Below are positions 1 through 35,747 of a DNA stretch of 35,747 bases, in pieces. A model generated the notes under the pieces. That model was not told where the DNA came from and did no database searches. It saw nothing but the letters and a program-made list of their open reading frames with translations. Numbering within the stretch: the stretch's first letter is position 1; every line of letters starts with the position of its first letter. Origin of the DNA: Anaerolineae bacterium (GTDB lineage Bacteria > Chloroflexota > Anaerolineae > JAADDB01); contig WFQU01000143.1 of NCBI GenBank assembly GCA_015486845.1, forward strand, positions 1 to 35,747, read 5' to 3'. The position numbers were made by a program, and so were the translations under genes.

Positions 1-10
1 GTCTGCCTTG

Positions 11-119
11 TCCGGCGATTGGAAATCGCGGCTACGACTGCGAGACCTGCCTGCGCAGGTTGCATGCTAATCGCCGTAGGGCGATTTTGCAGACGTTGCC
101 GCGACTTTTAGTCGCCGGG
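11..119 (+). repeat. Repeat A, copy 1 (three-way-junction element)
   Basis: An approximately 108-bp element whose ends are complementary. The left arm beginning CCGGCGATTGGAAATCGCGGC at position 12 (21 nt) can pair with the right arm ending TCGCCGG at 118 over 21 positions, with 17 Watson-Crick pairs, three G-U pairs and one mismatch. Inside are two perfect hairpins: AACCTGC/GCAGGTT with loop CTGC, and AATCGCC/GGCGATT with loop GTAG. Seven more copies lie in this window, all in the same orientation. It could be a non-autonomous mobile repeat (MITE-like) or a processed RNA element. Confidence 0.85.
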
Positions 120-245
120 GGCCGAATCGTTAATCCAGACACAATAGTGTGCTGACCTACTCGGCGTGGTTTCAGCTGCCATGCCCGGGGCTGAAAGCCG
201 CCGGGCTACATCAAATTCAAGCCCGCTAAAGCGGGCTGCTTCACC

Positions 246-301
246 TCAGCCCCCCTCGGGGGGCTTTTCAAATTGTAGCACGGAGCTTTGAGCTCCGTGC
301 A
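246..301. repeat. Repeat D, double hairpin
   Basis: Two adjacent hairpins: AGCCCCCC/GGGGGGCT followed by TTTT, then GCACGGAGCT/AGCTCCGTGC. The same pair, diverged, occurs at about 18409-18465, and the second hairpin alone occurs at about 23653-23680. It could act as a terminator, but no gene ends directly upstream. Confidence 0.65.
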
Positions 302-349
302 CGCCCCGAAAACAGCTTCATAGAACGCAAATTAACGCAGTCTGCCTTG

Positions 350-458
350 TCCGGCGATTGGAAATCGCGGCTACGACTGCGAGACCTGCCTGCGCAGGTT
401 GCAGGCTAATCGCCGTAGGGCGATTTTGCAGACGTTGCCGCGACTTTTAGTCGCCGGG
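350..458 (+). repeat. Repeat A, copy 2
   Basis: Nearly identical to copy 1: over about 130 bp only one difference was seen (position 404 compared with position 65). Copies 1 and 2 are 339 bp apart in the same orientation, so this end of the window carries a recent duplication. Confidence 0.85.
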
Positions 459-471
459 GGCCGAATCGTTA

Positions 472-530
472 CCCCCGGCCCCCAATTCTGAGGGTGTGTT
501 GCTCTCTCCCCAGGTTGGCGGATAGGGGGC
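472..530 (+). repeat. Repeat C, C-rich element
   Basis: Contains the string CCCCCGGCCCCCAATTCTG followed by GGTTGGCGGATAGGGGGC. Further copies lie at 23299-23355 (same orientation) and 18261-18330 (inverted). Its ends are partly complementary (CCCCC...GGGGG). The function is unknown. Confidence 0.6.
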
Positions 531-535
531 ATTTC

Positions 536-600
536 AGCCGCTGTGGTGTGCCTGTCTGCGTGTCCGCACAGGCAGGCCACAGGCTCATGATGATTTCTTC
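536..600 (+). repeat. Repeat F element
   Basis: Contains GCTGTGGTGTG, an internal CCTGTCTGC...GCACAGGCAGG hairpin, and ends with GGCTCATGAT. Related copies lie near 2424-2486, 14309-14345, 23068-23115 and 23247-23297, all in the same orientation. Confidence 0.55.
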
Positions 601-623
601 TAAGCCAGGAGATAGAGACAGAC

Positions 624-2153
624 TCATACCAAGGGCCGGTAACGGTATTGCAGCGCCTCGGCTAAATGCGCCGGCGCGATCCACGTTTCCCCGGCCAAAT
701 CGGCAATGGTCCGAGCGACTTTCAACACGCGGTGATAGGCCCGCGCAGAGAGCAGGAACTGGCGCACCGCGTTGCGCAAAAGCGCCTCGCCGGCGTCGTC
801 TAAGCGGCAATACCGTTGCACTTCTTTGCTACCCATATCGGCGTTGTTCAAACAGTGTGGACAATCGCTCAACCGCTGCTGCTGGCGCTCGCGGGCAGTA
901 GTTACCCGTGCCCGAATGGTCGCCGATGATTCTCCTTGTTGGCGGCTGCGCAGTTTCTCGTAATCGACGCGCGGCACCCGCATGTGAATGTCGATGCGAT
1001 CCAGGAACGGGCCGGAAAGGCGTTGCTGATAATGGCGCACCGCACTGAGGCTGCACGTGCATTCGTGCACCGGATCGCCGTAATAGCCACAAGGACAGGG
1101 ATTCATGGCGCCCACTAACATGAAATTGGCCGGGTAGACGATGGAACTGGAGGCCCGGCTAATGGTAACTGCTTTGTCTTCCATCGGCTGGCGCAACATT
1201 TCCAGCATCCGGTTGCCGAACTCTGGCAGTTCGTCCAAAAAGAGCACGCCCCGGTGAGCCAAAGAGATTTCCCCCGGCCGGGGATAGCGTCCGCCGCCAA
1301 TCAGTCCTGCGTATGAAATTGTGTGATGTGGAGAGCGAAAAGGCCGTTTGGTAAACCAGGGTGCATCTGTTGACAACAGGCCAGCTACCGAGTAGATACG
1401 CGTGACATCCAATGCTTCCTCAAAAGAGATGGGCGGCAAAATCGAGGGTAGCGCCCGGGCTAACAGCGTTTTGCCCACGCCGGGCGAACCGATCATCAGC
1501 ACATTATGCCCCCCGGCCGCGGCCACTTCCAACGCCCGTTTGACATGTTCCTGCCCTTTGACGTCCGCAAAATCCACGTCATAGCGATTGAGGCTTTCCA
1601 TATCACTAAACGATTGGTCACTTTCGTAAGGTGGAATGGGAACCACGCCGTTCAAATGATTAGCCAAATGGGTCAAATGGTCTACCGGGATGATCTCGAT
1701 GCCATCGATCAAAGCGGCTTCGGGCGCGTCCACAGCAGGTACGTAAAATCGACGCACGCCTTGTTGCTTAGCATAATGCGCCATAGAAAGCACGCCGTTG
1801 ACATGACGCACGGAACCGTCCAACGACAGCTCTCCTGTGAACAGGTCTTCCTCGCAGTCGTCGGGCAACTGGGAGGAAGCAACGAGCAGCGAGACCGCCA
1901 TGGGCAAATCGAAAGCCGGACCCTGTTTGCGTAAGTCCGCTGGGGCCAAATTGATAGTGATGCGCCCGCGGGGATAGCGCAAGCTAGAATTAACAATGGC
2001 CGCCCGCACACGCTCCGACGATTCTCGCACGGCCGCATCTGGCAATCCCACTACGATGAAATGGGGTAACGACTTGCTGAAAATGTCCGCTTCCACCGCT
2101 ACCGGCTGGGCATCCAGGCCGACGACGGCACAACTTTGCACGCTGGCTAACAT
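624..2153 (-). CDS. comM: YifB/ComM family Mg-chelatase-like AAA+ ATPase
   Basis: A 509-residue protein of the YifB/ComM family. In naturally transformable bacteria ComM is a hexameric helicase that promotes branch migration of incoming DNA; in many others the role is unproven. Residues 1-170 form the ChlI/Lon-like N-terminal domain. The Walker A motif GSPGVGKT is at residues 222-229, followed by a Walker B region (VLFLDELPEF), a Cys-rich insertion (NPCPCGYYGD, then ECTCS) and the C-terminal Mg-chelatase-like domain. Length is normal. The ATG at 2151-2153 is chosen because GGGAGGGG precedes it and homology begins there; a longer frame to 2231 runs through repeat B. It stands alone between repeat-rich gaps. 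Family assignment is firm; a competence role is inference. Confidence 0.93.
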   Translation of the reverse strand: MLASVQSCAVVGLDAQPVAVEADIFSKSLPHFIVVGLPDAAVRESSERVRAAIVNSSLRYPRGRITINLAPADLRKQGPAFDLPMAVSLLVASSQLPDDCEEDLFTGELSLDGSVRHVNGVLSMAHYAKQQGVRRFYVPAVDAPEAALIDGIEIIPVDHLTHLANHLNGVVPIPPYESDQSFSDMESLNRYDVDFADVKGQEHVKRALEVAAAGGHNVLMIGSPGVGKTLLARALPSILPPISFEEALDVTRIYSVAGLLSTDAPWFTKRPFRSPHHTISYAGLIGGGRYPRPGEISLAHRGVLFLDELPEFGNRMLEMLRQPMEDKAVTISRASSSIVYPANFMLVGAMNPCPCGYYGDPVHECTCSLSAVRHYQQRLSGPFLDRIDIHMRVPRVDYEKLRSRQQGESSATIRARVTTARERQQQRLSDCPHCLNNADMGSKEVQRYCRLDDAGEALLRNAVRQFLLSARAYHRVLKVARTIADLAGETWIAPAHLAEALQYRYRPLV

Positions 2154-2169
2154 GGGGGAACCCCTCCCT

Positions 2170-2235
2170 TGAAAATCAAATAGGACGCAGATTAACGCAG
2201 GCTGCGCACGCAGATAAAATACAATGGTCAAAAAA
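2170..2235 (+). repeat. Repeat B element
   Basis: Contains GACGCAGATTAACGCAGG, then CTGCGCACGCAGATAAAA and ACAATGGTC. Close copies lie at about 14012-14069, 23110-23180 and 23521-23582, and an inverted copy lies at about 18565-18622. It sits just upstream of the comM ribosome-binding site. Confidence 0.7.
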
Positions 2236-2543
2236 TAATTCCGAAGATGCCGTCGTTAGAAAAGTGCAGCACCTTCCCCAGCACCGGAGTCGAGGCTTTA
2301 GCCGGTGTCGCCGAACACCGACCTGCGTCGGCGTCGTCGTGACCACGTAGGTGGTCGCTTAGCCGCAAGTTCCTCTGGGGCGACGTACTTGCTGACGGCT
2401 ACTGACCGTCGGCTGCCGACTTGTTTTCATTCGCTGTGGTGTGCGCCTGTCTGCACAGGCAGGCCGTAGGCTCATGATAGCTTTCCTGTAATCAGGATGC
2501 CGGTTTGCAGCATTATTCTTCACGCTACACTGCACACCGGTAT
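2236..2543. other. Intergenic, repeats G and F
   Basis: No gene is seen. About 2284-2310 holds a short element (GGAGTCGAGGCTTTAGCCGG) that recurs near 23007-23035, and 2424-2486 holds a repeat F copy with an internal GCCTGTCTGCACAGGC hairpin. No clear promoter for the minus-strand gene on the left was found. Confidence 0.6.
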
Positions 2544-3065
2544 CTACAGGAAATCTTGCGGGCGAACCTGCCGGCCTCGATAGCGCTTTGCCACCGCTTT
2601 CGTATCACCGCCGGCGGCCAGTGTCTCTAAAAACTCAGCCACCACTAAATGCAACGCCAACGGTGGTAACTCAAAAGCCGGGAAAGTTGTAGTCCGCGCT
2701 TGGGCGATGGCGACGCCTAAGCGCGTTAAATCTCGGCACCAAAGCAAATAGCCCTGGCTGGCCAAATGCGACAGAATGTCATCCTGGTGGTGGTCGGGGC
2801 GGTCCGGATTGTCTACGCTGACTAACGGAATGTGCCGGGTCAGCACCTCCAGCGTCACGCCGACGCCGCCATGGGCGACCACCAGGTCCGCTCGCTCGTA
2901 ATACGGCGCTAAGCTGGGCGCAAAGCGGAAAAATTCGGCATGCATCGGTTCGTATTTTCCCAAGCCAATTTGCATCACTACTGGCAAATCCAGTTGCGGC
3001 GCCAAACGATCCATTTGCCGGATCAGTGGGTCGAAATCCCCGGAACCAACAGTCACGAATATCAT
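2544..3065 (-). CDS. PssE/Alg13-like glycosyltransferase subunit
   Basis: A 173-residue protein resembling the C-terminal nucleotide-sugar-binding half of GT28-type enzymes (Alg13, PssE, EpsF class). It begins MIFVTVGS, typical of the family, and carries the donor-site segment DLVVAHGGVGVTLEVL, in which the HGG motif contacts the UDP-sugar, followed by PLVSVDNPDRPDHHQDD. It overlaps the upstream partner by four bases (ATGA). In this family the PssE/Alg13 subunit supplies the catalytic and sugar-nucleotide site, while PssD/Alg14 anchors it to the membrane. The likely role is addition of an early sugar in exopolysaccharide or glycolipid assembly. The exact substrate cannot be read from the sequence. 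Confidence 0.88.
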   Translation of the reverse strand: MIFVTVGSGDFDPLIRQMDRLAPQLDLPVVMQIGLGKYEPMHAEFFRFAPSLAPYYERADLVVAHGGVGVTLEVLTRHIPLVSVDNPDRPDHHQDDILSHLASQGYLLWCRDLTRLGVAIAQARTTTFPAFELPPLALHLVVAEFLETLAAGGDTKAVAKRYRGRQVRPQDFL

Positions 3066-3577
3066 CCGTGTAAACTCCCGGCATAGATGGCCTCGGGAAA
3101 CGCTTCAGCCTGCAATTCCGGCCACTGCACAAAAAAGAGGTCGGCGATGCGATACATCCAGCGCCCGCTGAGGGACGGATGGTGCACCCGGGCGCCGTTT
3201 TCCACGTAAATGACCTTTGCACCCAGCAGTTTGCCCAGTGTGGCCACCGGGATCGCAATCCCCGGGCCGGAGTGCAGGATTGCTTTGGGCTGGGCCCGTA
3301 GCAAAACGATGAGCGATTGCCAGCTCAGTCGGATGTAGCGTGCCAGCACTCTCCAGCGATTTTCCACTTTCCACTGGGGGCGGTTGCAGCGATAAATAGG
3401 GCCGGGGATGTGGATTTTTTTCTCGCTGAGCGTTTCTTCTTTGACCAATAAGTAATGGTAATCGTATGCCGGGCCTAACAAGTCTAGCAAACGGATCATC
3501 TCGATGGTATGACCGCCTTCGCCCAAAACGACCAGGACTCGCATTTTCTTATCTGGCTGCAAAATCCCCTCCCGCAA
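3062..3577 (-). CDS. PssD/Alg14-like glycosyltransferase membrane subunit
   Basis: A 171-residue protein of the Alg14/PssD family, the partner of the downstream PssE/Alg13-like gene. The motif VLVVLGEGGHTIEMIRLL near the start is the usual G-x-GGH acceptor-side loop, and SGPGIAIPVATLGKLLGAKVIYVENGARV is the conserved central part. Two starts are possible. The TTG at 3575-3577 is preceded by GGAGGAGAGG at a good distance. The ATG at 3542-3544 gives a protein beginning MRVLVVLGE, closer to the family start but with a distant ribosome site. I keep the TTG. Both genes probably act together at the cytoplasmic face of the membrane. Confidence 0.87.
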   Translation of the reverse strand: MREGILQPDKKMRVLVVLGEGGHTIEMIRLLDLLGPAYDYHYLLVKEETLSEKKIHIPGPIYRCNRPQWKVENRWRVLARYIRLSWQSLIVLLRAQPKAILHSGPGIAIPVATLGKLLGAKVIYVENGARVHHPSLSGRWMYRIADLFFVQWPELQAEAFPEAIYAGSLHG

Positions 3578-3601
3578 AATAGAACCTCTCCTCCGGCTAA
3601 G

Positions 3602-3710
3602 CCCGGCGATTAAAATCGTCGCTACAACTGCGAAACCTGCCTACGCAGGTTGCCTGCTAATCGCCGCAGGGCGATTTTGCAGACGTTGCCCACGACTTTC
3701 AGTCGCCGGG
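3602..3710 (+). repeat. Repeat A, copy 3
   Basis: Same architecture as copy 1, with informative changes: the outer helix reads ATCGT on the left and ACGA on the right where copy 1 has ATCGC and GCGA, a compensatory base-pair change. The first inner hairpin has one altered base in its loop/stem junction (CTAC). Confidence 0.8.
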
Positions 3711-3990
3711 CCTAAAATGGCAGCAAACCGGGCGGATAATTATCCGCCCCTAAACTAAACCTCTCCCCCGGCTGCTTGCCCTTTGGGCGATCAGCCTTCC
3801 CCTCCCGATCCGGGGAGGGGGGAAAGCACCGCTTTGGGGGTAGCCAAAGGCATTGCCTTCGGCTACCCTCTCCTCCAAAAAAATAGAACGCTGATTAACG
3901 CTGATGTCTACCGATTTGCGCCGATTATTTTCCCATTTATGAACGTCACCGTGCAGCTCGGTTCACCCAAGAATTGGCGGTGATTTCACA
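3711..3990. other. Intergenic with two hairpins and a B-like repeat
   Basis: No gene is seen. About 3796-3824 is a strong CCCCTCCC/GGGGAGGGG hairpin. About 3838-3868 is repeat H, GGTAGCC...GGCTACC, with a diverged copy at about 25556-25590; in both places it is followed by TCTCCTCC and a B-like string containing AATAGAACGC. The H-then-B order is therefore conserved between the two loci. Confidence 0.6.
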
Positions 3991-4467
3991 TCATAGCTTG
4001 CGGCCCAAAAGGGGCGGCAGCAATTTTTGCACAGCCGCGTCATGATTGCTTTTGAAACTGAATTTCAATTTGCCGCCGGTTGTCACCAATAGCAAGCTAC
4101 TTAGCGTCTCTGAATTATCGTTCTGATCAAAATAGCCAGCTTTGAACTTGATCTTCTGCACCATCCGCGGCTCGATAGCAAACGAGCCCTCTGTTTCCCC
4201 GAGGATTTCGTCCGGGTTCATACTCAGATAACGATCGGCAAAGGAGATCATAGTACCCGCACCAGCAAAAAGCTGCTTTAGTTTTCCTTTGCCTTCCCGC
4301 CTGGCTTCCTGCTTTCGTTCGTCTACTTCCTGCTTGTAAATCTGTTTCGACCACTTAGCAGCGATTAAACGCCGGCTCGTTACCACCAAAGTGAAAAGCT
4401 CCGAACGGAATAAGCCTTTCTTCAATGAAACATTAGGAATAACGCCGACGACCTGTTCATTTTCCAC
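3991..4467 (-). CDS. Small unknown protein, possible PH-like fold
   Basis: A 158-residue protein that I do not recognise. It starts with GTG at 4465-4467 behind GGAG and reads MENEQVVGVIPNVSLKK. The pattern of short strands (LFTLVVTSRRLIAAKW; GSFAIEPRMVQKIKFKAGYF; LLLVTTGGKLKFSFK) with a highly charged Lys/Arg/Glu insert at about residues 40-66 suggests a small beta fold like bacterial PH domains that report on membranes or sensors; this is inference. There is no signal peptide or membrane segment. It lies 24 bases after the response-regulator gene in the same direction, so it is probably the last gene of that operon. Confidence 0.7.
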   Translation of the reverse strand: MENEQVVGVIPNVSLKKGLFRSELFTLVVTSRRLIAAKWSKQIYKQEVDERKQEARREGKGKLKQLFAGAGTMISFADRYLSMNPDEILGETEGSFAIEPRMVQKIKFKAGYFDQNDNSETLSSLLLVTTGGKLKFSFKSNHDAAVQKLLPPLLGRKL

Positions 4468-4491
4468 GGATTTTTCTCCAGCTACAGATAA

Positions 4492-5226
4492 TCAAGATGG
4501 TTGGGCGGGACTCACCAATGCGTCGCCGCCAGTTCCGACGCTGAGCAGATAGCCAGCCCCCGGCACAGTGCGGAGATAGCGGGGCGCACTCGGGTTGGCC
4601 TCGATTTTGCGGCGCAAACGGCGTACTAACTGTTTCAACGCCGCCCGATCCGCCGCTTCTGGATCGCCCCAAACCTGGGCGATGATCTGGTTCGGTGTCA
4701 GAACATGTTCCCTATTTTGCATCAGGTAGCGCAACAGGCGAAATTCCAGGGTGGTCAACCGGACAACCTCGGCCCCGGCAATAGCTACCGTTCGTTGTTC
4801 CGTGTCCAAGACGAAAGCCCCTTCTGACTCGAAGCGAGACGCATTATCGATCTCCCCCGGCCGGCGCCCGCTGCGCCGCAGCACCGCCCGCACCCGGGCC
4901 ACTAATTGCCGAGGGCTGAACGGCTTGCTGATGTAATCATCGGCGCCCGCTTCCAGTCCCTGTACGATGTCCTCTTCCTCATCCCGCACCGTTAGTAGAA
5001 TGACCGGCGTTGACGTTTCCCGGCGCACTTGCCGCAGTACACCAAAGCCGTCCAGCCGAGGCATGTTCACATCCAGCAAGATCAAATCCGGCTGCTCGTC
5101 GCGCCATGATTGCAGCGCCGAAACACCGTCATAGGCGCTGAGCACCTGAAAGCCGGCCCGCTGCAACGTGAAAGTGAGTATTTCGTTCAATTCCAGATCG
5201 TCGTCGACGACAAGCAATTTCATCAT
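4492..5226 (-). CDS. OmpR-family response regulator
   Basis: A 244-residue two-component response regulator. The receiver domain occupies about residues 1-115 with the acidic pocket VVDDD near residues 6-10, phospho-acceptor Asp52 in LILLDVNMP, a Thr in ILLTV and the conserved Lys in ISKPF. A linker leads to a winged-helix DNA-binding domain (about 150-235) with the usual RRLRRKIE recognition helix and GAGYLL wing. Its start overlaps the stop of the sensor kinase gene by four bases (ATGA), which makes the two a cognate pair. Targets are unknown; palindromes at the operon promoter (8359-8408) are candidates for a regulator binding site. Confidence 0.95.
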   Translation of the reverse strand: MMKLLVVDDDLELNEILTFTLQRAGFQVLSAYDGVSALQSWRDEQPDLILLDVNMPRLDGFGVLRQVRRETSTPVILLTVRDEEEDIVQGLEAGADDYISKPFSPRQLVARVRAVLRRSGRRPGEIDNASRFESEGAFVLDTEQRTVAIAGAEVVRLTTLEFRLLRYLMQNREHVLTPNQIIAQVWGDPEAADRAALKQLVRRLRRKIEANPSAPRYLRTVPGAGYLLSVGTGGDALVSPAQPS

Positions 5227-6470
5227 GATTCGTCCGTCGAGGCTAAGGGCAACGTGAACCAGAATGTGGTCCCGGCACCCGGCCGACTTTCCACACCCAC
5301 CTCACCGCCGTGCCGCTGGATAATTTCCTTGACAATGGCCAGCCCCAAACCGATGCCGCTGTCGTTTTCGCTGCGGTCATCAAGACGGCCAAACCGGCGG
5401 AACAATGACTTTTGCAGGGCCAGTGCGATACCCGGGCCGTTATCCGTTACGCCGACCCAAACCATGCCGGGACGAGCTTCGGCCTGTACGGAGACCGGCT
5501 GCCCCGGCGGACCGTATTTGCTGGCGTTGCTGAGTAAATTGTGCAAAACCTGGGCCAGCCGGCGTGCATCCCCTTGCACTAACGACAGATCAGGCGGCAG
5601 TTTCAAATGAACTGGCTGCTTTTTCTGCCGAAAGAGTGGCATCATAAAGTCCACCGCGTCCCTGACGATCGGCGGCAAAGCCAGCGGTTCCGGCACGACC
5701 CGGAAGCGCCCAGCCTGGATGCTCATGCTGTCCAGCAAATTGTCCACCATACTTTGCAGCCGCAAGGTACCCCGCTGCAGCGAGAGCAACAATCGCTCCT
5801 GTTCCGCCGGGGCCAACGGCGGGTCCTTGCTGCGCAACAGTTCCACCGAAGCGGCCAGCGCCGATAGGGGGGTGCGGAACTCGTGGCTCACATTGGCCAA
5901 GAGTTTGTTCGTCGCCCGGACAGCGCTTTCTTCTTCCGTAACATCGCGCAGGACCAGGGCAACTTGGGCCAAATCACCTTCGGGAGAAGCCAGACGAGCG
6001 CCAGTCACGCTGAGGGTTAGTCGCTTACCCTGCCGGTCGAAAATGTCGATTTTGTGCTCGCCGCCGGCCGGCGGTATTTGTTCCCAAAAGGAGGCAGCGT
6101 CCGGCGGGGTGCGGAAAACGACCCCGGCCGAAGCGCCCGTCGCTTCCGGCCGTTTCCAGCCGGTGATGCGCTCGGCGCCTCGGCTGAAGGAAGTGATGCG
6201 GCCATGGCGGTCCATTGTCACCACCCCCTCCACGATGGATTCGATGAGGTTCTCTGCCCAAAGGCGCTGTCGCTGCAAAGCCTCGTCGCTGCGCTGCAAT
6301 TCCCTGCGCAAAGCGTCGTAATGCTCGACAAGATCGGCCACATCCTCGTTCTGTTCATCGGAAAACGCCGTGTGCGCTGGCCGGTGCCGTTTTTGCCCTA
6401 AGAAAAAGCCGATGCCGCCGGCCAACAAGCAGCTAATTACAATGCCAAGGCCTATCAGCGCAGCGCTCAC
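5223..6470 (-). CDS. PAS-domain sensor histidine kinase
   Basis: A 415-residue membrane-anchored kinase. One transmembrane helix lies at about residues 4-25, with almost nothing outside the cell, then a short coiled region (40-70), a PAS domain (about 71-180) and the dimerisation helix with phospho-acceptor His196 in NVSHEFRTPL. The ATPase domain has N-box Asn315 (NLLSNASKYG), G1 DNGPG (343-347) and G2 GIGLGLA (372-378), so all catalytic parts are present. The lack of an extracellular sensor suggests that it reads an internal cue through the PAS domain or a membrane partner. It starts with GTG, ten bases after the Lgt-like gene. Confidence 0.94.
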   Translation of the reverse strand: MSAALIGLGIVISCLLAGGIGFFLGQKRHRPAHTAFSDEQNEDVADLVEHYDALRRELQRSDEALQRQRLWAENLIESIVEGVVTMDRHGRITSFSRGAERITGWKRPEATGASAGVVFRTPPDAASFWEQIPPAGGEHKIDIFDRQGKRLTLSVTGARLASPEGDLAQVALVLRDVTEEESAVRATNKLLANVSHEFRTPLSALAASVELLRSKDPPLAPAEQERLLLSLQRGTLRLQSMVDNLLDSMSIQAGRFRVVPEPLALPPIVRDAVDFMMPLFRQKKQPVHLKLPPDLSLVQGDARRLAQVLHNLLSNASKYGPPGQPVSVQAEARPGMVWVGVTDNGPGIALALQKSLFRRFGRLDDRSENDSGIGLGLAIVKEIIQRHGGEVGVESRPGAGTTFWFTLPLASTDES

Positions 6471-6480
6471 CCCCGGACGC

Positions 6481-7212
6481 TCAACTTTCTTCTCCGGCTG
6501 GTAACTTGACTATCAGGAGTGTCAACGCCAGGACCAGCACCAGCAACGAGATAACTTGTGATTGGCGGTAGCCGTTGCCCCAAACAGCGCTGCCGGCACG
6601 CCAGCCGTCGACTAGCAGTCGGCTCAGCGCATAGCCCACAGTGAGCCAAAGTGCCTGCATCCCATCCCCGGCGCGCTTGCGCCGCCAGAACACAATAGCG
6701 AAAAGGAGCGCCGTGGCCAGGAACAAGTAAATCTGCGTGGGCTGGCGCGTGGCGCCCCACAGCCGAATGCCCCACGGCATCGTCGTGGGCAGGCCATACG
6801 CGTCCCCGGCAGCTAAATTGCCCAGGCTGTAAAACGGTAGAAAAAGTGCCACGCCCCCGGCCAAAGCATCCGCCAGCTTCAGCGACGGCAATTTCTTCCA
6901 GGCGATGTAACTGCCGGCGAATAGTGCGGCGGCTATGAGACCGGCCTGCCAATAAAAAGTGCCGCCTTGCAATGAAATGATAGCAGCGACATTCCCGCTG
7001 TATACCGACCAATGCTGCACTATGTAGCCTAACCGCGCGACCACGGAAGCGATGATGAGCGCGTAAAAGCCAATATTCCAAACTTCGTTGCCATCTATGC
7101 CCAACCGGTCTGCTTCTTTGCCCGCGAACCAAATGGCTAAATAGAAGGCAATGAGCAGCAAAATTGGCTTGGCGGGAAGGTTCAATCCCGGAATGGGCAA
7201 ATTAGGCAGCAT
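6481..7212 (-). CDS. Lgt-like integral membrane protein, key residues changed
   Basis: A 243-residue polytopic membrane protein related to prolipoprotein diacylglyceryl transferase (Lgt). The Lgt layout is visible: a GG-x-x-F segment (83-91), GNLAAGDAYGLPTTMPWG (131-148), RQPTQIY (156-162) and SRLLVDGWR (197-205). By my manual alignment, the Arg of the classical R-x-G-N signature is Ser129 here, and the His of the SFHGG motif is Gln89. The Asn of that signature (Asn132) and the late Arg (198) are kept. Authentic Lgt is expected to need the missing Arg, so this may be a paralogue with another job. It starts three bases after the TlpA stop. Confidence 0.75.
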   Translation of the reverse strand: MLPNLPIPGLNLPAKPILLLIAFYLAIWFAGKEADRLGIDGNEVWNIGFYALIIASVVARLGYIVQHWSVYSGNVAAIISLQGGTFYWQAGLIAAALFAGSYIAWKKLPSLKLADALAGGVALFLPFYSLGNLAAGDAYGLPTTMPWGIRLWGATRQPTQIYLFLATALLFAIVFWRRKRAGDGMQALWLTVGYALSRLLVDGWRAGSAVWGNGYRQSQVISLLVLVLALTLLIVKLPAGEES

Positions 7213-7215
7213 CGT

Positions 7216-7794
7216 TCATTCCTTCCCCAACAAAGCGCTCACTTGCCCCTGGATGAGAGGTTCGTTCATGCCGCCTACCACAATTTTCCGGATGAAGCCC
7301 TTTTGGTCGATGAAGAAACTACTGGGCAAACCGCGCGCCCGGTATGTCGCACCGGCCTGTCCCTGTTTGTCCAAGAAAATTGGGAATGTCAAGTGAAATT
7401 GCTCTTGGAAACGGCTCACTTTGCCACTATCTTCCATCTGGTTGACGCCAATGATCAATAGACCATCCGCCGCGTATGCTTTGTAAACGGCTTCCAACGC
7501 CGGCATTTCACCTCGGCAGGGAGGGCACCAGGTTGCCCAAAAGTTGAGGATAATGGGATGGCCTTTGAATTCGGAAAGGGCGTGGGGCTGACCGTCTAAA
7601 CCGGTGAACTGAATCTCTGGGGCTAAGAAGCCCTCTTTGGGCGCGGCGATTTGCTGGCCGGATACTACTCCCGCGGCGCTGTGGATCCGGCTGATCTGTA
7701 GCCAAGCTAAACCGCCGGCTAAAACTAACACGATCAGCAAGTACAATCGTTGCCCACGCCGGCGCCGTGCCTTGGCCGTGTGCCTCTCATGCAT
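7216..7794 (-). CDS. TlpA/ResA-type membrane-anchored thioredoxin
   Basis: A 192-residue extracytoplasmic thiol-disulfide oxidoreductase. An Arg-rich cytoplasmic start (residues 1-15) is followed by a hydrophobic anchor (17-35) with no clear cleavage site. The thioredoxin fold begins near residue 53. The active site is WCPPC with Cys90 and Cys93, preceded by NFWATWCPPC as in TlpA/ResA. The cis-Pro segment is ARGLPSSFFID. Such proteins reduce disulfides in exported proteins or in haem-lyase substrates. It overlaps the upstream MaoC-like gene by eight bases and is followed by the Lgt-like gene, an arrangement that suggests the membrane protein is its partner. Confidence 0.92.
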   Translation of the reverse strand: MHERHTAKARRRRGQRLYLLIVLVLAGGLAWLQISRIHSAAGVVSGQQIAAPKEGFLAPEIQFTGLDGQPHALSEFKGHPIILNFWATWCPPCRGEMPALEAVYKAYAADGLLIIGVNQMEDSGKVSRFQEQFHLTFPIFLDKQGQAGATYRARGLPSSFFIDQKGFIRKIVVGGMNEPLIQGQVSALLGKE

Positions 7795-8293
7795 GGGATT
7801 TTGCCTTGACTAACACGGTCCAGCTACCCCGTTGCACCGATTCGTCCCGTTGGTTGCGCACGGTTACTTTCAGCGTGACGTAGCCGCCGCCCAAGCGCCG
7901 GGCCGGTTTTAGATCGCTCACCTTTGCTTCCACGCGGATCGTGTCGCCGATTTTTACCGGGGCGCGAAAACGCCATTCCAAAGCGGTGAACGCTTCCACC
8001 GTGCCTGTCACGAAACCGACATCCATGAGCAGCCCAGAGGCCATAGAGAGCACCAACAAACCATGGGCCACCCGCTCTCCGAACAATGTTTGCTGGGCGT
8101 ACAGTTCATTAGTGTGCAGTTCGTAAAAATCGCCGCTCACGCCGGCGAAATTAACAATATCCGCCTCGGTGATAGTACGGCCACCGCTGAAAACGGTATC
8201 GCCGAGGACAAAATCATTGAAGTATAAACCTTCTGGCCGCTTAAACGCTTTGGGTTCGCGCAATCTCTTCTCCTGTTCTCTGTTTGATGACAT
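7787..8293 (-). CDS. MaoC-like hot-dog-fold dehydratase
   Basis: A 168-residue protein of the MaoC/R-specific enoyl-CoA hydratase family. The hydratase motif is degenerate but recognisable: Asp55 and His60 in SGDFYELHTN fill the places of the catalytic Asp and His. The segment ERVAHGLLVLSMASGLL is the usual hot-dog helix. It probably hydrates a 2-enoyl-CoA or a related thioester. ATG at 8291-8293 is the first start. A TTG eleven codons in is preceded by AGGAGAAGAGA and could be the real one. It is the first gene of the probable operon that continues through TlpA, the Lgt-like protein and the two-component pair; no functional link is obvious. Confidence 0.88.
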   Translation of the reverse strand: MSSNREQEKRLREPKAFKRPEGLYFNDFVLGDTVFSGGRTITEADIVNFAGVSGDFYELHTNELYAQQTLFGERVAHGLLVLSMASGLLMDVGFVTGTVEAFTALEWRFRAPVKIGDTIRVEAKVSDLKPARRLGGGYVTLKVTVRNQRDESVQRGSWTVLVKAKSHA

Positions 8294-8358
8294 CGCCGTT
8301 GGCGAGGTCTAAAATAGCACTTTCCGGCCCCGTTATACTAACGGTAACTGATGGAAAC

Positions 8359-8374
8359 GTTCCTTAGCAGGAAC
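8359..8374. promoter_or_regulatory. Operator-like palindrome GTTCCT-N4-AGGAAC
   Basis: A perfect 6-bp inverted repeat with a 4-base centre, immediately downstream of the predicted minus-strand start near 8376. Together with the ATTTCC/GGAAAT repeat in the promoter spacer it looks like a repressor site. The binding protein is unknown. Confidence 0.4.
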
Positions 8375-8382
8375 GCATCCTC

Positions 8383-8411
8383 ATTATAGGCATTTCCGTT
8401 AGGGAAATCAA
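8383..8411 (-). promoter_or_regulatory. Promoter of the MaoC-TlpA-Lgt-like-HK-RR operon
   Basis: On the minus strand, TTGATT (8411-8406) and TATAAT (8388-8383) are separated by 17 bp, a good sigma-70-type promoter with a predicted start near 8376. The spacer contains an inverted repeat ATTTCC/GGAAAT (8392-8397 and 8403-8408). Confidence 0.65.
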
Positions 8412-8561
8412 GCTATTCGTGTACAGCCGCGCGGTCTTGGATCGGATGCGGAGCGTAAAATATGATAGAATCCAGCGGTTAGAAATCCCGGCTGCTGTTA
8501 CAAATACAAAACTGGGCTATAAACACCCAGATGGACACATTTGAAATTGCTTAGGACTTTT

Positions 8562-8590
8562 TTGCCCTGTATCACGTAAACGTGTATAAT
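8562..8590 (+). promoter_or_regulatory. Promoter for the TPP riboswitch and ykoEDC
   Basis: TTGCCC (8562-8567), a 17-bp spacer and a perfect TATAAT (8585-8590), with a predicted start near 8597, about 40 bases before the riboswitch. A second, weaker candidate is TTGGAT/TATGAT at 8437-8466. The palindromic half-sites CACG/CGTG lie in the spacer. Confidence 0.65.
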
Positions 8591-8633
8591 GAGCTTATAG
8601 TATGTTGCTATGTAAATTAACAAGATAATGTTG

Positions 8634-8746
8634 TTAGGGGAGCTGGGAAGCAGCCCGGCTGAGAGGGAAGTCTACGAGGCAATAGCCTTACTTACTTTCG
8701 ACCCTTTGAACCTGACCTGGGTAATGCCGGCGTAGGAAAACTTACG
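8634..8746 (+). promoter_or_regulatory. TPP riboswitch (THI element)
   Basis: The conserved THI-box segments are present in order: AGGGGAGCT, GGCTGAGAGGG, then CCCTTTGAACCTGACCTGGG and TAATGCCGGCGTAGGAAAAC. These form the pyrimidine-sensing helix (GGCTGAGA) and the pyrophosphate-sensing helix. It precedes a terminator and a thiamine/HMP-type uptake operon, as expected for a riboswitch that shuts off expression when thiamine pyrophosphate is plentiful. Confidence 0.95.
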
Positions 8747-8763
8747 ACGACGAAAAGAGAATT

Positions 8764-8797
8764 AAGGTCATTGCCTCAGGGCAGTGGCCTTTTTTTG
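8764..8797 (+). terminator. Intrinsic terminator of the TPP riboswitch
   Basis: AAGGTCATTGCC pairs with GGCAGTGGCCTT (12 pairs, some G-U), followed by a run of seven T. It lies between the THI element and ykoE, so control is probably by transcription attenuation. Confidence 0.88.
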
Positions 8798-8817
8798 TGT
8801 CACGCGTGTACGTGACA
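8798..8817. promoter_or_regulatory. Inverted repeat TGTCACG-N6-CGTGACA
   Basis: A perfect 7-bp inverted repeat with a 6-bp centre directly after the riboswitch terminator. It resembles a dimeric repressor operator, but no matching regulator gene lies in the window. It could also extend the terminator structure. Confidence 0.3.
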
Positions 8818-9008
8818 TGTTTCATTGTCAAAATATTCACTTTTTGTAATGACTCAGCCCTGGTCAAATAGAACGCTGATCGTATAGATTTCACGCAGAC
8901 AAATCAGAAAGGATTAGCGCGAACCAGCGTAGCTATGCGCCATCTGCGTTCTATCGTGGGGGAAGCTGAGTCGTCATCTTTTACTATTGTAGAAAAGGAG
9001 CGTCGAAA
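8818..9008. other. ykoE upstream region with B-like repeat
   Basis: A diverged B-type repeat (AATAGAACGCTGATCG, then CATCTGCGTTCTA) covers about 8865-8965. AAAAGGAGCGTCGAAA just before 9009 provides the ribosome-binding site for ykoE. No further promoter of good quality was seen. Confidence 0.5.
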
Positions 9009-9770
9009 ATGAAAAAATCGTTACGAACACTTGTTTATGCGTTTCTGGTGGGTGCATTCGTGTTTATTGTCTACTATGTCGCGGCTGTGGTGCGTGGCCC
9101 TAAAGTCGAAGGAGTTAGCTGGAATCCTATCGTGGCTGCAGTGTTAACCATCATGGGGATAGCATCCGGCGCTGCCTGGGGTGTCGGAGGGGAATTGCGC
9201 CGCTGGAAAACGCGCGATGCCATTTTGGCAGCCAATTTAGCGCTGGTTTTCGGTTTGCTCTTCCTCGGCTGGACCATGATCTGGGATTTGGCAAAACCGC
9301 TAAACGCACTGATCCCCGGCGTCCGTGATTCGGTGTACGGCTTCTGGTTCTTGGCCGGATTGGTCGCGCCATATATTATCCGCAAGCCGGGTGCCGCCGT
9401 CGTAGCAGAGACATTAGCCGCGTTAGCCGAATGGCTTGCCGGCAGTCAATGGGGCTTTACATTGCTCATCAGCGGGCTAATTCAAGGCGGCATGGCGGAA
9501 ATCATTTTCGCCGCTTATGGCTATCGTCGCTACAAGCTGGACACCTTGATGTTGGCCGGCGCGGCTGCGGGCATTGGCAGCTTGGTCGTTGACTACTTTT
9601 TCTGGTACGCACAACTCAAACCAGATGTTCTGCTCATTATGTTAATTGCTCGCATCATTAGCGGGGCCATTTTAGGGGGCTGGCTGGCCAAAGTGATCGG
9701 CGACGGCTTAGTGCACTCCGGTGCCCTTGGTAATTTCCCCATTGCCCGAGAAAGTCGCGAGAAAATTTGA
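9009..9770 (+). CDS. ykoE: YkoE-like substrate-binding membrane component of a thiamine/HMP ECF-type transporter
   Basis: A 253-residue membrane protein matching the YkoE family, the substrate-specific component of an ECF-type importer for thiamine or its pyrimidine precursor HMP. Several transmembrane helices are visible (about 8-28, 38-60, 72-95, 105-125, 150-175, 185-235). The family hallmarks are FWFLAGLVAPYIIRKPGAA (about residues 115-133) and AEWLAGSQWGFTLLISGLIQGGMAE (about 140-164). The ATG follows a GGAG-containing ribosome site. Its position behind a TPP riboswitch and ahead of the ATPase and coupling genes confirms the role. Its stop overlaps the next start (TTGA). Confidence 0.92.
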   Translation: MKKSLRTLVYAFLVGAFVFIVYYVAAVVRGPKVEGVSWNPIVAAVLTIMGIASGAAWGVGGELRRWKTRDAILAANLALVFGLLFLGWTMIWDLAKPLNALIPGVRDSVYGFWFLAGLVAPYIIRKPGAAVVAETLAALAEWLAGSQWGFTLLISGLIQGGMAEIIFAAYGYRRYKLDTLMLAGAAAGIGSLVVDYFFWYAQLKPDVLLIMLIARIISGAILGGWLAKVIGDGLVHSGALGNFPIARESREKI

Positions 9771-11470
9771 GTTTACCCATCATTGAAGTCAGCGGATTGT
9801 CCGTCCGCTACCCGTTGCGCCGCCGACCGGCACTGCAAGACTTGAGCTTTTCGGTGGCGCAACACGAAACGCTGCTCATCTTGGGGCCCAGCGGCTGCGG
9901 CAAAAGCACTTTGGCGCTGACGCTAAATGGCCTTATTCCCCATGACATTGAAGCAGAAGTACAAGGAACAATTAACGTAGCTGGCGTAAACGTCGCCGCG
10001 GCTTCCGTGGAGACCCTCACCCGCCAGGTAGGTGTCGTGTTCCAGGACGCCGAAGCACAATTCTGCACACTGCGCGTTGCCGATGAGGTCGCTTTCGGCT
10101 TAGAGAATCTGGGCGTTCCTCGTTCCGAAATGGATGGACGCATCCAGCAGGCGTTACGGCAAGTAGGGCTGGCAGAGATGGCGCAGCGTTCTTTGCGTCG
10201 TCTCTCCGGCGGGGAAAAACAACGTTTAGCTTTGGCGGCCATATTAGCTATGAAGCCGGCCATTATCATCTTGGACGAACCAACGGCCAATTTAGACCCG
10301 GCCGCGACCGCCGCATTTTTCCGCTTAATCGCTCCTTTGCGGACTGAACATACTATTCTCATCGTCGAACACAAATTGGACGAATGTATCCATTTAGTTG
10401 ACCATGTTTTAGTTCTCACGCCAGAGGGTGCTCTGCTGGCGGAGGGTGCACCGCGGGCGATTTTCCAACGAGAAGAGGCGAAATTGCAGGAATATGGCAT
10501 CTGGATTCCCCAGGTAACAGAATGGGCGCTGGCTATGCAGCGGGCCGGGCATCCCGTGGATCCGTTGCCGCTCACACTGCCGGAAGCGGCAGAAACCGTT
10601 CAACAACTGCGTATCCCCGTCCAGTTACCGGCGCACACGTCGCATCAGAGCGTTACGGCAGCGGTTCCGCTGGCGGTGCGGATCGACGGCCTGCGTTTCA
10701 CCTATCCCAAAGCAGACCAGCCGGCGTTACACGATGTGCAACTCACCGTGCCGGAAGGCTCCCTTTTTGCCCTCTTGGGGCCGAACGGTTCCGGCAAAAG
10801 CACGTTAGCCTCCCATTTGATCGCCATTCATCCCACGGTGCCGGGGAAAGTCTTCGTCTTCGGCCAGGATGTCAGCGCTCAAGCTGGCATGACTTTGGCC
10901 CGGCTCACCGAACTAGTGGGCTACGTTTTCCAAAACCCGGAACATCAATTCGTGGCCGACACGGTTTACGACGAATTAGCCTACAGCCTGGCCGTGCGCA
11001 AAGAGCCGGAAGAACAAATAGCACGACGGGTTAGCGCGCTTTTGTTCGATTTCCACCTGGAAACTCTATCAAAGGCCAATCCGTTTACCTTGAGCCAAGG
11101 ACAAAAGCGACGTTTGAGCGTCGCTACCATGCTGGCTGTGGGACAGAAGCTCTTAGTCTTGGATGAACCCACCTTTGGGCAGGACCGGCGCACGACAGAA
11201 CGCATGGTTGCCCGTTGGCGGCAGTTGCAGCAACAGGGCGTGACCATCCTGTTCATCACCCACGACATGCGGTTAGTGCTGGCCGTTGCCGATGCCGTGG
11301 CTGTGCTTGCCGCCGGGCGTGTCATCTTCCACGGTGTTCCAGCCCAGCTTTACGAACGTGAGGACATTTTGCAAGCGGCCCATTTACTGCCGCCGCCGCT
11401 CTATCGTTTAGCTAAAATGACCCACCCAGAGCCGCTCACGCTTATCGCCGACGCTACCAGAGGAATGTGA
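9767..11470 (+). CDS. ykoD: YkoD-like double-domain ECF transporter ATPase
   Basis: A 567-residue protein with two ABC ATPase domains in one chain, as in YkoD. Domain 1: Walker A GPSGCGKST (40-48), signature LSGGEKQRLALA (146-157), Walker B IIILDEPTANLD. Domain 2: Walker A GPNGSGKST (338-346), a degenerate signature LSQGQKRRLSVA and Walker B LLVLDEPTFGQD. Residues 240-305 form a linker. It energises uptake together with YkoE and YkoC. It starts with TTG in a four-base overlap with ykoE, and its stop overlaps the next start (GTGA), so the three genes are translationally coupled. Confidence 0.94.
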   Translation: MSLPIIEVSGLSVRYPLRRRPALQDLSFSVAQHETLLILGPSGCGKSTLALTLNGLIPHDIEAEVQGTINVAGVNVAAASVETLTRQVGVVFQDAEAQFCTLRVADEVAFGLENLGVPRSEMDGRIQQALRQVGLAEMAQRSLRRLSGGEKQRLALAAILAMKPAIIILDEPTANLDPAATAAFFRLIAPLRTEHTILIVEHKLDECIHLVDHVLVLTPEGALLAEGAPRAIFQREEAKLQEYGIWIPQVTEWALAMQRAGHPVDPLPLTLPEAAETVQQLRIPVQLPAHTSHQSVTAAVPLAVRIDGLRFTYPKADQPALHDVQLTVPEGSLFALLGPNGSGKSTLASHLIAIHPTVPGKVFVFGQDVSAQAGMTLARLTELVGYVFQNPEHQFVADTVYDELAYSLAVRKEPEEQIARRVSALLFDFHLETLSKANPFTLSQGQKRRLSVATMLAVGQKLLVLDEPTFGQDRRTTERMVARWRQLQQQGVTILFITHDMRLVLAVADAVAVLAAGRVIFHGVPAQLYEREDILQAAHLLPPPLYRLAKMTHPEPLTLIADATRGM

Positions 11471-12264
11471 GGCCGATTTTGGGACTATTTTCGTATTACG
11501 AAGAAGATTCATTCTTGCATCGGCTCAATCCCAGCATCAAGCTATTAGTGATTTTCTTAGCCGTGATTATTCTGACTTTGGCACCAGACCCGTACACGCC
11601 GGGGCTGTTCTTGCTGTTGACGCTGTTGGCCCTCTGGGTGGTTGGCCGGGTACCGATGCGAGTCATCCTGCGCTCTACCTGGCCATTAGTCTTGCTCACT
11701 ATCCCGTTCTTCATTTTTAACACCCTTTACTTCGATTTGGGAAAAGTGGTCCAGCCGCATATCTGGTTTCATTTGGGCCCGTGGACTGTAGCTCGGGAGA
11801 GCGCCATCGTCGGACTGGCCCTTTCCTTGCGTATCTTGGCATTCATCGCCTGTTCCCTTTTCTTTGTCACAACTACATCGCCCACCGATTTCGCTTTGAG
11901 CTTGATTCAACAAGCCCATGTCCCCTACCGGTTTGGTTATGCCATTTTAGTCGCATATCGTTTCATCCCTTTGTGGACCGAAGAACTCGCCACTATCCAG
12001 GCGGCCCATAAAGTGCGCGGCGTCGGCGAGCACAGCGGATGGCGGGGCATGCTACAGCAATTTCGGCGCTACGCTATTCCGCTTTTAGCTAATGCTATCC
12101 GCAAATCGGAACGGGTCGCCATCGCCATGGATAGCAAAGCCTTTGGTGTCACATCCCAGCGCACTTATTACAGAGAACTACACATCTGTCGTAGGGATTA
12201 CGTTTTCTTAGCTATCACGTTGCTGACTTTGCTGGCTATTTTCTACTTTTTGGGCAACTACTAA
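11467..12264 (+). CDS. ykoC: YkoC-like ECF transporter coupling permease (T component)
   Basis: A 265-residue integral membrane protein of the CbiQ/EcfT class. Early motif SFLHRLNPSIKLLVIF is typical of EcfT N-termini, followed by four to five hydrophobic helices. The two short Ala-Arg-Gly-like coupling motifs that contact the ATPase correspond to the regions around AAHKVRGVGEH (about 179-189) and AIAMDSKAFGVTSQR (about 217-231). It begins with GTG inside the ykoD stop. The last helix ends near the C-terminus. With YkoE and YkoD it forms the complete importer; no separate salvage enzyme is encoded next to it. Confidence 0.92.
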   Translation: MRPILGLFSYYEEDSFLHRLNPSIKLLVIFLAVIILTLAPDPYTPGLFLLLTLLALWVVGRVPMRVILRSTWPLVLLTIPFFIFNTLYFDLGKVVQPHIWFHLGPWTVARESAIVGLALSLRILAFIACSLFFVTTTSPTDFALSLIQQAHVPYRFGYAILVAYRFIPLWTEELATIQAAHKVRGVGEHSGWRGMLQQFRRYAIPLLANAIRKSERVAIAMDSKAFGVTSQRTYYRELHICRRDYVFLAITLLTLLAIFYFLGNY

Positions 12265-12400
12265 GGCTGCCATGTCCGGCGATAAAAAAATCGCTGCAAC
12301 AATTGTAGAACCTGCCTGCGCAGGTTGTTTGCCAGGCGCCGCAGGCTGTTTGGGCAGAGGTTGCCATGACTTATAGTTGCTCGGTCATGTCATTATTCTC
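12265..12400 (+). repeat. Repeat A, copy 4 (diverged)
   Basis: A degenerate copy covering about 12268-12393. The left arm and the AACCTGC/GCAGGTT hairpin are intact. The second hairpin has become GGCGCC-GCAG-GCTGT-like, and the right arm reads ATGACTTATAGTTGC. It is in the same orientation as the other copies and directly follows ykoC. Confidence 0.7.
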
Positions 12401-12403
12401 TTT

Positions 12404-12433
12404 TTGACAAGCAGGCGTGGTGCTGTTTATAAT
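12404..12433 (+). promoter_or_regulatory. Promoter of the fluoride-riboswitch transcript
   Basis: A perfect TTGACA (12404-12409) and a perfect TATAAT (12428-12433) with an 18-bp spacer. The predicted start near 12440 lies just ahead of the structured leader. Confidence 0.82.
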
Positions 12434-12448
12434 TACTCCACAGATAGG

Positions 12449-12562
12449 CATTACGGTGATGAAGCTCACCACAATGTTTCCAACGGTTTAGCCCGCTATC
12501 CTTGATTAAAAGACTATCCGTTGGAACGATGCAACGTATATAATACTAATGGCTTCTACTGA
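12449..12562 (+). promoter_or_regulatory. Fluoride riboswitch (crcB motif), atypical long insertion
   Basis: GGTGATGAAGCTCACC (12455-12470) matches the first conserved segment of the fluoride aptamer: a GG-N-GATG hairpin whose loop GAAGC forms the pseudoknot. The partner GCTTC is found in TAATGGCTTCTACTG (about 12546-12560), which matches the conserved 3' end of the aptamer. Between them a 9-bp stem TTCCAACGG (12478-12486) with CCGTTGGAA (12518-12526) stands where the second aptamer stem is expected, but the insert is longer than usual. The pseudoknot strand is shared with a terminator hairpin directly downstream, as in known fluoride switches. Assignment rests on visual matching to the family, not on a covariance model. 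Confidence 0.77.
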
Positions 12563-12594
12563 ACGGGACACGTGCAGTAGAAGCTTATTTTTTT
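12550..12594 (+). terminator. Intrinsic terminator of the fluoride riboswitch
   Basis: GCTTCTACTG pairs with CAGTAGAAGC (10 perfect pairs, 13-base loop), followed by TTATTTTTTT. Its 5' arm overlaps the aptamer 3' strand, so ligand binding would prevent the terminator and turn expression on. Confidence 0.9.
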
Positions 12595-12633
12595 GGTAGC
12601 AAGTCGCAGTCAGCAGGGGAAAAAGGGGACATT

Positions 12634-13443
12634 ATGGTAGACATGATTAGCTTAGACATGAAAATAGCTTTCCGAAAACAGGGCTGTCCGCTGTGCCGAT
12701 TGCGTTATCGCGCCGAGCAGAAGTATTTGTTTGGCTTTCTCTGGGAAAATGTGACCGACGGCGGCATCCGCAGCCGCTGGTTGCGTTCGTTGGGATTATG
12801 TCACGATCATGCTTGGCAGCTACAAGAGATAGAGGCCGCCCACTGGCACGATGGCATGGGAACGGCCACTGCCTACGAGAGTTTTTTACGTTTAGCCCAA
12901 CGGGAGATTATTGCTTATCGCCAGCAAGCCAGGCCGGCGGCGACTGAATCGACCGACGATCCATCGGCCTGGCAACATTTGCGGGACGGGATTGGCCAGC
13001 TCTTACGTGGGGCGCAGGCAGAGGGAGCTCCCATCACAGGTTTGATACCCAAAGCGCCCTGCCCGGCGTGCGAACTGGGAGACAGAATCGAACAGCGTTA
13101 TTTACGCTGGCTGGTACGGGATTTACCTGCAGAGGAGGCGTTCCGCCAGGCCTACGAGGATTCCGATGGCCTTTGTTTACCCCATTTGCAGAAAGCGTTG
13201 TACTGGGCGGGGAAGGAAAATCCAGCCGCCAGCGACATTCTGTTGGCCAAGAGCGAGCACGATTTGCAGAAGCGCTTGGTCGATTTGCAGGAATACTTGC
13301 GCAAACACAGTTACCAATATCACGACGAGACTATTTCGCCCGCTGAGGAACAGGCATGGATACGGGTAATAGCCTGGTTAGTAGGCGAAAAGCGGCCACC
13401 GGAACAGGATTTACGCGGCGATACCACAGGCGCGGAGCGATAA
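12634..13443 (+). CDS. DUF6062-like protein with duplicated CxxC...CxxH module
   Basis: A 269-residue soluble protein resembling the uncharacterised DUF6062 family. It contains two similar modules: Cys18-Pro-Leu-Cys21, about 34 residues of helix, then Cys56-His-Asp-His59; and Cys143-Pro-Ala-Cys146, then Cys181-Leu-Pro-His184. In each, E-Q-(K/R)-Y-L follows the CxxC pair. Such CxxC...CxxH modules usually bind zinc or another metal, which is inference here. There is no signal peptide or membrane segment. ATG at 12634 follows AGGGGAAAAAGGGGAC. It is the only gene directly behind the fluoride-type riboswitch, 40 bases after its terminator, so its expression is probably fluoride-induced. It is not a known fluoride exporter. 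Confidence 0.83.
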   Translation: MVDMISLDMKIAFRKQGCPLCRLRYRAEQKYLFGFLWENVTDGGIRSRWLRSLGLCHDHAWQLQEIEAAHWHDGMGTATAYESFLRLAQREIIAYRQQARPAATESTDDPSAWQHLRDGIGQLLRGAQAEGAPITGLIPKAPCPACELGDRIEQRYLRWLVRDLPAEEAFRQAYEDSDGLCLPHLQKALYWAGKENPAASDILLAKSEHDLQKRLVDLQEYLRKHSYQYHDETISPAEEQAWIRVIAWLVGEKRPPEQDLRGDTTGAER

Positions 13444-13549
13444 ATCGCATTGCCAGCAGCAAGCCGTATAGTTTATTTTAGAGGGCTTCTTTTGTCCGGC
13501 CTGGAGTTGGGAGTTGATTTATGGCTTTGCTCAGCCCAAAATTTCCCCT

Positions 13550-13578
13550 TTGCCATTTATCGGCCAATGGTGTATACT
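13550..13578 (+). promoter_or_regulatory. Promoter upstream of dodecin
   Basis: TTGCCA (13550-13555), a 17-bp spacer and TATACT (13573-13578), five of six matches in each box. The predicted start near 13585 gives a leader of about 140 bases before dodecin. Confidence 0.65.
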
Positions 13579-13724
13579 TCTTAAAAGTAAGACGTCGCAG
13601 TGATCACTCGGCCCCAAGAAAGAACAAAAAACCTGTTTTGTACCATTCGTTGTAGTTTAGTATTACTAAGCGAAGCCCCTGCCCAAGAAGCAGTCTTTTT
13701 CTAATGAAGAGAAAGGAGAAAATC

Positions 13725-13940
13725 ATGGCCGAAAGTGTCTATAAGGTTATCGAGTTAGTAGGGACCAGCAGTGAATCATGGGAAAAGGCAGCGCAAGCGG
13801 CTGTCAAGATGGCCAGTCACAAATTGCAGGATTTGCGCATCGCCGAGGTTGTAGCGCTGGACATGCAGTTAGAGGGTGATGAGATTTTAGCTTACCGGGC
13901 CAAGGTTAAGCTCTCTTTTAAATATCACGGTGAAGCGTAA
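13725..13940 (+). CDS. Dodecin family flavin-binding protein
   Basis: A 71-residue protein with the dodecin pattern: SVYKVIELVGTSSESWEKAA at the start, a single amphipathic helix, then LRIAEVVALDMQLEGDEILAYRAKVKLSFKY. Dodecins assemble into hollow dodecamers that store or buffer riboflavin, FMN or FAD. ATG at 13725 is preferred because AAGGAG precedes it by six bases; an in-frame ATG seven codons earlier lacks a ribosome site. The gene has its own promoter and is followed by a long inverted repeat (13956-14009). Family assignment is strong; the bound flavin cannot be told. Confidence 0.92.
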   Translation: MAESVYKVIELVGTSSESWEKAAQAAVKMASHKLQDLRIAEVVALDMQLEGDEILAYRAKVKLSFKYHGEA

Positions 13941-13955
13941 GCCAACAGGACAGGA

Positions 13956-14009
13956 GGAGCGCCATGTGTAACAAGAGCAGGCAGGGACAAGGCAACGCGA
14001 TGGCGCTCC
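13956..14009 (+). other. 10-bp inverted repeat enclosing a 16-codon reading frame
   Basis: GGAGCGCCAT (13956-13965) and ATGGCGCTCC (14000-14009) are perfectly complementary with a 34-base loop. There is no T-run after it, so it is a poor intrinsic terminator. A small frame, ATG 13964-13966 to TGA 14012-14014 (16 residues, beginning MCNKSRQGQG), has AGGAGGA ahead of it, and its start codon lies in the stem. It may be a translated regulatory peptide or chance. Confidence 0.4.
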
Positions 14010-14472
14010 CCTGAAAATAAAATGGGACGCAGATCAACGCAGGCTGCGCACGCAGATAAAAAACAATGGTCCGGCGATTAGAAATCGCTGCCATAACTGT
14101 GCGAAACCTGCCTGCGCAGGTTTCATGCTAATCGCCGTAGGGCGATTTTGCAGATGTTGCCGTGACTTTTAGTCGCTGGGCGCCGAGTAAGCGCCCTCCG
14201 GCCCCCAAGAGAGAAAATAAAACAGATTGTCAGCCGTCATCAACAACCCCATTCCTATCGCCGTAGCATTGCTTCTCAAGCCTGCGATCCCCAATCTTGT
14301 CAAGAGATTTTCATCCGCTGTGATGTGTCGCAGGCCCGGCTGCTAATTTGCGCCCGGCGCCGAATTATTTTAGAGTTCGCTAATGAACAAATAGACTGTT
14401 GCCGCCCTGAATATCTCATAATAATAGGCCGGCTTGTTTGTGACTGACTCAAGTGTATCGGGAGCAAAATAA
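14010..14472. repeat. Repeat B fused to repeat A copy 5, then F-like fragment
   Basis: A B element (14012-14069) runs directly into repeat A (about 14069-14180, same orientation as the others). About 14309-14345 is an F fragment (CATCCGCTGTGATGTG). The remainder up to 14472 holds no recognisable gene. GGGAG before 14473 is the ribosome site of the next gene; a promoter could not be defined with confidence. Confidence 0.65.
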
Positions 14473-15123
14473 ATGGTCAAGCTAAGGCGCATGCCAGCAC
14501 CGGTCAGCCCGGATCGGGACAGTATCCGGCAGCGTTTTCAGCAGGAACGGTTACACATTCAGCCGTACACATTGACGCAAGTGCCGGCCAACATAGCTGC
14601 CGCATTCCCACACCCGTGGTCGCCGGTGGAACATCTCACAGACTACTTAGCGCTCTTCCCGCCCAGCTTGTTAGCTTTTTGGCTGCGTCAGCCGGGCGGG
14701 CACCTGCTCATCGCGCCCTCGGCCAGCCGCTATTTGCCGGGACCGTATCTTTTTGGCCATCGCAAGCTCTCCGGCGTCTTGCTGCTCGATGTGCGACTGC
14801 TAATCGAACCAACAGAGGAGATCGCCATCCTGCTGGGGAACCTGTTCGATGCTTTGTTGGGAGACGGGGCAACCATTAACGGCCAACGTTTTTCCGCCGG
14901 GCATGTTGTCCACCCCCATTTAGCGGACGCTAATCATCGTTTTCTGCGACAGGCGCAATTGGGCTATTTGGAAGCAAATTCGGCAGAAGTACTTTTCGCC
15001 CGCGCTTTGGCCTTCTTTTGGCGCGATCGGCGTGCATTAAGTATCGTTGCCCCCGACCTGGAGAAGCTCCTCCGACAAGTGCTGCTGGCTGAATCATTCT
15101 GGGCTAACATCGGCAAACTATGA
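14473..15123 (+). CDS. Protein of unknown function
   Basis: A 216-residue protein that I do not recognise. It is soluble, Leu/Ala-rich and has no Cys pairs or nucleotide-binding motif. The central part has alternating hydrophobic and Pro/Gly-rich segments (LLAFWLRQPGGHLLIAP; LFGHRKLSGVLLLDVRLL), and the C-terminal half is helical, with a His-rich patch (GHVVHPHLADANHRF at about 154-168). The ATG has GGGAG nine bases upstream. It stands between the repeat region and the EtfD-like gene, transcribed in the same direction, with a 207-base gap that carries its own regulatory site, so co-transcription is uncertain. Confidence 0.65.
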   Translation: MVKLRRMPAPVSPDRDSIRQRFQQERLHIQPYTLTQVPANIAAAFPHPWSPVEHLTDYLALFPPSLLAFWLRQPGGHLLIAPSASRYLPGPYLFGHRKLSGVLLLDVRLLIEPTEEIAILLGNLFDALLGDGATINGQRFSAGHVVHPHLADANHRFLRQAQLGYLEANSAEVLFARALAFFWRDRRALSIVAPDLEKLLRQVLLAESFWANIGKL

Positions 15124-15142
15124 CCGTTACCCCCTCTGACTT

Positions 15143-15158
15143 TGTGATTTTCATCACA
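15143..15158. promoter_or_regulatory. CRP/FNR-family binding site TGTGA-N6-TCACA
   Basis: The perfect palindrome TGTGATTTTCATCACA lies 20 bases after the stop of the unknown gene and 173 bases before the EtfD-like start. It equals the consensus of CRP-type regulators. TATGAT (15193-15198) and TATAAT (15281-15286) are candidate -10 boxes downstream, but neither has a good -35 box, which fits an activator-dependent promoter. Confidence 0.55.
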
Positions 15159-15330
15159 CAGAAATGGACAAATTTAACGCATTCCAGTAAACTATGATTA
15201 CACATGTGCCTGCAAATGAATTATTACTGGATCGGGCACTGCCACGTTTTTATGTTTTATCGTTCGGGGAAAAGATGTCTTATAATTTACTGAGCTGATC
15301 TACTTTCAAAGAAGAAGGAGGGTTTGTGTC

Positions 15331-17373
15331 ATGGCACCCAATATCCCTAACCGTCCGAATTATTGGAATGTTCCACTTTGGGCTCACTGGGTTCTGTATT
15401 TGACCGAGACGATTGCGGTCATTATTATGTTTTACCAGTTTTACCAGCGCTATCGGTTATGGCGGGTTGGTCAACCGGTCATGCGTACGGACCACCCGCT
15501 CAAACGCGTTGGGCTCGTGCTCAAATATGCTTTAGGCCAGTGGAAATTGCTACGCGAGAAAATGGGGGGCATGCTGCACTTTGGCATTTTCTTTGGCTTC
15601 ACAATGTTACTCATCGGCACTATTTTAGCAACCATTGACACCGACTTGGCCGAACCATTTCACTTTCGTGTCCTCATCGGCAATTTTTACCTTTTTTATG
15701 AATTCATACTGGATCTATTTGCAGTTTTCTTTCTCATCGGTCTGACCATCGCGACTTATCGCCGTTACAAACTGAAACCACCCCAACTTAGCTATGGCAA
15801 GCGGTTTGATTGGGCACTCATCATCCTTTGGATTATCATCCTGACCGGTCTGATCGTGGAAGCGTTGCGCTTGGCGGCTACCCATCCCGCCTGGGCTGGT
15901 TGGTCATTTGCGGGCTGGGTTTTTGCGCAGCCCATCTGGAACGTTTCTCCCGCCACTTTGCAACATTGGCACATAGCATTCTGGTTCGTGCATTTCATTT
16001 TAGTGGCAGGTTTCTTCATCACTCTGCCCGATAGCATTTTAGGGCATACTCTCATCGCGCCGCTAAACATCTACTTTGGCGATTTGGAACCAATGGGAGC
16101 CATGTTGAAGCCAATTCCTAACTTAGAAGAGGCGGAAGAATTAGGCGTCAACCGCATCGACCAATTTAACTGGCGCCAACTGCTCAGTTTAGACGCGTGC
16201 ACAGAATGTGGACGCTGTCTTGCCGTTTGCCCGGCGGCAACGGTTGGCGAACCACTTTCCCCTAAGGGGATCATTACCAGCTTGCGCGATCACATGACCA
16301 GTGTTGCCCCATCGTTGTTGACATTAGTGGATCGAGCCGGCCAGGACAGCGACGGCAGTGATACGGAATTACCGCCGCTGTTAGGCAACGTGATTGATCC
16401 AGCGGCGGTTTGGTCTTGCACGACCTGCGGCGCTTGTGTGTACGAATGCCCAGTATTGGTGGAACATGTGCCGCTGATCGTGGAAATGCGCCGCTATCTG
16501 ACCTTGATGGAAGGTAATGTGCCGGATACGGTGGGCAACACGTTGATGGTATTGGAACGCAATGGCAATCCGTGGGGATTTAGCCCCAGCGATCGGGCCA
16601 ACTGGACGAAGGAGCTGGACTTCGAGATACCAATCATGGCGGACAAGCAGGAAGTAGATGTGCTTTGGTGGGTGGGTTGTGCCGGCTCTTATGACCCGCG
16701 CAACCAAAAAGTGAGCAAAGCGCTGGCCAAGATCATGCACGCGGCCGGCGTGGATTTTGCTATTCTGGGCACGGAAGAGCGGTGCAGCGGCGATACAGCC
16801 CGCCGGTCCGGTAATGAGTGGCTCTTCCAAACTATGGCCGAGGATAATATTGCCACGCTCAAGCAATACAAATTTAAGCGAATCGTCGTGCAATGTCCGC
16901 ACTGCTTCAATACCATCAAGAACGAATATCCGCAATTCGGGGGTGAGTTCGAAGTTATCCACCACAGTCAGTTCATTTCGGAGTTGATCGCCCAGAACAA
17001 AATCGAGCTAAAAAGGACGGCACATCAGAAAGTAACGTTCCACGACCCGTGCTATTTAGGTCGTTACAACGGCGAATATGACGCGCCCCGCTTTGTGGTA
17101 CAGGCTACCGGTGCCGAGCTAGTAGAGCCGGAACGCACTCGGGACAAAGCGATGTGCTGCGGCGGTGGCGGCGCCCGGGTCTGGCAGGAAGATCAGAAAG
17201 AGGTGCGCATCAATTACACCCGTTTCGACCAATTAGCCGAGACCGGTGCCGAGGAGATTGGCGTAGGCTGCCCCTTCTGCATGATCATGCTGGAAGACGC
17301 AGCCAAGACTAAAGCAGACGGCCACGAAATTCCAGTGCGAGATATCGCCGAAATTGTCGCCGACAGCTTGTAA
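15331..17373 (+). CDS. EtfD-like membrane Fe-S oxidoreductase (NarI-like + 2[4Fe-4S] + CCG domains)
   Basis: A 680-residue fusion. The N-terminal quarter has about five transmembrane helices (residues 15-240) resembling the haem b NarI/HdrE type. Two [4Fe-4S] motifs follow: Cys290/293/296/300 (CTECGRCLAVCP) and Cys363/366/369/373 (CTTCGACVYECP). The last 250 residues hold two HdrB-like CCG modules: the first is degenerate (EERCSGDTARR, then QCPHC), the second complete (PCYLGRYN, CCGGGG, GCPFC). This arrangement is that of EtfD, which passes electrons from electron-transfer flavoprotein to menaquinone in beta-oxidation. The ATG follows AAGGAGG. ETF genes are not in the window. A CRP-type site upstream suggests carbon control. 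Confidence 0.88.
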   Translation: MAPNIPNRPNYWNVPLWAHWVLYLTETIAVIIMFYQFYQRYRLWRVGQPVMRTDHPLKRVGLVLKYALGQWKLLREKMGGMLHFGIFFGFTMLLIGTILATIDTDLAEPFHFRVLIGNFYLFYEFILDLFAVFFLIGLTIATYRRYKLKPPQLSYGKRFDWALIILWIIILTGLIVEALRLAATHPAWAGWSFAGWVFAQPIWNVSPATLQHWHIAFWFVHFILVAGFFITLPDSILGHTLIAPLNIYFGDLEPMGAMLKPIPNLEEAEELGVNRIDQFNWRQLLSLDACTECGRCLAVCPAATVGEPLSPKGIITSLRDHMTSVAPSLLTLVDRAGQDSDGSDTELPPLLGNVIDPAAVWSCTTCGACVYECPVLVEHVPLIVEMRRYLTLMEGNVPDTVGNTLMVLERNGNPWGFSPSDRANWTKELDFEIPIMADKQEVDVLWWVGCAGSYDPRNQKVSKALAKIMHAAGVDFAILGTEERCSGDTARRSGNEWLFQTMAEDNIATLKQYKFKRIVVQCPHCFNTIKNEYPQFGGEFEVIHHSQFISELIAQNKIELKRTAHQKVTFHDPCYLGRYNGEYDAPRFVVQATGAELVEPERTRDKAMCCGGGGARVWQEDQKEVRINYTRFDQLAETGAEEIGVGCPFCMIMLEDAAKTKADGHEIPVRDIAEIVADSL

Positions 17374-17421
17374 AGCTGTTATCAATCTTAATTTGTAGAT
17401 GTACTGTACTTGCTAAGCAAC

Positions 17422-17453
17422 AAAAAGGCCGGATGTGAATCACATCCGGCCTT
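17422..17453 (-). terminator. Intrinsic terminator of tRNA-Lys
   Basis: AAGGCCGGATGTG pairs perfectly with CACATCCGGCCTT (13 pairs, 3-base loop). Read on the minus strand it is followed by TTTTTG, six bases after the tRNA end. On the plus strand there is no T-run, although the stem lies 49 bases after the EtfD-like stop. Confidence 0.88.
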
Positions 17454-17458
17454 GCCAA

Positions 17459-17532
<74 letters not shown>

Positions 17533-17548
17533 CAACTGCGGTGCGGCT

Positions 17549-17577
17549 ATTATAGGCCAAGAAAGAGTGTGTGTCCA
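17549..17577 (-). promoter_or_regulatory. Promoter of tRNA-Lys
   Basis: On the minus strand, TGGACA (17577-17572), a 17-bp spacer and TATAAT (17554-17549). The predicted start lies near 17542, about ten bases before the mature tRNA. Confidence 0.8.
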
Positions 17578-17795
17578 ATTTGGAATTACTGTTTTGGGTA
17601 GCTGCTCAAAAAGTGGGGGTAACCTGCAGGTTGCTCCTGCCCCATCACGTGATATATAGGGACCCTTATGCGCTCTTACTACCAGCGCAGGTCTGGGATT
17701 TAGACACCAAGGGACGGGTCAAGCTGTTCTAACACTGGTCGGGGTCGTACTGGGCCGTGGCAGATGGCGTATTGCTGTCATCATAGTTCCCCCTT
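17578..17795. other. Intergenic, nothing recognised
   Basis: No gene, RNA or member of the window's repeat families was recognised. The short palindromes AACCTGCAGGTT and ATCACGTGAT occur near 17620-17655. Short open frames here lack ribosome sites and domain-like composition. Confidence 0.5.
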
Positions 17796-17824
17796 TTGCT
17801 CTCACTGTCTAAATGCTCTATAAT
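17796..17824 (+). promoter_or_regulatory. Promoter of the DksA/TraR-type gene
   Basis: TTGCTC (17796-17801), a 17-bp spacer and a perfect TATAAT (17819-17824). The predicted start near 17831 leaves only about 12 bases before the first in-frame ATG (17843), which argues for the later ATG at 17882. Confidence 0.7.
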
Positions 17825-17881
17825 AGGCGTTCGACTGAATGAATGTGTATTATGTTCGAGTCCAGCATAGAGCAAGTGACC

Positions 17882-18229
17882 ATGACAAAAAATGATGCCA
17901 GGCTGAGAAAAAAGTTAGAGGACGAGCGGGAACATTTAACGAAATTGCTTGCCCACCACATCGTGAAATCCCACCCCAATGTAGGCTTGGGCAATCACAT
18001 GGCGGATGATGCCAGCAGAGCATTCGACCAGGCGCGAGAAGTAACCCTGTTCCGGCAAACTAAGAATACATTGCGAGACGTGGAAAACGCGTTAGCTAAG
18101 TTAGACAGCGGAGAGGGTTATGGTGTTTGCGAACGCTGCGGTCAGCCCATTGATTTCGCCCGGCTGAAAGCGATCCCTTGGGCTCGTTATTGTCTCTCTT
18201 GCCAGAGGAAACTAGACAGCGGTCATTGA
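17882..18229 (+). CDS. DksA/TraR-type zinc-finger protein
   Basis: A 115-residue protein with an N-terminal helical coiled-coil part (about residues 5-85) and a C4 zinc finger (CERCGQ...CLSC) near the C-terminus, as in the DksA/TraR family, which binds the RNA polymerase secondary channel. The acidic tip residues that make DksA act with ppGpp cannot be judged with confidence. The ATG at 17882 is favoured because the predicted transcript begins near 17831; an in-frame ATG at 17843 would add 13 residues. A second protein of the same class lies at 32130-32513, so the genome carries at least two. Confidence 0.82.
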   Translation: MTKNDARLRKKLEDEREHLTKLLAHHIVKSHPNVGLGNHMADDASRAFDQAREVTLFRQTKNTLRDVENALAKLDSGEGYGVCERCGQPIDFARLKAIPWARYCLSCQRKLDSGH

Positions 18230-18633
18230 GAGCGCCATCCGGTAGCGCATACTGTAGTGGATGAAAACGCGCCCCCTATCTCCAAACCTTGGGAGGAGCA
18301 ACACACCCCCAGAATTGGGGGCCGGGGGGCGATTTTCGGAGGAGCAACTTTGACGCAGAGCCGCAGGGACGCGGAGAGAAATAATCTGCAATGGATCTCA
18401 CAACGCCAGCCCCCCTTCAGGGGGCTTCTTGCCACATAGCACGGGGATTTGACCCCCGTGCGGTCGGGCGGAGAACACCGTCGGTTAGAAGTTCAACTTC
18501 TCGCAGAAGTTGAACTTCTAAAAGGGACTGTGGTCATGACGCCGTAACAAAACAAGGTTTTTGATCTGGTTTTTATCTGCGTGCGCAGCTTGCGTTGATC
18601 TGCGTCCCATTTTTATTTTCAGAGGAGCACCTT
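18230..18633. repeat. Repeat mosaic upstream of lspA (inverted C, D, E, inverted B)
   Basis: Contains, in order: an inverted C element (about 18261-18330), a D double hairpin (18409-18465), an E palindrome AGAAGTTCAACTTCT...AGAAGTTGAACTTCT (18486-18523) and an inverted B element (about 18565-18622). No gene is seen. Here C and B are inverted relative to their other copies. AGAGGAG at the end of the B element serves as the lspA ribosome site. Confidence 0.7.
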
Positions 18634-19188
18634 TTGAACAGGTATTACAGAAAAAGCAGCGTCATTTTGGGCACAGCTATCCTCGTTTACATTTTAGATC
18701 GCCTGAGCAAAGTTTGGGTCGAAACACATATTCCCCTTGATGGCAGGCTGACCATTATCCCCGGATTGACCCGCTACATCAGCTTGACCCATTGGCAGAA
18801 CCAGGGCGTAGCTTTTGGCCTAATGCCAGGCCACAACTTGCTTTGGCTCCTCATTATCGCTGTGCTTTTCTTGGCAATCTACCTTTACCTGCAATTTCTG
18901 CCCCTCGAACACACCATTCCGCAAATATTAGTCGGGATGCAGTTAGGCGGCGCCCTGGGCAATCTCACAGATCGCTATTTGCACGGCGCTGTGACCGATT
19001 TTGTGCTTATTGGTGTGCCCTGGCAAGCGCGGATGCATTATTGGCCGGCATTCAATGTCGCCGACGCATCCATCTCTACCGGTGTTGTCCTGCTGATTAT
19101 CTACCTGGTTTGGTTCGATAGCCACAACGAAAAAGAGAATAAGGCGGTGACCGCGTCCAATCTTTCACCTGAAAGCAATAGTCATTGA
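18634..19188 (+). CDS. lspA: Lipoprotein signal peptidase (signal peptidase II)
   Basis: A 184-residue inner-membrane aspartic protease that removes signal peptides from diacylglyceryl-modified prolipoproteins. Four transmembrane helices are visible (about 8-25, 66-86, 95-112, 145-165). Catalytic Asp122 lies in AVTDFV and Asp144 in FNVADASI. The conserved Asn-x-Gly-x-Ala-Phe-Gly stretch is NQGVAFGL (56-63), and GALGNLTDRYLHG precedes the first catalytic Asp. TTG at 18634-18636 is chosen because AGAGGAG lies six bases upstream; longer frames run into repeat B. It is followed 25 bases later by galK. Confidence 0.93.
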   Translation: MNRYYRKSSVILGTAILVYILDRLSKVWVETHIPLDGRLTIIPGLTRYISLTHWQNQGVAFGLMPGHNLLWLLIIAVLFLAIYLYLQFLPLEHTIPQILVGMQLGGALGNLTDRYLHGAVTDFVLIGVPWQARMHYWPAFNVADASISTGVVLLIIYLVWFDSHNEKENKAVTASNLSPESNSH

Positions 19189-19213
19189 GAATGATCCGTA
19201 CGATTTCTCGCCG

Positions 19214-20569
19214 ATGACCCACACAACGATGCTCGCAAATGCCCTGGCGACGCTTTACAGCGATAGTGACGTCCAGCAAGCACGCTATCGAGAAGCCATT
19301 GCCTTGTTTGTGCGCCATTTTGGCCCCGGCCCACTTTCCATTTTCCGCGCCCCCGGCCGGGCGAATTTAATTGGCGAACATACCGATTACAATAACGGCT
19401 TCGTGCTCCCTTTCGCCATCGAACGAGATATTCTGCTATTGGCCCGGCGGCGCACGGATGGCCGGATACGGCTGATTAACGCCGATGCCGCTTTTGCTGC
19501 ACAGCAATTCGACCTCGCACCTCGGATCGAAGCGGCACCGCCCGGGGATTGGAGCAATTACGTGCGGGGTGCAGCCAGCCGGCTTGGTCGGGAGCATGGC
19601 GCCCTGCACGGCGTCGATTTACTCATTGACGGCCGACCGCCGTGGGGGTTGCCGTATGGCGCCGGGCTCAGTGCTTCCTCGGCGCTCACCGCCGGCACGA
19701 TCTTTCTGTTGGCCCATCTCAACAAACTCGACCTTCCCCGGCGGCAATTAGCGTTATTGGCCGGCGAAGCGGAGCGCTTCAGTGGCGCGCAGGGCGGCAT
19801 GATGGATCAGTTCACTATCCTCTTGGCCAAAAAGAACCGGCTGCTTTTCATGGATTGCCTGCCCGGGCTAGACGGGGCTTTCCGCCAGATTTTGCCTGTT
19901 CCTTGGCCAGCATCCTACCGACTGGCGATTATCGATTCCGGCGTGCGGCATCGCAACACCAGCGGCGCTTACAACCTGCGTGTCGCCGCCGGGCAAGCAG
20001 CGCTTATTTTTCTGCGCCGGCGGAATCCTCAGGTGCGCTCCTTGCGGGACGTGCAGACCTGGCCCTGGTCGGACATCGCAGAAACTGTTCCTGAATCTTT
20101 GACCGTCGCAGAGGCCGGCGCGGCAGGTTTAGCGATTCGGAAGCTCCCCGGCTTAGATCGCAATCTGGAAGTTAATTTGCAGCCTTTGGCCCGGGTTTAC
20201 CACGTCTGGACGGAGAACGACCGCGTGCTGGCCGCGGTTTCCGCTTTGCAGCGGGGAGACATGGTCGCTCTCGAAATGATCTTGTTGGCCGGGCAACATA
20301 GCGCTAAAGAGCACTACGGAATCAGCACGCCCGAATTAGACCTGCTGGTCGAACTGGCCAACCAGGTGCCGGGGGTGGCGGGCGCCCGACTGACCGGCGC
20401 CGGCTGGGGCGGCGCGATCGTCGCACCGGTGCAACGGGACGCCACGCAGACGCTGGCGGAACACGTGCAAGCCGGCTATCGTGCTGCCACCGGCAACACC
20501 GTGAAACTGTTTTTGACTGATCCAGCCGGGCCGATCCAGTTCGTAGCCGAAGTGAAGGCCAAGCCATGA
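19214..20569 (+). CDS. galK: Galactokinase
   Basis: A 451-residue GHMP-family kinase that phosphorylates alpha-D-galactose at C1 (Leloir pathway). The galactokinase signature GRANLIGEHTDYNNGFVLP lies at about residues 48-66, motif 2 GLPYGAGLSASSA at 145-157, the catalytic Asp198 in GGMMDQF, and motif 3 ARLTGAGWGGA near 394-404. It is longer than the usual 380-400 residues, mainly through extra N-terminal sequence and a longer middle part. Its start has no obvious Shine-Dalgarno site, which fits coupling to lspA just upstream. Its stop overlaps the rluD start (ATGA). No other galactose gene is in the window. Confidence 0.92.
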   Translation: MTHTTMLANALATLYSDSDVQQARYREAIALFVRHFGPGPLSIFRAPGRANLIGEHTDYNNGFVLPFAIERDILLLARRRTDGRIRLINADAAFAAQQFDLAPRIEAAPPGDWSNYVRGAASRLGREHGALHGVDLLIDGRPPWGLPYGAGLSASSALTAGTIFLLAHLNKLDLPRRQLALLAGEAERFSGAQGGMMDQFTILLAKKNRLLFMDCLPGLDGAFRQILPVPWPASYRLAIIDSGVRHRNTSGAYNLRVAAGQAALIFLRRRNPQVRSLRDVQTWPWSDIAETVPESLTVAEAGAAGLAIRKLPGLDRNLEVNLQPLARVYHVWTENDRVLAAVSALQRGDMVALEMILLAGQHSAKEHYGISTPELDLLVELANQVPGVAGARLTGAGWGGAIVAPVQRDATQTLAEHVQAGYRAATGNTVKLFLTDPAGPIQFVAEVKAKP

Positions 20570-21513
20570 CCAAACCTCCGCCCGAAGAGCCAGAAATCTC
20601 CATTGCCAGGCAGATTGTGTTAATTGTGGAGGAAGACGGCCAGCGCGTCGATGTCTGGCTAACCGGGCAACTTCCCGATGTGTCGCGCAGCGCAGTACAG
20701 CGTTGGATCAAAGAAAAACTGGTGCTGATCAACGATCATGTAGTGCGGGCCAGCCAACGCGTGGCAACCGGAGACCGGCTGCAAATATCAATACCGGCGC
20801 CTATCGAGAGCGTATTGCGTCCGGAAAATATCCCTTTGGATATCGTTTACGAGGACACGGATTTACTAGTGGTGAACAAACCGGCCGGAATGGTAGTGCA
20901 TCCTGCACCGGGACACAGCCATGGCACACTGGTAAACGCGCTGCTGTACCGGGTGCCGGATCTCGCCGGCATCGGAGGGGTCTTGCGGCCGGGCATCGTG
21001 CACCGGTTAGACAAAGAAACCTCCGGCCTGCTACTCGTTGCTAAAAACGACCCAACGCTGCGCGCTTTGCAAGCACAGTTCAAAGCGCATCAGGTCGAAA
21101 AGCGTTACCTGGCTTTGCTAGAGGGACATTTGACGCCGGACAAGGGGCGCATCGAAGCGCCCATCGGCCGGGATTCCCGCCACCGGCAGCGCATGGGGGT
21201 TGTGCATAACGGCCGGCCAGCCATCACGGAATACGAAATACGCGCCTATTACGGGGCATTCACGTTAGTGGACGTGCATTTGCTCACCGGGCGCACCCAC
21301 CAAATTCGGGTTCATTTTGCCTATCTCAAGCATCCCGTCGTTGGGGATACTATCTACGGCTATCAAAAACAGCGTCTGTCCCCACCACTGAACCGTTTTT
21401 TCCTGCATGCTTACTTACTGCGCTTCACGCACCCCGCCGACGGACAGCGCATTAGCGTAGAAAGTCCTTTGCCATCAGTGCTACAAACAGTTTTAGACCG
21501 TTTCCTTGCTTAG
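20566..21513 (+). CDS. rluD: RluD-type 23S rRNA pseudouridine synthase
   Basis: A 315-residue RluA/RluD-family enzyme that isomerises uridines in 23S rRNA. An S4 RNA-binding domain spans about residues 23-80, followed by the catalytic domain with the nucleophile Asp149 in VHRLDKETSGLLLVAK. Further family marks are DLLVVNKPAGMVVHPAPGH and the late motif LLTGRTHQIRVHFAYLKHPVVGD. RluD-type genes often lie directly behind lspA; here galK separates the two. The four-base overlap with galK suggests one transcript. Confidence 0.93.
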   Translation: MTKPPPEEPEISIARQIVLIVEEDGQRVDVWLTGQLPDVSRSAVQRWIKEKLVLINDHVVRASQRVATGDRLQISIPAPIESVLRPENIPLDIVYEDTDLLVVNKPAGMVVHPAPGHSHGTLVNALLYRVPDLAGIGGVLRPGIVHRLDKETSGLLLVAKNDPTLRALQAQFKAHQVEKRYLALLEGHLTPDKGRIEAPIGRDSRHRQRMGVVHNGRPAITEYEIRAYYGAFTLVDVHLLTGRTHQIRVHFAYLKHPVVGDTIYGYQKQRLSPPLNRFFLHAYLLRFTHPADGQRISVESPLPSVLQTVLDRFLA

Positions 21514-21546
21514 CAGTGCAACTTCTTGCAGAAGTCGGACTTCTAA
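21512..21546. repeat. Repeat E palindrome between convergent genes
   Basis: Contains CAACTTCTTGCAGAAGTCGGACTTCTAAAC, an imperfect copy of the palindrome at 18486-18523 and 23586-23632. It sits between the stop of rluD and the stop of the convergent membrane protein and may help end transcription in both directions; there is no clear T-run. Confidence 0.5.
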
Positions 21547-21588
21547 ACAAACAATTTGCATTCTGTTTTCAGGGAAAAGGCGGGGGGG

Positions 21589-22971
21589 TCAAGGTATCGG
21601 TTGTCCATTGCCTGTAGTATTGATATTCGCCAGCGGTTCGAATATTCGCAATAATCGCACTTGTCCCGCATTGACCTGATGCATGTCGACCTGCTTGCCA
21701 TTCTGGAAAGCGAACCGGTAGGTCATGCGCATGGTCCCATCACCGTATAGTTCGCTGAATCCTCGACCGGATAGCGATATTCTGGTACTAAACAGGAGCG
21801 CGACGAATCCAATAATGAGGAAGATGACCAGATACGACTGCAGGGCGAAGCGGATAGCTGGCCAACGGCTTACTAAATCATCCACGGCCGTCAAAAATAG
21901 GACTGCCAGGATAGGAAGGAGCGGCAGCCAGAACCGGGTGTCGTAATAAGGCCACAGGAACATGAGTGCCGCATAGGACAGAAAATAGAGCAGCCAGGGC
22001 CACAAACGTTTGACGTGAGCCAATAACCAGGCACCGTACAACACGCCTGCCCACGCCATCACCCCGATAAAGTATAAAAGGGGGCGCAGTTGCAGCACCT
22101 TATTACCCGGCACATTGCTAAATATAACGCCAAATTCGAGAACGCGATAGCAAAAGTTGTGGAAAGCGAACAGTATGATGCCGTCACGACGAACAGCTCC
22201 CAACAAGGACTGAAAGTAACTGCCCGGACGCGAAAATTGCAATGTGTACCAGCTCGTTTGTCGAACCATGAGGACTATCACCACGAAAAGCATGGCCAGG
22301 ACACAGCTAGCGGCCAAAGCGAGCCACTTTTTTGCCATTATGCGGTTAATCGCAGGGCCGATATCCTTATGTAAAAGGGCGGTAATCAATATTACAGGGA
22401 AAATAGTGAGCCCGACGGAGCGACAATTGAGCGCAAGATAGCTAAGGGAGAGTGAAATAGCCAGCGCAAACCATTTCCGACGCCCATTTTGCTGCCAAAA
22501 AAGCCAAAGAAAGAATATAGACAGGGAAGAGATGCCAAAATAGAAAAAATCTGTCATGGGGAGCGAAATGTGCTTGATCGTGATCCAGGATGCTAAAAAC
22601 AGGATGATAACCAACAACGTGCGGCGAGATCCCCCTTGTGGCTTGTACCAGGCGCGTAGAACCCACAATCCGACCAGCAACCACAATAGGTTGAAGATAA
22701 TAAATGTCATGGAACGCGCAATATGCAGTTGTAACATCACTTTGACAAAAAACGGAAACGCTGTCGGAAACTGGTCCGGGCGTCCTCCCACGAGATACCC
22801 ATGGCCGTGATAGGCAGAAAGGGCCATCGAGAGGTAGCGGATGGAATCCGTGTTGAGGCGCAGCGGCGAGAATATTTGCAGCAGATAGCCGGCCGCCAAC
22901 AAAAAGAGCCCCGCGTTAAGACGCTTTCGCGTAGCAGTTTGCTTTGCCGTATTAGAGTGCTCTGCCGCCAT
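21589..22971 (-). CDS. Polytopic membrane protein, GT39/PMT-like glycosyltransferase candidate
   Basis: A 460-residue protein with about ten to eleven transmembrane helices. The first extracytoplasmic loop contains LNTDSIRYLSMALSAYHGHGY, an acidic motif placed as in lipid-linked-sugar-dependent glycosyltransferases (GT39/ArnT/PMT type, where an Asp in loop 1 is catalytic). The segment WPYYDTRFWLPLLPILAVLFL resembles the later R-Y-x-L-P region of those enzymes. A short extracytoplasmic C-terminal tail follows the last helix. The ATG has AAGGAGA eight to nine bases upstream. It is a single gene convergent with rluD. Family membership is likely but not certain; substrate unknown. Confidence 0.75.
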   Translation of the reverse strand: MAAEHSNTAKQTATRKRLNAGLFLLAAGYLLQIFSPLRLNTDSIRYLSMALSAYHGHGYLVGGRPDQFPTAFPFFVKVMLQLHIARSMTFIIFNLLWLLVGLWVLRAWYKPQGGSRRTLLVIILFLASWITIKHISLPMTDFFYFGISSLSIFFLWLFWQQNGRRKWFALAISLSLSYLALNCRSVGLTIFPVILITALLHKDIGPAINRIMAKKWLALAASCVLAMLFVVIVLMVRQTSWYTLQFSRPGSYFQSLLGAVRRDGIILFAFHNFCYRVLEFGVIFSNVPGNKVLQLRPLLYFIGVMAWAGVLYGAWLLAHVKRLWPWLLYFLSYAALMFLWPYYDTRFWLPLLPILAVLFLTAVDDLVSRWPAIRFALQSYLVIFLIIGFVALLFSTRISLSGRGFSELYGDGTMRMTYRFAFQNGKQVDMHQVNAGQVRLLRIFEPLANINTTGNGQPIP

Positions 22972-23370
22972 CTTTGCAATCTCCTTTGAAAGTAGAGCGC
23001 CACGATACCGGAGTGGAGGCTTTAGCCGGTGTTGACGCTGCCAAGCCGCCTAAAGGCTCGACGCCAGTCGTAGATTTTCATCCGCTGTGGTGTGCCGTAG
23101 ACTATGATAACTCCTCTGAAAATAAAAATGGGACGCAGATCAACGCTGGCTGCGCACGCAGATAAAAAACAATGGTCAAGAAATTAGTAACAGATTCTCC
23201 TCTGAAAATAGAACGCAGATTAACGCTGATGCACGCTGATCTTAATTTTCATTCGCTGTGGTGTGCCGCAGGCTCATGATAACTCCTTTGAAAATAGCCC
23301 CCCGGCCCCCAATTCTGGGGGTGTTTTGCTCTCCCAAGGTTGGGGGGTAGGGGGCAGCGCCATAACTGCT

Positions 23371-23399
23371 ACTATAAACAGGACTGATTGTCAAGTCAA
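23371..23399 (-). promoter_or_regulatory. Minus-strand promoter inside the repeat mosaic
   Basis: On the minus strand, TTGACT (23399-23394), a 17-bp spacer and TATAGT (23376-23371). The nearest gene in its direction starts at 22971, so the transcript would carry a roughly 390-base leader made of the C, F, B and G repeats. Confidence 0.5.
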
Positions 23400-23818
23400 A
23401 TGCCGACAATTCCAAATTTAACGTGGAGTACCGAGACAGGTGTGCGCGTTAAGGGGTAAGTAGGCCGTGCTTACGACTGTTATGTACTCATCCCAAACAA
23501 ATTCCCGATTTAGTGTTAATTTCTCCCGTGAAAATAAAATAGGACGCAGATTAACGCTAGCTGCGCACGCAGATAAAAAATCAAGTCTTCTTTAAAGAAG
23601 TTCAACTTCTTGAAGAAGTTGAACCTCTAATCGACGGGGTTGGCCGACTTAGCGCACGGAGCTCAAAGCTCCGTGCTACGTAAATGATAAGCCTCTTAGA
23701 AAGGGACTGGTGTTAAGCAGCCTCTTGGCAGAGGACATTACCTTGACGTACCTCGCCGCTGCGGCGGCAAGGGGCCGGCGCACCGGAATGGGACGCAGGT
23801 CAACGCAGTCTGCCTTGC

Positions 23819-23926
23819 CCGGCGATTAGAAATCGCTGCTACAACTGCGAAACCTGCCTGCGCAGGTTGCATGCTAATCGCCGTAGGGCGATTTTGCAGA
23901 CGTTGCCGTGACTTTTAGTCACTGGG
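23819..23926 (+). repeat. Repeat A, copy 6
   Basis: Intact inner hairpins AACCTGC/GCAGGTT and AATCGCC/GGCGATT. The outer helix retains CCGGCGATTAGAAATCGC with GTGACTTTTAGTCACTGG, now containing more wobble pairs. It is preceded by a B-like string that ends CAACGCAGTCTGCCTTG, the same junction seen before copy 2. Confidence 0.82.
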
Positions 23927-24036
23927 CCGTCAGTCGTCATCAACTAACTCAATTCCTATTCCCGTAACATGATCGCCCTCCCTGCACGGCAGAGTCAGGT
24001 TGTCCGGCGTAGATCGATAACAACTATTCAGTCGAT

Positions 24037-24387
24037 TCACGCTAAGTCATCCACGATTTCCTCACCACCTAAAGCTCGAAATTCCCGGTGTACGGGTTGA
24101 ATCCACTGCTGTGCTGCTTCCCAAGATGATCCTTCTGTCCCGAGCTGCTGGTCCATTGCCATGACGGGCGGCGTGTAGACAATCATGGGGCTGGCCGGCG
24201 AGCTGTTGCCCCCCACCGCCGCCCGCCGTGTCAGGATGACACTGAGCAAGTTCAGAGGCAAGCTCACTCCAATACCCACCAGCACGCCCATAACCACTGC
24301 CGAGAACTGGTGCCCCAGTTGTCGGCCGGCTGTATATGCGGCGGCAATACCGAAAGCCAAGATTATGATCACCAGCCATTTTTTCAT
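24037..24387 (-). CDS. Small membrane protein downstream of the FtsK-like gene
   Basis: A 116-residue protein that I do not recognise. Two transmembrane helices (about residues 4-19 and 25-48) separated by GRQLGHQ are followed by a cytoplasmic or external tail rich in Pro, Ser and Gly, then an acidic end (GGEEIVDDLA). ATG at 24385-24387 is chosen because AGGAGGGC lies just upstream; a longer frame extends into the previous gene. The start lies two bases after the FtsK-like stop, so the two are surely co-transcribed. It may provide the membrane anchor that the FtsK-like ATPase lacks, which is inference. Confidence 0.75.
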   Translation of the reverse strand: MKKWLVIIILAFGIAAAYTAGRQLGHQFSAVVMGVLVGIGVSLPLNLLSVILTRRAAVGGNSSPASPMIVYTPPVMAMDQQLGTEGSSWEAAQQWIQPVHREFRALGGEEIVDDLA

Positions 24388-24389
24388 AC

Positions 24390-25442
24390 TTAGCCCTCCT
24401 GATCCAATCGTTCGACAATAGTCCGCCGTGACTGGCCTTCTGCAAGCCAGGTTGTTACGCGCTGAATTTCGCCTCCATCCAACCAACTGCTCTGAAAGCG
24501 GGTGATTTGGTTGCGCACTACGGCGAGGAACTGACCGGAACCGCTCAACTTCTCAGCGCCGCTATCTGCCACCCCGGAGGCGGTCCAGGCATCCTTGCTA
24601 TTAGCGACAGCACCCACAATGCGTGTGGGGAAGTTCCCTTTCAACAATGGCCCAAGCAGGGAAGAAGTAGGCTTCTGCGTGCTGGCCACCAGGTGCATGC
24701 CCGCTTCCCGTCCACGCTGGGCAATGCGGGTGAGAGCAGCCATGGCCGGCGGACCGGCGGTCATGGCCACTTCTGCCACTTCGTCCACAGCAACAACAAT
24801 TTTCGGCCAACTGATCCCGCGTCGATCCCGCTCTTCCATCAAAGCTAACACCTCTGTCAAGAGACGACGAATGTCCTTGCCCGTGCTGGCCAGCGGCTGC
24901 CAAAGATGGGGTAGCCGAGCCAGTGGCTGCAAACCACGCTGTTTGGGATCGATAAGCAGCAACTGTACCTGACCTTGCCGGTACAGGATCGCCAAGGAGA
25001 GCAAAAACTGTCGCATGAGCACCGTTTTCCCAGATCCGGTTGTACCGGCAACGAGGACATGCGTCACCACCGGCGCATCCAGCCGCAGCAACAGCGGTAG
25101 CCCATCGCTATCCTGGCCCAACACCCCTTGCAAAGGAGTCAGCCGTTTCGGCAACCGCTGCAGAATCGTGGCGAACCGGATGGTGCCGGGGGTGGCTCGG
25201 GGCACTTCCACATTGATTCGGTCCTTTTCGCGAAAAACAGCTGCCTGCGGCACGCCCAGCGCCAAGGCAATTTCTTCTGCTAAAGCTGCCACCTTCTGTA
25301 CCCGGACATTCACCGGCGTGCGCAAGTAATAACGGATGCTGTTGGGCAGGACGGCACCACCCCACACCTGTGCCGGCAAACGATAATTGTGTAATACCAT
25401 TTCGATTTTATCCGCTTGTTGCTCCAAACTATACCGTTGCAT
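24390..25442 (-). CDS. Short soluble FtsK/SpoIIIE-type ATPase
   Basis: A 350-residue DNA-translocase-type ATPase. An alpha-domain-like part (1-105) precedes the RecA-like motor with Walker A GTTGSGKT (133-140), Walker B KIVVAVDEVAEVAM, then QRGREAGMHLVASTQKP as in FtsK, and the end motif TRFQSSWLDGGEIQRVTTWL that matches the FtsK motor C-terminus. Membrane helices and the winged-helix gamma domain that reads KOPS are absent, so it is not the normal cell-division FtsK. ATG at 25440-25442 has AGGGAGG upstream; a GTG one codon earlier is possible. An SOS-like site lies 20 bases upstream and lexA follows upstream, which suggests a DNA-damage role. Confidence 0.87.
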   Translation of the reverse strand: MQRYSLEQQADKIEMVLHNYRLPAQVWGGAVLPNSIRYYLRTPVNVRVQKVAALAEEIALALGVPQAAVFREKDRINVEVPRATPGTIRFATILQRLPKRLTPLQGVLGQDSDGLPLLLRLDAPVVTHVLVAGTTGSGKTVLMRQFLLSLAILYRQGQVQLLLIDPKQRGLQPLARLPHLWQPLASTGKDIRRLLTEVLALMEERDRRGISWPKIVVAVDEVAEVAMTAGPPAMAALTRIAQRGREAGMHLVASTQKPTSSLLGPLLKGNFPTRIVGAVANSKDAWTASGVADSGAEKLSGSGQFLAVVRNQITRFQSSWLDGGEIQRVTTWLAEGQSRRTIVERLDQEG

Positions 25443-25461
25443 CACTCCCTCCCTTCAATAG

Positions 25462-25473
25462 GCACATATGTTC
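25462..25473. promoter_or_regulatory. SOS-box-like site upstream of the FtsK-like gene
   Basis: On the minus strand GAAC-ATAT-GTGC, one mismatch from GAAC-N4-GTTC, the Gram-positive-type LexA box that appears perfectly in the lexA promoter (26594-26605). It lies 20 bases before the FtsK-like start. Confidence 0.4.
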
Positions 25474-25763
25474 TGCTAATTAGCGAAAAAAAGATGCGGA
25501 CCATAGTCCGCTTCACCCACCGCCGGATGAACAACCTTCTCTGAAAATAAACTTCTCTGGAGGGTAGCCGATGGCATTGCCCTCGGCACCCTCTCCTCCG
25601 AAAAATAGAACGCCGATCAACGCAGGATGCCTTGTCCGGCGATTAGAAATCGCTGCTACAACTGCGAAACCTGCCTGCGCAGGTTATAAGCTAATCGCCG
25701 TAGGGCAATTTTGCGGATGTTGCCGTGACTTTTAGTCGCTGGGCTAAATAGCCCCCCGGCCCA
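25474..25763. repeat. Repeats H, B-like and repeat A copy 7
   Basis: Repeat H (about 25556-25590, GGGTAGCC...GGCACCC), then a B-like string (25600-25632), then repeat A copy 7 (25636-25743), in the same order as at 3838-3930 for H and B, and with the same B-to-A junction as copies 2 and 6. There is no gene in this stretch. Copy 7 ends 20 bases before the lexA stop. Confidence 0.75.
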
Positions 25764-26495
25764 TCAACCCGCCGTAGGGCGAATTTGCCGGCGAATGACA
25801 GCCACGACCACACCACGCACCTCCAGGTTCTCCTCTTCCACCTTGATAATCTTGTAATCCGGGTTCGCCGGCCGCAACTCCACGAAATGCGATGTTCCTT
25901 CTGGGTGAATGTCATCATACTTCAAATTGTCCGAACTCACCGGGCTGGTTCGCCGCAACTCCGGCCGATAATAGCGCTTCAAGGTCGTCTCTTCGCGATC
26001 CCGCAACCAGGCGGCTACAATATCACCATTTTGCGGCATGACATCGCCTTTTAAAATAACCGTGTCGCCATTCTGGATCAGCGCATCCCGCATAGAATCG
26101 CCTTCCACATCTAAAGCGTAAAGATTCTCTTCATACGGCACGATATCCTTGGTCAAGCGCAACTGGGCCATTTCATCGCCGGGAGAATAGCCGTCTAAGG
26201 TAGGAATTGGGTAACCGGCGCGAATCAAGCCCAAAACCGGCACCTGGTATTCATCCAACACATCAATCAGCCGGCGCGCTTTTTCGGTCAACCAGAAGCC
26301 GCGCGACCTGTATTCCTCCTGGTTCAGGTAGCCTTCTTCCTGTAAATGTTTCAGCCGCCGATGTGTCACGGACGTGGAAGAATACCCCAACATTTTGGTC
26401 AAATCCCGTACAGAAGGTGGTGCACCGTGTTGCTGCCTATAACCATTAATGGCACGAAGTATGCGTTCTACGTCAATTTCAATTCGTTTTCTCAT
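25764..26495 (-). CDS. lexA: LexA repressor, self-cleaving S24 peptidase
   Basis: A 243-residue SOS repressor. The N-terminal winged helix (1-72) carries PPSVRDLTKMLGYSSTSVTH as recognition part. The self-cleavage bond is Ala93-Gly94 in IRAGYP, the catalytic Ser134 lies in VEGDSM, and Lys173 in TTLKRY. The protein is about 40 residues longer than typical LexA because of an insertion (about 180-215) between the catalytic Lys and the final strands. ATG at 26493-26495 follows CAGGAGCG. Its own promoter contains a perfect GAAC-N4-GTTC box, so it is autoregulated. The FtsK-like gene downstream in the same direction also has a near match. Confidence 0.93.
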   Translation of the reverse strand: MRKRIEIDVERILRAINGYRQQHGAPPSVRDLTKMLGYSSTSVTHRRLKHLQEEGYLNQEEYRSRGFWLTEKARRLIDVLDEYQVPVLGLIRAGYPIPTLDGYSPGDEMAQLRLTKDIVPYEENLYALDVEGDSMRDALIQNGDTVILKGDVMPQNGDIVAAWLRDREETTLKRYYRPELRRTSPVSSDNLKYDDIHPEGTSHFVELRPANPDYKIIKVEEENLEVRGVVVAVIRRQIRPTAG

Positions 26496-26584
26496 TTTAC
26501 GCTCCTGTTTCTTTCAGCGGCGCTTTCGCCATTTCATCACTATGATCAGGTTGCGAACGGCCAGTTAAGGATATCACGTTCTCT

Positions 26585-26613
26585 ATTATAGCAGAACATG
26601 CGTTCTTTGTCAA
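26585..26613 (-). promoter_or_regulatory. lexA promoter
   Basis: On the minus strand a perfect TTGACA (26613-26608), a 17-bp spacer and a perfect TATAAT (26590-26585). The spacer holds the SOS box, so LexA bound there would block RNA polymerase directly. The predicted leader is about 80 bases. Confidence 0.88.
26593..26606. promoter_or_regulatory. SOS box AGAAC-ATGC-GTTCT
   Basis: A perfect GAAC-N4-GTTC palindrome (26594-26605), extended by A/T on each side. It matches the LexA/DinR consensus of Gram-positive bacteria rather than the CTGT-N8-ACAG box of proteobacteria. Confidence 0.85.
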
Positions 26614-27123
26614 GGGGAAAATGGCCAATAAGACAGATTTCTGGCTACAAAGATACCGATTTGTTGTCGGGCTGTACAACACGCTGTAGACCCACGATTC
26701 TTGGTTTTACTGAAAAAAACTTTTTTCGCCGGGAACGCAATGTGTGCAAAGAAGAAAACATTAGGGTTGCAGCAGGATTTTACCTTTGAAACCTTTGCTC
26801 TTGCTCAGCATTCTTAGCAATTTCTGCGGTTCCGTATCTTTTTTCTGGGGACGCATTATTCATGCCCTCGCCCTGGCTTGATTTTCTCCGCCACTTATGG
26901 TATTTCTATTGCAAATCGTTCGCGAGATCCGGCAATTGAAAATCGCTGCCACGGTTTCGAAACTGCGCAGGCGGGTTTAGATAACAGTCGCCGCAGGACA
27001 CGATTTTACCGATGTTGCCATGGCTTATCGTCAGGCTGAGTTGTTATCAACTTTTTCGCCGCATCTTAGCGTTCCGGCGCCGACCGTTTCACTTCCGGCT
27101 TGGCCGGGTAAGGAGGAATACAG
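26614..27123. other. Intergenic lexA-queF, with degenerate repeat A copy 8
   Basis: Repeat A copy 8 (about 26929-27038) is the most diverged: the outer arms CCGGCAATTGAAAATCGC and ATGGCTTATCGTCAGG still align, but the inner hairpins are damaged. Before it, 26761-26856 contains short minus-strand frames with protein-like composition that may be a decayed gene end. No preQ1 riboswitch could be identified before queF. GTTGTTATCAAC near 27044 is a short palindrome, and TAAGGAGGAATACAG before 27124 is the queF ribosome site. Confidence 0.55.
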
Positions 27124-27540
27124 ATGTCCACAGAAGAAAACAAGGGTTTGACGCTTTTGGGCCGGGATGTGAAAGGCCCGGTACGCAAATTGGAAACGTT
27201 CCCCAACCGCCATCCGGGGCGGGAATACACGGTCACCATGGTCACCGACGAGTTCACTGCAGTTTGTCCCATCACCGGTCAGCCGGATTTCGCCACGATC
27301 ACCATTCGCTACGTGCCCAACCAGCGCATCCTTGAATCCAAGTCGTTGAAACTCTACTTGTGGTCTTACCGCAACGAAGGCATTTTTCACGAGCATGTCA
27401 CCAACACTATTTTGGATGACTTAGTTAAGGCGCTAGATCCGATGCGCTGCACGGTTATTGGCAAATTCAGAGTGCGCGGCGGCATTTCCATCACGGTCGA
27501 GGCGAATTATGAGCGCTCGGCCCAAGCGGAAAATGACTGA
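27124..27540 (+). CDS. queF: NADPH-dependent preQ0 reductase QueF (short, YkvM type)
   Basis: A 138-residue T-fold enzyme that reduces 7-cyano-7-deazaguanine (preQ0) to the aminomethyl form preQ1 for queuosine synthesis. The catalytic Cys48 lies in FTAVCPITGQPD with Asp55, and the family motif ESKSLKLY precedes WSYRNEGIFHEHVTN. The length is that of the single-domain class. The ATG has TAAGGAGGA upstream. Other queuosine genes are not in the window, and the gene overlaps the start of the following large membrane protein although the functions look unrelated. Confidence 0.95.
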   Translation: MSTEENKGLTLLGRDVKGPVRKLETFPNRHPGREYTVTMVTDEFTAVCPITGQPDFATITIRYVPNQRILESKSLKLYLWSYRNEGIFHEHVTNTILDDLVKALDPMRCTVIGKFRVRGGISITVEANYERSAQAEND

Positions 27541-30427
27541 ACGAGCGTCGGGCAAGCTGCCGCCTCGGGCAGGGCTTCCCGCCCGCTGGGGTGTCTATCT
27601 GTTACTCTTGCTGTTAGCGTTGTTGGCGGCGCCAATTCCGCCGCTGATCAACGGTTACCACCGGCGAGAAACAGCAATTGTCCACGGGTTGCCACCACAT
27701 TATCTAGGCGGCCAGCAGCCGGCACTGGGCGTCAACGCCGATCTGACGCGTTACCGGGATGACGATGCGTTGCGGGCTGCGCTGGATAAAATCGTGGCTG
27801 CGCAAATTGGTCTCGTGCGTCTCCGGTTGCCCTGGTACAATCTGGAAACGGCGCCGGGGCAATACGCCTGGGGCAAATACGACCGGGTCATCGCCGCGGC
27901 GCACCGCCGGGGACTGCGCATTCTAGCGCTGTTGGATGGCACGCCGCCCTGGCTTCGTCCCGCCGGCGAAGCGGACAATCTGGTAACACCGCCGGCCGAT
28001 TTCGCCGCTTTTGCCCATTTCGCCGGCACGGTCGCCCGTCGCTATGCCGGCCAGATCGAGGCCTATCAAATCTGGGATCAGCCCAATGTGACGCCGTTTT
28101 GGGGCAACCGCCATGTCGATGCGGCCGGCTACGTGCGCCTGCTGAGCCAGGCCGCTGCGGCTATCCGCCAGGCTGATCCGGCTGCGCTAATCCTTTCCGC
28201 CGGATTGGCGCCTACCACACTTTACACCAGCACGGCGCATGACGATGTGCGCTATTTGCAGGAAATGTACGACGCTGGCGTAGCCGGCCACTTCGACGTT
28301 TTGGGCGCCAAAGCGTATCACATTGACGATAACAACGGTGGCCTAAACCTGACCCGGCTACTGCGGCTGCACCAGGTGATGGCAGTTAACGGCGACAACG
28401 CCAAGGCGATCTGGGCCGTGGGTTGGGGCTGTCATGCCACGCCGCCGGGCTGGCAGGGAGATCAGCCTATTTGGCCTACCCGCTCCGAGACGGCGCAAGC
28501 GGCCTGCGCACGCGCTGATCTGCAACGGAAATGGACGCAATGGCCTTGGTTAGGCGTCTTGATCTGGGACCAATTCCAGCCGGCCATCCCGCAGGACGAT
28601 CCGCTGTGGGGCTTCGCTTTGCTGCGTTCTGATGGTACGCCGCGACCGGTTTACACGACCCTGCAGGAGGTCGCGGCTGAACATACCATCGGCAGCGGCG
28701 CTTATAATCCCACGGCCTGGTTCTGGCATGGGAATGCGACGAACGTACGCGTCTGGGGTGAAAAAGTCTCGGCGCGGGCGGATCAGTTGACCCGCTTGCG
28801 TTGGTACCGGCCCACCGGACAATCTGGTGAGATAACGCTATCGCCCGGGGAAACCGTTTTACTCTGGCAACAAGCTGCCGACAAAGCGCAATCGGTCACG
28901 CTGCAGGCCGATCCTGCTCCGCCGACTTTGTTCGTTAGCCGTGATCTATCCCCATGGCCATTGCAACTCGCAAGCCTGTTTGGCGACGCGGCCTTGATCG
29001 TGCTCCTCGCGCTATGCCTGCTTTTCTGGCGACATCCCGCCTGGCGGCACACCATAACCGTTGGCGTGGCAGTAATCGCTGCTATTTTCGTCCAATTTGC
29101 CCCCGGCACCGGCTGGGCGGCGTTGCCATTGCTCTTTTTGCTCCTGGCCACGCTATACGATTTCGAACTAGCACTTTTCCTGGCAGTTTTTAGCGTGCCT
29201 TTCGCCTGGCAAGTGCACCCATTGGCCGGACTGCTCATTTCGCCACTGGAACTTTTCTGGGCGCTGGCGCTGCTCAGCGGCGGTTTACGCTTTTTGATGA
29301 ATCTTGGTCGAGCCGAGCCAGGCCGCTGGCGACGTTGGCCTGCTTTAGCCTGGCGCTGGTTGCGTCCCACGCACGCACTGGACGGCGCCATGCTCTTCCT
29401 CCTGATAGCCGGCGCTTTGGCGACGGTCACCGCGTTGCGCAAGGACGTGGCACCGCACCAATTCAAGATCACTATCATAGAGCCGGTCGTCTTCTATTGG
29501 CTGTTACGCAGTTCCGCCCGTTGGCCGGATAGCCGGGCGGCTTGGGCCGGACGGCGTTGGCATTTGGTACACGCGCTGTTGTTAGCCGGGGGCAGCGTGG
29601 TGCTCATCGGCTTTTACCAGTATGCGTTGCACCCTGCCGCATTCCTCACCGAAGGGGTCTTCCGCATGCGCGCCGTGTACGGCTCGCCCAATAACCTGGG
29701 ATTGTTTCTGGGGCGGCTATTGCCTTTAGCGGTGGCACTTTGGATTGCGCCCTTACCCCGGTCAAGCGCCGGTCTGTGGCCGCGCTGGCGTTATCTCGTC
29801 ATGGTTGTGCTCATTGGCCTGGGATTGCTCCTTTCCGCCTCCCGCGGGGCATTGCTGATAGGCGTACCGCTGTCGCTGCTGTTTATCCTCGTTTATGGCG
29901 GCAAAAAAGCGCGCTGGCCGGTCATCGGTTTATTACTAGCCGAACTGATCGGGTTGATCCCATTTTTGGGCACCAGCCGCGCCTCTGGAGGAACTTTGAC
30001 CCGGCGCCTATACGTCTGGCGGGCGGCTATCCGCATGTTGCACGATCATCCGCTGGGCATTGGTCCGGACAACTTCCTCTACCTGTTCAGCGGCCGTTAT
30101 CTGCCCTACCCGGATTTCCCGGAGCCGAGTCTTTCGCATCCGCACGACATTATCCTCCATTTTTGGTTAGCGTTGGGGTTGCCCGGCCTGATCGCTTTAG
30201 GCTGGATTGTTGGGGCCCTTTACCGATTAGGCCGGTCATTGCTTGCCCTCCCGCGAGATAATCCGTCTTATTGGCTGGCGTTGGGACTGTTAGCCGCGTT
30301 GGTCGATTTTTTCGGCCACGGCCTGGTGGACAGCGCTTATTTCCTGCCGGATTTGGCCATGCAGTTTGTCTTCATTGGTGCCCTGTTGAGCATTCTATCC
30401 GAATTCGAGGTGGAAGGAACCCGCTAA
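27509..30427 (+). CDS. Fusion: glycosidase-like (beta/alpha) barrel + O-antigen ligase/polymerase-like membrane domain
   Basis: A 972-residue protein. A signal-anchor helix (about 27-48) precedes a barrel of the GH-A clan kind (about 60-400; VRLRLPWYNLETAPGQYAWG at about 104-123 is typical of GH39/42-like proteins). The normal acid/base motif W-N-E-P-N is W-D-Q-P-N here (189-193), and the segment where the nucleophile is expected reads IWAVGWG (301-307) without Glu. So the barrel may bind rather than cut sugar. From about 470 on, roughly twelve helices follow, with an O-antigen-ligase-like core (LLLSASRGALLIGVP near 775; WRAAIRMLHDHPLGIGPDNF near 830; SHPHDIILHFW near 876). The ATG at 27509 has GAGG upstream; 27533 is an alternative. 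Confidence 0.85.
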   Translation: MSARPKRKMTERASGKLPPRAGLPARWGVYLLLLLLALLAAPIPPLINGYHRRETAIVHGLPPHYLGGQQPALGVNADLTRYRDDDALRAALDKIVAAQIGLVRLRLPWYNLETAPGQYAWGKYDRVIAAAHRRGLRILALLDGTPPWLRPAGEADNLVTPPADFAAFAHFAGTVARRYAGQIEAYQIWDQPNVTPFWGNRHVDAAGYVRLLSQAAAAIRQADPAALILSAGLAPTTLYTSTAHDDVRYLQEMYDAGVAGHFDVLGAKAYHIDDNNGGLNLTRLLRLHQVMAVNGDNAKAIWAVGWGCHATPPGWQGDQPIWPTRSETAQAACARADLQRKWTQWPWLGVLIWDQFQPAIPQDDPLWGFALLRSDGTPRPVYTTLQEVAAEHTIGSGAYNPTAWFWHGNATNVRVWGEKVSARADQLTRLRWYRPTGQSGEITLSPGETVLLWQQAADKAQSVTLQADPAPPTLFVSRDLSPWPLQLASLFGDAALIVLLALCLLFWRHPAWRHTITVGVAVIAAIFVQFAPGTGWAALPLLFLLLATLYDFELALFLAVFSVPFAWQVHPLAGLLISPLELFWALALLSGGLRFLMNLGRAEPGRWRRWPALAWRWLRPTHALDGAMLFLLIAGALATVTALRKDVAPHQFKITIIEPVVFYWLLRSSARWPDSRAAWAGRRWHLVHALLLAGGSVVLIGFYQYALHPAAFLTEGVFRMRAVYGSPNNLGLFLGRLLPLAVALWIAPLPRSSAGLWPRWRYLVMVVLIGLGLLLSASRGALLIGVPLSLLFILVYGGKKARWPVIGLLLAELIGLIPFLGTSRASGGTLTRRLYVWRAAIRMLHDHPLGIGPDNFLYLFSGRYLPYPDFPEPSLSHPHDIILHFWLALGLPGLIALGWIVGALYRLGRSLLALPRDNPSYWLALGLLAALVDFFGHGLVDSAYFLPDLAMQFVFIGALLSILSEFEVEGTR

Positions 30428-30521
30428 CGGCAGTCGACATTTTTTCTCTCGCTCCAGGGGGAGACAAGACGAACGGCGCTGACAGGGCTATGTAGACGCT
30501 TATTAGAATGCATACGTCGGC

Positions 30522-30551
30522 TTGACACAAGTAAGATAAATTTGGTATACT
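30522..30551 (+). promoter_or_regulatory. Promoter of the ribosomal protein S1 gene
   Basis: A perfect TTGACA (30522-30527), an 18-bp spacer and TATACT (30546-30551). The predicted start near 30558 gives an unusually long leader of about 250 bases. Confidence 0.78.
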
Positions 30552-30651
30552 GTGGCTGATGGCAGTAGGTTGCTCTACTTCCCTCCCTGGTAGTGAAACT
30601 CAGCAATACAAATGAGCTGCATTTCTCCTAACGCATAACGAATACATATCA

Positions 30652-30708
30652 ATGCAGGTGTGCGCAGACACTCGCACAGGATAAACAGCAAGACAACTGC
30701 ACCTGCAT
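30652..30708 (+). promoter_or_regulatory. Long-stem structure in the S1 leader
   Basis: ATGCAGGTG (30652-30660) pairs perfectly with CACCTGCAT (30700-30708). Between them TGTGCG can pair with CGCACA, forming an inner hairpin. The structure ends about 100 bases before the GTG start. Ribosomal protein S1 controls its own translation in some bacteria, so an autoregulatory role is possible but unproven. Confidence 0.4.
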
Positions 30709-30811
30709 GGATAGTTGGATACAGGACAAGCAATAAAAAGCATCATCGCAGCGAGGAACGTGGACAATCGCGAGCAACATATCCCGCGCCGCGAATTTCG
30801 GAGGAAGGCTT

Positions 30812-32002
30812 GTGAGCGATTACGAAGAGATAGCCTCAGATGACGAGAGTTTTGCTAAGCTATTGAAACAAGAAGCTTACGATTATGTGCCTGTTCAGCG
30901 GGGAGACCTGCGCAAGGGGGTGATTACTGCGCTTTGGGACGATAACATCATCGTCGATATTGGCAGCAAACAAGACGCTTTCATTCCTCCCCGTGACCTG
31001 GAATCTGTTCCTCCAGAGATTCGTGAAGGACTTCATGTCGGCTCGGCGATACACGTTCTGATACGACGCATTTTAGAGGATGGCAGTGTTATCGTGTCGT
31101 TGGCTGATGCGCTGCAAGAAGGGGACTGGCTGCGGGCGATCGAACTAATGGAGCGTGATGAGGTCGTGGAGTGCCCGGTGATTGATGTCAACCGGGGAGG
31201 ACTCTTGGTAAGTTTTGGTCAATTAACCGGTTTTGTGCCTGCTTCTAGCTTGTATCCGCCTTTGCATGTGCGGAAAGAGGAAGACCGTATCGAGAAATTC
31301 CGCAGGCTTGAGGGTCAGGTCCTAACGCTGAAAGTGGTGGAAGTAAACCGGCGCCGGCATCGTCTAATTCTGTCCCAACGTGAAGCGCGTATCATTTTAC
31401 AACAACGCCAGTTAGAAACCTTGATTGAACATCTACATGTTGGCGATCAAGTGCACGGACGGGTCCACACGTTGACGGAGTTTGGCGCTTTTGTCGACTT
31501 GGGCGGTGCCGATGGGTTGGTACATATTTCCGAAATCACCTGGAAGCCGATTCGTTCGCCACGAGAGGTGTTACACGTTGGGAAAGAGGTCGATGCGGTC
31601 GTCATTCGTATCGACAAAACGAAGAAACAGATCGCTTTGAGCATGAAGCAGTTAGAGCCCAATCCGTGGGATGGTGTGGGAGAGCGTTTCCGGCCAGGGG
31701 ATGTTGTCCAAGCGGTCATTACCAATGTTCGTCCCTTCGGCGCCTTTGCCCGCTTGGAAGAAGGGATCGACGGTCTGATTCACATTTCTCAGTTGAGCAA
31801 CCAACAGGTTAAATCCCCCAAAGATATCATTCATGTTAGCGATGTCGTCAATGTGCGGGTGTTGGAAGTCAACGAAAGAAAACAACGCATCTCCCTGAGC
31901 CTAAGACAAGCGCCACAATGGGAAGAGGTTACTACAGAAGCGCCCTCTCCTGCCCCTGAGGACGATCTAACTGAGGATGTGGTTGCTGATAACATCGAAT
32001 AA
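30812..32002 (+). CDS. rpsA: Ribosomal protein S1 (four S1 domains)
   Basis: A 396-residue RNA-binding protein with four S1 (OB-fold) repeats at about residues 31-98, 117-190, 210-280 and 295-367. The third (GRVHTLTEFGAFVDLGG, DGLVHISEI) and fourth (AVITNVRPFGAFARLEEG, DGLIHISQL) are closest to the consensus. Four repeats is the number usual in Gram-positive and related lineages, against six in E. coli. It helps mRNA binding by the 30S subunit. The GTG start at 30812 is preceded by GGAGGAAGG, a strong site. The acidic C-terminal tail (EAPSPAPEDDLTEDVV) is outside the domains. A long leader precedes it. Confidence 0.9.
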   Translation: MSDYEEIASDDESFAKLLKQEAYDYVPVQRGDLRKGVITALWDDNIIVDIGSKQDAFIPPRDLESVPPEIREGLHVGSAIHVLIRRILEDGSVIVSLADALQEGDWLRAIELMERDEVVECPVIDVNRGGLLVSFGQLTGFVPASSLYPPLHVRKEEDRIEKFRRLEGQVLTLKVVEVNRRRHRLILSQREARIILQQRQLETLIEHLHVGDQVHGRVHTLTEFGAFVDLGGADGLVHISEITWKPIRSPREVLHVGKEVDAVVIRIDKTKKQIALSMKQLEPNPWDGVGERFRPGDVVQAVITNVRPFGAFARLEEGIDGLIHISQLSNQQVKSPKDIIHVSDVVNVRVLEVNERKQRISLSLRQAPQWEEVTTEAPSPAPEDDLTEDVVADNIE

Positions 32003-32129
32003 CTGACAGACTAACGGCTGCACGACAAATTATATTCATGCTTGTGGAGTCGCCTTATCCCACTTAGTAGTGATGCATCGCTTATAACAGGTTGCTGCAT
32101 GGCGACCGTTCAGGTAATGGAGCATGAAA

Positions 32130-32513
32130 ATGGTACCGTCAAAAGACAGTGAAACGGATCTGATTCGCCAGGAACGGGCGCGCGTGTTAGCGGAAATGCG
32201 TACCGTACAAGAAGATTTGGTCGATATCGGGTCGCGACTAGAGAAAAATCGTCCTGATTTTGGGTTGGGCCGGGGAGGATCACAGATTTATGAGTGGGAA
32301 ATGAATCTTGCCCGGCGGGATAGCTTGCGACAGAAACTGGCGCACTTGCAAGAAGCTTTGCAACGCATTGATACCGGCCAATACGGGATTTGCATTCGTT
32401 GCGGACAGCCCATCAGCCCAGAACGATTAGCTTTGTTGCCATCGACAAAGCTGTGTGCCAAATGTGCACGGGAATTGGAAAAACAACGTCATGGCCGCCG
32501 CAAACGTCATTAG
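32130..32513 (+). CDS. DksA/TraR-type zinc-finger protein (second copy)
   Basis: A 127-residue protein with an N-terminal coiled-coil (about residues 8-85) and a C4 zinc finger CIRCGQ...CAKC, followed by a very basic tail (KQRHGRRKRH). It resembles the gene at 17882-18229 in size and layout but is not closely similar outside the finger. ATG at 32130 is chosen because GGAG lies seven bases upstream; an ATG two codons earlier is too close to it. It lies 127 bases after rpsA in the same direction and is convergent with the aconitase-family gene. The probable role is binding to RNA polymerase. Confidence 0.82.
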   Translation: MVPSKDSETDLIRQERARVLAEMRTVQEDLVDIGSRLEKNRPDFGLGRGGSQIYEWEMNLARRDSLRQKLAHLQEALQRIDTGQYGICIRCGQPISPERLALLPSTKLCAKCARELEKQRHGRRKRH

Positions 32514-32550
32514 AGCCGGTTTAATGTCGCCGAAGATAAGAACGGGTTTA

Positions 32551-33795
32551 TTATTCAATCTCTGCCGGGTGGACAATATATCCTTTGATGGCGCTGGCCG
32601 CGGCCACGGTTGGACTGGCTAAATAAATTGGCGCATTCGGCGTGCCCATGCGTCCCCGAAAATTACGGTTAGCGGTGCTCAAGGTTACTTCCTTCGGCGC
32701 TGGGATGCCCATATGATTGCCCATGCACGGCCCGCAGCCGGGCACGCCGATCATCGCACCGGCGGCAACCAATGTCTCGATGTACCCCGCTTGTAACGCA
32801 GCTTGCAAAACCCGAGAAGACGCCGGAATGACGATCAACCGGGTGCCTGGCGCGACCTTTTTTCCACGGATGACGGCCGCTGCCGCCGCGATATCCTCCA
32901 AACGACCATTGGTGCAAGTGCCAATAAAGACCTGTTGCAATTTCACGCCGGCCACCTGACGCAGCGGCAACCCGTTATCCACCCGGCCGGGTGTGGCAAT
33001 TTGTGGCTCGATGGTTGATGCATCAAAATGATACACTGCTTTGTATGATGCACTGGCGTCGGGGAGCAGCTCTGGGTGCGGGTTCACCTCGATGCCAGCT
33101 TGCTCTCGTAGCCAGGCTGCGGTGGTGGTGTCCGGCGCTACCCACGCATTCTTAGCGCCCATTTCGGCCATCATGTTCGTCAACACGAAACGGCTGGCCA
33201 TGCTCAGCGATTGGATTGTCTCGCCGTGCAATTCCACACTGCTGTACAAGCCTGCATCCGCTCCTAACACGCTAATGATGTACAGCGCCAAATCCTTGCT
33301 GGTTACCCACGGCCCCAAACTGCCATGGACTTCGATTTTGATGCTTTCCGGCACTCGCAACCAAAGGTGTCCGGTGGCCCAGATAGCGGCCATTTCGCTG
33401 CGCCCGATGCCAGCACTAAAAGCGCCTAAAGCGCCATAATGCGTCGAATGGCTATCCGCGCCCAATAACAGCGTGCCAGGACGAATGAGACCTTCCTCGC
33501 TGAGTACCTGATGACAGACCCCCCGGCCGGCGTCGTAGAAATGTCTGATGCCCTGCTCGGCGACGAAACGGCGGATCTCGGCGTGATTTTGGGCGTGGCG
33601 GGTCGTGGGGGGAGGCACCGCGTGGTCTAATGCGATAGCCAACCGCTCCGGGAAGCGTACCCGCGGCACGCCTATGCGGAGGAAAATCTGCCTGATAGCG
33701 GCGCTGTTGTCATGGCTCAGGGTGACATCCGGCCATGCTTCCACGATCTCCCCGGCCCGGCTAGCTAAAATCTTCTCGGCGAAGGTGTAGCCCAT
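32551..33795 (-). CDS. Aconitase-family large subunit (LeuC / homoaconitase type)
   Basis: A 414-residue [4Fe-4S] dehydratase large subunit of the LeuC/homoaconitase type. Iron-sulfur ligands are Cys294 in IGTCTNGR and Cys354 and Cys357 in [27 protein letters not shown] (113-126) is the family's substrate region. It lacks the swivel domain, so a separate small subunit is needed; none lies in this window. It starts in a one-base overlap with the stop of the homocitrate-synthase-like gene (TAATG). It should isomerise the product of that enzyme: homocitrate to homoisocitrate, or 2- to 3-isopropylmalate, or a citrate analogue. The choice cannot be settled from this subunit. Confidence 0.87.
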
Positions 33796-35093
33796 TAGTG
33801 TACCTCCAGTGTTGTCTTTTGACGCGGGGCCATACGTTGTAAGACTTTGCCCTGGAACTGCTCCGGTACCTGGATCTTCGGTAATTGGAATTCATCCGTA
33901 GCAATGTGCAATAATAACTCGGCCGGAGAAACGTCATGTCCCAAGTGATAGACCTCTTCTTTAAAGCGACTGGCAATGCGCCGAGCCGTGGCTTCATCTA
34001 ACAAGAACCCTTTGATCTCTCGCAAGAAATAGTGGATCACATTCCAGCCACTCAACGGCCCCAGCAGTATCTCCGATTCAGTTACCCCGAACAGGTCCAG
34101 CGGCAAAGCTTCGTAAGTGGAAGCGTCATTGAGCACTGCTTTTTGGTGCACGCCGGCTGTGTGCGTGCGATTAGTCAGGCTTACCGGTTCTCGGCTGGGC
34201 ACCAGTGCGTGTAGTTTGTCGGCTAACATGACATTGATAGGATAGGAGCCGCGCAGGTTGTATCCTTCTAACAGGTCATACTCCCGGTTCAAATAAAGAT
34301 TGAAGAGCAGTGCAGTCAGGGAAGTGATGCCGGAGCGCTCGCCGATGCCTAAAATAGTGGTGTTAAGGTATTGCATGCCGCTTTGCACGGCGGCCAGAGT
34401 GTTGGGCAGGGCAAAACCACGATCATCATGGAAATGGCCTTCCAGAGCGACATTTGGATAGCGCTCCCGCAGTTTTTGCACGCGTTCACGCACGTTCTCC
34501 GGTGCCGCAATTCCCACCGTGTCTGGCGTACCGAACCGATCAACCAGCGGTGCTATTTCGTCATAAACCCGGATCAGGTCCGGCCAGGGCGTGCGAAAAG
34601 CATCTTCGCCACTGAAGCGAAGGATCAGATGGGGAACATTCCGGCGCACCTCCTCGATCAATTCCCGGGCTCGCCGGATGATCGTGTCCAGATCCTTGCC
34701 GTGATTAAAGCGCCGAGATTGCAGTGACGTGCCGATATACATATTGAGACCATCAAAGCCGGCCTCGATGGCCGCCTCGACATCCGCCGGGTGAGTGCGC
34801 ACGTGCGCCAACAGGAAAGTGTACCCTTTCTGGGTAATCAGGTTATCCCGCGTCGCCTTAATAGCCTGGAAATCCTCTTTTTCTTGTGGGCTAACCACCG
34901 GAGCGAAAAGCTCGATAAACTTGACGCCATATGTGATTAGCGCCTGTACAATTTCTACTTTGTCTTGCTGATTGAAAAAATACTTGTAGTGATCGTGGAG
35001 CAACGATGTTTGCTGTCCCTCGCGCAGCGTTGTGTCAATAATCTCTAATGGCCGAGGCGCGTAATCCCGAAACTGAAATAGTGTTTGTCCCAT
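33795..35093 (-). CDS. Homocitrate-synthase-like acyltransferase (HMGL family)
   Basis: A 432-residue enzyme of the IPMS/homocitrate synthase/citramalate synthase group, which condenses acetyl-CoA with a 2-oxo acid. The metal-site residues are Asp20 ([12 protein letters not shown]) and His220/His222 (EGHFHDD). The second signature is [46 protein letters not shown] and GWNVI favour the homocitrate synthase subgroup, whose product enters the alpha-aminoadipate lysine pathway. Citramalate, isopropylmalate and Re-citrate synthase are alternatives. ATG at 35091-35093 has GGAGAG upstream; an in-frame GTG at 35354 would add 87 residues across the terminator hairpin and is rejected. It is preceded by an attenuator. 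Confidence 0.85.
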
Positions 35094-35194
35094 GCTTATC
35101 TCTCCATGACTGCAAAAAATGATATTGCTGTTGAAAACTGCATTGTAAAAAACCGGACCAGCCAGCGTTGTCGGTTTAGTCTTCACACGCATCC

Positions 35195-35230
35195 AATAGA
35201 AAAGCCCGCTGGCGGTTGAGCCAGCGGGCT
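35195..35230 (-). terminator. Attenuator terminator before the homocitrate-synthase-like gene
   Basis: Read on the minus strand, AGCCCGCTGGC pairs perfectly with GCCAGCGGGCT (11 pairs, 6-base loop), followed by TTTCTATT. It lies between the leader peptide stop (35264) and the gene start (35093). Confidence 0.8.
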
Positions 35231-35263
35231 GTAAATGCACACCTTTGTACAGAGCAGCACAAC

Positions 35264-35350
35264 TTACCCAGACCGGGCAACCGGTATTGGTTTGCTCTGC
35301 TTCTTCTTGTTGATCAGAATAATCGGTACGATTTGTCGTGACATTGCCAA
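35264..35350 (-). CDS. Leader peptide, Lys- and Ile-rich
   Basis: A short frame of 28 codons from TTG (35350-35348), or 26 from ATG (35344-35342), to TAA at 35264-35266. AGGAG lies seven bases before the TTG. Counting from the ATG, it contains Ile at 5, 8, 9, 11 and 20, Val at 6 and 22, Leu10, and Lys at 13, 14, 15 and 18. The three consecutive AAG codons and the Ile cluster are the natural places for a ribosome to stall when lysine or isoleucine is scarce. The peptide stops about 34 bases before the terminator hairpin. Family: amino-acid attenuation leaders; function inferred from position and codons. Confidence 0.62.
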   Translation of the reverse strand: MAMSRQIVPIILINKKKQSKPIPVARSG

Positions 35351-35378
35351 GCACTTTCTCCTAAAAGGATCGTGTGCC

Positions 35379-35407
35379 ATTGTCGTCAAGATAGCTTAAG
35401 TTGTCAA
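35379..35407 (-). promoter_or_regulatory. Promoter of the leader-attenuator transcript
   Basis: On the minus strand a perfect TTGACA (35407-35402), a 17-bp spacer and GACAAT (35384-35379). The predicted start lies near 35372, about 22 bases before the leader peptide start. Confidence 0.62.
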
Positions 35408-35556
35408 ATTCGCTCTATCAATTCCAAGTTGTCGCCATAGGCAGCCAGATCCGCCGGAACGAGACTGTTTGTAACCACCGGAGAGCTGCCTGGCAAATTG
35501 GGAGGCAGTTTTCGACCCCTGCTAAATTCTGCTTTGTTGATGCTCGACAAACCCAT

Positions 35557-35585
35557 TTGACTAAAACAAATCCTCTATGTAACAT
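35557..35585 (+). promoter_or_regulatory. Weak plus-strand promoter near the right edge
   Basis: TTGACT (35557-35562), a 17-bp spacer and TAACAT (35580-35585). It points to the reading frame that begins at 35700. Confidence 0.35.
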
Positions 35586-35699
35586 AGTGATGACAACCCT
35601 GAGTGAAGATGCTCGGCAAGAAACGCCTCCCCGGATGCGGCAGGCAAGGAGCTTTCGTCGTCTTTCCCCCGCTTATCTTTACGCTGAAAAGGTGTCAAG

Positions 35700-35747
35700 A
35701 TGCCAAAAGCAATTTGGGAAGTCGCAATAGCCAACACACTCTCAGGA
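35700..35747 (+). CDS. Possible start of a gene cut by the window edge
   Basis: Sixteen codons from ATG at 35700 to the end of the window (MPKAIWEVAIANTLSG), open throughout, with AAAAGGTG upstream and a possible promoter at 35557-35585. Too short to assign. An overlapping frame ending at 35730 (beginning near 35590) is an alternative. Confidence 0.3.
   Translation, partial: MPKAIWEVAIANTLSG

Follow-up and report, generated by a model that had tools for sequence, protein, structure and literature searches.

Fluoride is a universal toxin, and the known bacterial answers to it are mostly exporters or over-made target enzymes. The stretch of DNA analysed here (the window, 35,747 nucleotides from an Anaerolineae bacterium) raises a question about a different kind of gene. 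A first-pass annotation, made from the sequence alone, had proposed that a fluoride-type riboswitch stands here in front of a DUF6062-like gene rather than an exporter, and that the Cys/His-rich product would be a new fluoride-response candidate. We asked whether the leader is indeed a fluoride riboswitch, and whether DUF6062 belongs to the response that such a switch would control.

The elements of the leader are collected in Table 1. The strong promoter named in the annotation matches the consensus throughout, and P1, a 4-bp hairpin, starts about 20 nt past it, with the loop GAAGCU (12461-12466) as the 5' pseudoknot strand. Some 50 additional bases, absent from the fluoride riboswitch model RF01734 (crcB motif), then separate P1 from P2. 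The canonical order is regained 3' of this extra hairpin with CAAC, a 4-bp P2 (GUAU-AUA-AUAC) and UAAUGG; in the MFE fold the four pairs of P2 join GUAU (12536-12539) to AUAC (12543-12546) around the loop AUA. The 3' pseudoknot strand GGCUUC (12551-12556) forms six pairs with GAAGCU, one of them a U-G wobble at the top, in agreement with the GAAGC/GCTTC pseudoknot of the earlier reading. When the tertiary pairs are numbered after the T. petrophila aptamer (PMC11586693), A12459, U12460 and G12461 correspond to A6, U7 and G8, and both long-range pairs, A6-U38 and A40-U48, have their residues in place (A12459, U12547, A12549 and U12557). The aptamer spans 12455-12561, with both conserved segments in place as first described, the 5' one without a mismatch.

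The terminator also shares a strand with the pseudoknot, as had been claimed: its arm CAGTAGAAGC (12575-12584), followed by TTATTTTTTT (12585-12594), pairs with the 3' pseudoknot strand. Since the 5' arm of the terminator is the 3' pseudoknot strand itself, the bound aptamer and the terminator would be mutually exclusive, and the same overlap is found in nearly all of the related leaders listed. The fold of the window leader beats 200 of 200 shuffles (z = -3.5). DUF6062 is the sole gene of the unit, as annotated; past it, the next plus-strand ORF of 80 aa or more begins at 14473.

Table 1 Features of the window leader and gene, with loci of two families found near fluoride leaders elsewhere.
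Feature	Position	Strand	Sequence	Basis
Sigma-70-type promoter	12404..12433	+	TTGACA-N18-TATAAT	12/12 consensus positions
Aptamer P1 hairpin and loop	12455..12470	+	GGTGATGAAGCTCACC (RNA GGUGAUGAAGCUCACC)	5' element, 0 mismatches
Extra hairpin between P1 and P2	12476..12527	+	UUUCCAACGG...CCGUUGGAA	Fold, -14 kcal/mol alone
Conserved CAAC and P2	12532..12546	+		Sequence, MFE fold; P2 covaries in relatives
Aptamer 3' element	12547..12561	+	TAATGGCTTCTACTG (RNA UAAUGGCUUCUACUG)	U38, A40, U41, G42 and U48 equivalents kept
Intrinsic terminator	12552..12594	+	GCUUCUACUG...CAGUAGAAGC + UUAUUUUUUU (DNA GCTTCTACTG...CAGTAGAAGC-TTATTTTTTT)	Fold; overlaps pseudoknot
Purine-rich stretch, probable ribosome-binding region	12615..12628	+		Sequence, before start codon
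DUF6062 gene (PF19538), 269 aa	12634..13443	+		Pfam 51.9 bits (cut-off 27), E=9.4e-14
Zinc-ribbon + HEAT-repeat proteins	L070:6243-6671, L074:1958-2350, L078:1735-2217, L081:5533-6099, L083:2670-3101, L080, L082			
MutS-like ATPase loci	L043, L046, L048, L051, L053-L057, L065, L087, L100			

A switch that matters to the gene should be found with it elsewhere. In the family and order genome sets, six genomes in total, DUF6062 was not found outside the window's own genome; the five sampled order relatives are without it, so the switch-gene pair is untraceable close to home and we used the class for comparison. There, DUF6062 occurs in 157 of 396 genomes. A separate RF01734 search of the same 396 genomes returned 78 matches at E<=1e-4, of which 14 precede a same-strand DUF6062 gene by 57-275 nt, against about 0.01 expected if matches lay before random genes (assuming ~3,500 genes per genome and ~190 DUF6062 genes). 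Nine more of the 78 lie farther upstream (0.6-7 kb, same strand), and one weaker match (20.9 bits) is also directly upstream on the same strand. The DUF6062-linked leaders elsewhere reach RF01734 scores of 34-50 bits.

A second set of 79 DUF6062 loci from named genomes was gathered by protein search alone. A strict leader lies within 500 nt in 19 of them versus 0.003 expected (background, 1 match per 11.5 Mb of Markov sequence), and within 4 kb in 7 further loci. Leader-bearing loci extend beyond Chloroflexota to the Methylomirabilota genome L160, and strict leaders are also present in three unclassified bacterial genomes (L148, L152 and L157). In the Armatimonadota genome L141 the leader is near-perfect, with a single mismatch in the pseudoknot, and scores 38.4 bits with R1. 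This covariance model was trained on 38 leaders linked to DUF6062 in other genomes, the window being left out. The leader at the Elusimicrobiota locus L162 was discarded as a loose match, having neither a GC-rich P1 nor the conserved loop. Many Chloroflexota families, as well as other phyla, thus carry the leader before DUF6062 homologues, against the outcome of no recurrence that the annotation had named as refuting its reading.

The genes that accompany DUF6062 point in the same direction. CrcB lies downstream of DUF6062 under a leader of the same type in L085 and L157 (Pfam check) and in L148 and L152 (by similarity), enolase precedes DUF6062 under a fluoride leader in L068, two MutS-like ATPases do so in L065 and L087, and a Na+/H+ exchanger and a Usp-CBS protein form one unit with DUF6062 in L080 and L082. 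In L141, DUF6062 stands upstream of a dynamin-like GTPase under the leader. A review (PMC11139923) lists the gene classes of fluoride switches as exporters, Na+/H+ antiporters, pyrophosphatase, HAD phosphatases, enolase, formate hydrogen lyase and chorismate mutase, and mutS has been noted with the crcB motif (PMC2864571). Among the immediate neighbours of leader-less DUF6062 genes, no recurring family and no fluoride-type partner set was found. The wording "rather than an exporter" holds for the window and fails as a general statement, because in several genomes DUF6062 shares one operon with CrcB.

Several other families were seen near these leaders. A zinc-ribbon and HEAT-repeat family recurs beside DUF6062 under fluoride leaders and is a further fluoride-response candidate; in L080 it is fused to an MFS transporter. 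Dynamin-like GTPases stand 3' of fluoride leaders with or without DUF6062 (L070:3305-5263, L100:1336-3300, L141:4628-6409). MutS-like ATPases are often found behind fluoride leaders of the class, frequently in pairs, with the N-terminal motif DLNLDQ in common and a match to MutS domain V far under the MutS1/MutS2 equivalog cut-offs. In L091, L096, L116 and L080, tandem DUF6062 genes from different branches of the family follow one fluoride leader.

We placed 117 DUF6062 proteins on a tree (quick search, SH-aLRT). Leader-linked members cluster on it, yet well-supported branches still require at least 11-12 changes of the leader label, which implies repeated gain or loss of the pairing. Of the 21 members of the window protein's own clade (SH-aLRT 100), 20 are leader-linked, near or operonic; this is an upper figure, partly biased because some of the 117 proteins were fetched for having a leader. 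The family is not exclusively fluoride-linked, since 65 of the 117 sampled genes have no detectable leader. These leader-less genes, together with the absence of DUF6062 from the other members of the window's order, could suggest that the switch is real and DUF6062 merely a passenger, placed by chance or horizontal transfer and with no role in fluoride tolerance. We consider this very unlikely, as the pairing turns up again and again in many families and several phyla, with all the label changes that the tree forces, and the leader lies directly upstream of the gene, also within operons of known fluoride genes. Because the pairing of leader and gene recurs in distantly related bacteria, the DUF6062 family very probably takes part in the microbial fluoride response.

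The Rfam score of the window leader itself is low. At default thresholds, Rfam reported only a tRNA and a TPP switch in the window and not the fluoride leader. In a search by E-value, RF01734 was the best Rfam family for the leader, with 25.4 bits (E=3.4e-5), below the gathering score of 34 bits, which is the curators' inclusion threshold and not a structural feature. A match of 25.6 bits in the class-wide search has E=9e-5 per genome, so the score of the window leader is still significant. Scored with R1, the window leader reached 28.2 bits (E=1.8e-7 for the window alone) and was the top match of the whole genome at E=1.7e-5. The earlier assignment to the fluoride family was upheld: the curated threshold is missed, but RF01734 is the best family, R1 ranks the leader first in its genome, and the shortfall is likely due to the extra hairpin between P1 and P2.

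Compensatory changes preserve P1 and the pseudoknot across 41 leaders linked to DUF6062, in which GAUG is invariant; P2 is 94% paired, and 14 double-change cells were counted in it. As the leaders were picked on P1 and pseudoknot pairs and not on P2, the covariation of P1 and the pseudoknot is partly circular. Inserted hairpins like that of the window occur, for example, in the DUF6062 leaders L075, L077, L081, L086, L091, L108, L116, L138 and L139; extra sequence or a hairpin between P1 and P2 was also observed in L078 and L096. Leaders of this form have low or sub-threshold RF01734 scores, so counts of the class are probably too low in Chloroflexota, where the standard model probably misses in part the fluoride switches with an inserted hairpin.

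The extra hairpin, the low Rfam score and the zinc-type Cys/His motif of DUF6062 might together indicate a diverged, fluoride-like aptamer whose ligand has changed to another anion or a metal-ion complex, with DUF6062 as a metal-homeostasis gene. This appears highly improbable when the equivalents of A6, U7, G8, U38, A40, U41, G42 and U48 are all unaltered, the other DUF6062 leaders score well within the range of RF01734 given above, and the same leaders drive CrcB and enolase. A chance resemblance between an ordinary terminator or attenuator and the aptamer, for which only the score beneath the curated threshold would speak, is scarcely credible given the exact 5' and 3' conserved segments, the pseudoknot complementarity, the genome-wide match with the independent model R1 and the orthologous leaders at the same position.

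The architecture resembles the known fluoride riboswitch in P1, the GAUG loop, the pseudoknot, P2 and both tertiary-pair residues, and in the overlap of the terminator with the 3' pseudoknot strand (PMC2864571, PMC8752731, PMC11077080). It differs from RF01734 in the hairpin inserted between P1 and P2, and from the recognised switches in controlling DUF6062, a gene class absent from those named in PMC11139923. Transcriptional fluoride switches work by the opposition of terminator and pseudoknot (PMC8752731, PMC11077080), and the linchpin is described in PMC8752731. By the same logic, the terminator of the window leader would take the 3' pseudoknot strand when fluoride is absent and keep DUF6062 off; with fluoride, a Mg3F cluster and the linchpin would hold the pseudoknot and transcription would read through. 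We regard it as highly likely that the window leader acts as a fluoride riboswitch by transcription termination, enlarged by an extra P1-P2 hairpin, and that DUF6062 is a genuine, recurrent fluoride-response gene; the aptamer and terminator architecture, the recurrence and the co-operonic fluoride genes are read from the sequence, from which we infer the ligand response.

What the product might do was approached from the protein. The window protein is a full-length match to PF19538, a family of no known function of which a large part of the members here are tied to fluoride. The first-pass description was of a Cys/His-rich protein. In an alignment of 45 DUF6062 sequences, ten residues are invariant (CxxC, Gly, C and H, twice over), and all ten are there in the window protein, which carries two CxxC...GxCxxH modules (C18, C21, C56, H59 and C143, C146, C181, H184; invariant in the 45). 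A module of ~50 residues, CPxC...GxCxxH, is duplicated to give the two halves of the protein (hhalign probability 97, E=1.1e-10). An AlphaFold2 model is all-helical (pLDDT 88, pTM 0.81). The highest 19-residue hydropathy is 0.6, so that no segment is membrane-grade; Pfam gives DUF6062 only, with no match to the CrcB/Fluc family PF02537, and there are no membrane helices. DUF6062 is soluble, hence no exporter by itself.

Searches of the PDB returned nothing below E=1 by fold with the model and nothing below E=0.07 by profile, so no function can be assigned from the fold. Weak Pfam matches at E<=1 are scattered over zinc-finger-like families and give a hint of metal binding only. The simplest reading would make DUF6062 a soluble protein carrying two putative tetrahedral metal sites, probably for zinc, a metal read from the invariant Cys/His alone. 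Tentatively, DUF6062 may be a soluble helical protein whose two C3H metal sites (probably zinc) serve to protect or restore fluoride-sensitive metal-dependent enzymes, or to buffer metal ions. Given its solubility and its company of target enzymes and exporters, enzyme protection or repair, or metal-ion handling, is likelier than transport.

The genome of the window, which is 97.9% complete, was also searched for other fluoride elements, as the first annotation had suggested. No CrcB was found in it. Two CLC genes with CBS-like tails and ordinary GxFxP filters, which we take not to be CLC-F, have no fluoride leader in the stretches fetched. A second, canonical fluoride switch lies on another contig (C76:26373-26436, 48.4 bits) before a 175-aa ORF without a Pfam match, ~830 bases from the contig end, and the gene that it controls may be cut or decayed. 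CrcB seemed scarcer in genomes with leader-linked DUF6062 (6/28 vs 169/396, Fisher p=0.018), a comparison that we set aside because the genomes are non-independent (5/16 by family). Upstream in the window (8626-12264), a TPP riboswitch, a YkoE-like (ABC_cobalt) permease component, a double ABC ATPase and a CbiQ-type permease form what looks like an ordinary thiamin-precursor transporter operon.

The riboswitch class is already known, and the DUF6062 link is unreported in the open-access literature searched. The name DUF6062 occurs in none of the 5.39 million papers of the open-access library, nor was its link to fluoride found there; an earlier mention under another name, for instance in the original lists of genes by Baker et al. 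2012, may exist. The exporters CrcB/Fluc and CLC-F are controlled by the same switch and sometimes share one operon with DUF6062, whereas the DUF6062 of the window is soluble. With recurrence and co-operonic fluoride genes behind it, the proposal of DUF6062 as a fluoride-response candidate has held. It is a serious possibility, if short of a probable one, that DUF6062 is a new fluoride-tolerance protein that acts without export, a two-metal-site protein that would shield or repair metal-dependent enzymes or handle metal-fluoride complexes. Through the fluoride regulon, a family of no known function gains a testable role, and the link suggests a step of defence within the cytosol. If this is true, DUF6062 may be a main fluoride defence in lineages without CrcB.
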